From Dolomedes plantarius (taxonomy: Eukaryota > Arthropoda > Arachnida > Araneae > Dolomedidae): a stretch of 64,000 bases of DNA. Numbering within the stretch: the stretch's first letter is position 1; every line of letters begins with the position of its first letter. Positions 1 to 64,000 of the stretch are shown one piece after another. Below the pieces are notes generated by a model that did no database searches, had not been told where the DNA came from, and saw only the letters and a program-made list of their open reading frames with translations. The stretch is taken from NCBI GenBank assembly GCA_907164885.2, contig OU015495.1, forward strand, positions 3,011,308-3,075,307, written 5' to 3'. A program made the translations under genes and the position numbers.

Positions 1-839
1 TGCTCCCGGCAGGAGATGACGTTTGCTTTCCGGCTCCATACTTCGACTCCGAGGATAAAAAAAAGTTGCCTTTTCACTTAAATCCAAAAATATGTTACAG
101 TGCTAAAAGCATTCAATGATTTTTTTTTAGCTTCGTGTGACGATACATGCATACATACATACTATTGTATCTAAACTTTTTGTTACTTATTACTTATTTA
201 AAACAAAGAAGTATTAATTATTTTAAACTTATTTCTTATTATTAAAACTGGATGAATAATTAATTTCTCTGAGTTACACATTTCATTTCATTTCATTTAA
301 TCGTATAGTGGTGAACTTTGCGTTGTGTATTAATTCTCCAAACTAAAACAATAACCTAGATTCTATGGCTAGCAGAAATTCACAAATGATTACTCGCAAA
401 GCATGACAGACACAATTTTAACTGAGGGAACAAACTAAAAGTTTTATTCATTTCTTTTAACACAAATTAATAAAATTCCTTTCACTTTACTTTAAACAAT
501 AGAATTTAGTAAAGATTTTCCCTCATTGCTCTAACTTCATTACACACTCAACATTACACATACATATTAATAATATCTCTCATTCTACTTGTAACAATTA
601 TAGCATTAAATAATATCCCTCATATTAAAATTATTAAGAGTTCACTTGAACATCTTCATTATAAATTCATCATACAAATACTTTTTAATGACAACCTCAT
701 TCTACTTGTAATTATAATTACATAGATAAATCTCTCGTATAAAAATTATTAAGAATCTCCTTGAACATCATTAAGAGAAAAAAAAATGGCCACTATAAAA
801 AGAAGTGATTGACTGACAGGAAAAAAAAATATTAAATTA
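1..839. other. AT-rich DNA without a recognisable gene
   Basis: Long A/T runs and no plausible coding frame. I see only simple-sequence-like stretches, including a short run of ATTTC-like repeats near 285. No TE terminus or RNA gene could be identified. Confidence 0.6.
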
Positions 840-1330
840 TGCCATGGCTTAAAAAAAAACTTATCGGATAGCTTAAAAGCCTCGAGACCCCTTCCATGTT
901 CAATCGTCTTAGTACATCGGGAGAGTTACTACTCCAGCTCCAGGGCCTTTGTTCAAAATTCTTCATCATGGCGTTCTTCGAAGTTTCCAGTAGGCACCGA
1001 AACAAGCAGCATGGATCAGAGAAAGAGTCAGCCAGAAAAGTCCTATTTTTTGTGTCCAGCCTTTTTATAATTTTTTTAAGTCCATTCTACGGGGTCCCCT
1101 TCGATTTCATCATCTCTGCTATTATTGGCCGAACGCATCTCCAGGGTTCATGGCTCCCCTCACATACGGGACTTAGTACGCTCCAGGGGTTCGCTTATAA
1201 GTACATTTCTCTCGAAAAAGTGAGCAAAATGTGTCTCTTTTCCTGAATAAACTGTTATCGCCATTTTGTTTAAGCGTTTCGTGAAGCACTTCTGTGTTTT
1301 AATCCAATACGCGATAATTTAAAATGTATA
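840..1330 (+). repeat. possible solo LTR or LTR fragment
   Basis: This GC-richer patch in AT-rich surroundings has a TATA-like TTATAAGTAC near 1194 and, about 50 bp later, an AATAAA at about 1245. That spacing resembles the U3-R region of an LTR. An ORF of 116 codons crosses it but shows no domain and is probably fortuitous. No matching second LTR or target duplication was found. It could equally be an unrelated single-copy fragment. Confidence 0.22.
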
Positions 1331-1537
1331 GATAAAAAAAGGAAATTTAAGCGTATAAAAACTTAAAAATTATTAGGGGGTAAATAAATAAAAAGACTAA
1401 ACAAAGCTTAATTTTTTAAAAAAAACTTTACCTTGAGTCAGTCAATCAACATGAAAAAGAATTAAAATAAATTTAAAATTGTCAGTCAATCAAACACTAA
1501 AACAAATTAAATAACTGTATGTTACATTTATAGTACA

Positions 1538-1570
1538 CTAGCTAAATACCCGTACTTCGCTACGGAGTAC
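1538..1570 (-). mobile_element. Helitron 3' terminus (stem-loop plus CTAG)
   Basis: On the minus strand, a perfect 5-bp stem (CCGTA / TACGG, arms at 1561-1565 and 1550-1554) with a 6-nt loop is followed 8 nt later by CTAG (1538-1541) and then a host T. This is the classical Helitron 3' end: a hairpin, CTRR, and insertion at an A|T site. The matching 5' TC end was not located. It may belong to the Rep remnant at 4420-5260, which has the same orientation, or to a separate non-autonomous copy. Confidence 0.55.
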
Positions 1571-4145
1571 ATTCAAACTAAATACAACGGTCAATGTATG
1601 CAAATAATGCCAAATATATATATAATAAATTCAACGATCAATGTATGCAATTGGTGTAAAAAAACAAAAAATATATATTTATAAAGAAATCGTAACGGAT
1701 ATTTTTATAGAGAAAATAATGTAGAAGAAAATATTCAAATTAAATCTAATAGAACATACTAAAGAATAGAGAACAGTTAATATAGTACAGTTTGAGGAAC
1801 ATATCTCTTACTGAATTTTAATATTTTTTTTGGATAATGTCCAATCGTCTGCATCATTAGCAAGAAAAAAAAATTTTTTTGGTCTATTTCGTTGTTATGC
1901 ACGTGACGCAAAATTAATTTAAAGTATCACAAAAAGAAAAGAAACCACGTGATCAGCATTTAATAAATTAAATTCTAAAAATTAATCCTTAAAAATTCAC
2001 TAAAAATCAGAAAATGGAGGTAAAGATTCGAAAAAGATTTCATTTTAAAGGGATTTTAAATGTTGTTTTCAAACAACTAATATAACCAAACATTTTATTT
2101 TTCACACATTCATTAAAATAATTCTTATGTTGAAAGGGTAAAAAAATAGAGATTAAGCTAAACGTTAGAGCAACGTATGGTTAAACATAAATATTGTATG
2201 GAATATGTGAGATTAAGAAATTAAAAAAACATGAGTCCTTTTAAAATCAAATTAACAGAAAAAATTATTGCTTTCATAGCACAAAAAAATATTTATTGGT
2301 AAATTAAGGTTGTTGTTTTTTTAATATGTATAAATATGATGAGCAAAGTTTTTCAGTTTGTTTATTCTATTCTCCTCTTTTTTTGAAGGGAAGTTGCATT
2401 ACTTTTAAATGTATTCAACTTGAATTTAAGTAACTGAAAAGTGAAACTAATAATATAAAAAATTAGACTATATTTAGTTACATTAAAATGAAATATGTCA
2501 ATCATTTGACAATATTCAACCAGTTAGGTATATTATAATGTGAAAAAATATTGCTATTACATATTAAATATTATTTCCAGGAGGGTGGGTATTGTTCTGA
2601 GTTCAAGACATTTACTGCCAAAATCTATAGTACCAATAATGCATAACCAAATCTATAAGTTGTACACATTTCTAAAGAATTGGAACCATGAGGTGTATCG
2701 AAGTTAAAAGGATTCGAATGTAAATATTTTAAAATTAATATTTTGAAAAATATATTTCCTTTGAAGCATTCAGCTTTTAACATATTTTTTTAACAAAAAG
2801 GACTAAAATAATACAATATATTTCTATTTTACAGAGTAAAACATATATATATATATCAAGATCCATTGCATCTCTAATAGAAATAGAGAACAAATAATAT
2901 AAACTGCATACTTTTGCACATAAACACTCATAATATCTGTAATCAAAGCTGTTATCAGGTGCTAATACACAAATTATTAAACTGAAAAAGTGAACACAGT
3001 AAAAAAGGATTAATGTAAAAAAGAAAACAATAGGGGTAATATTAGCAAAATAACTTTTAATAAAACAAACATTTAATACAAACAATGAAATTACAAATCA
3101 ACACTCGGTAAAATTAATATTTTTCTTTCAAAAACTGCTATTAAGGGTTATTACCTTAGCACCTATGGATAAACAATGTTTGTGTCCTACCATTTGGAGT
3201 ATAAATGCTAAGATTTTGCTCTAATTCCTACCCGTGAACAACCAAATTAACAGTTGTTTTAAAACAAATTTAAGTGTTGAACTATTTGGAGCATAAATGT
3301 TAAGATTTTGCTTAAGGTGACTGCCTACTTTGAAAATGTCATTTTTTGCAAGATTCAATCTTTTCTCTTTTCAAAACTGTTTATGCATTTTAAAATTTTC
3401 TCTTAGATTGTAGGTCATTTTGAATATAACTCTCATATGTATAGAACCATGAAATGACTCCCAGAACTTACTAAATTGTAAACAAAAACTGCACCTTCTA
3501 ATTCTGTGATTGCCCGATATTTTATTCCTTGTGGAATTGCTTTTATCTCCATGAAATCTAGCCTGTTTAGTTTTGGTGGCATTTCAATTTTTCCATTTTA
3601 TGCGTAAATGAAAAACCATATGAAAATACCGATTGCTCATTAAACTAACATTTCGCAGACAATATAAAGATAATAATATATATTATTAAGATAATGATAT
3701 ACATTTTAATGGTAATAATATAAATAAAAACTTTCCGAACGATTACTGTTTTGGAAGCTAATGTTCTGCTAATTTCCAGTAAAATCTAAAATCATTTGAA
3801 AACCACACACCAGTGTTCCCACTCACACGCAACACTATAAACCCCTAAAAGAATGCAAGAATAAAACGTTTAAAAAATATAAATCTATTAATTTAAATAA
3901 TTAAACACACACAAATATATAAATTACACAAAAGTTTATTTAAATTCTTTAATCTGTCTACATCTCCAGTATAGAAATATTTTCGGGGCATCTACAGAAC
4001 ATTGTATATTTCACTTTTAAAAACACGCATTAAATGAGCATCGTCTCAATGAGAAATTTCTGAAATGAGCATGGCAACGAAGATTGTGTGTTTACAAACA
4101 ACAGCGGTAACCAAAATGTGTTAAAATATAAATTTTAAGAATATT
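1571..4145. other. AT-rich non-coding stretch
   Basis: No recognisable domain in any frame. An imperfect direct repeat of about 30 bp occurs near 3190 and 3283, both copies containing ATTTGGAG and AAGATTTTGCT. If the Helitron end at 1538 and the Rep remnant at 4420 belong to one element, this would be Helitron-internal or captured DNA, but that is not shown. Confidence 0.4.
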
Positions 4146-4259
4146 ATGGTAGTGAGTTGTGTAGCTTATGGGTGCATATTCAAGTTTTCAAAAAGATCTG
4201 ATGTTGGCATGTATCGTTTTCCGAAGGATGAAAAAGATACATATGTGAATAAAACCTAA
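4146..4259 (+). pseudogene. N-terminal THAP-domain fragment
   Basis: A short ORF of 37 codons starts with ATG and encodes MVVSCVAYGC, followed within about 17 residues by MYRFPKD. This is the start of the THAP zinc finger (C-x4-C, then a YRFP-type motif), the DNA-binding module of P-element-like transposases and of cellular THAP proteins. The second Cys and His of the C2CH finger are missing because the frame stops shortly after FPKDE. It could be a first exon with its splice donor near the end, a piece captured by a Helitron, or a relic of a P-like transposon. The family match rests on the motif only. Confidence 0.5.
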
Positions 4260-4419
4260 TTAATAAAAATATATACAAATTAATAAAAATATATAAAATG
4301 TATTTCAAACTGGCACATTTTACCAAGATTATGTATTTCATATATCAGACAGCATTCTGTGCAAACTATATCTCAGCACTTAAATATTGCTTTTATAGCA
4401 ACATTTTCTTTTGATTTAA

Positions 4420-5260
4420 TTAAAATACATATTTACAATAAAATATATTTAACATTTCATACTGGACAATTTCATTTAAGTCATTCTCTCCACTGGTCAC
4501 TTGAAGAACAGCCATATCAGAACCTTTGTTTACATATTTACAGACATATTTGATGGATTTAACTGAATTACGGTACTCTACGTTTATATGGGCATTGAAA
4601 ATTTTGGTTAGTAGAGGGCAATACGGGACAATCCACGTATTGTCTATAGACACTTGCGATCCTTTATAAACGATTTTAGCCTTAAATCCCCCTTCTGTTG
4701 ATCTGCGCCGATAAAGTGGATATCCGTTTTGTCCTGTTTGCGTCTCTTTCAAAAATTGGCACGGGTATCGTTTAGTGCAAATTCTATCTTTCATGCATGA
4801 AGAGGTTGGATTTGTGGATCCGCAGGGGCCGTGGACCATCTGCTTAGTTACAATGGAAAAAAAGTCGCGGGTCTTCTTGTTCATTAGGGATTTCAGCACT
4901 GATAAAGTCATCCACGAGGTGAACGTATAGGGAGTCCTTGAGCCTAATCAGAATGTGAGCATGACGAAGTCCTCGCTTCTGCCACTCTATCGTGTACATA
5001 TGACACCCAACTTCTCCAAAAATCTTTGCCTTTGTGATGAGACTCATAAGTGATTTTTGTTTTTGATGAAACACTCTTGCTAACAAATCATGACGATCCT
5101 GTGGTTTTTGTCCAACTATTCTTTGTTGTTGTTGTCTGATTTCTTCCAGTCTCGCTTCTCTTTCCGGGGTAGATTCAGCATCTCTTCTACTTTGTTCTCA
5201 TTGTATTTTCTGTCGCTGTTGTGTCCGAAGACATTTTTTTTTTCTGGGAGGCTGGGGCAT
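4420..5260 (-). pseudogene. Helitron replicase (Rep domain) remnant
   Basis: Read on the minus strand, this encodes part of a Helitron Rep/helicase protein, the rolling-circle initiator that nicks and joins DNA through an HUH motif and tyrosines. Visible signals are DLLARVFHQK, then YTIEWQKRGLRHAHIL carrying the HAH (HUH) motif, then KYVCKYVNKG carrying the paired tyrosines. The N-terminus (MPQPPRKKK and a charged segment with EREARLEEIRQQQQR) joins the Rep core directly, so several hundred residues of the usual N-terminal region seem deleted. A frame change lies near 4850-4910 and an in-frame stop near the N-terminus. No PIF1-like helicase domain follows. The remnant is inactive. Confidence 0.8.
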
Positions 5261-5477
5261 CTTCAAAGAAAAATGCTAAGGACATAAAACATTAGGCACA
5301 AAATAAAAGCAAATAAAATGAAAGACCCTGAAATGAAACTGAGATTAAATTCAAAACTGCAAAATTACAGAAAATGAAATAAAAAAATAGAACCAAATGA
5401 AATAGCAAGCAACGGTAGCCGAATCGGTACTTTCGCATTAAACGGAGGCCACCCATTTATTTATATTTCAATTCTAA

Positions 5478-5712
5478 ATGCAAATGGCAGAGTGCAGATC
5501 GAGAAAACAGCACAAAAGCATGCACCCTAAGTTCTTTGCCACAACACTTCCAGCTAGAGGAGGCAATGTAATGCGGGAGAATGTTTTCGTGGCATTCTTT
5601 GGGCCTTTTAATTCGTGTGGAAATACGTCTGAATGCCAAGGAGTATTTAAATATTGCCGTTGAACAAGTATATTTTAATGGCCTCCACAATCACCAGATC
5701 TCAATCGTCAGT
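5478..5712 (+). pseudogene. possible Tc1-like transposase remnant
   Basis: On the plus strand the frame contains a GGNVM-like stretch and, about 40 residues on, WPPQSPDLN. The latter resembles the motif preceding the last catalytic acidic residue of Tc1-type transposases. The intervening segment is much shorter than normal, implying an internal deletion. It ends where the Gypsy remnant begins, at about 5715. The match rests on two short motifs and could be chance. Confidence 0.33.
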
Positions 5713-5715
5713 TAT

Positions 5716-6720
5716 GCGTCGTCGCCATAGTGCTTACGTCTATCTTGTTTTTGTTCTACTATTTCTTTCACTTGCATGGGTTTGTTTGCAAACCTTTTCA
5801 CGTAAGGAGTTATTTCGGGTACAAAATTATCATTTTCGACCACACTACGGAAGTCATTAGTGATGTCTTCAACAGTACGTAGTTCTCTTCCAAACTGTAA
5901 AAATGCAGAGGTTTAGCCAGTGTTCTCGCATGTTGCTGTATTCAGTGCAAACCGAATTGTCGGTAACTTCTCACGCCAAGCATTATGACTGTCTCCCACA
6001 AGAATTGCTAAGTCTCGATTTTCCTGTTCCAGGGGGTTGGCTTGTGGATGGTAGACTGGAGTCAAAACCTGTTTGATATCCAAGAGTAAGCAAACTTGTT
6101 GCATTACAGCACTAACAAATTGGGTGCCATTATCACAAATAACTCTTCGCGGTATGCCATACCTTAGAGAGACTTCCTCGAGTAATTTGACAGCACACTC
6201 CAAAGTAGTAGCTTTAGGTAACGCGAAAAGTTCTATCCATTTCGTAGAACAGTCTTCAATAATCAAAATCCATTTTTTGCCATCTTTACTTTTGGGTAGG
6301 GGCCCGAAAAAGTTTACCACCAGAGATTCAAAATGCTGTGCGTACACTGGTGTTTGTAATAAACCTGCTTTTAGAATTTCCTACTTCGCAGGAGACATAC
6401 GATAAGGAGGGACCGATATTGGAGCATGATGTCCTGTGCCAATATAATGTTCAGCAAAGGGAGTTGCCTCTTCCCCTGGCTAAGGACAATTTTAAAATCC
6501 TCCAACAGTTTATTAAACTTTTGTCTTTGTTCCCTGTTTAAATGTCTTCCCTCTTCATCACGAAAAGCAAAAAGTTTAATACTGCATCTCGTTTGGTAAT
6601 TTCTGCATCTTGTTTCGGAATTCCAGACGGTGAGCAAAGGTGTTTTCCACAAAACGGAGTTTTTCTTTGGGTTTATCGTTAAAATACCAACCTTGCCCCT
6701 GGATATCCAACGTTAAGGTA
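5716..6720 (-). pseudogene. Ty3/Gypsy pol remnant (pre-RT spacer fused to integrase)
   Basis: Minus-strand Ty3/Gypsy relic. From 6720 it reads a pre-RT segment (GQGWYFND, then EEGRHLNREQRQK), reaches the start of reverse transcriptase near 6380, and jumps straight into an integrase core. RT and RNase H are absent. The integrase has FFGPLPKSKDG, CDNGTQF and HPQANPLEQENRDL, i.e. the second D and the E. The first catalytic Asp is Asn (VVNFFGP). Its C-terminal part runs on to about 5716 after a stop near 5913. Frameshifts and stops are frequent, so this is a dead, internally deleted copy. No LTRs were found for it. Confidence 0.8.
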
Positions 6721-6790
6721 TGTCCACACTTGTGCGCTTTCACGTTCGCACGTTCGCTTTCCCTTTCAACTTGCGATTCATCTTTCCTTT
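6718..6790 (+). repeat. repeat related to 29256-29300 (inverse orientation)
   Basis: TGTCCACACTTG followed closely by CACGTTCGCTTTC occurs here on the plus strand and on the minus strand at 29256-29300. These may be termini of two copies of one unclassified MITE. No second terminus or target duplication was identified at either place. Confidence 0.3.
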
Positions 6791-7036
6791 CAACTTGCCT
6801 TTAGCGCATGCCTCCAGAAGCATTCAATTTGTTGTCCACACTTGTTCAACAGTTCATGCCCCACGAGGTGGATGCGTAGGACGGTTACTGCTGCGTTTCT
6901 TGTGATTTCGCGGAGTTTATAGGGTGATCACCATTTTTACGTAAAGCAACAAGGAATGTGCAACAAAAATAGAATACAATTTTGGTAAGGTGCTCTGTAT
7001 ATAAATATGTATAATCCCGCTACTTGCATATTTATC

Positions 7037-7037
7037 C

Positions 7038-7090
<53 letters not shown>

Positions 7091-7101
7091 ACGCGCGCGC
7101 C
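7037..7101 (+). repeat. compound microsatellite (TA)n(TG)n(CG)n
   Basis: About ten TA units are followed by about sixteen TG/GT units and then a short CG run. This is a compound alternating purine-pyrimidine tract that can adopt Z-DNA. Confidence 0.95.
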
Positions 7102-8438
7102 GGAGAAAATGATCTAAATGAGATGACTAAAAAATGAATATAAATAAAAATATACTATTTTTTATATAATACCTCAGTAATCGATTAGAGATGTTTTTTC
7201 TTATACACGTAGGTTCTACATTAGTTTAATAAAGAAAATAATAACTGATGATACGGAATATAGAGAAGACATGTTTTGTTATGCCAAGTTATTAGAAATA
7301 GAACTACAATTTATAGCTTTGTTTATGAAGTAATAAAACCAAACAAATACTAAGAATAACTAAACAAATACTAAATATATAGTGTAAAATTACACTGGTA
7401 TATTAATTTATTTCTGAATAAAAGGATCATTTATATTTCTTTTGAAGTATATAGAAAATTTAAGAAAAATCGTTAGCTATTCATACTATATCTCTTAAAT
7501 ATAAAGTAAAAAACTAAACCGAGACATTTACTTCTTTTCTGAGCAAAACGGGCCACGAAGAATTACTTTTGAATTTTCATATGTAATAAAAAGAAATTCC
7601 TACATACGTAAAAAGAAGTATATTTTGTTATTAATGAAAATTGTTCATTATTTTTCTTTATCGTGGGGTTAAATGAAGAACACGACGAGAAATCGATGAT
7701 CGACTAAGGAATACCTACATATAAAATGTGTCGATGATATTTAGATGTGCAAGATCTTACGCATTTGGATGCAAGTAATGCATGACATGGGGGGAAAAAT
7801 TACGTCACGAAAATCGCGAATTCAGGTTGTAACCTGCTTTTATAATACTGAAACATCTATTTTATTTTTTTTTTTTCAAAGTGGGTCTTCAATTCCTATG
7901 ATAAGCTATGGGGAATTTTTTATTCAGTATTTTTATATAATAACAAATTAGCTGATGCGTATTTTTGAAATCTTCTCTCTGTATTTCAAAAAGGAAATTT
8001 CAATGATATAGTACAAGTTTTCAAAAAAAAAATATTTCAATTTGCTTTGTTTAAAAAGGTATTTAGTTTTAATTTTAAAACAATAGACATTAATAACTTA
8101 ATGCCCTGTATATTATTATTAAATAATTGTTTTAAATGTATTAATTTTATTTGTGCATGTAGATTAGTTGACGTCCCACAATGCCGGTAAATTTCTATAA
8201 TCTTCAATAAAATTTAAAATTTTTTCCGAAGACTGCGACATTCTGAACACTGACTTGAGAACTGACTTGCAGATCAGAAAAGCGCATGGAATGACGCACG
8301 AAATTCCAGTCGGGTTCGATACGCTTGCAATAAAGCATGTGCTATCCAATTCCGGGAATTTTGCAGGGGGTGTTACAACGTACGATAAAAGAAAGTTCCG
8401 AAAAGGCTACTTACATTGCAACGTTGAATGACGCCCAA
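7102..8438. other. AT-rich flank left of the BEL element, no gene seen
   Basis: No recognisable coding domain or TE end. The last 250 bp before 8439 are less AT-rich and would be the left flank of the BEL/Pao insertion. No duplication matching the right flank at 29194 could be found. Confidence 0.5.
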
Positions 8439-8688
8439 TGTATTAACCGCTGTAAAAATTTCCGAGAATGCCGGTTCACGTCTCCTATTAATATTAAACA
8501 AATAAAGGTGCATCCTGGTTCACACTAAACATTTATTTTACAAAGTCTACACAAACGAATACGCACACACATTAAACAGATCAGAAACTATAGAACTCAA
8601 CAAAACTCTACTGTTGCCAGTTCCCTAAACTAAAAATAGTACTCTAAATTGTGACCACGCCCCCTCTTGGCTGCTCAGAGTCGTAACA
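8439..8688 (-). repeat. BEL/Pao 3' LTR
   Basis: It starts TGTTACGACTC on the minus strand (right edge 8688) and ends ...AATACA at 8439. It matches 28994-29193 but is longer in the middle, where the right copy lacks roughly 55 bp. A purine-rich tract (AAGGCGGGGAGTG) abuts its right edge on the element side, consistent with a polypurine tract. Confidence 0.8.
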
Positions 8689-8699
8689 CACTCCCCGCC

Positions 8700-10609
8700 T
8701 TGAGTCCATGGGATGGACTCAACAGATCTGGGCGATAAGTCGCTGGGGCCTTTTCACCATTCTCCCTCTTCTGGTCTGCACTACTGGAGGAATCAGGATA
8801 TCGGGCACTGGTTTATCAGGATCAGGGACTAGAGTAACAGGTTACACATCATCTGGACCAGGACAGTACAGGAGAGGCAAGAGATGTATCATCTGAAACA
8901 GGACTAGACGGAGAGACTGGAGACGTATCATCTGGAAGATCTAGAGAAGCAGAGGAAGAAACTGGATCGTCTGGAATAGAAACTGGTTGTAAAATTTTAT
9001 CTGAAACTCTGGAATCCCTAAATGACTGTCCTTTATGAAGGACATGTGATGTTAAAGGAGTCTGTTGTTCATAGTAAACTTCTAGTGAGTACAGTCTTTG
9101 AAGTGGTCTAATATTTTCTCCACTTCTCGTAAGAACTTTTACTACTCGAGTGACACCATCTTTTCCTGGATAAAATTCAATGATTTTGCCTAGTGACCAA
9201 TCAAGATGTTTGGTGTTATCATTGCCAATTAGAACTATCTGGCCTAATTTAACTGGTTCATTAATTTTCTTGTTCTTTTGAACATGCTTAAGTTGTCTGA
9301 GATATTGAGACAGAAAACGTTTTCTGAAATCTTCCCTCAATTTTTTCCTATACAACCACCGCTTATTTAATTCCTTTCCGTTAATGTAATCAAAATCGAA
9401 TGTAGAACTTTCAATGTTGTCTCTAAGAAACATGTTAGGTGTTAAACGATCTAAATCATCGATGTCCTGAGAGACGTAGGTTAATGGACGGCAGTTAATG
9501 ATGTTTTCAACTTCACATAATACAGTAAGCATTTCTTCAAAGTTTAAAGTTTACTTCCCTAAAATACACTTCAACAAATCTTTTAAAATTCTTATTAATC
9601 TTTCCCACCACCCTCCACACCATGCCGCTGTGGGAGAGTTGAATTTTCATACTATTTTCTTGATAGTGCTGATTTTTTCTACTTCTTTCCAGTCAGTTGT
9701 CTTAAATAAGTTATTCGTACCTTTAAAATTGGTACCATTATCTGAGTAGATCACTTGCGGTCTACCCCTTCTAGCAATACATTTTCTGAGACATTACAAG
9801 AATGATTCGGTGGATAGATCAGTAGCTAATTCGAGGTGTACTTAACGGTACACGGCACATGTAAAAATTACAATCCATACCTTTTTACCATGTCGTAAGA
9901 ACAAAGGTCCAGCTAAATCAATGCCTATTGTATGGAAAAGAACACAGTCCTTTACTCTACCCTCTGGAAGTGGGGCTGGTAGAACTTCCAATCCTTTCGC
10001 TTTAAAACGTCTACATTTCCCAAAATTTTTAATTTCCTGTCGCACGACTCGACGACACTTTAAAATCTAAAATTTTTCTCAGAGGATAGTCATTACTATG
10101 AATGGCAACATGTGAGTTCTCTTCGTGTATTTCTCTTATAAGCAGTTTTGTAATGACATGACTGAAAGGCAAAATTATGGGGAATCTGAAACTTTGGTTA
10201 TCACGGCGCTCAGAAATCTTGGTACTAGTTTAAATTATTCCATTTTCATCAACAAACGGTCTTAAGGAAGCAATAGTGGAGTCTTTAATGGAACTAAAAC
10301 TTTCTCCCTGAACTATCCCTAAAACAATAAGTTCAGCTTCTTTATATTCTTCTAACGTAATGTTCCCTTTGATATGGTTGGCAGGTGGTCTTCTGGCATT
10401 TTTACAAAATCTTTTCATCCACGCGAGTACTCATATTATTTTTCTGTATGAAGAGAACCGATTATAAAACCACTCTATTTGTGTAGATACATTATAGTTG
10501 GAGAGAATGGTCTTGCACTTTTCTTGGTTCACTAGCAATTCGTTCGGTTTCGTACGAGTATCAGGCCAAGTCGATTGATCACGTCGTAACCACTCCGGGC
10601 CCTCCCACC
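8700..10609 (-). pseudogene. BEL/Pao integrase and C-terminal tail
   Basis: The minus-strand frame starts right after the hAT target site with WWEGPEWLR, the linker typical of BEL/Pao between RNase H and integrase. Around 10020-9840 lies GIDLAGPL with the first catalytic Asp, then SDNGTNFKG with the second near 9740, and WWERLIRILK with the Glu near 9610. The 9532-8849 ORF (227 codons) follows: a conserved BEL C-terminal domain with CEVENIINCRPLTY and GQIVLIGNDN, ending in a Ser/Pro/Asp-rich repeated tail. Several stops and frameshifts lie between 9530 and 10230. The enzyme would have inserted BEL cDNA, but this copy is defective. Confidence 0.85.
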
Positions 10610-11819
10610 ATCTAGACCAGAGGTGGCCAACCTTTTCGGGAAGAGTGCCACTATCTGAAAAAAAAATATTATGCGTGCCACTTCCAACTTTTCCAACATA
10701 CAAAAAATATAAAAAGGGGAAAAAATGTTATTTATAGCCTGATTATGGAATTTTTACACAAATAGCACATTTTTTTTTACCTGAGTAGTGGAGATTTAAA
10801 AAATAATATAATAAATAAAACAAAAGTACAAACTTAGGCTTTATTGTTAATAAACATTTTTAAAGGTTCAGTCAGTTAGGTTATGTATAAAATAAAATGA
10901 ATAACTTGAAACATTTAATCCCAAATAATTATTAAACAGTCAGTACTTAATTAATGTGGCTTTTGAATTTGTAGTTTTTTTACTAAGTCATCTATATTAC
11001 GATTAGTTCTTGAAGATGCTAACAAAATTAGGTGTTTTAGGTGCATATCAGTTAATCTTGATTGATATTTTGATTTTATTATGTTCATAATAGAAAACAT
11101 TTGTTCACAAACATATGTTGATCCAAACCTACAACAATACCTGACAGCCAAATCGTGTAAATTTGGAAAATCTTGTTGGTACAAATTTCTAAAATTCATC
11201 ATAATTTGGATCACTTGCAGTTGAAATAAGCTCCTTATATTTGCTTTTCAGTGTAGTATGTTGATGTAGGTCAATAATTTCGATTTGGATTTCAGGTGGG
11301 TAACAATTAACGTCTTGCAGAGAAATTGAAAAAGGATTTGTGAAAGGATCAGCATTTTTTTTTATCATCTTGAAAATCATCGAACCTAGCACTGAATGAA
11401 TCCTGCAAAATAGATATTAAATTTTTAAATATATCATAGTTCGGAGCATTATTGACTTTGGTAGCTAGTTCCTGCATTAATGGGAAATGTGTATGGAAAT
11501 TATTATTCCCATATTACGACATCAGAAGGTAAGCAGCAATTATAAACATAACATATTCTTTTATTTAAAAGTCGACACAGTTGCGTGTTCAAATCACGTC
11601 CGGGTCACCAATTTATGGAAATTATTATTCCCATATTACGACATCAGAAGGTAAGCAGCAATTATAAACATAACATATTCTTTTATTTAAAAGTTGACAC
11701 ATAACAAATTTACAGTTACGAAACCCGGCTCGTACTTCATCGCAGTGAATACGGAGCGGAGAAGCGTACGTACCACGCTAGTACGGAAAAGTGAAGTAGT
11801 CTAGATCGGTGTTCCAAAG

Positions 11820-13442
11820 CAGTGTTGCCAACCTTTACGAAGCACCTCCCCCTAGCGCCATCTCGAAACCCCCCTGTTTCCCCCTAGCGCCATCTAGAAA
11901 ATTCCCCTGTTTCCCCCTAACACCAACTTGAGATCCCCTATACTAGACCTTCCTAAAAGAAATTCTGGTTCCAAATAGGCATCCTGTTTGAGAGATAAAT
12001 TGAAATAAATAGAAAATACACACTTACATAATGAAATGGAGGTTTATTTACATTTTACATATGTATGGAACTTATCTAATAAAAAAACGCGTCTCGATTG
12101 TACATTACTGTCGATTTTTCTAATTTTAAATTTCGTCGATGTCAGGATAATTATCGAGTATTTCATCAAAGACATCGGCCTGGCTCTCATTTTGTGCCTT
12201 ACTATTGCCTGCATTTTTGAAGTCATACGTATTGACGTTGAACAATTTGAACATACGGGTGGAAGAAACGAATTTGACACATGAACCGCAGTTTTTTTGT
12301 AGAGTAAATCTCACCATCATAATACTTTGAACTACTTCGAGGGACAACTTATTCCGAAATTTATTTTTAATTACTTTGTATGTCGGAAAAGCAAGTTCGA
12401 CACTTGGGTTTGAAATTGGGAGTGTTATTAGCGCCATTGAAAATTTAGCGATATTTTCAAATTGCCTTTTCCCCGCAGAATCACAATCTTCAAATACTTT
12501 TGAATAAAATTTAACAGAATTAGCTACATTTGACCACGATTTATTTTGCAATTGATTCCATTTTGACTCTACATCACTTTTATTGCCGTATAAGTGAGTT
12601 CGATGGAATTTCATAAAAATGTCATTGAGACTGGGTTTCACTTGAGATAATGCAACTTTAAGAAGAAGAATCATCTTGATGAAGATTGGACATCGTTCTC
12701 AGAACAAATAAGTTATCTGGTAATCGCTTTTGAATTTCTTGAGCCAAAGTACACAGAAATTTCTTACATCGCTCTTTGACATCTAATAATTCTTTCTCCT
12801 TGATATTTTGTGCAATAGAATGAAACTCAAAGCCAAAATACATCGCTGATGTATGCATTAGATGGGACTGAAAATCGAAATCTGCTAATTCAGAACATTT
12901 TTATTTTCTGTCGCCGTTACGCAAAACTGCCACTACTTACTTTATCTTTATAATAATTATATTCGAATGAAATATGCAGAATTTCCGGAAAGACCACAAA
13001 AGAGAAATACTGAAAAACACAGTAAAAGTAACACAAAACAGTCGCCACTTGCCACGTGTCGTGATTGCCGCGCAAAATGATAAAATTTGTTTATGGTTGT
13101 ATTTTGACTGTTTATTTTATTTCGTTTTAATGAGAGAAAGTACCAGTAAACTTGAAATCAACCTGATTAAAATTGAACTGAAGAGTTAATTTCTAATTAC
13201 TTTTAATGAACTTTAAATCTACGCTCCTAAACCCCCCCCATAAAAAAGTCCCCCCATAGAGAATTCCCCTAAAAAAAGTAACTTCTAAAAAATGCGCCAA
13301 AAAAATGTACCCCCTAGAAAATACCCCTAAAAAAATGTTCCCCCCTCAAAATGCCCCTAAGAAAATGTGGCCCCTAAAAATACCCCTTTTCATCTAATTT
13401 ACCCCCAAATTTAGGGGCAAAACCCCCAAGTTGGCAACACTG
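11820..13442 (-). mobile_element. hAT element 2 nested in the Gypsy LTR (8-bp TSD TTCCAAAG)
   Basis: The termini CAGTGTTGCCAACC (11820) and its inverse (ending 13442, with one change) are flanked by TTCCAAAG at 11812-11819 and 13443-13450. Length is 1623 bp. It carries a partial transposase on the minus strand (12126-12858). Both subterminal zones are full of degenerate CCCCTA-type repeats (11850-11945 and 13225-13430). Confidence 0.93.
12126..12858 (-). pseudogene. hAT element 2 transposase C-terminal part
   Basis: The minus-strand coding has two overlapping frames, 12858-12658 and 12674-12126, joined by a frameshift. The latter contains LPISNPSVELAFPTYKVIK, then NKFRNKLSLEVVQSIMMVR. This is the hAT dimerisation region, in which a Ser/Asn-x-x-x-E-R-x-F motif precedes KN/KR-NRLS. 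A tail of about 75 residues follows and ends ILDNYPDIDEI. The N-terminal BED finger and catalytic D-D-E part are absent, so this is an internally deleted, non-autonomous copy. Confidence 0.8.
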
Positions 13443-14453
13443 TTCCAAAGTCCTCGGCAATTCTCTAATCCTGCGCGAACCAGATGCGCAGAACGCGACG
13501 TAGGAGCTGTCTGCGAGTTAGGTTGCCACATGTGTTAATCTTTTTTCTCCAAAATCGAGACAAAAAAACAAAAGTTTGTTCACAAAAGAAAATATATGAC
13601 CAACTAGGGTAGGGAAAATACAATCTTTTCCCTGCAATCTTAAATTTAAATTATTTAAATGTCCCATAATATCAGTGATAAAAGCTAGATCCCATAGCCA
13701 ATCTTCATTCTTGAGTAGCAAGCACTCACTGGACAGTTCATTGTTTTCAATTGTTTGTCATTGTTTACTTCCAGATATTTTAAAACACAATCCCTCTAAT
13801 TCCAAAATCTCGCTAGTGCATTTCCTTTGGAAAGTCAGCGCACACTACAATGAAGGAGTAACTCGCCATCCTCTTCCGTTTCTTCCGGGAAAAGCTCACG
13901 AAATCGTCGTCGATTCAAAGCTCGAGCTCGTATTTTGTTGATACAGCGTGCTACAGGGTCAACAACAGAAGAATGGTTTAAGTCCTTGGCACAAAGAACT
14001 TCTTGAGGGATAATACAATGATACTTAAAAACTTTTCTTCCCAGATAATTTTCAAGCAATGTAACAAAACCTTTTATCCTGCCAACCATGCAAGGCGCTC
14101 CATCTGTGTAAACACTATCTAATTTTGTCCACTCTACTTTGTTAACTTCAATTACATTTTCAAGTTCTTTAAAAATGTTCTCACCTGTAATTGAAACTAG
14201 TTGGCGCAAATCAAGAAGTTCTTCCACAATATCGATCAGCTGTCTTAGCGCATCGTTGTACTGGTGTCAAGTAGTGCCGCTTTCCTGCGCTGTTATTTTC
14301 AGTAGCGTATGAGTAGGGTTTTTACAGATTTTGACAAATTATTATTTTTTCAAATTTCTTAATTTTTCAATAAGTCTCCGTGTGCCACTGTTAAAACGCC
14401 GCCGTGCCACACTGTGGCACGCGTGCCGCGGGTTGGCCACCCCTGATCTAGAC

Positions 14454-15066
14454 TGAATGACTTGTTGAACCGGACAACCCCTTGATGGGAGGTCTGCAGG
14501 ATTCTCTGTACCTCGAACATGTCGCCAGTTACTAGCATCAGTTAAACTTCTAAAATCCCTTTAACCATATTTCTTACGAATACACTCCACTGTTCATTTC
14601 GAAGGATCCATGCCAAAGCATTAGTCGAATCAGTCCATAGTGTCACTTCTAGATTCTCGATTTCAATATTTCTTTTAACGAAATGAGCAAGTCGGCTTTT
14701 TATCATCAAACAAGCCATTAACTCTAATCGTGGTATAGTGATTTTCCTAATAGGAGCCACACGGCTCTTTGCCTGAATTAATTGTAAGGTAACACCATTT
14801 TGATCCTCGACTCGTAAAAATGCACACGCTGCATACGTAGAATTTGACGCATAACAAAAAACTCGGAAGTGTAATTTTCTGATTTTTAGTTTGATCTAAC
14901 CTCAGCCAACGAGGTATCTGTACCAAAGATAGTAAATGCAACTGATTTACCCAAAGTCTAAACTTTCTGTCCAATTGAACCGGTAAATTTTCACCCCAAG
15001 AGATTTTTTGAAGTTCCAGGAATGTTGAAGCAAGAGCTTAGGCACTAGCGTAACAGGACATGTGTA
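14454..15066 (-). pseudogene. BEL/Pao RNase H region
   Basis: The minus strand first reads PVTLVPKLLLQ at the right edge, the segment that follows RT in BEL/Pao. Then come LDRKFRLWVNQLHLL and the RNase H core with ITIPRLELMACLM, LWTDSTNALAWI and, at the left edge, RGTENPADLPSRG. The last motif sits right next to the hAT 1 target site, and the frame continues at 10609. Frameshifts occur near 14540, 14750 and 14980. RNase H degrades the RNA strand of the RNA:DNA hybrid during reverse transcription. RT itself is missing on the right. Confidence 0.85.
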
Positions 15067-15953
15067 TTAGGGTGGAACGAAAAAAACTTTTTTTCGAATT
15101 TCAATATGCTCTAGTTTTCAAAAGTTGCCTTTTAACAAAATAAAGACGGAAATCAAATATTAGCGTAATTGGTGCATGTTTTCAGTTAGCGCAAGAAGGG
15201 CAAACGTTTGGTTTTATTAAATTTTTTACAAATTTCGCAATTATTTTGAAATTGAATACACTTGTAGTACAAAAAAGCACCAAATATGCAATTTAAACAT
15301 TCTTTTTAGTCAGGAGACCTGCTAAACTGATTATATAATACGTTTTACTTCATAAAAAATAGTACACATAAAGGCACTTACGGACGAGGCACTTAAAAGA
15401 CACTCGGACATCACGGTGGAACGAAAAATTTTTTTTCGGAATTTCAATGTGCTCTAGTTTTCAAAAGTTGTCTTTTAAAATTAAAATTAAGAATATAAAA
15501 TCTCTTTGCCCTACTAAAATATTTTCAAGTGCCGCAAAGGGCTTCAAAATGGATATTTTTATAAAAAAGTGATTATATTTGTATTTTTTGTTAATTTCTT
15601 TTATAGTATATTAAAATAATGTATATTTTCTGTAAATAAAATATTCAAAATATGATATTTTGACAGAAAACTCGCATATTCTAAGTATTTCTAATTTTTA
15701 GATGCCATAACAGAACAACTGATTTTGTGGAATTTCGCGATTTTCATCATATTAATTTTACAGTAGCATATTCTTATAATACACATTGGAATGAAAGAAA
15801 AACAATTTTTGATTGACGGACCTTAGTTAAAATAAACAAATCAGACTTATTTAGAAAAATATTAATGTAATGTCTATGAAGGCAAAACGTTATTTTGAAA
15901 AAAATATTCATGCTTTTCAAAAGTACATAGTAATCACACATGGTTTCCATTAC

Positions 15954-16929
15954 TTATTTCACTGACACATTGAATTGTTTCATTGTTTCAAATTTTGGCA
16001 TTATCTTTTGAGAATGTATTTTTGTTTTTAACAATGCATCTCTTGCAGAAGTACCACGAACGGACAATGATGATTCGGTAACTAATTTAACAATCCTTTC
16101 TACTACTTGTGTGTGACATGGAATGTTGTTGAAGTCAATAATTTGTTTCTCGTGATCAGATTCTTTTGCTTCCTTTATAAACTGTTTTAGTTCGTCATCA
16201 GAAACATGCCTCGTCATAGGAGGTTCTGTTACTTTAATATCATTCCATTCAATCATATCAATATAATCTTTGGCATCAAAGTTTATACGTGGAACTAAAT
16301 TCTTTCTGATGCCTCCTTCATTTTCCGCCCTTGCTTTTAGAATCCAGCGTAATCCAAGCTCTCTTACTTGACTGCGATCGTCTAATATATACAAAGGAGG
16401 AGATTTTCAGAAGCGGAAAAGTATGCATTTCTTTGAATGACAGGGTCAAATACATTTTTAAGTGTCTGATTGAGGTAACGTGAATAGCTTACAAGTTTCC
16501 ACAAGTGCTTCGATCCACGGATACAAGATGGTTTCAGCTTTATGTTAAACCAAATTGGTGCATAAACTTTCAAAATGTACTCAGTATTCGGAGATTTTTT
16601 GCAGGAAATTCTGTTCCCACATACAAGCGAAGTATTCAGTTTGCTAATGTAAGCCATCGTGAATGACAAAATTTTCCTGGTTTTCTCATGGACAAATCAG
16701 AAGAGCACTTTCCAACAGAGATTGCATTATGCATTTCTAACAAATATTTTGGGTCCACACTTAAATCATCCTTAATTTCTAGTAATGGAATGTTATTTTC
16801 AATAGGTGAAAATTCAATCACTGGAAGTTCATAGCAGTTTTCTAGTTGTTTACCTATTTCTCCTCCAAATTCATTTGGACCTTTAGTTTTTCCATCTAGG
16901 AAACAAAATGTGACGTAAGGACAGTTCAT
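15954..16929 (-). pseudogene. unrecognised TE-borne protein, minus-strand copy
   Basis: Coding runs on the minus strand from 16929 through 16669-16382 to a 146-codon ORF ending at 15954, with frameshifts near 16640 and 16390. N-terminal residues are MNCPYVTFCFLDGKTKG. The C-terminal part has a conserved-looking block, CHTQVVERIVKLVTESS followed by SARDALLKTKI and a short tail ending FNVSVK. I have seen similar C-terminal blocks in unannotated repeat-borne arthropod proteins but cannot name the family. The last 60-odd codons lie in the left inverted arm, and a second copy lies at 16937-17122. Confidence 0.5.
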
Positions 16930-16936
16930 TTAAATT

Positions 16937-17122
16937 ATTGACTTCAACAACATTCCATGTCAGACACAAGTAGTAGAAAGGACTGTTAAATTAGTTACCG
17001 TGTCATCCTTGTCCGTTTGTGGTACTTCTGCAAGAGATGCATTGATAAAAACAAAAATACATCCTCAAAAGATAATGCCAAAATTTGAAACAATAAAACA
17101 ATTCAATGTGTCAGTGAAATAA
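16937..17122 (+). pseudogene. inverted second copy of the TE protein C-terminus
   Basis: This plus-strand frame of 61 codons ends with TAA at 17122. It encodes the same C-terminal block as the minus-strand ORF (ERTVKLVTVSS, VCGTSARDALI, QKIMPKFET), because it lies in the right inverted arm. There is no start codon. It has Cys where the minus-strand copy has Arg (VRGTSARD). It shows that the arms duplicate a coding 3' end, not only terminal repeats. Confidence 0.6.
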
Positions 17123-17448
17123 GTAATGGAAACCAAGTGTGATTACTATGGACTTTTGAAAAGCATGAATATTTTTTTCAAAATAACGTTTTGCCTTTAT
17201 AGACATTACATTAATATTTTTCTAAATATGTGTGATTTACTTATTTTAACTAAGCTCCGTCAATTAAAAATTGTTTTTCTTTCATTCCAATGTGTATTAT
17301 AAGAATATGTTACTGTAAAATTAATATGATGAAAATCGCGAAATTCCACAAAATCAGTTGTTCTGTTATGGCATCTAAAAATTAGAAATACTTAGAATAT
17401 GCGAGTTTTCTGTCAAAATATCATATTTTGAATATTTTATTTACAGAA

Positions 17449-17880
17449 CTAGGGGCTTCGCCCCTAGCCTCGCTACGCTCGCTCCTCTGGTGAATCAAGT
17501 GAATGAATGACTCAATAGTTTTTTACAGCGATTGAGTCATTCATTTGTTTACAGTTGAAGCTCCCCCCCCTCCCGACGAAATGGATGAAGCCCGGCGAAA
17601 TGGATGAATGGGTGAAAAATTCGATCTTCTTTCAAAGGAAGCGAATGAGAAGATTTTTTTGAAGTATTTCTTTAAAATTCAATTAAAAATCGAAATTTTA
17701 AGATAGAGACTTGAAATGAAGTTTATATGAATGAGAAAGCTTTCATCTTCCAGTTGATATAAATATTTTCTTTGTAACATAATAAGTCTGAGAGCATCGA
17801 ATTTATATATCTCAAAACGCATAAATTTTTCCAAAAAAAGGATTTTCAATTTTAATAAAAATATCAGTCTGTTTTAGATT
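17449..17880 (-). mobile_element. probable Helitron 3' end (palindromic hairpin, CTAG)
   Basis: The minus strand ends with GGGGC-GAA-GCCCC followed immediately by CTAG (17449-17452) and a host T (complement of A17448), matching a Helitron 3' terminus. The hairpin extends to an 8-bp perfect stem including the CTAG. It sits exactly at the end of the right inverted arm, so it inserted into that TE. The element would extend right toward about 17880, where BEL protease coding resumes, but no clear 5' TC end could be fixed. Confidence 0.5.
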
Positions 17881-18984
17881 ATTTTTAAACAGATTTTAGA
17901 CTGCCCTAACGCTTCAAAATTGCATTGAAAGTTTCCGTCTATACTTCCTAAAATAATTCTGTGTTTTTTATGTTGTCTTTCTTGTGTTTGTACACCTCCA
18001 AATAAGCAGTGTGTTAATGTTTCAATTCCTTCAATTTCGCATCCCATCATATCAGCGATATTTTGATTTATATACGACTAGCTGAAGTACCCGGCGTTGC
18101 TCGATTTTCAAAAAATAATATGCCTATGTTTTAATCTGAAATATCTATATCTATACAAAATTTCAGCTCAATTGAAGCAATACTTTTTCGCTTATAAAGG
18201 AACAAACATAGGCTTATTCGAAATAATCAATAAATTTCACAGTTTCAGTGAAACACGCTGATTTTTGAATAAAGTTCAATAATTCAAATTCGATTTACAC
18301 AAATTGTGCATAAAATTGTACATAAATTCAAAAATATAAAAGTTTATAAGTTAAATAAAGTTCTGTAATATTATACCAATAAATTTCCAGTTGATAGCCA
18401 ATAAATTGTAAATCTTTTTTTACCTTAAATGGCCAATAAAAAGCGTACTTCTAAATGTAATTTTCTTCAATAAAACCTTAAATGTTAAAAAATCCTTTTT
18501 GTATTTATCAGTACCTCCTCCACTTGAATCTTTAAAATATTAAATGTTTTACTGATAATAAATGAAAATGTAGTTTGATGTATTGCTATGTTTACTTGAC
18601 TATGGTTGACAAAGAAAATTCAAATGTTAAATGTTTTACTGATAATAAATGAAAATATCGTTTGATGTGTTGCTAAGGTTACTTGACTATGGTTGACAAA
18701 GGAAAAGTTATAAAGGTGAAGCATCAGCTCAACATTTAGGCCCCTAACTTTCTTACTACTGATCAGATATACATAATATATAGCCTATGTCCATCTGGAA
18801 TAATGTACCTTTCAAATAGTGAAAGAATTTTTCAAATAGGTGCAATGGTTCCGGAGATTACCCTCCACATACAAAATCCCCTCTCTCTCTTTATATATTA
18901 GTATAGATTTTTGGGATCCAGTGTCTATCAGACCTCTAATGAAGCGCTCCTTTTCTTTTCCATAAATTTTAACTATTAATGTCT
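17880..18984 (-). pseudogene. BEL/Pao aspartic protease, split by a Helitron
   Basis: The minus-strand frame enters from the Gypsy target site (18984) with KIYGKEKERF and reaches the catalytic LIDTGS (18908-18930). It is cut by the Helitron at 18907-18078 and continues with YINQNIADMMG, LTHCLFGG and NFEALGQSKIC down to about 17880. Deleting the Helitron between its A and T flanks leaves the reading frame intact. The DTG triad is preserved, unlike in the nested Gypsy. BEL protease would cleave the Gag-Pol polyprotein. Downstream RT is missing. Confidence 0.85.
18078..18907 (-). mobile_element. non-autonomous Helitron, complete, inside the BEL protease
   Basis: The 5' end TCTATACTAATATATAAAG (minus strand, from 18907) and the 3' end CAGCTAG (CTAG at 18078-18081) lie between host A and T, with no target duplication: A|TC...CTAG|T. 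Upstream of the CTAG is a stem-forming CCGGGTACTTCAG context. Length is 830 bp with no coding capacity. Both termini match a very common arthropod non-autonomous Helitron type. It interrupts the protease just after the catalytic triad. Confidence 0.92.
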
Positions 18985-19251
18985 TATGAAAATCCCAATA
19001 CGGTGAATTGACACTATTGTGATTCGACGCGCCTCAAGAGAATTAGACACGAAGCAGAGACTCCATCAGAAGGCTTTTTAAATATATTTATTAAGACAAA
19101 ACAATTCAGAACGCCACTCGGCATAGCACGTCCGACCTGCGAGAGGTTTTTCTCCTCGACTGACACGTGACGGCGCGCATTTCCCAAGTGAAGGGGGAAA
19201 GAAATGATGTCACGTGGTTCGCCTCTCGCAGATTGGAGCTGAAACACTACA
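18985..19251 (-). repeat. Gypsy 3' LTR
   Basis: On the minus strand it runs TGTAGTGTTTC...ending TTCATA at 18985. It pairs with 26671-26935. The GTCT duplication lies immediately to the left. Confidence 0.9.
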
Positions 19252-19477
19252 GAGTATGTCCCCAGTGACGTAGTCACGTTTACAGAAAATTGGTAATTAA
19301 TACATAGGTACATAGTGAGAATTATACAAACAATCTGGAGTACAAATGAAAATTCGTATGATGCCGAGAGGGAAATTGGCATATACATGATTTACAAGAG
19401 AGATAAACGAGGTTACATATGCATTACATGAAATAAAAGGATAGGTAAATTATGTACAATTTATATTACAAAATGTT

Positions 19478-19791
19478 TTACACAATATATTCAGTAACAA
19501 GATACTGTGGAAAGCGAACTTTGCGACCAGATCTGGTAGTGGTCTGTTGGACAGCAGTTGTCTTAGCATTCGTGGACTCAGTTTGCTTTTGAGGTCCATA
19601 AGGTTCAAGATAATCTGAAAGTTGATATGCAGGTTTGATACGATCAATAGAGACTGTACTCTGCTTCCCGTTTAATTCCAAAACAAAAGTTTTGTCATTT
19701 CTATCGATCACTAGATGGGTCCCGTGTAAGAAGGTGATAAGGGAGGATTGACTTTATCTGATCTTAAAAATACGTGTGAACAGGTTTTTAA
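19478..19791 (-). pseudogene. Gypsy integrase C-terminal tail
   Basis: The coding resumes left of the TTAA element with HVFLRSDKV, the SH3-like part of the integrase tail, and GPI. After one frame disruption (tandem stops near 19708) it continues as DKTFVLELNGK and VSIDRIKPAYQ, with a low-complexity end (TTRSGRKV) stopping at 19478. This is the typical end of Ty3/Gypsy pol, and a short non-coding stretch separates it from the 3' LTR. The frame joins to 21404-22322 when the intervening element is removed. Confidence 0.85.
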
Positions 19792-21403
19792 GGGGACACA
19801 GTACCCTAAAAATCGTCAAAATATCGATTTTTTTTTTATTGACTCAAATTATTGTCCTTACCTTTCTATATATGATCACCAAATTTCAAAGCTGTATCTT
19901 GAATACTTTAAAAGTTATTTAGATTTTTATAAGGTTGTGAGAAAAATTAAAGGGACAAGTGACCATTTAAAGTGGGCGTGGCATTTTTTTCCACTATCCT
20001 AAAAACTCAAATTAATAATTAATTAATTATTTTTTTTGTTCACAAGAGCGAAAGAAGTAACCGTTAAAAGTAACTGTTTGGATTGTTTACACATGGTAAT
20101 GGAAGTTCTGCACGTTGCTATTTATTTTCGTTTGAAAAATTGTAATCAGCATTTTTTCTTCTTCCTGAAGTGTATATTTTTATGCTTTTGCTTGAACTTT
20201 ACGCTATATTTCTATTCGTTATATTTGTTACCTATAAACCTGGGTATTTTAATTTAGTAAAAAAAGGATGTTTTAAAATTTTCTCAGAAAATGTGGTTGT
20301 AAATGGTATGTTTCATGAATGAAAATTGCATCGATTTTTCTTATTTTTTTTTAAATTTTCATGTTTTTACAACCCTAAAGGAAATTTTTGATGTTAAAAC
20401 ATGGTTGAAATGCTTTACATATGCATTACTTTGTACATCAAATCTAGTTTCACATTAATTTTATACGAATTTCAGGTATGACTTTTTCAAGTAGCATGAT
20501 TTATTTTTTCTTGATGGTATATTTTCTTAACTGTCATATATTGAGAACGTTATAATTTTTTTAATAATTCAGATAGAGATATAAAAGTTTTTATACATAT
20601 TCTTTATTATACGCTTAATGAAACTTCGCATGGAATTAACATTAAGATTTATTTGTTGAATTTAAAAAAAAATTTAAACCAAGAGCAGTTGTTGTCGACT
20701 CTACGTTCTACAGTTCACTGACATGTTTTTAAAATTGCATAAAATATTTTATATTGAAGTTGGATGGATAAAATGTTTTATATATACATTATATTAATTA
20801 ACTATTATAAATACCCACAAAATTTGTATATCATTTCATTTAAAGGGACTTTTTTTAACAAATGAAAACTTTAAATGGCTTTTTCTCCATGTTTGTTTTT
20901 TCTTGACATTCATGCAGTAAAAGTGCTAAAACTTTTTTTGTATTTAAGACACAAGTATTAAACTTTTTATACAGGTTTTCTATTATGTATAGCATAAAAA
21001 TTGGCATGGAATCATGCAATAACATGCTTATTTCTTTTTTTATATTCAAAAATATACAACAAAGTGCCAGTTTTCATCGTTTTTCACTGCAAATGACAGA
21101 AAAAAATTTATATAAAATGTAATTTTAAAAGTATCTAAAAAACCCATGCCAATTTTTATATAGTAGACATAAATACATTACCTATAAAAAATTGGAGCAA
21201 AAATATTAATATTTGAAAAAGTTTTAAGGATTTTTAAAAATTGAAAAAAAAATTAAAATTTTAAAATTTTAATTAAATTTACTGTTAAAATAAATTTTAC
21301 CTTTCAGAATATGTTTTAAAATGACTGCTAAAATGCAATACAATTACAATGTTTATTACAATACTTAAAATAAAAAAAATTTTTGACAGGGTACTGTGTC
21401 CCC
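19792..21403. mobile_element. 1.6-kb TTAA-flanked non-autonomous DNA transposon
   Basis: TTAA (19788-19791) GGGGACACAGTACCC at the left mirrors the inverse terminus ending at 21403, followed by TTAA (21404-21407). A TTAA duplication with short inverted termini is typical of piggyBac, though some other superfamilies also use TTAA. The interior is strongly AT-rich with no transposase. It lies in the integrase tail, and the host frame continues across it. Confidence 0.88.
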
Positions 21404-22330
21404 TTAATGAGGGATTGACATAATTTTTGGGATTGCCGTGTACGGAAGGGGCAATAGGATTTAAGGTTCTCGTTGTTTTAATTAACTCGGACACATAGGT
21501 AAGGGTAATGGGTTGTTTGACAGTATCACTGGTAATGAGATCGGAATGTAGTCTGAGATTGGTGCCGTAATTAAGCTGGGAACAGGTAGCTTTGATGTCA
21601 CTTTTGAGAGCAGTGCGCAATCTTAGTAAGACGATGGGAAGGATCTCAGTCCATTTAGTTTGGTTGTGCGCTTTAAGAGAGCCCTTGAGATGACGATAAA
21701 ACCTTTCAATGATACAATTGAACTGTGGATGGTAAGCTGATGTTCGGATTCTGTTGCATCCTAATATGTTAGTGAGCTCTTTGAAGAGAGTAGATTCAAA
21801 ATTTCTACCCTGATCAATAGTTACAGTAACAGGGGATCCAAATCTAGAGATCCAACCGTATACTAATGTTCGAGCAGTTTTTTCCTCAGTAATATCGGAT
21901 GTAGGGATAACTTCGGGCCATCTCATGAACCTATCGATGATGGTCATACAATATTGATTGCCATCTGCGGATGGGAGCGGTCCAATAAAGTCTATATGTA
22001 TGTGAACAAAACGAGCATCAGGATCAGAGAAGGTGACAACTGGTGATTTCGTATGTTGAAATATTTTAGCTTTTTGACATTTGGTACAGCTGAGAACCAT
22101 AGATTTTATGTCTTTATGCATGCCAGGCCAAACAAATCGTTTAGAGATTAAATCTAGTGAAGCTGATATACCTGGATGGGAAAAAAAATGCAAGGTTTGA
22201 AAAACAGATTGTCGCATACTTTTGGGAACAAAAGGTCGAGGGTGTGTCTGTGACATATCGCAGTATAAATATATATCTTCGAGTGGAAAAGTATTTTTCC
22301 AATCATAAAGAGCAGGTGTCATATTCGATA
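21404..22330 (-). pseudogene. Gypsy integrase
   Basis: A single open minus-strand frame from 22322 to the edge of the nested TTAA element. The N-terminal HHCC zinc site is visible (LHFFSHPGISA then CTKCQKAK). The D-D-E core follows: HIDFIGPL, TIDQGRNFES and IIERFYRHLK. All three catalytic residues are present, and the downstream GTNLRL-type region is recognisable. Integrase joins retroelement cDNA to the target, giving the 4-bp GTCT duplication seen at the element's edges. The frame is broken by the TTAA element after PSL, and the tail is at 19478-19791. Confidence 0.9.
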
Positions 22331-22592
22331 AGCTGTTTCAACTCGTCATCAACGGTCTGAGCAGTGGCAAACTCTTTAAAGTCTAGCACATTAGGAGAAA
22401 TTGAGTTTATCCCAATGCGAGATAGTGCGTCGGCCACGGTGTTATCAGAATCTTTGGTGTACCGAACATCGGTAGAAAACTAGGAAATGTAATCTGAATG
22501 GCGCAGTTGTCTACGGCTACATTTATTAGGGTTTTGCTGGAAGGCAAATATAAGGGGTTTTGGGTCTGTATAAATAACGAAATTGCGACCTT

Positions 22593-23907
22593 CTAGCATA
22601 TGTCTAAATTTTTTATGCAAGAGTAAATAGCAAAGAATTCACGTTCATAAGTTGACCAATTTCTCTGAGCCTTATTTAGTTTACAAGAATAGAACGCTAT
22701 GGTTTCCCACTGTTCTTCCGAGAGCTGCATTAAGAATCCACCAATCGCGACGTTACTAGCATCAACCCATAAACTTATCTGGGCACCAGGAACAGGATGT
22801 CTTAATAGTGTAGCTTGAGCTATATAGCTTCTTTTGAAGCAGTGAAGGAGAGAGTTGCTTCGTCGTTCCATTGTAATTGCTCAGTGTTGCTAGCACTGGA
22901 ACGGGGATTTTTTTCTTATTTTTGTGTCCTTCAAGGAATTTAACGAGAGGAACTAAAATGTCGGCCGCTTTGGGAATGCATCGTCGATAAAAATTGAAAA
23001 GATCTAAATAACGTGGTAGTTGAGTTAAGGTAGTCGGTTGGGAAAATTCCAGGATGCATGAAACGCGATCAGGAAGGGGTTCAATTACTTCTGCTGAGAG
23101 CTTGAATCCTAAGAATTCAATAGTGGTTTACCCAAATTGACATTTATCAACATTAATGCACAGTCCATACTCTTTAAGTTTGGAAAACAACAACTGAAGA
23201 TGTTGCATATGTTCATTTTCATTATCTGAGGCGACAAGCAAGTCATCAACAAATGCATAAACAAATTCTAAGTCACGAGTTACCTCATCTATAAAACGTT
23301 GAAAGGTAGACGCATTGCAAAGGCCTAACTGCATGCGCGTGCTTTCGAAAAGGCCAAAGGGAGTGCAAATCGCAGTTTTATGTACATCATCAGGATTGAT
23401 AGGAATTTGGTGGTATGCTTTTATCAGGTCAATGTGACTGAAGATTTGTTTACCATGTAATTCAGCAGTGAAATCTGCAATACAGGGGATAGGATACTTC
23501 TCTTTAATAGTTTGTGCATTTAGAGTACGATAATCACCAACAGGTCTCCAATCGACAGATCCTTTCTTCTGCACCATGTGCAAAGGCGAAGAGTAATTAC
23601 TTTTGGAGTGTCTTATGTGACCAAGCTGTAGCATCTGCTGAAATTCAGCTCTAGCGAGTTTTAGCCGATCTGGAGCTAACCGTCTAGGCTTAGCCGCGAC
23701 TGGAGGTCCCTTGGTGTTTATGTAATGCACAGTATTGTGCTTTACCGGTTGGTTAGGGTCCGGAAATTTTGTAATTTCAAGAAATTTTAGCAATAGTTTA
23801 CCATATACGTTATTAAAGCAATTATATTTTACAGAGAAAATATTGCAAACACTTAATTTCGCAGGAGTTTTTAAATGAGTCGATAAGACGGTGATTCTGT
23901 AAATCAA
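22593..23907 (-). pseudogene. Gypsy reverse transcriptase and RNase H
   Basis: RT lies at 23907-23128 on the minus strand, with [15 protein letters not shown] upstream, [26 protein letters not shown] and the active site [11 protein letters not shown] stop interrupts shortly after CQFG. The thumb/connection region to about 22920 is readable in another frame (LDLFNFYRR). RNase H is recognised at 22871-22593 by LWVDASNVAIGG and STYEREFFAIY. The polymerase copies element RNA into DNA. Frameshifts at about 23128 and 22900 and another near 22590 make this copy inactive. Confidence 0.9.
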
Positions 23908-24148
23908 GCTTTAAATTAAAATAATGCAGGAAATCAGCTCCTAAAATAGCACATGGAACATCACAAATGTAAAAAGAAAAAGTAAATGATCGGCGTAAAC
24001 CTAAACTAAGAGTAATACACTTTCGACCATAAACATTCATTTTGGTGCCATTAGCGACACGAAATGTTTGGAGAACTGGCAGTGATTTATCCTGTCTAGT
24101 AGCAGTTATTAGACTGGCGTCAGATACAGAGTCAACAAGGAAACACAT
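23822..24148 (-). pseudogene. Gypsy aspartic protease with altered active site
   Basis: A 108-codon minus-strand frame. CFLVDSVSDASLITA occupies the place of the usual FLVDTGSD active site, so the Thr-Gly of the triad is replaced by Ser-Val. It continues with RVANGTKMNVYG and AILGADFLHYF, the conserved ILG(A)DFL motif of retropepsins. The altered triad would be expected to abolish catalysis, which is consistent with decay. It overlaps the start of the RT frame. Confidence 0.85.
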
Positions 24149-24162
24149 ACCCGTATTTCTGT

Positions 24163-25593
24163 CTCTTACGAAAAGGCGATGAGAAGGTGCTGGGGAGAGG
24201 TTCGTTGCTGCTACTCTTCCCGCTTCCGGTTTCCCTCAAATGAACACGGCGGATTGCATTTGTTTGTTTTTTGTTGGAATTTTGTATGATACCAATAAAT
24301 TGTTGAATCCTTATCACGTGACTTAGAGCGGTATAGGATGATTGTATTTTCTGGAAACGCTTCTAGAATGTCGAAGTTCTACGACTTCTTTTCGTAACCC
24401 TTGAATTTCTTTTAACAGCATCTCTGTGGTTGCTGGCGTCAGAGCGTCGGCTGGTGTAGGTGTGGGAATCGAAACTGTACTGATGTTAGGCGTTATTAAA
24501 TCCAAGATGCGATCTGCAATCTCTGCCGCTTTATCGGGAGTGATTGGGTCGAGTGATGCTAAAATAGTCTGCACAGGCGTCGGCATTTTGTGGTAAATAA
24601 TTCCAGAAGAAGTTCGTCGCTTATATTGTGACTTTCTGCTCTTCTCTTCATTAAACGCAGCAGTTCGGTGGGTTTCCTATCGCCGAGGCTTTCACCAGCT
24701 AGTAACTTACAATAACTTACGTATTTCCAATGTTCGGCTTTCTCCGCATCTTTCGATGATTTTAGTTTTTAGTTCCTCGTATGCAGGCCCAGATTTCCGC
24801 ATGGGCAAGCGGGACACTTGCCCAGGGCCCCCAAAATTATGGGGCCCACCTAATTTAATATTAAATTGTACATATTTTTGAAAATGTGGTTTTTGGTTTA
24901 TACAGTAAATGGGGGTAGTGGGAGATACAGAAAAAAATCCTGGGTGGAGCACAGTGCACCCACTATAGTAAAAGCACACTTACATCCATAAACGTTTCTG
25001 GTTTATTTATTTCATTTTTTTTTTTTTGGGGGGGGGGGTTGTAATAACTTCAGACTGATCTATTTTGAATTTCAAAAGAAAATTTCATGAATTTATTTAT
25101 TAACATTAAAAAGTAAATTAATAAATTAACTCTTATTATTATTATTATTGTAATTATTTTTCAAATTTTTGACTTGTTGGTCGAACATTTTTTGAATTTC
25201 CGGTCCCAACTTATGGGGAACCTGGGTAAATGTCCCACATGATCATGTGGAAATCTGGTCCGGGGGGGGCATGTACTCCCCTCTGGATCTGTCCTTGGAG
25301 GGGGCCCCCAAAGTCTGCTTTGCCCAGGGCCCCATTGGGTCAAAGTCGGGCTCTGCTCGTATGGATGTGTAATATCCGGCTTCATTATAATGTCGCGCAC
25401 CATAGTAGCAGTTGCAGGCGGCAGGTGGGCGACAACATAGTTGTATTTTGTTTTCGATTCAGATATAGCTGTGAGAGTTGCTAACGCGAAAGTACTTTCA
25501 AGCATATGGAACCATAAAGTGGGCTCCACCGATATATACGGTGGTATTCCGACTGCATGGGCTTCTGTTGCTGATCCAGAGGAGAGAGCCATG
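24163..25593 (-). pseudogene. Gypsy gag, split by a hAT MITE
   Basis: The gag starts with ATG at 25593 (MALSSGSATEAHAVG). It passes WFHMLESTFAL and YNYVVAHLPP, typical of Mag-like Gypsy gag, and is interrupted at 25355-24784 by a MITE. It resumes with EELKTKIIERCG, then a region starting MPTPVQTIL, and ends with a Cys/His segment (CWYHTKF, NPPC) near 24290. Removing the MITE with one CTCGTATG copy keeps the frame. At least one frame change lies near 24320. Gag would form the cytoplasmic particle and bind RNA. Confidence 0.82.
24784..25355. mobile_element. hAT MITE in Gypsy gag (8-bp TSD CTCGTATG)
   Basis: It begins CAGGCCCAGATTTCCGC and ends ...GTCGGGCTCTG, a 572-bp unit flanked by CTCGTATG at 24776-24783 and 25356-25363. 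Subterminal segments are rich in GGGCCC-type motifs (TTGCCCAGGGCCCC on both sides). No transposase. The 35299-35484 element shares its GC-rich GGGCCCC/GCCCAGGG subterminal style, and so may belong to the same group. Confidence 0.92.
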
Positions 25594-25595
25594 GT

Positions 25596-26603
25596 TGCTG
25601 GTTTATACAAAAACCGACTTTTTGAAAAACTGGTTTTCGAATTCCAGATTTCCAAAAAAAAAACGGTTTTAGCCGGTTTTCGAATTTTTGTCAAAAAAAT
25701 AGAATAGGGGAAAATATTTTATTTAATTTATATAAAATAACAAAAAATGAAATCAATATCAAAGTCAAAATATAAAAAAGAAGGATTACACATTACTTAC
25801 ACAAAATAACTAAAACTCAAACAAAATTTCAAATTTCAAATAATATTTATATTTATTTCACTAATTTTAATTTCTCCTAAGAAAATAGGATTTTTAAAAA
25901 CATAAAATATCCACTTTACGGTGGCTAAGTCTTGTTCTTATTTTGGGCACAATATTGCCTGAAATTGAAATACGCGTTCACTAGCTACTGAGCTTGGTTT
26001 TATAGTTTTCAGGGCATCAAATAACAAATCTTAAGTTTTTGGTTCTTTTATTCGTTGCCTCAAATAATGAAAATTCAGCTTTCAGTGTCTTTGGATTTGT
26101 AAGTTTTTCTTCAGGGTCTTCAAGAAACTTATGAATTGATTTTTACATGGCTTCCTTTAAAAAAAGCATTACTCTGATGAGTAGATTCTTCGATTTGCTC
26201 TTCATCAGAATCGGTATCCACATAAGAATTTGGAAATATTCTAGACAATATCTTTCCAGATAACTATAACAACTTTATATTTTTGTTTCCAGTTTTCCCT
26301 TTACAAGATTAAGCGAACCTGTCGTGACTCGTGACGGATTGCACATATGTACTACCATAAAATAAGTCGGTTAGGCACGTCTTTTCCACGTGCGCAGTGC
26401 ACTATGCCCAAGCACTGGCCAATGCAACTCGCAACGTTGAAAAAATATGTCTGCTGCCCGTTGCATAGAATGAAAATTTTTTACATAATAATTTGAATTC
26501 TTTTAAACCGGTTTTCTTAATTTAAAAACCGGTTTTCAAATGTGACAAATTTATTTTAAACACCGGTTTTTTAAAACCGGGTTTGAAAAACCGTCAAACC
26601 CTA
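25596..26603 (-). mobile_element. hAT remnant between Gypsy PBS and gag
   Basis: The ends resemble TAGGGTTTGACGG (right, minus strand) and TGCTGGTTTATAC (left), with many internal CCGGTTTT motifs near both ends acting as subterminal repeats. The interior, read on the minus strand around 26050-25890, contains a hAT dimerisation segment (ERVFQFQAILCPK, then DLATVKWIFYVFKNPIF) with a stop. A TGGT is shared by both flanks, but a clean 8-bp duplication is not visible, so the boundaries are approximate. Confidence 0.65.
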
Positions 26604-26670
26604 CTGGTGAAAACGAAACCGGAAGTCTAGTGTTCGAAGACGCAGGCTGTGTTCGATGGCTGGTCACCAA

Positions 26671-26935
26671 TATTATAATCCCAATATGGTGAATTGACAC
26701 TATTGTGATTCGACGTGTCTCAAGAGAATTTGACACGAAACAGAGAATCCATCAGAAGGCTTTTTAAATATATTTATTAGGACAAGACAATTCAGAACGC
26801 CGCTCGGCATAGCACGTCCGACCTGCGAGAGGTTTTCTCCTCGACTGACATGTGACGGGGCGCATCTCTCAAGTGAAGGGGGAAGAAATGATATCACGTG
26901 GTTCGCCTCTCGCAGATTGGAGCGGGAACACTACA
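26671..26935 (-). repeat. Gypsy 5' LTR with adjacent primer-binding site
   Basis: On the minus strand it runs TGTAGTGTTCCCGC...ending TATAATA at 26671. Immediately downstream (26670 and below) is TTGGTGACCAGCCATCG. It begins with TGG after one T, as expected for pairing with the CCA end of a tRNA. Confidence 0.9.
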
Positions 26936-26939
26936 GTCT

Positions 26940-28160
26940 GCATAACTTCTGAAGAACATGTTTGATTAGCTAAGACGCATCCTTCATCTTCTACTTCTCT
27001 TTCGCAATTTTCGGTTTCATTTCAATTTTAGGACACATTATGAAATAATGACTTCTAAAACATTTGGTGCATTTTACTCTACTAATACATCTCGAGGCAA
27101 TATACCCAAACTTTAGACGAATGAAACAACAGCCCTTTTTTGCTAAAAGTTGTTTACGTTCTGTTAATGGAATACAAAAGCTATTCTTACACTCAGATGA
27201 CCAATGGGATTCGTTACAAAAGTTACATTTCAATTTCTGATTTTGATCCTTTACTAAAAGATCAGTTGCCGAATATCTGTTTCTTCGAAAGTTATCTCCG
27301 CTATTTTGATGTTTCCCATACTGACAGGTGGTTTCATTCTCTGCCCTTTTCTTATACATAGACGTTCTTTTCCGATATTCTATTTCCTCCTTGACAAACC
27401 CTAACAACTTAGAAATGTCCCACTGATGTTCTCTCTGTAGTTTTTTACGATTAAAATCTAGCATAATATCTTCTGGAACCAACTGAGTCACAATTGGGAA
27501 AAGGAGATTACCATAACTCTTTAGCTCTACTCCCAAAGCTTCTAAACTCCTAACGTGAATCATGCACTGTTCATAAAACTACGCAATTCAGTGAGATTCG
27601 ATTATTTCTTTACCGAACTTGAGTTTAGAAGTTTCTTCATGTGTGAACAAATGACTATGTCTTTCTGATCATATTTTTCTTTTAATATACTAATCGCAAT
27701 GTCATAATTTTCTTCGGTTACTACTAAACCTTCTAGAGACATTAAAGCTGAATTTGTCAGTAACATCTTTAAATCATTGAATTTTGAAATTTTCTTTAGA
27801 GCTATTACAGTGAATAGCCGATTCATACTGACTCCAAAACTGGAGCCAGTTTTCAATTTTACCATCAAATTTAGAAATTTCAAGTTTTGGTAACTTTAAA
27901 TTAGTCACCCTATCTGTACATTGCTCAATAGATTGCTCAAGAGTAGACGAGCTAGCGCTAACAGTGGAGGATCTTTCACTTAATGAACGAATGCGTTTCG
28001 TCGCTATATATTTCACGCGAATAATATTTTCCTGATAGCCCTTCGCTGCTTCAAATTCCTTAGCGAGGTCATCTGTCTTTACAGTTTTCTCACGTGAGTC
28101 ATCTACTGACCTCAGCATTTCGCTTTTATGCGAGAGCCTTTCTAAATCAACTTCCAATTC
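26940..28160 (-). pseudogene. BEL/Pao gag with zinc knuckles
   Basis: Minus-strand coding starts near 28157 (MEVDLERLSHKSEML). It contains LPKLEISKFDGKIENW, the signature of BEL/Pao gag, then NYDIAISILKEKYDQ and a second half from 27563. Zinc-binding segments follow: CNFCNESHWSSEC and, near 27100, CISRVKCTKCFRSHY. Frame changes occur near 27800 and 27600. The frame runs to the Gypsy target site (26939) and continues into the protease at 18984. Gag would package element RNA into particles. Confidence 0.88.
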
Positions 28161-28993
28161 GTCTAGATTTTCGAAGGTTTCGAAGGTTCCGTAGGCTATG
28201 GCTTCTGTAGTATCGCATGGGACAGTGAAATATTTTGGATTGACCGTTTTGATTGCGAGTTGCTTACGTGAGTTATTATGGCGGGAATGTTGGGTTTTTT
28301 TTTCGTTCGGATCGGATGATATTTTTTGAATATTTGTGGGATTTTCAATTTTAAAAACATTGTTTAGTCAGCGTAAGCTTTGTTTTACTGGCCGCTACAG
28401 CCAGCGGAAGCTTTGATTTACTGACCGCTACTGCCAGCAAAAGCTCTGTTTTACTGACCGCTACAGCCAGCAAAAGCTTTGTTTTACTGACCGCTACAGC
28501 CAGCGGAAGCTTTGTTTTACTGTACTACAGCCAGCGGTTCATGACGAAGCCACCAGTTGAGGATTTTTTTACTTAGTTTTCCAACTTATTTGTTCTTTCT
28601 TGGTTGCCACATTTGTTTACATTTCGCAGTTTAAGCCTAACAGGTCTGCGAAAACGAGATTTTTGCGCCAAAAATTCAAATTTTCTTTAATAAAGTGTAA
28701 CTTTTCACTCTCAACGGCCCTAATTTAACTTCATTTTTATAATTCCTTGATAATTTTTCAATGAACGTAAAGTTTGGCATGTTGAAATTTATATTCTCTC
28801 ATAATTTTAAAATTTGAAAAATAAATAGTTTTTCTTTAAATTTCATTTTTTCCTGCTGTTGAAGTTTATATTCTCTCAATATTTTATAGTAAATTTCATG
28901 TTTCCAACTGCAATGGAACCGCCATCTTGGTGACGTCTCCTATCGCCAACTTTGCGATATGGCGGTTCCATCGCAAAATACATGGGGGTACCG
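28161..28993. other. BEL leader between 5' LTR and gag
   Basis: Apart from the 33-bp repeats, this stretch holds no recognised coding sequence. It includes AT-rich DNA, and a short duplicated phrase (GAAATTTATATTCTCTC / GAAGTTTATATTCTCTC) near 28785 and 28862. A clear primer-binding site next to the LTR was not identified. Confidence 0.5.
28369..28536 (-). repeat. 33-bp tandem repeat in the BEL leader region
   Basis: About five copies of a unit containing CGCTACAGCCAGC and GCTTTGTTTTACTG, with a period of 33 bp. Read on the minus strand in one frame, the repeats are open and encode an 11-residue repeat (PLAVAVSKTKL with variants). It lies between the 5' LTR and gag. Whether it is translated is unknown. 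Confidence 0.85.
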
Positions 28994-29193
28994 TGTATTG
29001 GGAATCAACCGTAACATTATCCGAGAATGCCGGCTCTCGTCTCTTATTAATATTAAACAAATAAAGGTGCATCCTGGTTCACACTAAAGATTTATTTTAC
29101 AAAGTCTACACGAACGAATACACACACGCATTAAGCAGAAAGAGTGCTCTAAATTGTGACCACGCCTCCTCTCGGCTGCTCAGAGTCGTAACA
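28994..29193 (-). repeat. BEL/Pao 5' LTR, internally shortened
   Basis: On the minus strand it runs from TGTTACGACTC (29193) to AATACA (28994). It matches 8439-8688 over most of its length, including TGCATCCTGGTTCACACTAA. About 55 bp present in the left copy are missing. Confidence 0.8.
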
Positions 29194-29304
29194 GGGAGTA
29201 ACGCATGTCTCTGCTATGCCTCACGTTCCTTTCTCCGTATTGACGCAAGGAGAAGGGAATGAGAGGCTATGTTGAAAGCGAACGTGCGCAAGTGTGGACA
29301 AAGC

Positions 29305-29343
29305 CATGAAGCTAAAGAGATCACGAAGCTCTTTAGCTTCATG
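29305..29343. repeat. perfect 15-bp hairpin
   Basis: CATGAAGCTAAAGAG is followed by a 9-nt spacer and its exact inverse. It may be the centre of a small MITE whose outer repeat resembles 6718-6790. Confidence 0.85.
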
Positions 29344-29589
29344 ATCAAGGAAGGCGATGATCGTATGAAGGCGAAACGTCGCAACGTCACTGGCTACGTC
29401 AGTTTTCATCTGTTGTAGATCACGTGATTATCGGGTGGCAGAAAACAGAAGCCGTTCCTATGTGTTTGCATGTGTTTTTGGACGATACCTTCATTTTGAG
29501 TAAAATAATTTAAGTTTATTTATAAAATTCCTCATATTAGTTGTATGTAACAGGTATTTTAACACTTTTTTTTAAATATTTCGCAAGGT

Positions 29590-29865
29590 TTAAGAGAATA
29601 TAATCATTATTTCGTTGAGAAGGATTATTATTATGTTGAGATATGTATAGATATCAGGATAAGTTACTTCAGGCCAGCGTCTTGTATCGTAACTCCAGTC
29701 CTCCTCTGTCAATAAATACGGGTCACATACTGAATAAACCTTTCCGGGCTGTACCTGAATGTTTAATTTAGTGATATACCTTTGTTTAGATACCGTATCT
29801 AAAGAATTTGCGTAATCTGAGAGCATTTTATTCAACAAGCTGTAAGAATGCTCATTGAACGCCAT
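29590..29865 (-). CDS. exon-like ORF, possibly of a widespread uncharacterised animal family
   Basis: This 91-codon minus-strand ORF begins MAFNEHSYSLLNKML and contains KQRYITKLN, CDPYLLTEEDW and RRWPEVTYPDIYTYL. The DPY...W...WP-x-TYPDIYxYL arrangement is familiar to me from the N-termini of uncharacterised invertebrate proteins that carry SWIM or YqaJ-like domains downstream, but this recall cannot be verified here. The last 16 or so residues are hydrophobic, probably intronic read-through or neutral sequence, and no convincing splice donor follows TYL. It is divergent from HINT1 (ATG-to-ATG gap 804 bp). It may be a first exon of a real gene, a truncated copy, or a repeat. Confidence 0.4.
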   Translation of the reverse strand: MAFNEHSYSLLNKMLSDYANSLDTVSKQRYITKLNIQVQPGKVYSVCDPYLLTEEDWSYDTRRWPEVTYPDIYTYLNIIIILLNEIMIIFS

Positions 29866-30669
29866 GTTAAATTATGCAATGTTTTGCCACTTCTCGCCAA
29901 ACAAGAAGTAAAATCGGCAAGAGTTGGGATGTGACATGCTGCGAGACACTGCCCTATTGAAACCGAAATTTTGCCAAGTTGGCAAATGCTGTCAAAAAGT
30001 TAGCGGTTTTGAAAATATGCTACTCTTCCTGAAGGTCTTGAAGGGATTTTGCCTGGTAGATGGGTTATGTTTATTTGATTGAAGGATATGTTTATCTGAT
30101 GGTACATTTTAGAAGCGAGATGCTTAATAATACTTAGTTTATTTTATTAAAAATAGAAGGCAGTATTTTATTTTCGGATTGTAGATACTTCACAAACGTG
30201 GAAACTCTGATAATGGTGGATGAATGGATTCACCAACAACAATCAATCAGATAGTTGCAAATAAAAAGAAATCAATTATAATAAAATGATGAACTACGAT
30301 AAAATTCAGAAAACATAAAAGAATTTTAAAATAAAGTTTAATTAGAGTACAATAACATGCGAAATGGTTTCGAGAACGAGTTAGGGCCTGTGTGAACAGG
30401 CAATTATTGCTATGCAGTCTGACAAACATGGTCTAAAAGTTCGACTATTTGGTAAAAACGTTTCTTTTGTCAGAAAACAATACAATTAAATTACTATTTA
30501 TTACAATTAATCACTACGACGTCTGAAACACTACTGTTACTTTCGATTAGTCGCTTTCGTTATTGCGGTTTTTCAGGGATTTATTTCGCAGTGAAACCGG
30601 TAACCGAGAACTGTTTGTAAGTTGAGTAAATGCTTCGAATTCTTAGGGTGTTTTAATTGTACGTTAAAA
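29866..30669. other. intergenic region upstream of HINT1
   Basis: It separates the two divergent coding starts. The last 130 bp before HINT1 are GC-richer than the surroundings and would hold the 5' UTR and promoter. The in-frame ORF extends to 30622, but the ATG at 30670 is the better start. No TATA box was assigned. Confidence 0.4.
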
Positions 30670-31050
30670 ATGTCTGGTGAAGAGCAGAAAGCTCAAATAG
30701 CTGCGCCAGGAGGAGATACCATATTCGGAAAAATTCTACGTGGAGAAATACCTACAAAATTTATTTACGAAGATGACAAATGTGTTGCCTTTGATGATAT
30801 CAGCCCACAAGCACCTGTGCATTATTTGGTAATTCCTCGCAAAGCTATTCCCCAGTTGAGTACCGCTGAAGATGGAGATGAGTCGCTTATTGGACATTTA
30901 ATGATTGTAGCGAGAAAATTAGCCAAAGAGAAAGGTCTAGAAAATGGATTCCGTGTTGTTGTAAATGACGGTCGTGATGGTTGTCAGTCTGTATACCATC
31001 TACATATACATGTTTTGGGTGGACGCCCTTTGAGCTGGCCACCTGGCTAA
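30670..31050 (+). CDS. HINT1: histidine triad nucleotide-binding protein 1 (HINT1)
   Basis: A complete uninterrupted ORF of 126 residues, the usual length for HINT1 from the ATG at 30670. An upstream in-frame ATG at 30622 would add 16 unrelated residues. HIT fold features are visible: [15 protein letters not shown] near residue 14, [18 protein letters not shown] near 43, [11 protein letters not shown] near 77, and the catalytic histidine triad HLHIHVLGG near 110, ending in WPPG. HINT1 enzymes hydrolyse nucleoside phosphoramidates (adenosine 5'-monophosphoramidase) as homodimers in cytoplasm and nucleus. The coding region has no intron here, so it is either a naturally single-exon gene or an intact retrocopy. 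No poly(A) tract follows the signal. Confidence 0.96.
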
Positions 31051-31122
31051 AATTTTAATCACTTTGTCAGCTCGTTGCTGTTCTCAAAGAGAAAAAAGGC
31101 TTGTATGATCCATTCTGTTCAC

Positions 31123-31132
31123 AATAAATAAA
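31123..31132 (+). terminator. poly(A) signal of HINT1
   Basis: Two overlapping AATAAA hexamers lie about 75 bp after the HINT1 stop codon. Confidence 0.75.
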
Positions 31133-31339
31133 ACCTGGTGTTTGAAAAGTATGTGGATCTTTCTTTGAAAAATTTTACGAAATTAAAAATTTATTAACAT
31201 ATCTAATCATTTCATTACAGATATGCTTCATCGTTTACGGATTACATAATTTATATGGATTAAAACGTTCGATTTTGTCAATCGGAACATCATTGTTATT
31301 TTCAGGTTCCACCCCCTCATAATGTTACCTTGTGTTATT

Positions 31340-31464
31340 CAGTGGTGCCCCCCCTTCCCAAAGAAATAGAAATTGCATTATGAATATTGATTTTGCATTA
31401 TAAATATTTCTGTCTTTTCATCTCGCCCCCCCCCCCCCAAGAAAAAATCCTGGATGTGCCACTG
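31340..31464. mobile_element. 125-bp hAT MITE (8-bp TSD GTGTTATT)
   Basis: It begins CAGTGGTGCCCCC and ends GGATGTGCCACTG, flanked by GTGTTATT at 31332-31339 and 31465-31472. A C-run lies inside. No coding capacity. Confidence 0.9.
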
Positions 31465-31472
31465 GTGTTATT

Positions 31473-33157
31473 AATATAATTAGCGCCAAAAGGAATTGTT
31501 ATAGAAGCCCTAACCGAAGTAGTATGTTGTATGTATTTGCCTGTAATATTTGTTTTTGGATTCATTAATAGTGATTCAAGGAAATTAAATGAGGCTGATA
31601 TTTGTGTTCCCATACAATATTACGTCTGATATGCCTACCCTTCTGTGTAGTTAATGAAAATATTCGACTTGATAAACAGTTTATTTCCTCTCCTGATGAC
31701 ATTAATTTTATCAATAAATATTAAAGAATATTTTGAATATAATGGACCAATAATGATTTTATTCATTGATTAGTTTAAAAGTTTATGAAGAGAAATACAT
31801 GTGATTCTATTTTTCCTGGTTAAAAAATCCCCAAAGTATAAGCCCCCCCCCCCCCCAAAAAAAAAGGAAATTAATTTTAAAAAGCTAAATGCTGATTCTT
31901 TTTTTTTTTTGGTGTGTGTATACATATATATGTGGGATTTCTGTAAAAAAAACTATTCAAGGGGTGGAGGGAGTTCTTTCCTCGGTTAGAGAAACAAATT
32001 ATTTGTGTGTGTGTGTCTATATATTAATAAGAAAGAGGTCTATTGAGATTTTAAGATCTATTTAGCTTAAATGAATAAAAATATAAGTAAATGCTTAATG
32101 ACCAGTGTAAGTTCTTATTGTTTTGATTATGAATGAATTTTAGATTAGATCTAAATCAAGACTATTTGTGTTTCGGACTAGTTATAACATTAATTTTTAT
32201 TATTTCTGAAAATTTTTTGCTTCAACTGCAATTTTTTCTCCTCTACTACTTTAAGATAATATCCTACATCCTTAAGTTAGGATTTATGAATTGTAATAAG
32301 GTTTTTATTTCTGTAATTAGTAAAAGTTTGAATAGCAGTCTGTGGTAAATTTAAGTATTCTAATTTATATGTAGAATCTTACAACAATGGATATTATAAA
32401 AGCTACTTAGTCATTAAAATGATAAGAAGGAATTATGTCCTATTTTTCACCAAGCATAAAAGGATAACTCACCCATTTTATCACATTTTAAATTTATTCT
32501 TAATGTTGCAAGTCTCGTTAGCTGTTTTTTCATTCTGTTTCTTTATAAAATATGATTTTTTAACACTTACTTCATGTAAAGTATATAGATTTTTCTTCAT
32601 TTAATTCAATTATATAATGTTTCCAAATCCAAAATTTATGTTAGTAATTTTATACAAAAAGTTGTTGCTTGTGTGCTTTTAAGGATATATTGGTTTATTA
32701 AATCGTGATTCATCCTTTTTAATTTTCTACAGAATTGGAGAATTTTATCTTTATGATAAAATTAACTGATTTTGAATTGTATATAATCATTATTCTACAT
32801 ATAATTTTAGCACTGTCTTAACTTATGCATAAGGTAGGGCAGAACCCCATTGAAAATCTTTTTAACTGCTCTCTATATAGTCTTTTATATTTTGTTATTT
32901 GAATATTGTTAAGTAGATACTTGAATATCTGGCTTTTATATAATATATTGAAACAATTAAATTCTCTTCTGGCTGCTCTTCATTAAATCATTTGGATATT
33001 ATAGCTGAAGTGCATCCATAATTAAGAGCACATTCTTTTAATTATTCCAAAGCTCAGTTACCTCTTTAATTGCAGGGTTTGGAAGAAATTATTAAAGACT
33101 ATCTCTCATGGGAATAATAGATTAAGGTTGTAAGTTCTGCTTAACCAATCCTTAATA
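31473..33157. other. AT-rich intergenic DNA
   Basis: No gene or element end was recognised. It contains a C-run followed by an A-run near 31843, a T-run near 31900 and a short TG-repeat near 32005. Confidence 0.55.
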
Positions 33158-33327
33158 CAGTTGGCTCTCTGTTTAACGACTTTCAAGGGACCATGAAAAA
33201 TCATCCTTAAGTAGAGACCGCCCTTAAACAGAATTTGTGAAAAAATAACATTTCCCATAACGTCGGAGGGGCCGGGACTGGGAAATATCGTTGTTAAGTA
33301 GAGCGTCGTTAAACAGAGAGCCAACTG
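33158..33327. mobile_element. Tigger/pogo-type MITE (TA TSD)
   Basis: A 170-bp unit with 22-bp perfect inverted termini starting CAGTTGGCTCTCTGTTTAAC, flanked by TA on both sides. The termini are nearly identical to those of the larger element at 40316-41167, which has CAGTTGGTTCTCTG. This relates both to Tigger/pogo elements, whose ends start CAGT and whose target is TA. Confidence 0.9.
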
Positions 33328-33329
33328 TA

Positions 33330-35290
33330 CTTAGTTCTATGGTGCATCTTATGTCACAAGAGGGCTAAACAGCATCTTGTTGGCTCGAGTATTCAGACTA
33401 GTGCATAAAGTATAAAAATGGTTTTGAATATCCACTAACACTCATACAAATTAAAGGACTTTTACCTTAAGTATGTAATCTCATATACATTTAAATAGTA
33501 AATTGGAGGTTGCATAACATATGTATCTAAGAACACATAACATATGTATCAAAGCATCATAAATACTTGAATAAACAATTAGTTTTGGTTACAATGATTA
33601 ATAGTTTGATTAGCATCATACACATTAAAGATCTTTGAAGATCTTCTGGTAACTTGATACTATCAAAATTGACTTTTTTTTTCTTCGGTAAGTAAGGAAA
33701 TAGGAAGTATAATTAATTCTGTAATATGAAGTAGTACAAAAAAAATATAAACAGTTCTGTTATGTTTGGAATAGATTCTATCTAAAAGAAAATTTCAAAT
33801 TTACTTGATTTCAAATTCCAATTGGCAATGAAAATTGCCGAATGGAAACTGTGTCATTCAAAAATAAAATTAAAAACTGAAAATAATTTTAAAAAGAAGT
33901 AAATGAAATAATTTAAAAACCCCTGTCAGAAATTTATTCTCTTTATGTTTGTATTTTAATTCCAGGTACTAATGAGAAATCTAAATAAATAATGTTATGC
34001 AAATGTGGAGGTACAGGTTTAGCATTAAAAACTATTGTTTATTTAGTGTACTAGCATAAAAAGAATGCTTCAGCCTCAGAGACTTGCCTTTCAGATGGAG
34101 ACTTTATGGAATAACATTTGTTTTTTAAACAATTGTCTTTATTTTTCTAAAACTTACGTGAAAGAGCCTGAAATTTCAAATGTGACCCTTGTATATAAAA
34201 AAAGGTATGTGTTTAGATATTAATGGTTTCAGTTAAGTAATTCAAATTATTTTCCGAAGTTTTATAAAGCAACTTATTTTTATGATAAATTCAATTATAA
34301 AATTTCAGATAAGCAACATTTTACGATCATGTTGGTATGGATAAGTTGTTCTCACTGTTAAACAAGAGCAAAAGGGTCTCATCCATTGATTTCTGGGTTA
34401 TAGGTGTATAGATAATGTAAAAGATAAGTTTGTAAGAAGAGATTAAGAAGGTAATGGAAATGATGTGGTCTTTGAATACCTAGGTCATGCTGGATTCACT
34501 GTTGATATCCAGATGTTAAAAATGAGGTTAATAGGAGTAGCAATTAAAAGTCCTGTTTCTAAAGAACAATTTTAAATCTGTTTTAGAAAGAAATCAATTT
34601 AAAATTGATGCATTCTACTAAATTAAAATTTTTTTTCTTATTTAATTTTTATTTCACCAAGATAAAAATTCTGTCAGTAAGATAACTATCAAATAAATAT
34701 TTGTACTGCATATTATTTAGAAGAAATTGTTATATTTTTGCTGTATTTTTATGGATTGTTAGGCAAAGGTTTTTGCTGCATCACTGTAAATTACTGAAAG
34801 TTATTCGTATCTTTTAAATGTATTATTGGCAACTGCTGGAAAGTATATGGTAGTTTTTTTCATTTATGTAGTTACAATGTTTAGCAAGATTATTTGTTAC
34901 ATAATTGGGAATTAAGAAATTTTAGATGATTTTTAAAGCTTTGTTCATTATTAAAAATGTTAGCTTTTATATTGCACTAATAAGTCAAAATTAGCGAAAG
35001 ATTATTAACAGTTTTCTGTAGTAACTGCTTAAAATATCCACTCATATTTGTATCAAATATATATACATTTTAAAATTCAATAGAAATTTAAATATTTATC
35101 ACTCTGTAAATATATCACTGGCATATTGTATATATTACGAGTTTTAGATAACCATGTTTACTTTAAACATTGTACAAAGGTTTTTGTGCTTTGAGCATTT
35201 GATTCTGGCTAGTAAGTTTTCAAGTTACAAATGGGCACAATTGAAATAACCAGTTGTAATTAATTGTAGAACTGCCGTCCTAAATAATGC
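33330..35290. other. AT-rich intergenic DNA
   Basis: I see no coding sequence or clear repeat end in this 2-kb stretch. Confidence 0.55.
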
Positions 35291-35298
35291 TCTTTATT

Positions 35299-35484
35299 CA
35301 GGACCCGATTATGAACGCTGGGGGCCCCTGGGCAGATGCTATTTGGGGACCCCCTTTACCGACATTTATAAAAATACATACTTTTACAAGTACTAGGTGC
35401 ATACACCAAGGGCGTTTTGGGGCCCCCTAGCATCAGGGGGCCCTGGGCAAAGTCCCGATTTGCCCATTCGATAAAAAGGCCCTG
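35299..35484. mobile_element. 186-bp hAT MITE (8-bp TSD TCTTTATT)
   Basis: It starts CAGGACCCGATTATG and ends AAAAAGGCCCTG, flanked by TCTTTATT at 35291-35298 and 35485-35492. GGGGGCCCCTGGGC near one end and GGGGGCCCTGGGC near the other form subterminal repeats. It shares GGGCCC-rich subterminal sequence with 24784-25355. Confidence 0.92.
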
Positions 35485-35706
35485 TCTTTATTACAGGTTA
35501 GTGCTCATCTCCATATATAAATTTTAAAAAATATGTTGAACAATATTTCCTCATAGTTTATAGAGATAATTTTATCTGATCCTTTATTCCCAGTTTTTGG
35601 ACATAGATTTCGTATTACGTATTGCATACCGTAAAACAGGTTACTTTGTGACACACTATTTTTTCGTATTTTCGATCTCGCGCCGCGTCTGTGGTACCGG
35701 GACAGC

Positions 35707-36710
35707 TGTAGTGAATTTCGTCTGTGAATTCGTCCACGTATTCAGCAGAGTACAGTGTAATGTTCGAAGAATGACAAAGTTCTTCATAAAATAAGAATTT
35801 ATTCACACGAACTGCATGATAACTAAACAAGAACAACGAATCATCAAATAAACACATGAACGAACGAAAGAACAAGTGCTCACACAGAAGGTCAAGGTAC
35901 TGGGTTTTCTTAGAGTACCTAGCGGCGCGATAGCGCCGCTTTAAACTCTTATCGAAAGTGAGATGTAAAATCATAAATTAGGAAATTTTCGAACTTAAAA
36001 AAGCCGTAGCAACGAAATAAGAAGGAACGGAGTGACAACTGTCGTGATCCGGCAAACGGACAACGACAAATGTTGGCGCGAAAGTTTTCCTAAAAAACAC
36101 CAAAATGAAGGTGGATTAGAGCAAAAACGAAATGTTCAAGAAGAACAAATCTTTGACGATAACAATAAAAGAAAATTTGAAGCAGAAGCTTTGAAAAGAG
36201 GTTAAAAAACAAATTTTTAAGTTGGAGCGAACGCTCAAAGCGAGAAAGGAGAGACTTGCTCCCTTACGCCATCTATTGGCGGAGGGGAAAAACAAAAACG
36301 AGTTCCCGAGAAAAGGGGTGAAATTAAAATAACGAAGAGAATAAATTAAAATTTTAAGAAAAAGGGAATAAAAGGAGTCTGGCAAGAAAAGGAATAAGGT
36401 CGACAAAGACGCGAGTCCAGAAAAGGATAGGAGAAAATAACATAAATTAAGAAATTAAATAAACCGTAGGAGAATTGACTAATGTCAAAAGAAAGAAATT
36501 ATTCCTGAGCGGCTGAGAGCTTACAAATGCTCTCGGGTAGGTGAAATACTCTGTCCATAGGATGCAGAGCATCACGGAATGCGGCTAGAATTATGCACAC
36601 ACAGAGCTTCGTTACTGTCTTTTAACAAAGTCAAGTCGGTACGTCAGTCGTGACGTGGGGAAGGCGGATCTCCACGTTGCTTCCGAAATTTGCATTACCG
36701 CTTCCCAACA
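35707..36710 (-). repeat. Copia 3' LTR, long form
   Basis: On the minus strand it runs TGTTGGGAAGCGG (36710) to TTCACTACA (35707), 1004 bp. The first and last parts match the 5' LTR. A middle part of about 700 bp (35885-36590) is absent there. The polypurine-like GTGGGGCCGAA lies next to its right edge. Confidence 0.85.
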
Positions 36711-36971
36711 TTCGGCCCCACGGGAATGCAAATATACTTCCAATAAAAAATTTCAATCGATCTTTCGACTGAGGTTTTGTCAATAAATCTGCTAGATTTA
36801 CTTTACTTCTTAATGTTTTGAATTAATTTTTTTCTTCTTCAATTAATTTTCTGATAAAATGCAATCTAATATGAATATGCTTTGTTTTAGCATTCTGTAC
36901 TCTGTTTTCACAAAAATAAATAGATCTATTGTCACAAAATACAGTTGGTTTTAACATAGGAAATAACTTAA
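36711..36971 (-). pseudogene. Copia RNase H, C-terminal part
   Basis: The minus-strand frame left of the piggyBac relic carries VFCDNRSIYF, KHIHIRLHFIR and NLADLLTKP, the conserved end of Copia RNase H. It continues from 38425-38628 when the piggyBac is removed at TTAA. The coding ends a short distance before the LTR. Confidence 0.85.
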
Positions 36972-38420
36972 CCCCTTCGGCCCTGATGTCCTATTATTAG
37001 AACACATCTTTACATTACTCTATATTCCTCATTTTCAAGAATTTTAACCTCAAAACCGAGTGTCTTACTAATAATACATGGAAGAATAGCTGTATGCTAT
37101 TATTTTTGCTCAGTAGATAGCAGTACGTCCCCAGCAGAGAAGATAATGGAAGCGTCTAGCCATTTGCAGCCAAAAGGTAAATGCATCTTTTATTAGTTCT
37201 CAAAATATTATTATATATAATTTCCTGCAACTTTAAAAAATTCCATAGTACAAATTAGACTCTTTATGCCCAATTCTGTGCATTTAACTAAAAAATTAAT
37301 TAGAAATTGCATTACAAATGGAAATCTAATATTTGTTCTACTAATAGGACACCAGGCCTTAGAGCAAACAAGGTGTATTTTTATACATGTTCTATTAATA
37401 GTACACCAGGTGCCTATTAGTACAAAACTTATATTTTGTTTTAGAATAAAACAATATTTTCTCTAAAAATATTGAGTTTTACGTATAATTTGGATATTTT
37501 AAGGTTTTTATTTAATAATTAACTGTATATTTTTGTCTGTTTATTCCTAATTACCCACATTGAAATTCATTTTTATTTATTTGTAGGCAATATGCGAAGT
37601 AAAAAGTTGTCCTTGAAAGAAGCCATTCAATGCTTAAACAATCTAGAGTATTCTGATTTAGAAGATATAAGGGTCTGAAGATGAATGGCTTTCAAATTCT
37701 CCTGATTTGTCTCACCTGACATCAGATGAAGAGAAGAAGGCGCATCTACACACAAGCGAATCAGCTCCCCCGTCGCCTCTTGACACATTTTGGTGTCGAT
37801 TAGTTCCCCCCCCCCCTCCAACGTGGGGGAAGTATTTCGTGGCTTTGATCATTCGTCTTAAAACCACCATCCGGGGAAGTCTGAGGCGAATCTTCAAAGG
37901 CGCGAGGGACGCCTTAAAATCTCCTTTCGGTGACGGAACCAAAAAATCACTGCTTTCCCTTACACTTCGCTCTCTGTTTCACGAATGTGTGCTTGCAGGG
38001 TGATAGGGAACACGAACATGGTGCAACTACTACAAATATTATTAAAGAAAAGAAAAACCTATTCGCTGGGCTAAATCATATGATTGAAAGAAGCCCAAGG
38101 CAACAGAGATGCAAATTGGAATGTTTTTCATACAAAACTACTTCATTTTGTGAGAAATGTGACGTATTTTTATGTTTTCATGCACAAAGAAATTGTTTCA
38201 AAATGTTTCACACAAAATAATTGTAAACTGTACTTAAAATAAATTTTCACTTTTTGCTTAATTATAGCCTGGTGTCCTACTATTAGAACATTTTTTAATT
38301 AGTTTGGTAATTGGCAGAACATTATAATATTTTATATTTAAGATACTTACATATAGTGTAGCATATCTAACCACTCATTGATTTTTTATCTGCCGAATTA
38401 AAAATTCAGGGCCGAAGGGG
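36972..38420. mobile_element. piggyBac element relic (TTAA TSD)
   Basis: The termini CCCCTTCGGCCCTGA and its perfect inverse are flanked by TTAA (36968-36971 and 38421-38424), inside Copia RNase H coding. Length is 1449 bp. Plus-strand remnants of a piggyBac transposase are inside. Confidence 0.93.
37591..38220 (+). pseudogene. piggyBac transposase remnants
   Basis: An N-terminal piece starts near 37591 (MRSKKLSLKEAIQCLNN, then a YSDLEDIR acidic stretch). A C-terminal piece around 38080-38215 has LNHMIERSPRQQRCK, then TSFCEKCDVFLCFHAQRNCF, matching the Cys-rich C-terminal domain of piggyBac transposases. The large catalytic core is deleted, and stops and frameshifts are present. A C-run at 37807 and an unrelated-looking segment at 37800-37990 lie between. 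Confidence 0.7.
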
Positions 38421-38424
38421 TTAA

Positions 38425-38628
38425 GTTCGGTTAAAACATTGTTAAACCATAACAATTCTTTCACAGTTTCAGTAAGAGACACAAATTCTGCCTGCATGGA
38501 ACGCACTTCTGTTTACTTACTTTCCAAGAAAATGGAAGATTACCGATACAAATTAAATGTCCACTTGTTGAGTGTCTTTCGGTCAGGTGGGAGCCCCAAC
38601 TCGCATCTGAGTAGGCTATAAGTTCAGA
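38425..38628 (-). pseudogene. Copia RNase H, middle part
   Basis: The minus-strand frame starts at the hAT target site with SELIAYSDASWGSHL, holding an RNase H catalytic Asp, then TSGHLICIGNLPFSWKVSKQ. It changes frame, and continues with QAEFVSLTETVKELLWF to the TTAA site. These are classic Copia RNase H motifs. It lies between 44829 (upstream in coding order) and 36967 (downstream). Confidence 0.88.
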
Positions 38629-39001
38629 ATTCTGTACAGTAGCGTAGCTAGAACTTTTGCCGCCCGGGGCGGTCTCCAATTTGCCGCCCTTTCTAAGTCA
38701 ATCAATTGGTGGTTTTTATAAATTAATTAACATAAATAAATAATTGTAATTGAGACAAACTATAGGTGGGGAACTTTTTTACCATTGGACGCCATATTTA
38801 AATTAGGCAGTAATAAAGGAGGCCGCTTAAGTTGATATGCCTATAAATGCAACTTTTATAAAGACCACAAGAAACTTACGGAGGTCACAGTTTCCCCACC
38901 TATGAGACAAAACATTTACCTAATTTATAAAAAAAATTCCATAAAATATGTTTTATTTTATAATTTTTATATTTATAAATAAAAATAAATAATTTCATTT
39001 C

Positions 39002-39571
39002 TGTTAGACTCTCGACTCCCATTCTTAAGTGGAATTGATGAAGGTGAGTAATAGCGTCTTTAATAAGCCCAAAATAAACGCAAACAGGTGTCGAACGATA
39101 TACACCTTTGGAGATGTGCGATAATAGGTAAAGGTACGCAAGTCATTTAGAATGATTTGTGAAACCCATTAGCGGCGCGCTTTTCCAAGGGAAGAGGCGC
39201 CAGGAAATAAATTCACCATAGGTGGTCTGCAGAGGGCGGAACCGGAAAAGGTCCGGTATTCGAGATTGTTCGAGAAAGGGCTGAGAAGAATGCATAAATA
39301 ACGACGCGGTTGCGAATGAGGAAGAGAATAGACTTGGACTGTTGAAACGTCGCCACGCGTATGGAGAGAGAGAGGGTCTCGCATGGACTTTGAATAATGA
39401 GCCCTGCTCTCATGAGTGTATTAACGTTCGTCGGAGCGAACCTTTGTAAATGATTTATTTAACCAAGATTTTAATGTTTCAATAAACCAGATGTAAATAA
39501 GAGTTGGTTCTACAATTATGATTACTTCTACAAGATAATGATTTGTCGGATCACGACCATAAAGGTTAACA
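39002..39571 (+). repeat. 5' LTR (plus) of the gag-only element
   Basis: 570 bp, TGTTAGACTC...AAAGGTTAACA. It is followed by TTGACGTAGTCG, which may be the primer-binding site, but I could not assign a tRNA. Confidence 0.88.
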
Positions 39572-39717
39572 TTGACGTAGTCGAATAAAAGAACGTGGGA
39601 GGACCCCGACGACACGGAAGGTATCAGAAAAAGATGATCTAGAGTACTAGAGTGGTGATACATCATTTAGGAGACGCAATTTCAAGAGAAGTTGGATTCC
39701 GGACAAGTTATACTGGG

Positions 39718-39945
39718 CACGACTTCAGCGACAGATATTTACTCGGTAACTGGTCAAGAAAAGGGAGCAGAAACCTGAGCCAGAAGAAATTCAAGGTCGG
39801 AGTGAGGGGTGCATCAGCGAATTCTACTAGACACGACTTCAGCGACAGATATTTACTCAGTAACTGGTCAAGAAACAGGAAAAGACACCTGTACCAGGAG
39901 AAATTCAAGGTCGGAGTGAGGTGTGCATCAGAGACGTGGTTATAT
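39718..39945 (+). repeat. two-copy tandem duplication in the leader (114-bp period)
   Basis: CACGACTTCAGCGACAGATA starts at 39718 and 39832. Each copy continues through GTAACTGGTCAAGAAA and AAATTCAAGGTCGGAGTGAG. Confidence 0.9.
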
Positions 39946-40315
39946 AGTGAACTCTCTTGAACTGTGATCAAAGTGCGGCAGCGGAGAAAGATTAGAGTGA
40001 CAGTTTTTCATCGAGGTGAAAAAGGGGTAAGTGATTATATCTTTTTTCCCTGTGTATGAGATAGCGGTAGTAATTAGTTGAAGGAATCGAATTATTTTTT
40101 TATAAGTTTTGAAGTGTGAATCATGAGTATAATGATGGAAGTAATTTTTTGAGTTATTGAATTTTTGGTAATTGGATTATTAGTTTAAAAATGAAAAAGT
40201 GTTATTTTGTATAACGGAAAAGTGTATAAGTGCTTGTACTATTTTATTAGTGGAAGTGATTTATAATTGTAGTAGTTAAATGCTCGTAGAATTATCATAA
40301 TTGTTGAGGTAAATA

Positions 40316-41167
40316 CAGTTGGTTCTCTGTTTAACGACGCTCTACTTAACGACGATCTCTATTTAAAGACGATATTTTCCGGTCCCGATCCCTCCGACGT
40401 AAAAAAATTCTATTTTAAGACGATTTTGTTTCTATTTAACGACGATTTTTTCTTACATCATAAACTTTTTCTTCAACATTTTATCTACAGGAGGGTTACT
40501 TTCTGTGGGGGAGTTTGGTTTCAATAACAGACCCGGAATTTCCTTTATGTTTGTTGCAATCATACACTTGTTGCAGTGGGAAAAACCGGGGGGGGGGAGA
40601 GGGATTACTATTTCTCGGAAGATCCAACATTCTTCCCTGGTGGATCGAATTTCTTAGTGCGGGTGTGGAATCACTCTACTGTACCTACCATGTTGTCATG
40701 TGATTTACGAACTGTCCAAAGGCACCCCTCTCTCACTCCTTCTGGGAAGCACGTGTTCATGTTTAGAGAATTCATGGTTGTGTGTAGGAGCTCATTTCAG
40801 TACGAATACGAAGTGAGCAGAGCAAAATGACATCAAAGCGAAAGCATCTTACGCTACACGAAAAAGTAAAAATTTTAAAACGTTTTGAATTTTTTAAAAC
40901 GTTTTGAATTTTTTAAAACGTAATTTATTGTATTGTTTGTACTTTTTTTTCAATGTAATTTAAAATAACTTTTTGTGAATAAAATAATGATGATAATAAA
41001 AATAACATTTTTAAACACGCCAATATATTAAGAAATATATTCACAGTCCTAAGCCTGTAAAGTGTGAAGGGAAATGTTATTTTATCACAAATTCTGTTTA
41101 AGGACGATCTCTACTTAAGGACGATTTTTCACGGTCCCTTGAAAGTCGTTAAACAGAGAACCAACTG
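40316..41167 (+). mobile_element. Tigger/pogo element, 852 bp (TA TSD)
   Basis: Inverted termini CAGTTGGTTCTCTGTTTAAC are flanked by TA (40314-40315 and 41168-41169). Subterminal TTAACGACGAT-type repeats occur on both sides. A transposase start at 40827 reads MTSKRKHLTLHEKVKIL, the psq/CENP-B-type helix-turn-helix of pogo transposases, and decays after about 22 codons. It is inserted in the leader of the LTR element. Confidence 0.9.
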
Positions 41168-41265
41168 TAGTTCCAGATAAGTATAGTTGGTTATATTTTG
41201 TTATAGTGGTAAAAGTGAATTTGTACTTGTTTGCTGCATTTGTGATTAAATGATATAAGCGAAAA

Positions 41266-41610
41266 ATGGCATTCCTGGGGAAGGGACGTAAGGCCGATTT
41301 AATTACGTTGGCTACAGAGCTTAACGAAGAAGTCCCTCCGAATAGCACAATGTATGACCTAAAACATATAATTCAGGGAAGTGAGAAATATGAGGAAAAG
41401 TCCACTAAGGAACGGTTATTTGCCATAATTAATGAGAGAGTGGAAAGAGAACGAATTGAAAAACAAGAGAAAGATAGACAATGGGAGGAGACAGATAGAC
41501 AATGGGAAGTTGAAAAAGAGGAGAGAGATAGACAGGAAAGAGATAAACAAAGAGAAATTGAAAAACAGGAGAGAGATAGACAAGAGGAGGAGAGAGGCAA
41601 TTTCAAATAA
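41266..41610 (+). CDS. gag, N-terminal part with charged coiled coil
   Basis: A 114-codon ORF starting MAFLGKGRKADLITLATEL, similar to the N-terminus of gag proteins of some arthropod Gypsy elements. From about residue 58 it becomes almost entirely Glu/Arg/Lys/Asp/Gln with a repeating ERDRQ pattern, a probable coiled coil or single alpha helix. It stops at 41610. The next frame (open through the region before ATG 41619) continues the same kind of sequence, so one frameshift, mutational or programmed, separates it from 41619-42656. It would form particles with elements that supply pol. Confidence 0.75.
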   Translation: MAFLGKGRKADLITLATELNEEVPPNSTMYDLKHIIQGSEKYEEKSTKERLFAIINERVERERIEKQEKDRQWEETDRQWEVEKEERDRQERDKQREIEKQERDRQEEERGNFK

Positions 41611-41618
41611 AAATTAAA

Positions 41619-42656
41619 ATGTTGGATTTAGAAATTGAAGAATTGGGGATGAGGGCAGCTAAAAGACGTTCAAGTTTAAGGGTCAGAGAAGGTATTGGAA
41701 GGGTTAATAATAATTTCGAAGGATTTTTGAGAGATGAAAAAAGGGTTATTATTGAACTACTAGTTAAAACAGATAAGGTATTTGCCAAAATTGACTGGAA
41801 AAAGGAGGATAAAAGATGTTTTGTCTGTAATAGTAAAGACCATTTGAAATATCAGTGCCCCAAAAGAGTTCAAAATCTCAGAAATAGAGGGGATCAGATG
41901 GGAAATAAATTTGAGATGGAATTTAATAGAGGCGAAATTATTCAACCTGAGAATAAAATTGAAACCCAACAGGAAAGGGAAGTGAGATATACAATTACTC
42001 AAGGAAAGGAGGTCCTCGAATGCGTAGCGTATTCTCAAAGGCATTTGAGTAAGAGTTTAGATCAGATATTAGATGAGGAGTTGATTATTCCTCCTAATAT
42101 GTTCGAAATTGTAAGGGATACAGAGAAGGAGATGGCTATTCCCCCGAATAGATTTGAAATCGCAAGGGACACAGAGGAGGAGATTATTATTCCCCTTAAT
42201 ATGTTTGAAATGGGGAGTGAGACGAAGGATGAGGAGATGTTCTATAAGGGAGGAGGTAGTGAATTAAGTCCCAATGAGAATTTAGATGAGGTGCGAGAAA
42301 TGGATAAAATTTTGGATGGGGAATTAAGTCTCAAGGAGAATTTAGATGAGGTGCGAGAAATGGGATTTTCAACGGAAAAAGAGAGGAAAAATCAAATTGA
42401 TATTTTAAGGAATAAAAGGTTAGAGGAAACTAATAATGAGAATGGAAATAATCAAAGGGAAACACAATACGAAGAATTAAATGCCCAGGGAAGTCCCAAC
42501 GATACGGGTAGGAAACAGACGCAAAGTATGGGAAACAAGACTTACGCAAAAAAGTGTGATTTTGAACCGACACTAGATCACAAATTCACAAAGGAGTCAA
42601 TGAGAGATTGTGAAATAAAACCAAAAACCCATTCGTATTTATTTAGGGTCCCGTAA
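41619..42656 (+). CDS. gag, zinc-knuckle part with acidic repeat tail
   Basis: A 345-codon ORF. It begins MLDLEIEELGMRAAKRRSS and, near residue 69, has a CCHC zinc knuckle (CFVCNSKDHLKYQC), the RNA-binding module of retroelement nucleocapsids. Between residues 150 and 250 an imperfect repeat occurs (PPNMFEIVRDTE, PPNRFEIARDTE, PLNMFEMGSET; then two copies of ENLDEVREM). The C-terminus ends HSYLFRVP. No protease or polymerase motif follows. The open frame, with only one break in the whole gag, suggests recent activity or selection. Confidence 0.8.
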   Translation: MLDLEIEELGMRAAKRRSSLRVREGIGRVNNNFEGFLRDEKRVIIELLVKTDKVFAKIDWKKEDKRCFVCNSKDHLKYQCPKRVQNLRNRGDQMGNKFEMEFNRGEIIQPENKIETQQEREVRYTITQGKEVLECVAYSQRHLSKSLDQILDEELIIPPNMFEIVRDTEKEMAIPPNRFEIARDTEEEIIIPLNMFEMGSETKDEEMFYKGGGSELSPNENLDEVREMDKILDGELSLKENLDEVREMGFSTEKERKNQIDILRNKRLEETNNENGNNQRETQYEELNAQGSPNDTGRKQTQSMGNKTYAKKCDFEPTLDHKFTKESMRDCEIKPKTHSYLFRVP

Positions 42657-43601
42657 AATTGCAGAGAGGATCACAAATTTAAGTAATTCCCAAAGAATTC
42701 CGGGAAACTCAAGTAATTGTGTATTTTATAAATGTTTTAGAAATGATTTAAGTAGCTCTCAAAGAATTCAGGGAGAATTTAATTAAATGTGTATTTTGCT
42801 AATTGTATTGATAATTAATATTTTTGAATCCTAAGAAAAATGGATTAAATTTGTAAATATAATGGTATTAAGAATTTAGGTGTATAAGATATGTGATAGC
42901 TATTTTTTTGGTTGTTTTGTCGTGTGAACACTTGGTTTGTGTTCTATTTTAAGTGAAGAACTAAGTCATAGCTTTGGTTTGTGTTGTGTTACTTAAAGTG
43001 AAGGGTTAAATAATAACCTTATCTTGTGATATTATGTGAGAGAGTATGAGAAATAAGTTAAAGCGATTCCCAAGGAATCCGGGAAAAATTCTTCAATTAG
43101 GTAATGTAACTAGTGAGGTTAATGTTAAGTAATTCCTAGAGATTTGGGAAAATTTATTAAAATATGTAAGTGTAACTAGTTAAGATTAAGCCAGGTAATT
43201 CCTAAAGATTTTGAAAAAAAAAGGAATCAAAAGCGTAATTATCTTAGAAATTCTTGCATTGAAGATAAGTGATTTGTAGTCAAATAATTTGTTGGTGTTT
43301 GGTTTAAAGTAAAGAAATCAGCAAGAATTATAATATTAATTTTGTGTCAAGGATAAGTGTGAAAAGTAATTTTTGTTACCTGTAAATGTTGTGGCTATCT
43401 CATATGCAGATGAAAACATGGAATCATTTACTTGTAAAATTGTATTATTGTTGTGGCTACAAAGGGCCACTCGTCACAAGTTGAAAGCACAGTTATTACC
43501 CCAGGAGAGTGCCTCGTTATCCTCTGATCAACAGGGACTGTTGTTCAAGCGTGAAAACGTCTCAAAAAAGACTTTTTTCACTTCTAGAGGAAGGGGCGTA
43601 A
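42657..43601 (+). other. non-coding part between gag and 3' LTR
   Basis: AT-rich, with several degenerate copies of a phrase such as AATTCCCAAAGAATTCCGGGA (42687, 42757, 43069, 43190). No pol-like frame is visible. It ends with a purine-rich tract at the 3' LTR. The repeated phrase may mark an old internal expansion. Confidence 0.6.
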
Positions 43602-43750
43602 TGTCAGACTCTCGTCTCCCATTCTTAAGTGGAATTGATGAAGGTGAGTAATAGCGTCTTCAATAAGCCCAAAATAAACGCAAACAGGTGTCGAACGATA
43701 TACACCTTTGGAGATGTGCGATAATAGGTAAAGGTACGCAAGTCATTTAG
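43602..43750 (+). repeat. truncated 3' LTR (plus), first 149 bp
   Basis: It matches the first 149 bp of the 5' LTR, then jumps to LTR 3'-end sequence (two short copies of AAGGTTAACA, 43751-43782) before the inverted LTR starts. Confidence 0.9.
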
Positions 43751-43782
43751 AAAAGGTTAACATTGGTCATAAAGGTTAACAT

Positions 43783-44352
43783 TGTTAACCTTTATGGTCG
43801 AGATCCGACAAATCATTATCTTGTAGAAGTAATCATAACGGTAGAACCAACTCTTATTTACATCTGCTTTATTGAAACATTAAAATCTTGGTTAAATAAA
43901 TCATTTACAAAGGTTCGCTCCGACGAACGTTAATACACTCATGAGAGCAGGGCTCATTATTCAAAGTCCATGCGAGACCCTCTCTCTCTCCGTACGCGTG
44001 GCGACGTTTCAACAGTCCAAGTCTATTCTCTTCCTCATTCGCAACCGCGTCGTTATTTATGCATTCTTCTCAGCCCTTTCTCGAACAATCTCGAATACCG
44101 GACCTTTTCCGGTTCCGCCCTCTGCAGACCACCTATGGTGAATTTCTTTCCTGACGGCTCTTCCCTTTGAAAAGCGCGCCGCTAATTGGTTTCACAAATC
44201 ATTCTAAATGACTTGCATACCTTTACCTATTATCGCACATCTCCAAAGGGGTATATCGTTCGACACCTGTTTGCGTTTATTTTGGGCTTATTGAAGACGC
44301 TATTTTTCCCCTTCATCAATTCCACTTAAGAATGGGAGACGAGAGTCTGACA
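43783..44352 (-). repeat. complete inverted LTR forming the right edge
   Basis: 570 bp, minus orientation. TGTCAGACTCTCGTC starts at 44352 and TTAACA ends at 43783. It is nearly identical to the 5' LTR. The target duplication ATTTC follows directly at 44353. Confidence 0.92.
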
Positions 44353-44828
44353 ATTTCCTTTGGATAAACAAACAAATTGTACACATATGTGTATGTAAAT
44401 AAAAAATCTTTATATATTTACTCTTCTAACTTTCATAGTAGAAAAATCGTGTATAATGCTCTCAAAATTTGTAATATTTGTAATTTCTTGTTCTATAGAC
44501 AATATTGCAAGATTTTGTAGTCTTAAATCTCTCATTGTGGAACGAAGATAATTTTTTATCAACTTCAATTTGGAGAAGCAAATCCGAGCTGTATCCGAGC
44601 AAAATTTTTAGAGATAATATTTTCAACCCTACATTGACTTAACGATGAGGAAAAATATTCGAAATCATATAGTAATTCATAATTCGTAGAAATCGAATAG
44701 TAAACTTATGAATTGAACAAGTGGTTTTTTACAACTAATACTAAATAAAAATATGCCGCCCCAAAATATGTGCCGCCCGGTGCGGACCGCACCCACCGCA
44801 CCCCCCTAGCTACGCCACTGATTCTGTA

Positions 44829-46323
44829 CATTTGATAGATTTAATTTGTAATCACTGGTATTGAAAATATAATTAAGCAAATCAACTAAAATCAGCCAAT
44901 GCTGATATGTGTAACCATTGCAAAATTGTGACATTGTATTCACGCTGAATACAATGTCAGGGCGACTTCTGACAGCCAAAAACGACAGACATCCGATCAA
45001 CGATCGATATGGATATTTTCGCATTATTTCATTTTCTATAATTTCACTTTCTTTTATTTTTGAAGGTAAAGACCCCAACTTAAATGGTAAATTAACAAAA
45101 ATTTTTGGAATATCTTTAAAATCGTTTTTAAGTTTATTAATGTACGTTTTTTTTATGTAAAAATACATTATCGTTTTCCTTCTCGAAATGTACACCTAAT
45201 AGATATTCGACTTTACCTAGTTCAACAATGTCCAATTTTGCTTGTAGGTTTGTAACTACACATTTAATGCAATTTTCATTCTTACCAAATACTACAATAT
45301 CATCTACATACACAAGTAATACTACTTCATTTTTCAATTTATAAACACAATTACAATATTTCAATTTCTTAAAACCTTCCAATTCTAATACAGTATCCAA
45401 TTCTTTATTCCACATTCTACTACTTTGATGCAACCCGTAGATAGATTTTTGTAGCAAACATACCTTGGATTCATTTCCCTTTTCGATATAACCTGGTGGT
45501 TGATGCATATAAGTTTTCTCGTGCAACTCGCCATACAAGTATGCTGATTTTGCATCTAATTGTACATGCATCCAACCCAGCCATGAGACCAGAATAATAA
45601 AAAGCAATTTAATTAAGGAAAAATTTACAACTGGGGAAAAAATGTTTGTGTAATCCAATCCAAGTCTGTTTAAATCCTTGAGCTACTAGTCTCTCTTTAA
45701 ATTTTTTTTATTCTTAAATTTGCGTCCTTTTTTACAGAATAAACCCATCTACAACCTAAAATCTTAGAATCTTTAGGAGGGTCAACTAACTTCCACACTT
45801 TACGTTTGTGCATGGTTTTTATCTCCTCATCCATAGCTTTACGCCAATTATGCTTTTCTTTTGATGTTTGGGATTGTTCGAACGATTCAGGAATTTCAAT
45901 GTTATGCACTTCCTTTTGAGAAAGGTTTACAAAGTTAAATTGATCAGACTCCTCAGAATTTTCACTATCTGAATTACTAGATATATCACTATCTACTTGA
46001 TGCTTTATTTGAGAAATAGGTTTAAAATTAAATAGTTCCGGGTTAAATATTAAATTTTCCTTTTCACAATATCTCGTTACATCATTTATCGACCTTAAAC
46101 GCGGTTTTTCGTTCGGCGGGTAATAATAAACATCAACACGCTTACTTTTTTTCCGTGGTTTTTCGATTCTTGTCCATTTTGAAATGGTTATACTTTCTAG
46201 TTTAGACTTTAATTCTGATTCGTTCACAGGGTTTACTTCTTTCATTTTAAACGTAGAGTTTTCAACGTATTCCTCTCCTCCTAATAATTTAATTTTTCCC
46301 CAGAGTTTCGACCAAATAAACAT
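44829..46323 (-). pseudogene. Copia reverse transcriptase (and start of RNase H)
   Basis: The minus-strand coding at 46323-45697 is the linker and RT start (WRKAMDEEIKTM, LGCRWVYSVK). 45658-45137 carries VQLDAKSAYLYGEL, SIYGLHQSSRMW and the active site LLVYVDDIVVF. 45195-44829 carries PYRSLIGCLSFLAVRSRPDI and SQFCNGYTYQHW, then reaches the hAT target site. Frame changes occur near 45690 and 45150. It continues at 38628. The RT copies Copia RNA using the tRNA-iMet-derived primer. Confidence 0.92.
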
Positions 46324-46460
46324 AAAACTCAGTTTTTAGTTTAGTCTATTTTTACGTGTATGGTTTCAATTACACGTTGCTTTCCAGAAAGCCAAATACG
46401 ATAACCTTTAGTACTTACTGCGTATCCGACTAAGATTCCTATGTCGGCTTTCTTTTGCAG

Positions 46461-47147
46461 TTAATTTCTTCGTACACTGGGGATATGACAATACACGAGT
46501 GACCCTAAAATTTTGAAATGTTTAACGGAGGCCTTCCTACCTGTCCAAATTTCGAATGGTGTTGCATTTTTCGTCAATTGATGCTCACAACGATTACGTA
46601 TGTGAACAAATGCGTGTAAAGCTTCACCCCAAAATCTTAATTGTAATCCACTATCCTGCAGAATTGCCCGAATACCTTCTACGATTGCGCGATTAAAACG
46701 TTCAGCTACCCCATTCTCTTCCGGAGTAAAAATTGAAGTTCTTTCGGCTTTTATACCCCTTTCTTTAAGAAAAGATTCAAATTCTTTACTGCAAAATTCC
46801 ATCCCATTATCAGTTCTAACAAATTTTACTTTTCTATTCAACTGATTTTCTGCAAAAGTAAGATATTCTTTAAAGCATGTAAAAACAGATTTCTTTTCAA
46901 TAATATATACAATAGCATATCTAGAGTAATCGTCTATTATAGACAAAAAATATGATTTTCCACTTAAGGACTTTACTGGGGATGGTCCCCACACGTCCAT
47001 ATGCACTTTTTCTAAAACATTATTGGTACTTATACTAGCATGAGATTTAAAAGTAGCTCTAGTACATTTTGCAAGATTACAACTTACACAAGATTCAGGT
47101 TTACCTTTTAAATTTTCTAAACCAATTACACTAGAGTTTTTACTCAT
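46461..47147 (-). pseudogene. Copia integrase
   Basis: A 228-codon open minus-strand frame. The zinc-site cysteines (CVSCNLAKC), the first catalytic Asp in HMDVWGP, the second in VRTDNGMEF and the Glu in ENGVAERFNRA are all present, as is the downstream FGEALHAFVHIRNR-like part (WGEALHAFVHIRNR). The GAG-pre-integrase segment lies upstream in another frame. It stops near 46461. It would insert Copia cDNA; the catalytic triad is intact although the element is broken elsewhere. Confidence 0.92.
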
Positions 47148-47700
47148 CTTAGTAAATTAAAATTCATGTCCAAAACGCCTAGGAGCTAAATCAAAATTTA
47201 AGCTTTTACCTTTAAAAAATACATTATAGGATTCAAACTGTTTTGCTGGTACACCATACAGAATATAAAATTTATCCACTCTAGGAGCAGTTAAAAAATA
47301 TTCCCCCCCTTTCATTATATAAAATCATTTCATTCTTATACCACAGAATTTTATACTTAGCCAAATCTATATTAGCCCCTCATATTAAATTGCGACGCAT
47401 GTTAGGTGCGTACAAAACATCTTTTAATTTTAGTTGTACGAAACCAGTTTTGTCCTTCACATAAAAAGTTATAGCACCTACCCCAAGTATTTCCGAGGTG
47501 TAATTCTTGTCACTTATAAGAGCGTCTGCCCACTTTAGTTCTTGAAAATTCTGGAACCAGTCCCTATGCTTGCAAAAATGTGAGGAAGCTGCAGAGCCGA
47601 TTAACCTTTCATCTAACTCCGAACTTGGAATTTCGAAATTTTGGCTTCATCATCCAGCATGGTATAGGAGTGATTTCGTTGCACTTCAGTGAAGAATCCC
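47148..47700 (-). pseudogene. Copia protease and GAG-pre-integrase region
   Basis: It is heavily frameshifted. Near 47590 the protease site reads LIGSAASSHFC where D-S-A/G is expected, so the catalytic Asp is Gly. Then come LKDVLYAPNMRRNL, typical of Copia protease ends, and HEFNLTKM near 47160. The protease would release gag, integrase and RT. Confidence 0.7.
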
Positions 47701-49221
47701 CCTTACTGCTTGGGTTTCCAAACTTCTTGTGGCACTTTTACCTTCTTTTCTGATTTTTCCATGTCGTTTATTTTCTTGAAACAACTTTTCACGAAATATC
47801 CTCTTTTGTTGCAATAACAGCAAGTTTTTGCTACAGATGATCTCTGGGAACAGACATATCGAGGGTCCATTAAGTTTCCACTGCGGTGAATGTTTCTTTG
47901 CTTGTGTCCGACTTTACTGGAAGCTTGAGTTTTTGTCATGAAAGCATCAGATATCACCACAAGTCCTTCATCTTTCTTTTTCTGTTTTATTCTCTCAGAT
48001 TCACTCACAAGTTGGTTTTTGATATTCGTAAAGTTAAAATTTTTAGCTTCTAGACCAGGGGTTCTCAACCTTTCAGGCTCTACGCCCCCCCCCCTTTGAA
48101 CACTGATGCGAGGTTACGCCTTCTCCACCACCACCACCATATGTGGTCAATACAAGTATAGTACAATCGAAATTTGAAACTGAAGTTGGTTATTAAATGA
48201 ACATATAGAATAGATAATTTCATACACAAAGTGTATTGCTACAGATATCTTAATTTGGAACATATTATTAGAACTTATGAAATCAAAGAATTAAATACAG
48301 ATCAAATATATTTGAGGTAATCGAGGATCTAGGTGAGGTTGGCATGTAATACCAGTCACTTTCACAACATTAATGAGGGGGCTGGCACTGTTTGTCCTTT
48401 ACAAGTTTTTGAATATTAGGTTGTAACTGTGACAAAGCACACCTCAGGTCACTTTCAACATCCGGACGTACGAAAATTATCGCATTTTTACAATTACGAC
48501 AATTATCGTGTACGACAATTATTGTGTTCGTGTTCGTATGTCGAAAATACGTTACGGTTACATTGTGACCGCAAAATTGAGTACAATAAATGACAGTTAG
48601 TTTTACTTTTTATTTTACTTTTTTTAACTCACGCCTCCCTTGAAATTCTTCTACGCCCCCCTAGGGGGGCGCGCCCCCCAGGTTGAGAACCGCTGTTCTA
48701 GACGATACAGCAACTGCACTAAGTTGTCGTAGTCGGGCGGCAACTTTCGAATTAATTGAAAACAGACGAGTTGGTTAGGCATATCAAAACCTGCTTCCTG
48801 AATTAATAGCTTCTTTTCATACACTCTTACAAAATATTCCGATACTTTCTTCACCATCTTCAAATTTCAGTTCATAGAATTCATTAATTAGACTAGCAAG
48901 TCTAGCCCTCGATGTAGGTTCAAAGTTCGTTTTTAAAATCGACCAGGCAACTTTTCCGTCTGTAATGTTTGAAATTAGCGTAACTATCTGACGCTCGACT
49001 CCTTGATAAATAGTCGTATACGAACGTTCCTTTAATCGTTTAAGCTCTTACTTCTCTTTTTCGCTTGCAGTTTCGAGTAATGAATTAGTCTCTCCGGAAA
49101 CATAATCCCAGCAACCTCGGTCAATTAGTAGAACTTTCATGTCAACTTTCCATGTCTGATAGTTGAAGCCACTCAACTTCGGAAATGTAAATAGCTGGAG
49201 TTCCTGCTTTTCCTTAGACAT
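47701..49221 (-). pseudogene. Copia gag, split by a hAT MITE
   Basis: It starts at 49221 (MSKEKQELQLFTFPKL), followed by FNYQTWKVDMK, a canonical Copia gag opening. Near 48860-48704 it has NQLVCFQLIRKLPPDYDNLV, then the MITE (48695-48056), then NFNFTNIKNQL and a zinc knuckle (CCYCNKRGYFVKSC) in which the usual His is Tyr. An in-frame stop lies near 49050. Removing the MITE with one TTCTAGAC copy keeps the frame. Confidence 0.88.
48056..48695. mobile_element. hAT MITE in Copia gag (8-bp TSD TTCTAGAC)
   Basis: It starts CAGGGGTTCTCAACC and ends GGTTGAGAACCGCTG, flanked by TTCTAGAC (48048-48055 and 48696-48703). 640 bp, C-runs near both ends, no coding. A second copy of this family starts at 63926. 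Confidence 0.94.
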
Positions 49222-49288
49222 GTTGACACGGCCCCAGAATAATTCTCCGGTTCAAAGTTCTAACTTTTTCATTCTTCGAAAGACAATG

Positions 49289-49300
49289 AGGCCCATAACC
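49289..49300 (-). other. Copia primer-binding site (half-tRNA iMet type)
   Basis: On the minus strand GGTTATGGGCCT follows the 5' LTR directly. This matches the Copia-type site that pairs with the anticodon-loop region of initiator tRNA-Met (tRNA half used as primer), not with the CCA end. Confidence 0.85.
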
Positions 49301-49301
49301 T

Positions 49302-49580
49302 TGTAGTGAATTTCGTCTGTGAATTCGTCCACGTATTCAGCAGAGTACAGTGTAATGTTCGAAGAATGACAAAGTTCTTCATAAAATAAGAATTTATTCA
49401 CACGAACTGCATGATAACTAAACAAGAACAACGAATCATCAAATAAACACATGAAAGAACAAGTGCACACACAGAGCTTCGTTACTCTCTTTTAACAAAG
49501 TCAAGTCGGTACGTCAGTCGTGACGTGAGGAAGGTGGAGCTCCACGTTGCTTCCGAAATTTGCATTACCGCTTCCCAACA
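49302..49580 (-). repeat. Copia 5' LTR, short form
   Basis: 279 bp on the minus strand, TGTTGGGAAGCGG (49580) to TTCACTACA (49302). It lacks about 0.7 kb present in the 3' LTR. At the join a CACACAG-like repeat is shared by both sides of the extra DNA. Confidence 0.9.
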
Positions 49581-49696
49581 AAAGCAAAGAGTAGCGCCAA
49601 CAGCTTGTCGGACATACAGACTTATTTAGCGGCCAGTGCCCATAGGCGTAGCGTGCTTCTAACTTTTTTTTTTTTTTTGGGGGGGGGGAGCACGAA
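49581..49696. other. flank with hAT-like terminus fragment
   Basis: CAGTGCCCATAGGCGTAGCG at 49633 resembles hAT ends of the CAGTGGCGTAGC type. It is followed by a T-run and G-run. No partner end could be assigned with confidence; 60504 is one possibility. Confidence 0.35.
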
Positions 49697-49989
49697 TTAG
49701 GGATGGAATATCGATAGCAAAATATCGATGACTATCGATAATAATATCGGCTATTAATATCGATATCAATTATATATCGGCAGAAAAATATCGATAACAC
49801 ATTTTCCTTTCACTATGCAGTCAATCGTATTCGGAGGAATGATTGTATAGTAAAATAATATATATATGGTAATAGTACGATAAAAAATGGTCGTAATTTA
49901 ATGCGATGAGGAAATAACATTTCAATAAACAATATTTTATCAAATTAAAAAGTTCCTGTTTAGAGAAAGAAAGAAATCCTAGTTTGGGT

Positions 49990-51486
49990 GAAGCAATGGC
50001 AACACTGAGTGTATGTAAACAAATTGGAAGGAGATATTGGAGATAACCGGTTTCTGGACCGAAACCCTTCAGACAAGAAGTTTTTGTACGTCACAGTCCA
50101 TTATTTGGAAAATGAAAAATTAGCTTCCTGTACCATTGGAGTCTTTGAAATGGACCAGAGCCATACTGGAGATTACATTTCTTCAAGAATCCTTCATATC
50201 TTGCAGTAGTGGGGTTTGAAAAAAGAAAAACTAAATTCAGTGGTCCCTGATGGAGGATTGAATATGGTTAAAACCGTGGTAATTGCTTTTGGTAGAAAAA
50301 ATACACGTAATACGTTTTGCCCATCTCCTGAATTTGGTCGCTTACCGTTCAATTGAAGCCGCACCAGAGCTCGTGCCACTAAATGGAAAGGTGATGAAAG
50401 TGGTGACCTGGTTCAAAAACGGCTTCATATGAATTGAGAGCAGAATGTAATCTGAAACTCATGTAGAGAGTGGAAACACGGGGGAATTCTACATACGAAA
50501 TGATCGAGCGTTTTCTAAGCCTCAGCTCAACACTCAACAACATCATCCCCCGACACACATCGGCACCAATCATGACAACAGCTGCAGAGAACCAAGATTT
50601 GCAGGAAATCCTCCAGCTTCTTGAACCTCTTCTAAAAGCCGCAAAACAGTTAGGGCCTGTTCACATAGGAGTCCGTTGCGTTGCGTTAAGGGAAAGATGA
50701 CGTTGAGACGAAAATAAACCAATCATAGGCCTTCAAACGATTAGCAATGAAATTTTTAACGCCCATGATTGGTTTATTTTCGTCTCAACGTCATCTTTCC
50801 CTTAACGCTACGCAACGGACTCCTATGTGAACAGGCCCTTATCAGGAGATAAATACCCCACAATCAGTATCGCGATTCCAATAGCAACCATGGTAGAAAA
50901 TAAAATTTCCAAGATGTCACCTACGTCTAATGGTGGCCTCAAACTGAAGGAAGGAATCTTGGAAGCGGCAAAAAACGGCTCATGGTTGAGCATGTAACTG
51001 ACCGTAAGTACGAGTACGTTATTGGACCCCGATGGAAGACCTTATACTTCAGGGACCCTGAGACTACTACCAAAGCAATTCGAGAACTGAAAGGAATTTT
51101 GGAAAACGCCCATTCACCGAAAAGTGGACACAGTTCTGATTCTGACAATGGAGAAGGATCTGAATCATCTTTCTTTGGTGAACACTCCAAAACGGTTCAG
51201 AAAACTTGGAAGCATCGGAGTTTTTTAGGTAGCTGCTTAGATTTTCCTGATGAGCTTGCCTTTTATTTGCGACCCCCTGCAGAAGCTGACATCAACAAGT
51301 GTCCGCTTTCTTTTTGGAGTTAATCAATTGGATTGCACCCGGAACTATGTTCGGTTGCCAAGCGATATTTGGCTGCGACTTCAACATCAGTGCCATCTGA
51401 AAGAATTTTTTCTCAAGCCAGCGATATAATTAACTCAGCAAGAAATCGTCTCACATTGGATAAACTTCTTTCCTCCACTCAGTAGG
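49990..51486 (+). pseudogene. hAT element 3 transposase (ZBED-like), split by a MITE
   Basis: Plus-strand pieces: LDRNPSDKKFLYVTVHYLE and SSRILHILQ (50050-50205), VPDGGLNMVK (50250), a segment near 50480-50650 (MIERFLSLSSTLNN, APIMTTAAENQDLQ), and, after the Harbinger MITE, YPTISIAIPIATMVENKI. The 3' part has the hAT dimerisation motif (VAKRYLAATSTSVPSERIF, ARNRLTLDKLL) and a stop at 51483. Several stops and frame changes occur, and the BED finger is not seen. Removing the MITE with one TTA keeps the frame. Confidence 0.88.
50653..50838. mobile_element. PIF/Harbinger MITE, near-palindromic (TTA TSD)
   Basis: It starts GGGCCTGTTCACATAGGAG. The inverted ends match over about 74 bp with one mismatch, leaving a loop of under 40 bp. 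TTA flanks both sides (50650-50652 and 50839-50841). The GGGCCTGTTC ends and 3-bp TWA duplication are Harbinger-like. Confidence 0.92.
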
Positions 51487-52012
51487 AGAAGAATTCTTTT
51501 TTTAAATTAATGGACAATAATTGTTTTATTCATTTTTTGTTTTTTCTAGAATTCATTTTTATATATTGAACAATTTTTGATTTTTTCACACATTTTTTTA
51601 TTGCTTACATTAAAAATTACTTTGTATATATTAGAAATTATTTGTATTTAAAAAAATGAATAATAATGTTTTTAAGTTTAATTCTTTTGCCTGATTTACT
51701 TATGTATCTTTTTAAAATTAAATTTTTTAGATAAGCTATTCACAATTTAAAACATTTTCTGGGCTTTCCTAAATTAATCCCCTTTGCGTTGTGTAAATTT
51801 AGGGAGGTGAACTCCAAAGGGAACTATGCGTTTATAAATAAAAATAACAACATTTATTATACAATATATTACAAGAAAAGGTCGGGTTTACATATTATAT
51901 TTAAGATCTTGGCTATACATATTTTTAACCGAATTAGGGCATACTTCATCCGCTTCCTGCGGCATAACCATTACGGGTCGAGTGAAATAAAAGTCTCGAA
52001 ATCTCTCAAAAA
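51487..52012. other. AT-rich hAT 3 interior before the array
   Basis: No coding. A less AT-rich patch at 51780-52010 (starting GTGTAAATTTAGGGAGGTG) might be a fragment of another element but shows no paired terminus. Confidence 0.5.
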
Positions 52013-55000
52013 GGCATGAGCACTATTTAAAGGGGGAATTTATGACCAACCTGGGGAGATTTGAAGAAAACAGCAGAGCATGGCTTCGTTGAGGTACTTC
52101 TACAGGAGGAGGATTTAGGCATCGGGTAGAAATTTATGTGGCTCTTCACTGGCGGAAGCAACAGGATTCGGTGCTGGCGGTTGAAGACGGGTATCTCGCC
52201 ATTTTACGGTGGCGTCTTTCCTTCCCAGGCTCTCTTGCAGCTCGCTACCTCCAATCGCTCCCTCGCTCTCTCTCCGAACCTCGTTTTCACCCACACTCGG
52301 GGCTCCCCCAATCTTTATCATAACCCCTCCCCAGGTTAGTTATTCACGTAAATTTATTGCCTCTTCGAGTTTTTTATTCGAGGGCAGGATGCTCTGACAT
52401 TCCCATGGTTGACCCACGTGGTACGCTTATTTCCAAGAAAATTGGAAGTCCGTTGAATTTCCTGGAATTTCTTTCCCGCGTCCTGAGGAATTCAGGAGGG
52501 GTGATGTTTCTTGGAAAATTGGTGCAGTTCCAATATGGCCGTTTTATGCCCCGTAATCGTGTTGGAAGAACAAAATGGCTATAACGTTGGAAGGAGTTCA
52601 AAATGTCCAAATTGTGGATCCTTCACAACAATCACTCCCCCCCTTTTCTAGGCGTGCTGGCACGCCACAGTCTGTAGGGGTTGAAGAACGGATTGGCTCC
52701 ATTCGCTTCAGCAAAATAGACTCCAACTGCACAAAAGTCACAATGGCAGTAAAAAAAATCATGAATGACATCAGTTGTAAAAGTTCAGGAGGTCAAAATC
52801 TCCCCTTATAGTGCTGCAAGTTTTACTGATTTAAAAAAAAAATTCAAAATTTATAAAGTTTTCTTTAAGCTTACATTAACTCTGACCAACATTAGCTAAC
52901 ATCATAGAAAATGGTATGCATACCCTGTAAAACAAATAATAACAAAATAGTGGCTCGATCAACACATGTGATCAGAGATTAAAATGTAAAGAAAGGGTTA
53001 TCTTACAGAAATAGAAATCTCTCCGCTAGAGGCATGAGCACTATTTAAAGGGGGAATTTATGACCAACCTGGGGAGATTTGAAGAAAACAGCAGAGCATG
53101 GCTTCGTTGAGGTACTTCTACAGGAGGAGGATTTAGGCATCGGGTAGAAATTTATGTGGCTCTTCACTGGCGGAAGCAACAGGATTCGGTGCTGGCGGTT
53201 GAAGACGGGTATCTCGCCATTTTACGGGGGCGTCTTTCCTTCCCAGGCTCTCTTGCAGCTCGCTACCTCCAATCGCTCCCTCGCTCTCTCTCCGAACCTC
53301 GTTTTCACCCACACTCGGGGCTCCCCCAATCTTTATCATAACCCCTCCCCAGGTTAGTTATTCACGTAAATTTATTGCCTCTTCGAGTTTTTTATTCGAG
53401 GGCAGGATGCTCTGACATTCCCATGGTTGACCCACGTGGTACGCTTATTTCCAAGAAAATTGGAAGTCCGTTGAATTTCCTGGAATTTCTTTCCCGCGTC
53501 CTGAGGAATTCAGGAGGGGTGATGTTTCTTGGAAAATTGGTGCAGTTCCAATATGGCCGTTTTATGCCCCGTAATCGTGTTGGAAGAACAAAATGGCTAT
53601 AACGTTGGAAGGAGTTCAAAATGTCCAAATTGTGGATCCTTCACAACAATCACTCCCCCCCTTTTCTAGGCGTGCTGGCACGCCACAGTCTGTAGGGGTT
53701 GAAGAACGGATTGGCTCCATTCGCTTCAGCAAAATAGACTCCAACTGCACAAAAGTCACAATGGCAGTAAAAAAAATCATGAATGACATCAGTTGTAAAA
53801 GTTCAGGAGGTCAAAATCTCCCCTTATAGTGCTGCAAGTTTTACTGATTTAAAAAAAAAATTCAAAATTTATAAAGTTTTCTTTAAGCTTACATTAACTC
53901 TGACCAACATTAGCTAACATCATAGAAAATGGTATGCATACCCTGTAAAACAAATAATAACAAAATAGTGGCTCGATCAACACATGTGATCAGAGATTAA
54001 AATGTAAAGAAAGGGTTATCTTACAGAAATAGAAATCTCTCCGCTAGAGGCATGAGCACTATTTAAAGGGGGAATTTATGACCAACCTGGGGAGATTTGA
54101 AGAAAACAGCAGAGCATGGCTTCGTTGAGGTACTTCTACAGGAGGAGGATTTAGGCATCGGGTAGAAATTTATGTGGCTCTTCACTGGCGGAAGCAACAG
54201 GATTCGGTGCTGGCGGTTGAAGACGGGTATCTCGCCATTTTACGGGGGCGTCTTTCCTTCCCAGGCTCTCTTGCAGCTCGCTACCTCCAATCGCTCCCTC
54301 GCTCTCTCTCCGAACCTCGTTTTCACCCACACTCGGGGCTCCCCCAATCTTTATCATAACCCCTCCCCAGGTTAGTTATTCACGTAAATTTATTGCCTCT
54401 TCGAGTTTTTTATTCGAGGGCAGGATGCTCTGACATTCCCATGGTTGACCCACGTGGTACGCTTATTTCCAAGAAAATTGGAAGTCCGTTGAATTTCCTG
54501 GAATTTCTTTCCCGCGTCCTGAGGAATTCAGGAGGGGTGATGTTTCTTGGAAAATTGGTGCAGTTCCAATATGGCCGTTTTATGCCCCGTAATCGTGTTG
54601 GAAGAACAAAATGGCTATAACGTTGGAAGGAGTTCAAAATGTCCAAATTGTGGATCCTTCACAACAATCACTCCCCCCCTTTTCTAGGCGTGCTGGCACG
54701 CCACAGTCTGTAGGGGTTGAAGAACGGATTGGCTCCATTCGCTTCAGCAAAATAGACTCCAACTGCACAAAAGTCACAATGGCAGTAAAAAAAATCATGA
54801 ATGACATCAGTTGTAAAAGTTCAGGAGGTCAAAATCTCCCCTTATAGTGCTGCAAGTTTTACTGATTTAAAAAAAAAATTCAAAATTTATAAAGTTTTCT
54901 TTAAGCTTACATTAACTCTGACCAACATTAGCTAACATCATAGAAAATGGTATGCATACCCTGTAAAACAAATAATAACAAAATAGTGGCTCGATCAACA

Positions 55001-55685
55001 CATGTGATCAGAGATTAAAATGTAAAGAAAGGGTTATCTTACAGAAATAGAAATCTCTCCGCTAGAGGCATGAGCACTATTTAAAGGGGGAATTTATGAC
55101 CAACCTGGGGAGATTTGAAGAAAACAGCAGAGCATGGCTTCGTTGAGGTACTTCTACAGGAGGAGGATTTAGGCATCGGGTAGAAATTTATGTGGCTCTT
55201 CACTGGCGGAAGCAACAGGATTCGGTGCTGGCGGTTGAAGACGGGTATCTCGCCATTTTACGGGGGCGTCTTTCCTTCCCAGGCTCTCTTGCAGCTCGCT
55301 ACCTCCAATCGCTCCCTCGCTCTCTCTCCGAACCTCGTTTTCACCCACACTCGGGGCTCCCCCAATCTTTATCATAACCCCTCCCCAGGTTAGTTATTCA
55401 CGTAAATTTATTGCCTCTTCGAGTTTTTTATTCGAGGGCAGGATGCTCTGACATTCCCATGGTTGACCCACGTGGTACGCTTATTTCCAAGAAAATTGGA
55501 AGTCCGTTGAATTTCCTGGAATTTCTTTCCCGCGTCCTGAGGAATTCAGGAGGGGTGATGTTTCTTGGAAAATTGGTGCAGTTCCAATATGGCCGTTTTA
55601 TGCCCCGTAATCGTGTTGGAAGAACAAAATGGCTATAACGTTGGAAGGAGTTCAAAATGTCCAAATTGTGGATCCTTCACAACAA
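52013..55685 (+). repeat. tandem array of 1018-bp units, 3.6 copies
   Basis: Units start with GGCATGAGCACTATTTAAAG at 52013, 53031, 54049 and 55067. The last is truncated at 55685. By eye the copies are nearly identical; the first has GGTGGCGTC where the others have GGGGGCGTC. Several short ORFs recur in every unit (for example MAITLEGVQNVQIVD), but none shows a domain. The unit has no recognised TE protein. Confidence 0.97.
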
Positions 55686-55870
55686 ATATAATTAATGATA
55701 ATATTTAAATTAATTTTTTTTTATTTCTTAAGATATTTCAAACTCAAGATATTTCAAAATATTTAGCCTTGTTTACCTGATTGATATGAAACTTTCTGAC
55801 AGGTTTTATAGTGGAACTGACTTTGAAACACCTTAGTGAGATGGGATGATGTGGTATATAATTCTTACTG

Positions 55871-56160
55871 AATAAAAGTTATAGGCCAATTCCACCATCA
55901 ATTTTTATTCTTACTGGATTAATTTGCTCCATTTTGGCTCGTTTTCAGGAAGTCCTCAGAGAACTTTATTTAAAATCAAAAAAGTTTTATCCTTTAAATT
56001 TAAAAATCTCCAACTCAAAACAACATGAACCAAAAGCTTCAAAAGATGTTTGTCTTAAGGAGTAAACATCTACACATATAGTAAATCTGATGAAAAAGAC
56101 TTTAAAGATTAAACTATCAGGAAGAAAACTTCATGGCGGAATTAGCCTATAACTTTTATT
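55871..56160. mobile_element. candidate MITE with 27-bp inverted ends
   Basis: AATAAAAGTTATAGGCCAAT at the left is mirrored (with two changes over 27 bp) at 56134-56160. 290 bp, no coding, no clear target duplication. Confidence 0.5.
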
Positions 56161-56419
56161 TAACATTGTATTATAGTTTTTTTATCCATTTGTTTCAACA
56201 GTTGAATATAGATCCTCATTGATTAATTTTACAATTTTTCTGTATAATTTTTTTGAATCTCATTTATTTTTTCCCTTTGGTTTTGAGATTTTTCAACCCA
56301 AATTTTTATAAATTATAATTATTTCAAATAAATTCTTTTGAAAATGTGTAATCGATAATATCGGGAATATAATATCGATATTTCGATAATATCGATATAA
56401 ATATCCCTTCCCTAGCACG

Positions 56420-56745
56420 AAAGGTCCTCCTCTGCGCATTGACTGCCGGACGGTCCTTAAAATATGAAATATTATGATTTTTCGAAATTGAATAACAATA
56501 GAATTGATGTTTGAATAGTATTCTAAAGTTATACAATGAGGAAAATAAAAATAATATAAATAAAATGAGTAAAAATATAGCATCGAATTTTTGTTATGGA
56601 TCCTATCATTGTTAAAAACTATGTTAAGGCAAAAGACATATCAGGATCTTCAGTTTCACAGTTTGAAAATACGGAAAAAAACCCAACTTTCTTAAAAGTT
56701 TTCTACAATTTTCTGATTTTAACTGAACTTCTATTAAGTTGTAAT
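56420..56745. other. AT-rich spacer right of hAT 3
   Basis: No gene or element end was recognised between the AGCACGAA duplication and the second Copia fragment. Confidence 0.5.
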
Positions 56746-57707
56746 TTAATTCAAGTTAAGTTGGTTACCTTTGCCCTCAATCGGGCAAGTTACCCCTGAT
56801 ATTACCACGGACATCTCGCTTCCACTTACTGGTCGAAGCTCGATAAACAATTCTTTGTTACAACAGAAGTGAGTTGTAGCACCTGTATCGAAGATCCATT
56901 CTGTATGTCCTTGGTTATTGCTAACGTAAACTACAGTAACCAGATAATATCCAGTTCTCTTAGACGTCTTTGGTTTACCCCTTTTGGAGGCTACGGGGCA
57001 GGAGCTCTTAGGTCTAGGCGCTCTGCATTTAGCAGCTATGTGGCCCTCTATACCACACCTGTCGCATTCAGTTGATTGGCGGCTACTATTATTCTTCAAT
57101 TTCTAAAAAGATACTTGGGCGACTTTTTCCTCATTAGCATCGCATTGTGCCAGTCTGGTTTCTTCTGCCAGAATCACCTGAAGTACGGAGTCAAACTTAA
57201 ATTGTTCGTCTGTCCACCTGTTGATTGATTGAACTATCCATCTATATTCTGAAGGTAGGTTCCTTATTAGCTTTAAAAGTCTTATCCGTTTCTGGAACTG
57301 GGTGATCTGCACCTTTAAGTTGGTCGGTGATCTTTCAAAATTGAACAGCAGAAAGCCCAGTCGCCCTCTAAAATACGACATTTAGCAAATTGATCCAAAA
57401 GACCAGTTGTTCGAGCACGTGACTCGGGTTTAAAATGGTCGCGAAGGAGTTCCCAAGCCTTTTTCCCATCATCGATATTAGTTATTATGGACCTATATTC
57501 AGGGGATACGTTGAGGAAGATGGTTGTGTAAGCCAACTCTTCCCTATTATTAAAATCTCTAACAAGTTTTAAATTCTCCTTGGAGCCGTTTCTGTACCCT
57601 TGATAATTTTCCAGCAGTGACAATCCATAAGTACTGCCTTGATATTCTCGCACCAAGTGACATAATTGTCACGATTCAACATCTCAATAGGCCGTTGCTG
57701 AGCTGCC
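56746..57707 (-). pseudogene. second Copia element: gag and protease fragment
   Basis: It starts at 57707 (MAAQQRPIEMLNRDNY) and continues with KAWELLRDHFKPESRA. A zinc knuckle CDRCGIEGHIAAKC lies near 57070, and the protease active site WIFDTGATTHFCC near 56915. It ends abruptly near 56746 after the protease start. Integrase, RT and LTRs are absent. It differs clearly from the 35707-49580 Copia, whose zinc knuckle has no His. Frame changes lie near 57350 and 57100. Confidence 0.88.
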
Positions 57708-57978
57708 ATAATTAAAACCTAAATTTAATAAGGCAGTTAAGTTGTCTCTCAGTTTGAGCGAACAATAAGGTCCCCCATCACATGAACCCTTCCTAATAAG
57801 TTTGAACAAAAGATCCTGTAGAGAGTAAATGTAAAACCGCAATTGTACATCACATCCTATAATCAAATTCCCAAAGTGGACTCTTCCTGTGGCCAGAATT
57901 GTCATTAGGTCAGCAAGTGTGGCATTGCCTAAAATGGCAATGTCCTGTACTAGTAAAACACAAGCTGCGTTATTTTCT
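57708..57978. other. spacer between Copia fragment and hAT-ZMYM1
   Basis: Probably Copia leader on the left; no primer site was recognised. A 7-bp stem (CATTGCC / GGCAATG) occurs near 57925. Confidence 0.45.
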
Positions 57979-60504
57979 CAGGGCCGCCCAGATACTTTAC
58001 GGTAAACTTCTGTTGGGGGCCCCCAGAAAAATAAAAAAATGGAAAGAGACGAAAACATACATTCAAATTAAGTTAATCATACTTAAAATTTTATTACATG
58101 AATGATTAACATAGTTATTATATTTCATTGCACTGCTCTCGTTATATTCTCCAATAAATATGACAATATGTTAAAAAAACATTTAATTTCACCCAACAAC
58201 TTAGTAATTCAACATATATTTAGATTATCAACTGAGGTATTATAAATAAAGCCCTTGAAATCCTTCAACTATAATAAAAGTTACTATAACAGAAGATGAA
58301 GTGGTAAATTTAAAACTAAAAAAACTGAAAATAGTTGAATTTAAACGATTTTAAAAGTTAAAAGAGTAAATTTACATTAATTTTTTTCTTGCCTTAACTT
58401 TGACAAAGTCATATATTATTTCACTAAAACTAACAGTTTTGACTAAATGTTCAATACTGAGCATCATTAGATGATTAAGTCTGCCCTCGCCCATTGTCGA
58501 CCTCAGACGATTTTTTTATGAGGGACATTTTGATGAAGGCTTGTTCTCTTGTTGTAAAAGACACTGGAAGTACAGCTAATAACCTTAGACAAATACAAAT
58601 CTGCGGTAGAATGTTTTCAAGGTCTTTTTTTTTATATATCGTATTCAATATATCTATACAAGAGTTTAAGTTCTTTTTTCCATCAACACATATTATTGAG
58701 TCCTTGATAAGCTTATAGTAGATCATTAACTCATCACAAAGATCAGTTTTAATTATGTCATTTGGGCAAACGATGGCAAGTTCTTCTGCGATAGCATCAA
58801 GGTACGTTTCTGATTCAGTTGATTTCAAACCGGTTTCTGTTGGACAAATAACAGGAGAGAACACTTTTGATTCTTCGTCAATTCGGTCTGCCATTGATCT
58901 TATTTCGACAATCAACTAGTCTAAGGACGGTAAAAATACATTTCGTTTGAAATGTAATTCTTTAGATTCACATATGAAATCCGGCTCTCCTGATCCTGAA
59001 TCATCATCATAGAATTGTTTCTTTTTTCTTCCTCTTGTGGATTTTAACTCTGTTGCTACTCCACAGTTAGCAGCGACTAGTTCAGCTTCTTTAAATAGAG
59101 TATCCCAGCTATTTCTAATGGTTTCACTTTTTGAAACTAAACTTTTCATTACAGTTTCAGTGTCTTTGAGAGGTAGTTTCGGACTTTGCAAAACTTTGCT
59201 TCTTTCATCATTCGTCTGCAGAATCTTGAACCAAACTGCCGTTAACAAAATAAACTCAAGGGACTTCAACCAACGACGCGTAAGTGCATCAGGATCATCC
59301 TACGTCTCAGGTGGAAGATTAATTTCTTCATCTATATTGTGCATGGCAACCAAAATATCAGAGTATCTTTTGACAAGAGATCGTACAGCATCAACTTTTG
59401 CACTCCAGCTTGTACTTGACACTGAGTGAAGTGAAATATTTGCTGTTGACTGCAAAATTTTCCACCTACTTGGAGTTAATGCAAAAAGTTTGTAAACTTT
59501 TTGGACGTTCCCAAAGTAAGATTTAACTTCTATGTTTCTTTACATAGCATGAACCCCACACAGATTCAAAGTGTGTGCACCACAGGGAAAAAAATATGCT
59601 TGGGGGTTTTCAGCGAGAATTCTGGTTTTTATTCCCTTAAACTTCCCTGACATATTTGATGTGTTGTCTTATGCTTGACCTCTGCATAAATGGAGATCCA
59701 GTCCACAGCTTTGCAACACTGTCTTTATATTCTCAGCAATAGCTTCACCAGTCTTTTGGTCAAAGTCAGTAAGCTTAACAAACCTTTCAAAAACATCCCA
59801 TAAGCCTTTTTTTTTAAGAAATGTATCTTATTACAAAAACTAGTTGCTACTTGTTGCTTTATGATGTGAAGCATCTGGGGTCCCATTAACTATAATGCTG
59901 TAGTAAAGGGATTCTTTAATTTCTTCTGTGATGTAACTTTCCAATTTATTACCACACACTTTCAAAAATTCATTTTGGGTCCTCCGCGATAGGTAGTGAG
60001 CTTGCAGTCTTTTTCCGGACTCTTTGGTACTTGTACTGTTACCAAATGATCTCTGATGTCTGGATTGTAACGTCCTAGCAGTTTGAATCGGGATAAAAAA
60101 ATGTCCACAATCGTCCTGATCTACCGTAAAGCTGCTACCTCTAAAAGGAAGATTTCTTTCTGCTAGGAATAACACTACATCTAATACAGCTCTTAAAATC
60201 CTTTTTCAGTTCACCTATTCTTCTAAATTACATTTCATCAAAGCTCCATTAATTGCAGATTTTCCATCTTTAAGTACATTGAGAAGTTCTGTGTGCACTA
60301 ATTTCGGACCCTGTATACCCCCAAATTGTCTACAAATTTAATCATGTTTTCTTCCTACTATGCTATATACGTACAATAAGTAAAGTTTTGTTATTTATTT
60401 TCCTTCCTGGTGTTGCGATTTTAATGGCCAGCTGTGTATTTAGATCAAAGGGGCCCCAAGCCTGGGCAGCGCTTTGGACCCTCCAAGTGCTTGATACGCC
60501 ACTG
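57979..60504 (-). mobile_element. ZMYM1-type hAT element
   Basis: The left end CAGGGCCGCCCAGATAC and the right end, inverse of CAGTGGCGTATCAAGC, both start CAG. GGGGGCCCCC lies near the left end and GGGGCCCC near the right. A long decayed transposase is on the minus strand. No 8-bp duplication is visible, so the boundaries are less certain. Confidence 0.65.
58475..60240 (-). pseudogene. hAT transposase of the ZMYM1/DUF4371 type
   Basis: The N-terminal part at 60175-59840 reads AERNLPFRGSSFTVDQDD, then a region with LESYITEEIKESLYYSI. Near 59460-59400 follow KVYKLFALTPSRW and SSTSWSAKVDA, and then 59269-58916 with AVWFKILQTNDERSK. The dimerisation part at 58915-58475 has LEFILLT upstream and ends in ICLRLLAVLPVSFTTREQAF, where S-x-E-R-S-F is expected but the residues are altered. 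Stops and frame changes separate the pieces. It is inactive. Confidence 0.88.
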
Positions 60505-60982
60505 TGTGGGAGTCTTAACTGCGCGTCACTTAGCATCATGTAATGGTTTGAAAGAGTCGAGTCGAGCAACCTCACCTCTCTTCAATGTATATAGCTGTTG
60601 TAAATGTTCTTTAACTCTATATGTCTTCCAAATGTTGATCTCAAATGCTTTTCTCATGATGTGCTCCAGTAAATAAAATGATTATCCCCATTAATTGGAC
60701 TGTATTCACTGGCTTAAATAACCACTCAAGCCAACGATTACAACCCAAGACACCGCCTACCATAAGTCAACCCTCTCCTTCTGGTTCCGAATTCGTTATA
60801 TACAAGATGAGACCGATAAATATGGTGAGCCTTTTGAAAATTAAAAACAGCTCCACGCGCTGACACATACGCATTGCGTTCTTTCCTGTCTTGCGTAAAT
60901 TTTGCACTTCGTTTTTAAAAAATTCTCTGCAGGTGTTGCTCATGTGGTAGCTTCAATGTAACAGTTGTTGGTGCATTGCGTT
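60505..60982. other. flank left of mariner 1
   Basis: It contains AATAAA near 60671 followed by CCATTAATTGGA. A similar arrangement occurs near 62890, so both may be parts of a diverged repeat, possibly an LTR. No coding was recognised. Confidence 0.35.
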
Positions 60983-61463
60983 ATGGAGCAGAGAGTTAGT
61001 ATGAAATTTTGTTTCAAATTAATCGAAAAAATCTTTTTAGAAAAATCAAAGGTTAAGACAATGCTAATTACCTTTTTCGATGCACAGGGATTAACCCATA
61101 AAGAATTCATACCAGAAGGACAAACAGTTAATGCTAATATTTACTGCCATGCTCTCAAGCGCCTCTTTGCGCGTATTCGTCGTGTGCGGCCGCAGTTCGC
61201 TGCTGCGGGATCATGCAAGTGGTACATTTAGCACGATAATGACCGCCTCATACTGCTATGTGTGGGAAACAAAAATCGCCCAGAATGAGATTACTCAGTT
61301 GTCCCACCCTCCATACTCCCCTACTCTTTCGCCAACAGACTTTTTCCCATTTCCAAGAACTGAAATCGGCACTGAAAGGACACAGACTTGCAAACATTTC
61401 ACATATCCAAACTGCTATCACCAGGGAACTTAACGCGATACTGAATGAGAACTATTCCAGGTA
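60983..61463 (+). pseudogene. mariner transposase 1, internally deleted
   Basis: ATG at 60983 gives MEQRVSMKFCFKLIEK, the N-terminus of a mariner transposase. It is then fused directly to KSKVKTMLITFFDAQG, skipping about half the protein including the first catalytic Asp. It continues with PEGQTVNANIYCHAL and RIRRVRPQ, then changes frame. The last catalytic region PPYSPTLSPTDFFPFP and the tail ITRELNAILNENYS follow at 61290-61463. A non-autonomous relic. Confidence 0.85.
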
Positions 61464-61598
61464 GGAACTTTATCAGATATGCATTACATCCGGCGGGGAG
61501 TACTTCGAAATACAATAAGGTTCTATTTTGCAAATATATAATACTGAAATATTTCTGTGATCAGTCACCTTATTTATCGGTCACACCTTGTACCAGTA

Positions 61599-62559
61599 TA
61601 GTCAATAAGTTCGGGGACTACCCTCTCCCCTCATGCCCGGTGTGTGGGGGAACCGAAATAACGATGTGGTTTGCAAGTCTGGTTATCTGCGTACGCGTGA
61701 GACGTTACATGACGCTTTGCACAACTGCTAAGGTGCGCACCTCACCATTTGGCTGCAGACTGTCAGCCTATGAAGTCGATGTAGCAAAATGTCCTTTTTG
61801 GAGCAATGTTCCAACATTAAATTCTGCTACAAATTAGGAAAACTCACTGCAGAAACGTTACGGTTGCTGCAAAAAGCGTATCGAGACGAAGGTATGTGCA
61901 GATCGAAAGTTTTCAAATGGTACAGCTTGTTTAAAAATGGGAGACGCTGTTGCAGATGATCCGCGAATTGGGTGGCCAGTGACCCCACAAACGGAGGCGA
62001 ACATCCAATGGGTAGGAGCAGTGGTTGTTTGGTTGGTTGAAGTTTATTGGCGTAAGGTCCAGAAAGGACAAGGTGCGCAAAACACAAGGTAACATCGTCA
62101 ACAAATGGTATGTACAGGTTCTTCGTCGTCTCCGAGAGGTAATCCGTGGTAAACGTCCCCACGTTTGGAAATCCAACATGTGGATGTTGTTGCATGACAA
62201 TATCCCGGCGCACCGATCCCTGATGGTGCAACAAGCCATTGCTAAACACGGCACCACAGTTCTGCCACATCCCCCGTATTCCCCAGACCTCGCTCCTTAC
62301 GATTTCTACCTGTTCCCGAAACTGAAAGATCGAATCAAGGGCAAGCGGTTTGCAAATGCCGAAGAAGTGATGGCAACAGCGACAACCGCTTTACGACAGC
62401 TCTCACGCAACGGTTTCCAGGACTGTTTCCAGAAGCTGTATCAACGCTGGCAGAAGTGTATAGTTGCGGAAGGACATTATTTTGAAGGTGATTGTGTTCA
62501 GAAAACTTTGTAAGTGTATTCGTTGTTGTAGTAAATAAAGTCCCCGAATTTATTGACTG
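61599..62559 (+). mobile_element. mariner element 2, internally deleted (TA TSD)
   Basis: Inverted ends T/CAGTCAATAARTTCGGGGACT are flanked by TA (61597-61598 and 62560-62561). 961 bp, shorter than the usual 1.3 kb for a full mariner. It carries N- and C-terminal transposase pieces. Confidence 0.9.
61793..62513 (+). pseudogene. mariner transposase 2 remnants
   Basis: The N-terminal part (near 61817) reads NIKFCYKLGKLTAETL, then YRDEGMCRSKVFKWY, the helix-turn-helix DNA-binding region. It degenerates after FKNGRR. The C-terminal part (62110-62513) reads LRRLREVIRG, MLLHDNIPAHRSL with the second catalytic Asp, YSPDLAPYDFYLFPKL with the last Asp, and RWQKCIVAEGHYFEGDC to the stop at 62513. The middle, including the first catalytic Asp, is deleted and replaced by unrelated-looking sequence. 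Confidence 0.92.
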
Positions 62560-62561
62560 TA

Positions 62562-63925
62562 CGAGTATATGTGTGTAATAACGCCTCACCAGTTTTAATT
62601 CTATTCCATTAATACTCTACCTTTAAAAATGTCTTTCTCCCTATGCAACTGCTTTCGTTTTTCTGTGTTGCGCCAGGCTGTCGCTGGGCATATTGCAGCA
62701 TAGATGATCATGAAGACAAACGAAACTAATTTTCCTTTGTTCTGGTGTGAAGGTTGAATTGCATGTTACTTAAGAGTATTGGATATGGATTGATGCGGAC
62801 GCCACTATTCATTCTCGCTGTTCATTGTAAATATCTCCCAATCATTTATAATTCTTATATGTTAACCATTTGAATAACCATAATGTGTACAAGTTAATAA
62901 ACGTATTATTCCCATTAATTGGATTGTTTGGCTGGATTGGATGCTACTCAAGCTCGACTGCAAATCTAACCGAAAAAGCTACCGCTAGCCTTATTGCACC
63001 TTCTTCTGTTTCCCAATATCGTTTTAAGTGTCTGCCACAGGAATTTCTTATGGCGACAATGTGTAAATAGCGACAATGTGCAAAGTGTCGTGTTTCTAAC
63101 CAACCAAAAAGGAATCAAACAATGTAGGGCCGTGCGAACTGGGCAACCACCCAGGGCCGCTAAAATTTAGGACCGCTAAAAATTTAAGGCCGACATTTTT
63201 ATTCCTCGTCGCAACACTTTTGTAATTGCGAAAAATGAGAAATTTCTTTACGGGTTTTTAAAGAAATTTCTCATTTTTCGCGGTTTCTATAATTCAACTT
63301 ATAAAAAAAAAATATGTTTCGGTTTTTTGAAAAGAATCGTAGAAAGAATCTTAATTGACAAACTACCCTTTTGGTTCGAAAAATTTCTCGGTTAGAGAAA
63401 CATGATTTATCTTCAATTCAGTTATGGTAAAACCTTGATTATCAATCAATTTTATTTCTCACTTTTCGAAGAATTGAAAATATTACAAAGCAGGTACAAT
63501 CACACAATTAGTATGCTTTGAATACAGATTGTACGCCTGTCCTCCTCGGCACTTATTTCTAATGAAAATGATCTCTCATCAACGTTGGACTTTTCACTTA
63601 TAACCAATTTCGCTGCTCAGAAAGCAAGAAAAATTGCTTTATAACCAACAAATTCATACATGTAAGTATTTGTTTTTAACAATTTACATTTTCTAAATCG
63701 TGTAAATAATTTTTCCATTGTTTCATTATTCATACAAATTTATTAATTTTATATTTTAGTGGACCATTGTAATTTCATGTATAATTTTCTTTTACGTTGC
63801 TAGAATGTAGCTTTTATAGTATCGAAACGTAATGCATTAAAAGTAATAATTAGTAAATTAGTAAAATCAGTAATGGATGCAGTTTATTTCGGGGGGAGGG
63901 GGGGGGGATCGGGGTTGTCTTACAG
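62562..63925. other. right-hand flank without genes
   Basis: No gene was recognised. GGGCCGTGCGAACTGGGC near 63127 resembles hAT subterminal sequence. A perfect 22-bp hairpin lies at 63228-63281. A G-run is near 63893. Confidence 0.5.
63228..63281. repeat. perfect 22-bp inverted repeat (hairpin)
   Basis: Arms 63228-63249 and 63260-63281 are exact inverses (first arm starts GCGAAAAATGAGAAATTT), with a 10-nt loop. Confidence 0.95.
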
Positions 63926-64000
63926 CAGTGGTTCTCAACCTTTCAGGCTCTGCGCCCCCCTTTCAACAGTGATGTGAGGTCACGCCTCCCCCTCCCCCAC
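63926..64000. mobile_element. hAT MITE, second copy of the 48056 family, cut by window end
   Basis: It begins CAGTGGTTCTCAACC and follows the left end of the 48056-48695 MITE closely (TTTCAGGCTCTGCGCCCCCC, then GTGAGGTCACGCC). Confidence 0.9.

Follow-up and report, generated by a model that had tools for sequence, protein, structure and literature searches.

Integrase normally pairs one U3 end with one U5 end. How, then, did an LTR retroelement of Dolomedes plantarius come to lie in the chromosome with a U3 end at each outer edge? The element occupies positions 39002 to 44352 of the window, by which we mean the entire 64,000-nucleotide stretch analyzed here (contig OU015495.1). An exact 5-bp duplication, ATTTC, encloses the whole three-LTR unit, and both outer edges are U3 (Table 1), as the earlier note had read them. 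The 570-bp inverted repeats that it described were likewise recovered, with 18 differences between the 5' and inverted LTRs over 570 bp. As inverted arms (39002-39574 and 43780-44352), these sequences extend over 573 nt at 97% complementarity, and the inverted LTR reads TGTCAGAC...GGTTAACA on the reverse strand.

Table 1. Features of the element and its flanks, in window positions
Feature	Position	Strand	Basis
Target site duplication, left copy, ATTTC	38997..39001	.	Read directly; chance control 7/1406
5' LTR, complete, 570 bp, TGTTAGAC...GGTTAACA	39002..39571	+	Limits match other copies' matches and duplications
Spacer T and primer binding site, TGACGTAGTCG	39572..39583	+	Comparison with other 5' LTR boundaries
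Nested DNA-transposon-like insertion, 28-bp inverted ends	40311..41172	.	Absent from relative L026
Gag-like ORF piece, 114 aa	41266..41610	+	"Gag" by position and next ORF
Gag-like ORF, 345 aa, CCHC zinc-knuckle-like stretch below Pfam cutoff	41619..42656	+	
Polypurine-tract-like AGAGGAAGGGGCGTAA, directly 5' of direct 3' LTR	43586..43601	+	Same place in L024, one difference
Direct 3' LTR, cut to first 151 bp	43602..43752	+	Comparison with 5' LTR
First extra LTR tail, AAAGGTTAACA + T + TGG	43752..43766	+	Resembles LTR/primer-site boundary in other copies
Second extra LTR tail, T + CATAAAGGTTAACA + T, left palindrome arm	43767..43782	+	Exact junction pattern unique in genome
Inverted LTR, complete, 570 bp, outer edge its own U3 start	43783..44352	-	
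Target site duplication, right copy, ATTTC	44353..44357	.	Read directly

The window element is a gag-only, non-autonomous copy of an LTR retrotransposon. It has the TGT...ACA LTR ends, 5-bp duplication, primer binding site and purine tract of that class, and its primer is presumably tRNA-Ser. No pol of its own (protease, RT, integrase) was found; the longest ORF between 39000 and 44400 is the gag-like one of 345 aa. A Pfam scan of both gag-like ORFs returned a zinc knuckle as its sole hit, below the cutoff, and the 114-aa piece had no match.

The earlier note had seen a shortened direct LTR joined tail to tail with a complete inverted one. Both LTRs are present, but their junction is not a simple palindrome, as two extra LTR tails lie between them. 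Around a single central T, the exact palindrome at the join extends for 14 nt in either direction. At normal 5' LTR boundaries, all 10 copies compared (L016, L026, L041, L047 and six from a sister family) read ACA-T-TGGCGTA, where the window has TGACGTAGTCG after its 5' LTR; the window join contains both ACA-T-TGG and ACA-T. The join is scrambled, and one of its sides could be processed. Its TTGG could derive from a chromosomal 5' LTR boundary by copying.

Flank agreement of this kind is rare. Equal flanking 5-mers are expected by chance at 0.0018 in the window and 0.0054 in the local flanks, and in a flank-shuffling control, 7 of 1406 left/right pairs taken from different LTR copies agreed, two of these seven tracing, by deduction, to one duplicated copy pair. 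Exact 5-bp duplications at the same termini surround 25 of the window LTR's 38 other copies, with a single mismatch in 6 more, and 12/20 copies in a smaller set of the window family. Around the normal U3/U5 edges of full-length sister-family copies, the figure is 5/6.

The kinship of the outer LTRs provides a second line of evidence. Polarization of their 18 differences assigned 8 changes to the 5' LTR and 10 to the inverted LTR. At 16 of these 18 sites, the minority allele occurs in at most one of the 38 other copies (in 4 and 2 at the remaining two). At 17 subfamily sites, the two LTRs differ once, where the 5' LTR has its own private base. A 40-LTR tree places them as sisters, with a support (95/72) that falls below the level starred by the tree program; their end branches measure 0.015 and 0.018, against a median of 0.018. 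Sisterhood and the rarity of the differing alleles support a probable common source and a parting at insertion. Such closeness is not unique to the pair, however: by deduction, its two LTRs disagree at two of 24 informative sites, and it ranks 17th of 780 pairs, with 25 pairs equally close or closer. The direct LTR equals the 5' LTR at 148/151 sites, the three differences being changes on the 5' LTR side. Within these 151 bp, the direct, 5' and inverted LTRs carry 0, 3 and 5 changes of their own, a mild unevenness. Since the damaged LTR of the window is the direct one, the inverted LTR was not copied from its present state.

A genome-wide search for further inverted-LTR copies, suggested by the earlier note, yielded a second case with its own target duplication. 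The exact tail-to-tail junction pattern matched the window alone, whereas a degenerate version matched three places, two of them with LTRs; the third (C3:70118828, L052) had no LTR match and was taken as chance. An exact head-to-head pattern had no genome match, a result to be set beside the exact rather than the degenerate tail-to-tail search. The two tail-to-tail units are a lower bound on their number. The second unit, L051, lies on contig C3 in the region 222862700-222863800 and consists of an LTR (4414-4939) and an inverted LTR (4944-5473) with their U3 edges outside and no internal region between them, joined as ACA-TTAA-TGT. The join contains ACA-TT, and its two extra bases per side speak against integrase processing. 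To judge from sequence, the extra bases at both joins would fit unprocessed cDNA ends.

L051 is flanked by an exact duplication, AATAC, and its empty site survives in the opposite arm of a host hairpin. Over 100 aligned bases, 27 on the left side of the insertion point and 73 on the right, this site shares 96 with the flanks joined minus one copy of the duplication. In L051, the two arms match without a difference for 444 nt inward from the edges and for 31 nt around the center, and one arm contains a rearranged tract that is missing from its partner. The L051 LTRs belong to an apparently younger sister family of the window's LTR; the direct arm is about 100% identical (rounded) to three family copies, whose scores differ slightly. 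Among the other matches scored in this family, with 40 of 1819 candidates scored, 28 of 39 fall in 14 direct LTR pairs, as read from the match table. Together, the window element and L051 suggest that insertion through two U3 ends occurred more than once. Two cases carry the evidence for this type of insertion.

The reading that we favor, with a probability of about 0.8, is that integrase inserted, through two U3 ends, a cDNA whose right end bore an inverted LTR. The earlier claim that integrase had used the inverted form as a substrate is supported by the duplication, by the close kinship and post-insertion divergence of the outer LTRs, and by L051. Before integration, the element cDNA would have gained this inverted LTR, two U5 (LTR 3') ends joining tail to tail through either end joining with a second LTR-bearing cDNA end or fold-back copying, with one U5 tract scrambled locally on the way. 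The resulting linear DNA would present U3 ends on both sides. Integrase, presumably from an autonomous relative, would then insert both U3 ends in concert, and host repair would make the 5-bp duplication. Formation of the join in cDNA, by whichever polymerase or joining enzyme was responsible, and the supply of integrase in trans are what we infer here. The earlier note had offered autointegration or template switching as origins. The second of these stands among the better-fitting options; for the formation step that we envisage, template switching, fold-back synthesis or U5 end joining fits better than plain autointegration, which is not favored because LTR tail meets LTR tail and the extra T bases resemble unprocessed cDNA ends.

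The alternative that comes nearest overlaps with this explanation. Two complete cDNAs may have formed a full tail-to-tail dimer that was integrated by its outer U3 ends, the inverted half being reduced later to one LTR by ordinary LTR-LTR deletion. This would retain U3-U3 integration and yield the window form exactly, and neighborhoods lacking a window-like internal region are frequent in the window family (18 of 20 long neighborhoods at E 1e-10; L016, one of the 18, continues into the primer site and is thus not a solo LTR). However, L051 would require two deletions despite its near-identical arms, and most of the scored matches in its family sit in direct pairs. We consider such a dimer less likely than not.

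Improbable, in our judgment, is an origin after insertion, in which a normal ATTTC-flanked element came first and a later replication fork at the 3' LTR end switched template, copied the LTR in reverse as far as its U3 and returned through ACA|ATTTC homology. TGT/ACA is common to the LTR termini, so a return at ACA lands exactly on the duplication. The LTR tails are repeated in the join, and foldback templated insertions at breaks are on record (PMC11724301). Nevertheless, a second switch precisely at an LTR terminus would be needed at two separate loci. Moreover, the inverted LTR's own changes are on par with those of the 5' LTR, so that the switch would date to soon after insertion.

Insertion of a cDNA through two U3 ends also accounts better for the data than does the coincidence of a normal element and a reverse solo LTR, inserted independently and fused by deletion, with ATTTC agreeing by chance. 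The earlier note had raised two separate insertions as one outcome that would overturn its interpretation. LTRs lacking an internal region are common; still, such a history is hard to reconcile with the sequence and was rejected as very improbable, since chance flank agreement is about 0.2 to 0.5%, the 5' and inverted LTRs are nearest kin in the tree, the deletion must stop no more than one base away from where the inverted LTR ends, and L051 has the same design plus an empty site. Equally improbable is a palindrome artefact: near-palindromes are a familiar product of assembly or library construction, and the L051 arms are identical over hundreds of nucleotides, but the window arms differ at 18/570 sites with changes carried by both, the rearranged L051 tract is confined to one arm, and in both structures the ends coincide exactly with LTR termini and are bordered by target duplications.

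Clean duplications flank the U3 pairs of two natural insertions, an indication that like-end pairing can work in the germ line, and the window element and L051 form a fossil record of the fate of mis-joined cDNA ends. More tentatively, and somewhat short of even odds, U3-U3 integration may be a recurrent side path, in which U5 fold-back or fusion produces LTR palindromes acceptable to integrase, whether or not they contain an internal region, and an LTR family would go on seeding foldback-like inverted-repeat units overlooked by direct-LTR software. The long inverted repeats of such units could form hairpin RNA, the units would not shrink to a solo LTR through their outer LTRs by the usual route, and they might pass for DNA transposons or errors of assembly.

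To our knowledge, DIRS elements make no target duplication, and membership in this group was rejected on the 5-bp duplications of both cases. As for a tyrosine recombinase, 39000-44400 contains no ORF above 345 aa, and the Pfam scan covered the two gag-like ORFs. DIRS-1 is likewise a retroelement bounded by inverted LTRs (PMC5633606); unlike that tyrosine-recombinase element, the window element has a 5-bp duplication and LTRs of a direct-LTR family. A search of literature outside most subscription journals turned up no paper clearly devoted to natural insertion through a pair of U3 ends. One paper states, perhaps in loose wording, that locust Gypsy-25 has an inverted LTR pair (PMC8786324), which makes Gypsy-25 a possible precedent.

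HIV-1 autointegration also creates inverted DNA forms preceding integration, namely nicked inverted or subgenomic circles; of the 21 clones whose U3 end was processed, 13 were joined to internal viral sequence, and 8 contained nothing but LTR sequence (PMC2644782). These are circles, whereas the U3 ends of the window element faced outward, unjoined, and served for insertion. Aberrant HIV and RSV integrations, in which host enzymes inserted one of the ends, similarly show odd junctions arising from a faulty viral end, but host DNA is deleted, long-duplicated or rearranged there (PMC5041404), in contrast to the clean 5-bp duplication of the window. The 2-LTR circle junctions that integrase cleaves in vitro (PMC1905944) are palindromic LTR-end joins as well, of U5-U3 type in a circle instead of U5-U5 inside an inserted unit. 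There is also a likeness to complex LTR elements of Triticeae, attributed to template switching before integration (Sabot and Schulman 2007, PMC1950507). With them the window element shares three LTRs, here probably of one source, outer LTRs that are alike, and one duplication around the whole. Its orientation is unlike the published cases: the Triticeae elements are two elements with a common internal LTR, described as lying in the same orientation, whereas the window element has U3 edges and an inverted inner join.

Because its left-edge LTR is direct and its right-edge LTR reversed, the retrotransposon copy at 39002-44352 presents two U3 ends (LTR 5' ends) as its outer edges. The earlier note had claimed this arrangement, with ATTTC on each flank, and direct reading together with repeat search bears it out. 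Its description of the 3' side as a shortened direct LTR joined to a complete inverted LTR stands for both parts, but the join is not simple: a short scrambled tract lies in between. Two gag-like ORFs, one of 114 aa and one of 345 aa, lie in the internal region; their sole Pfam match is a zinc knuckle below the cut-off, and no ORF longer than 345 aa was found there. The nested DNA-transposon-like unit is probably a later arrival, since it is missing from the relative L026. An inverted copy (92%) of this unit's end at 41064-41169 occurs at 33156-33261, and the element's 5' internal region carries a tandem duplication of 113-114 bp (39708-39934; copies 88% alike). Other repeats in the window are a tandem array of 1018-bp period (52012-55365 and beyond; 300-nt pieces of four copies 100% identical), an inverted repeat with 517-nt arms (15628-16144 and 16932-17448; 96% complementary, 787 nt between), and a 33-bp minisatellite (28369-28533).

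Features of the window element and of L051, a second insertion on contig C3 (window coordinates unless marked L051)
Feature	Position	Strand	Basis
Target duplication, left copy, ATTTC	38997-39001		direct reading
5' LTR, complete, 570 bp	39002-39571		direct reading and repeat search
DNA-transposon-like unit, 28-bp inverted ends, nested in element	40311-41172		
Internal region, purine-rich tract at its end	to 43601		direct reading and repeat search
Direct LTR, first 151 bp only	43602-43752		direct reading and repeat search
Scrambled tract, short	43752-43782		direct reading and repeat search
Inverted LTR, complete	43783-44352	reverse	direct reading and repeat search
Target duplication, right copy, ATTTC	44353-44357		direct reading
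LTR	L051 4414-4939		
Inverted LTR	L051 4944-5473		

A search of the 2.78-Gb genome (G000, eukaryotic judging by its size and content, the window lying on its contig C5) listed 41 matches to the LTR family (40 of 2032 candidates scored). Three of them are the window's own LTRs: the 5', the inverted and the cut direct one. The other 38 were all examined with flanking sequence, ~4.7 kb per side for 20 copies and ~30 bases for 18. Their 5-bp duplications are exact in 25 and carry one mismatch in 6; TGT and ACA ends with 5-bp spacing are therefore the rule of this family. The chance of equal 5-mers is 0.0018 for the window and 0.0054 for two 300-bp flanks, and when left and right flanks were drawn from two separate LTR copies, 7 of 1406 combinations had equal 5-mers. 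Two of these seven derive from L038 and L039, ~62 kb apart (C7:41043607 and C7:40981264); these LTR copies are identical and have equal flanks, which indicates a segmental duplication.

The 5' and inverted LTRs differ at 18 of 570 sites. With the 38 other listed copies as judge, the 5' LTR carries 8 of the changes and the inverted LTR the other 10; such changes on both arms argue against an assembly palindrome. Minority alleles are present in at most one of the 38 copies at 16 of the 18 sites, in four at site 199 and in two at site 361. Across the 151 bp shared with the direct LTR, own changes number 0 in the direct, 3 in the 5' and 5 in the inverted LTR. At 17 sites that split subfamilies among the first 20 copies, the 5' and inverted LTRs differ once, the 5' LTR base there occurring in 0/20; at 24 such sites defined on all 38 copies they differ, by deduction, at two (196 and 199), which ranks them 17th of 780 pairs, with 25 pairs as close or closer. 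A tree of 40 LTRs places them as sisters (95/72, not starred, the bootstrap unsettled) on end branches of 0.015 and 0.018, the median being 0.018. Taken together, these results suggest that the inverted LTR dates from roughly the time of the insertion and shares its source with the 5' LTR.

From left to right, the join comprises the direct LTR to base 151, AAAGGTTAACA-T-TGG, T-CATAAAGGTTAACA-T, and the inverted LTR from TGTTAACC. In other copies the 5' LTR boundary reads ACA-T-TGGCGTA in 10 of 10 examined (L016, L026, L041, L047 and six sister-family copies); the window's own now reads ACA-T-TGACGTA. Given these normal boundaries, the T and TGG of the join are what would be expected of a cDNA end bearing the base before the primer site plus a partial primer copy. 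TGGCGTAGTCG would correspond to the 3' terminus of tRNA-Ser.

An exact tail-to-tail junction pattern (U5 ends inside, 0-12 bases between) matched the genome only in the window. A degenerate pattern (0-30 bases) hit three places: the window, C3:222863226 (L051) and C3:70118828 (L052), the last rejected for want of any LTR match. The search proposed in the earlier note, for further inverted-LTR copies with their own 5-bp duplication, yielded L051, flanked by AATAC on both sides, and at least two cases in all. The L051 LTRs meet at ACA-TTAA-TGT with no internal region. Counted inward from the outer edges, the arms show no difference for 444 nt, nor do they differ in the central 31 nt; in between, the inverted arm is rearranged and GATTTTAATATG words are reiterated. 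The insertion sits inside one arm of a host hairpin repeat (L051 4387-5686), the other arm of which provides an empty site. Aligned to it, the joined flanks, minus one AATAC, cover 100 bases, 27 to the left of the insertion point and 73 to the right, and 96 of these match. L051 thus looks like an LTR palindrome that inserted independently by way of its two U3 ends.

The L051 LTR is ~75% alike to that of the window, and its family is apparently a younger sister. Among the 41 matches scored for it out of 1819 candidates, two belong to L051, 28 make up 14 pairs in direct orientation and 11 are unpaired in the list, as read off the match table; no further inverted pair occurs among them. Its direct arm matches three other listed places at a rounded 100% and the other 36 at 98%. 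Edges and primer sites are normal in six paired sister-family copies, with duplications exact in five and one mismatch in the sixth. No inverted LTR pair occurs in the 20 window-family neighbourhoods taken with ~4.7 kb per side (parts of L019 and L029 are N); the ~30-base flanks of the other 18 copies are too short to reveal one. An exact head-to-head pattern (U3 ends inside, 0-30 bases between) had no genome match; being exact rather than degenerate it would miss some copies, its 13 bases starting 16 of the first 20.

Such insertions most likely arose at the cDNA stage, where U5 ends either fused or folded back and were copied, with template switching scrambling one U5 tract near the join. 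Integrase, presumably supplied by an autonomous relative, would then have worked on the two U3 ends. L051 has near-identical arms and no internal region, in a family of which many listed copies have both LTRs; an LTR-only precursor is therefore more probable here than a dimer from which two internal regions were deleted. The window copy may have gained an LTR-only fragment, or may descend from a dimer later cut down to one LTR. In retroviruses a primer-tRNA base is left on the cDNA end; by analogy, the central TT of L051 would fit one leftover base per end.

Our literature search found no paper plainly on natural insertions with two U3 boundaries, an absence that is not proven. The main text of a paper on plant tandem LTR elements has inverted-LTR terms only in a reference title (PMC11899658). 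An inverted LTR pair is stated for locust Gypsy-25 (PMC8786324), which may be a precedent, or else the phrase is loosely used. Autointegration products are circles (PMC2644782), palindromic U5-U3 junctions can serve in vitro as a cleavage substrate for integrase (PMC1905944), and foldback templated insertions are reported at breaks (PMC11724301). Three-LTR insertions within one target duplication in grasses were explained by template switching (PMC1950507); unlike in the window element, no inverted LTR is described in the accessible text. DIRS-1 has inverted LTRs like the window element but uses a different enzyme (PMC5633606). Integrations in which one viral end fails lead to rearranged host junctions (PMC5041404), whereas the window element and L051 both occupy clean sites.
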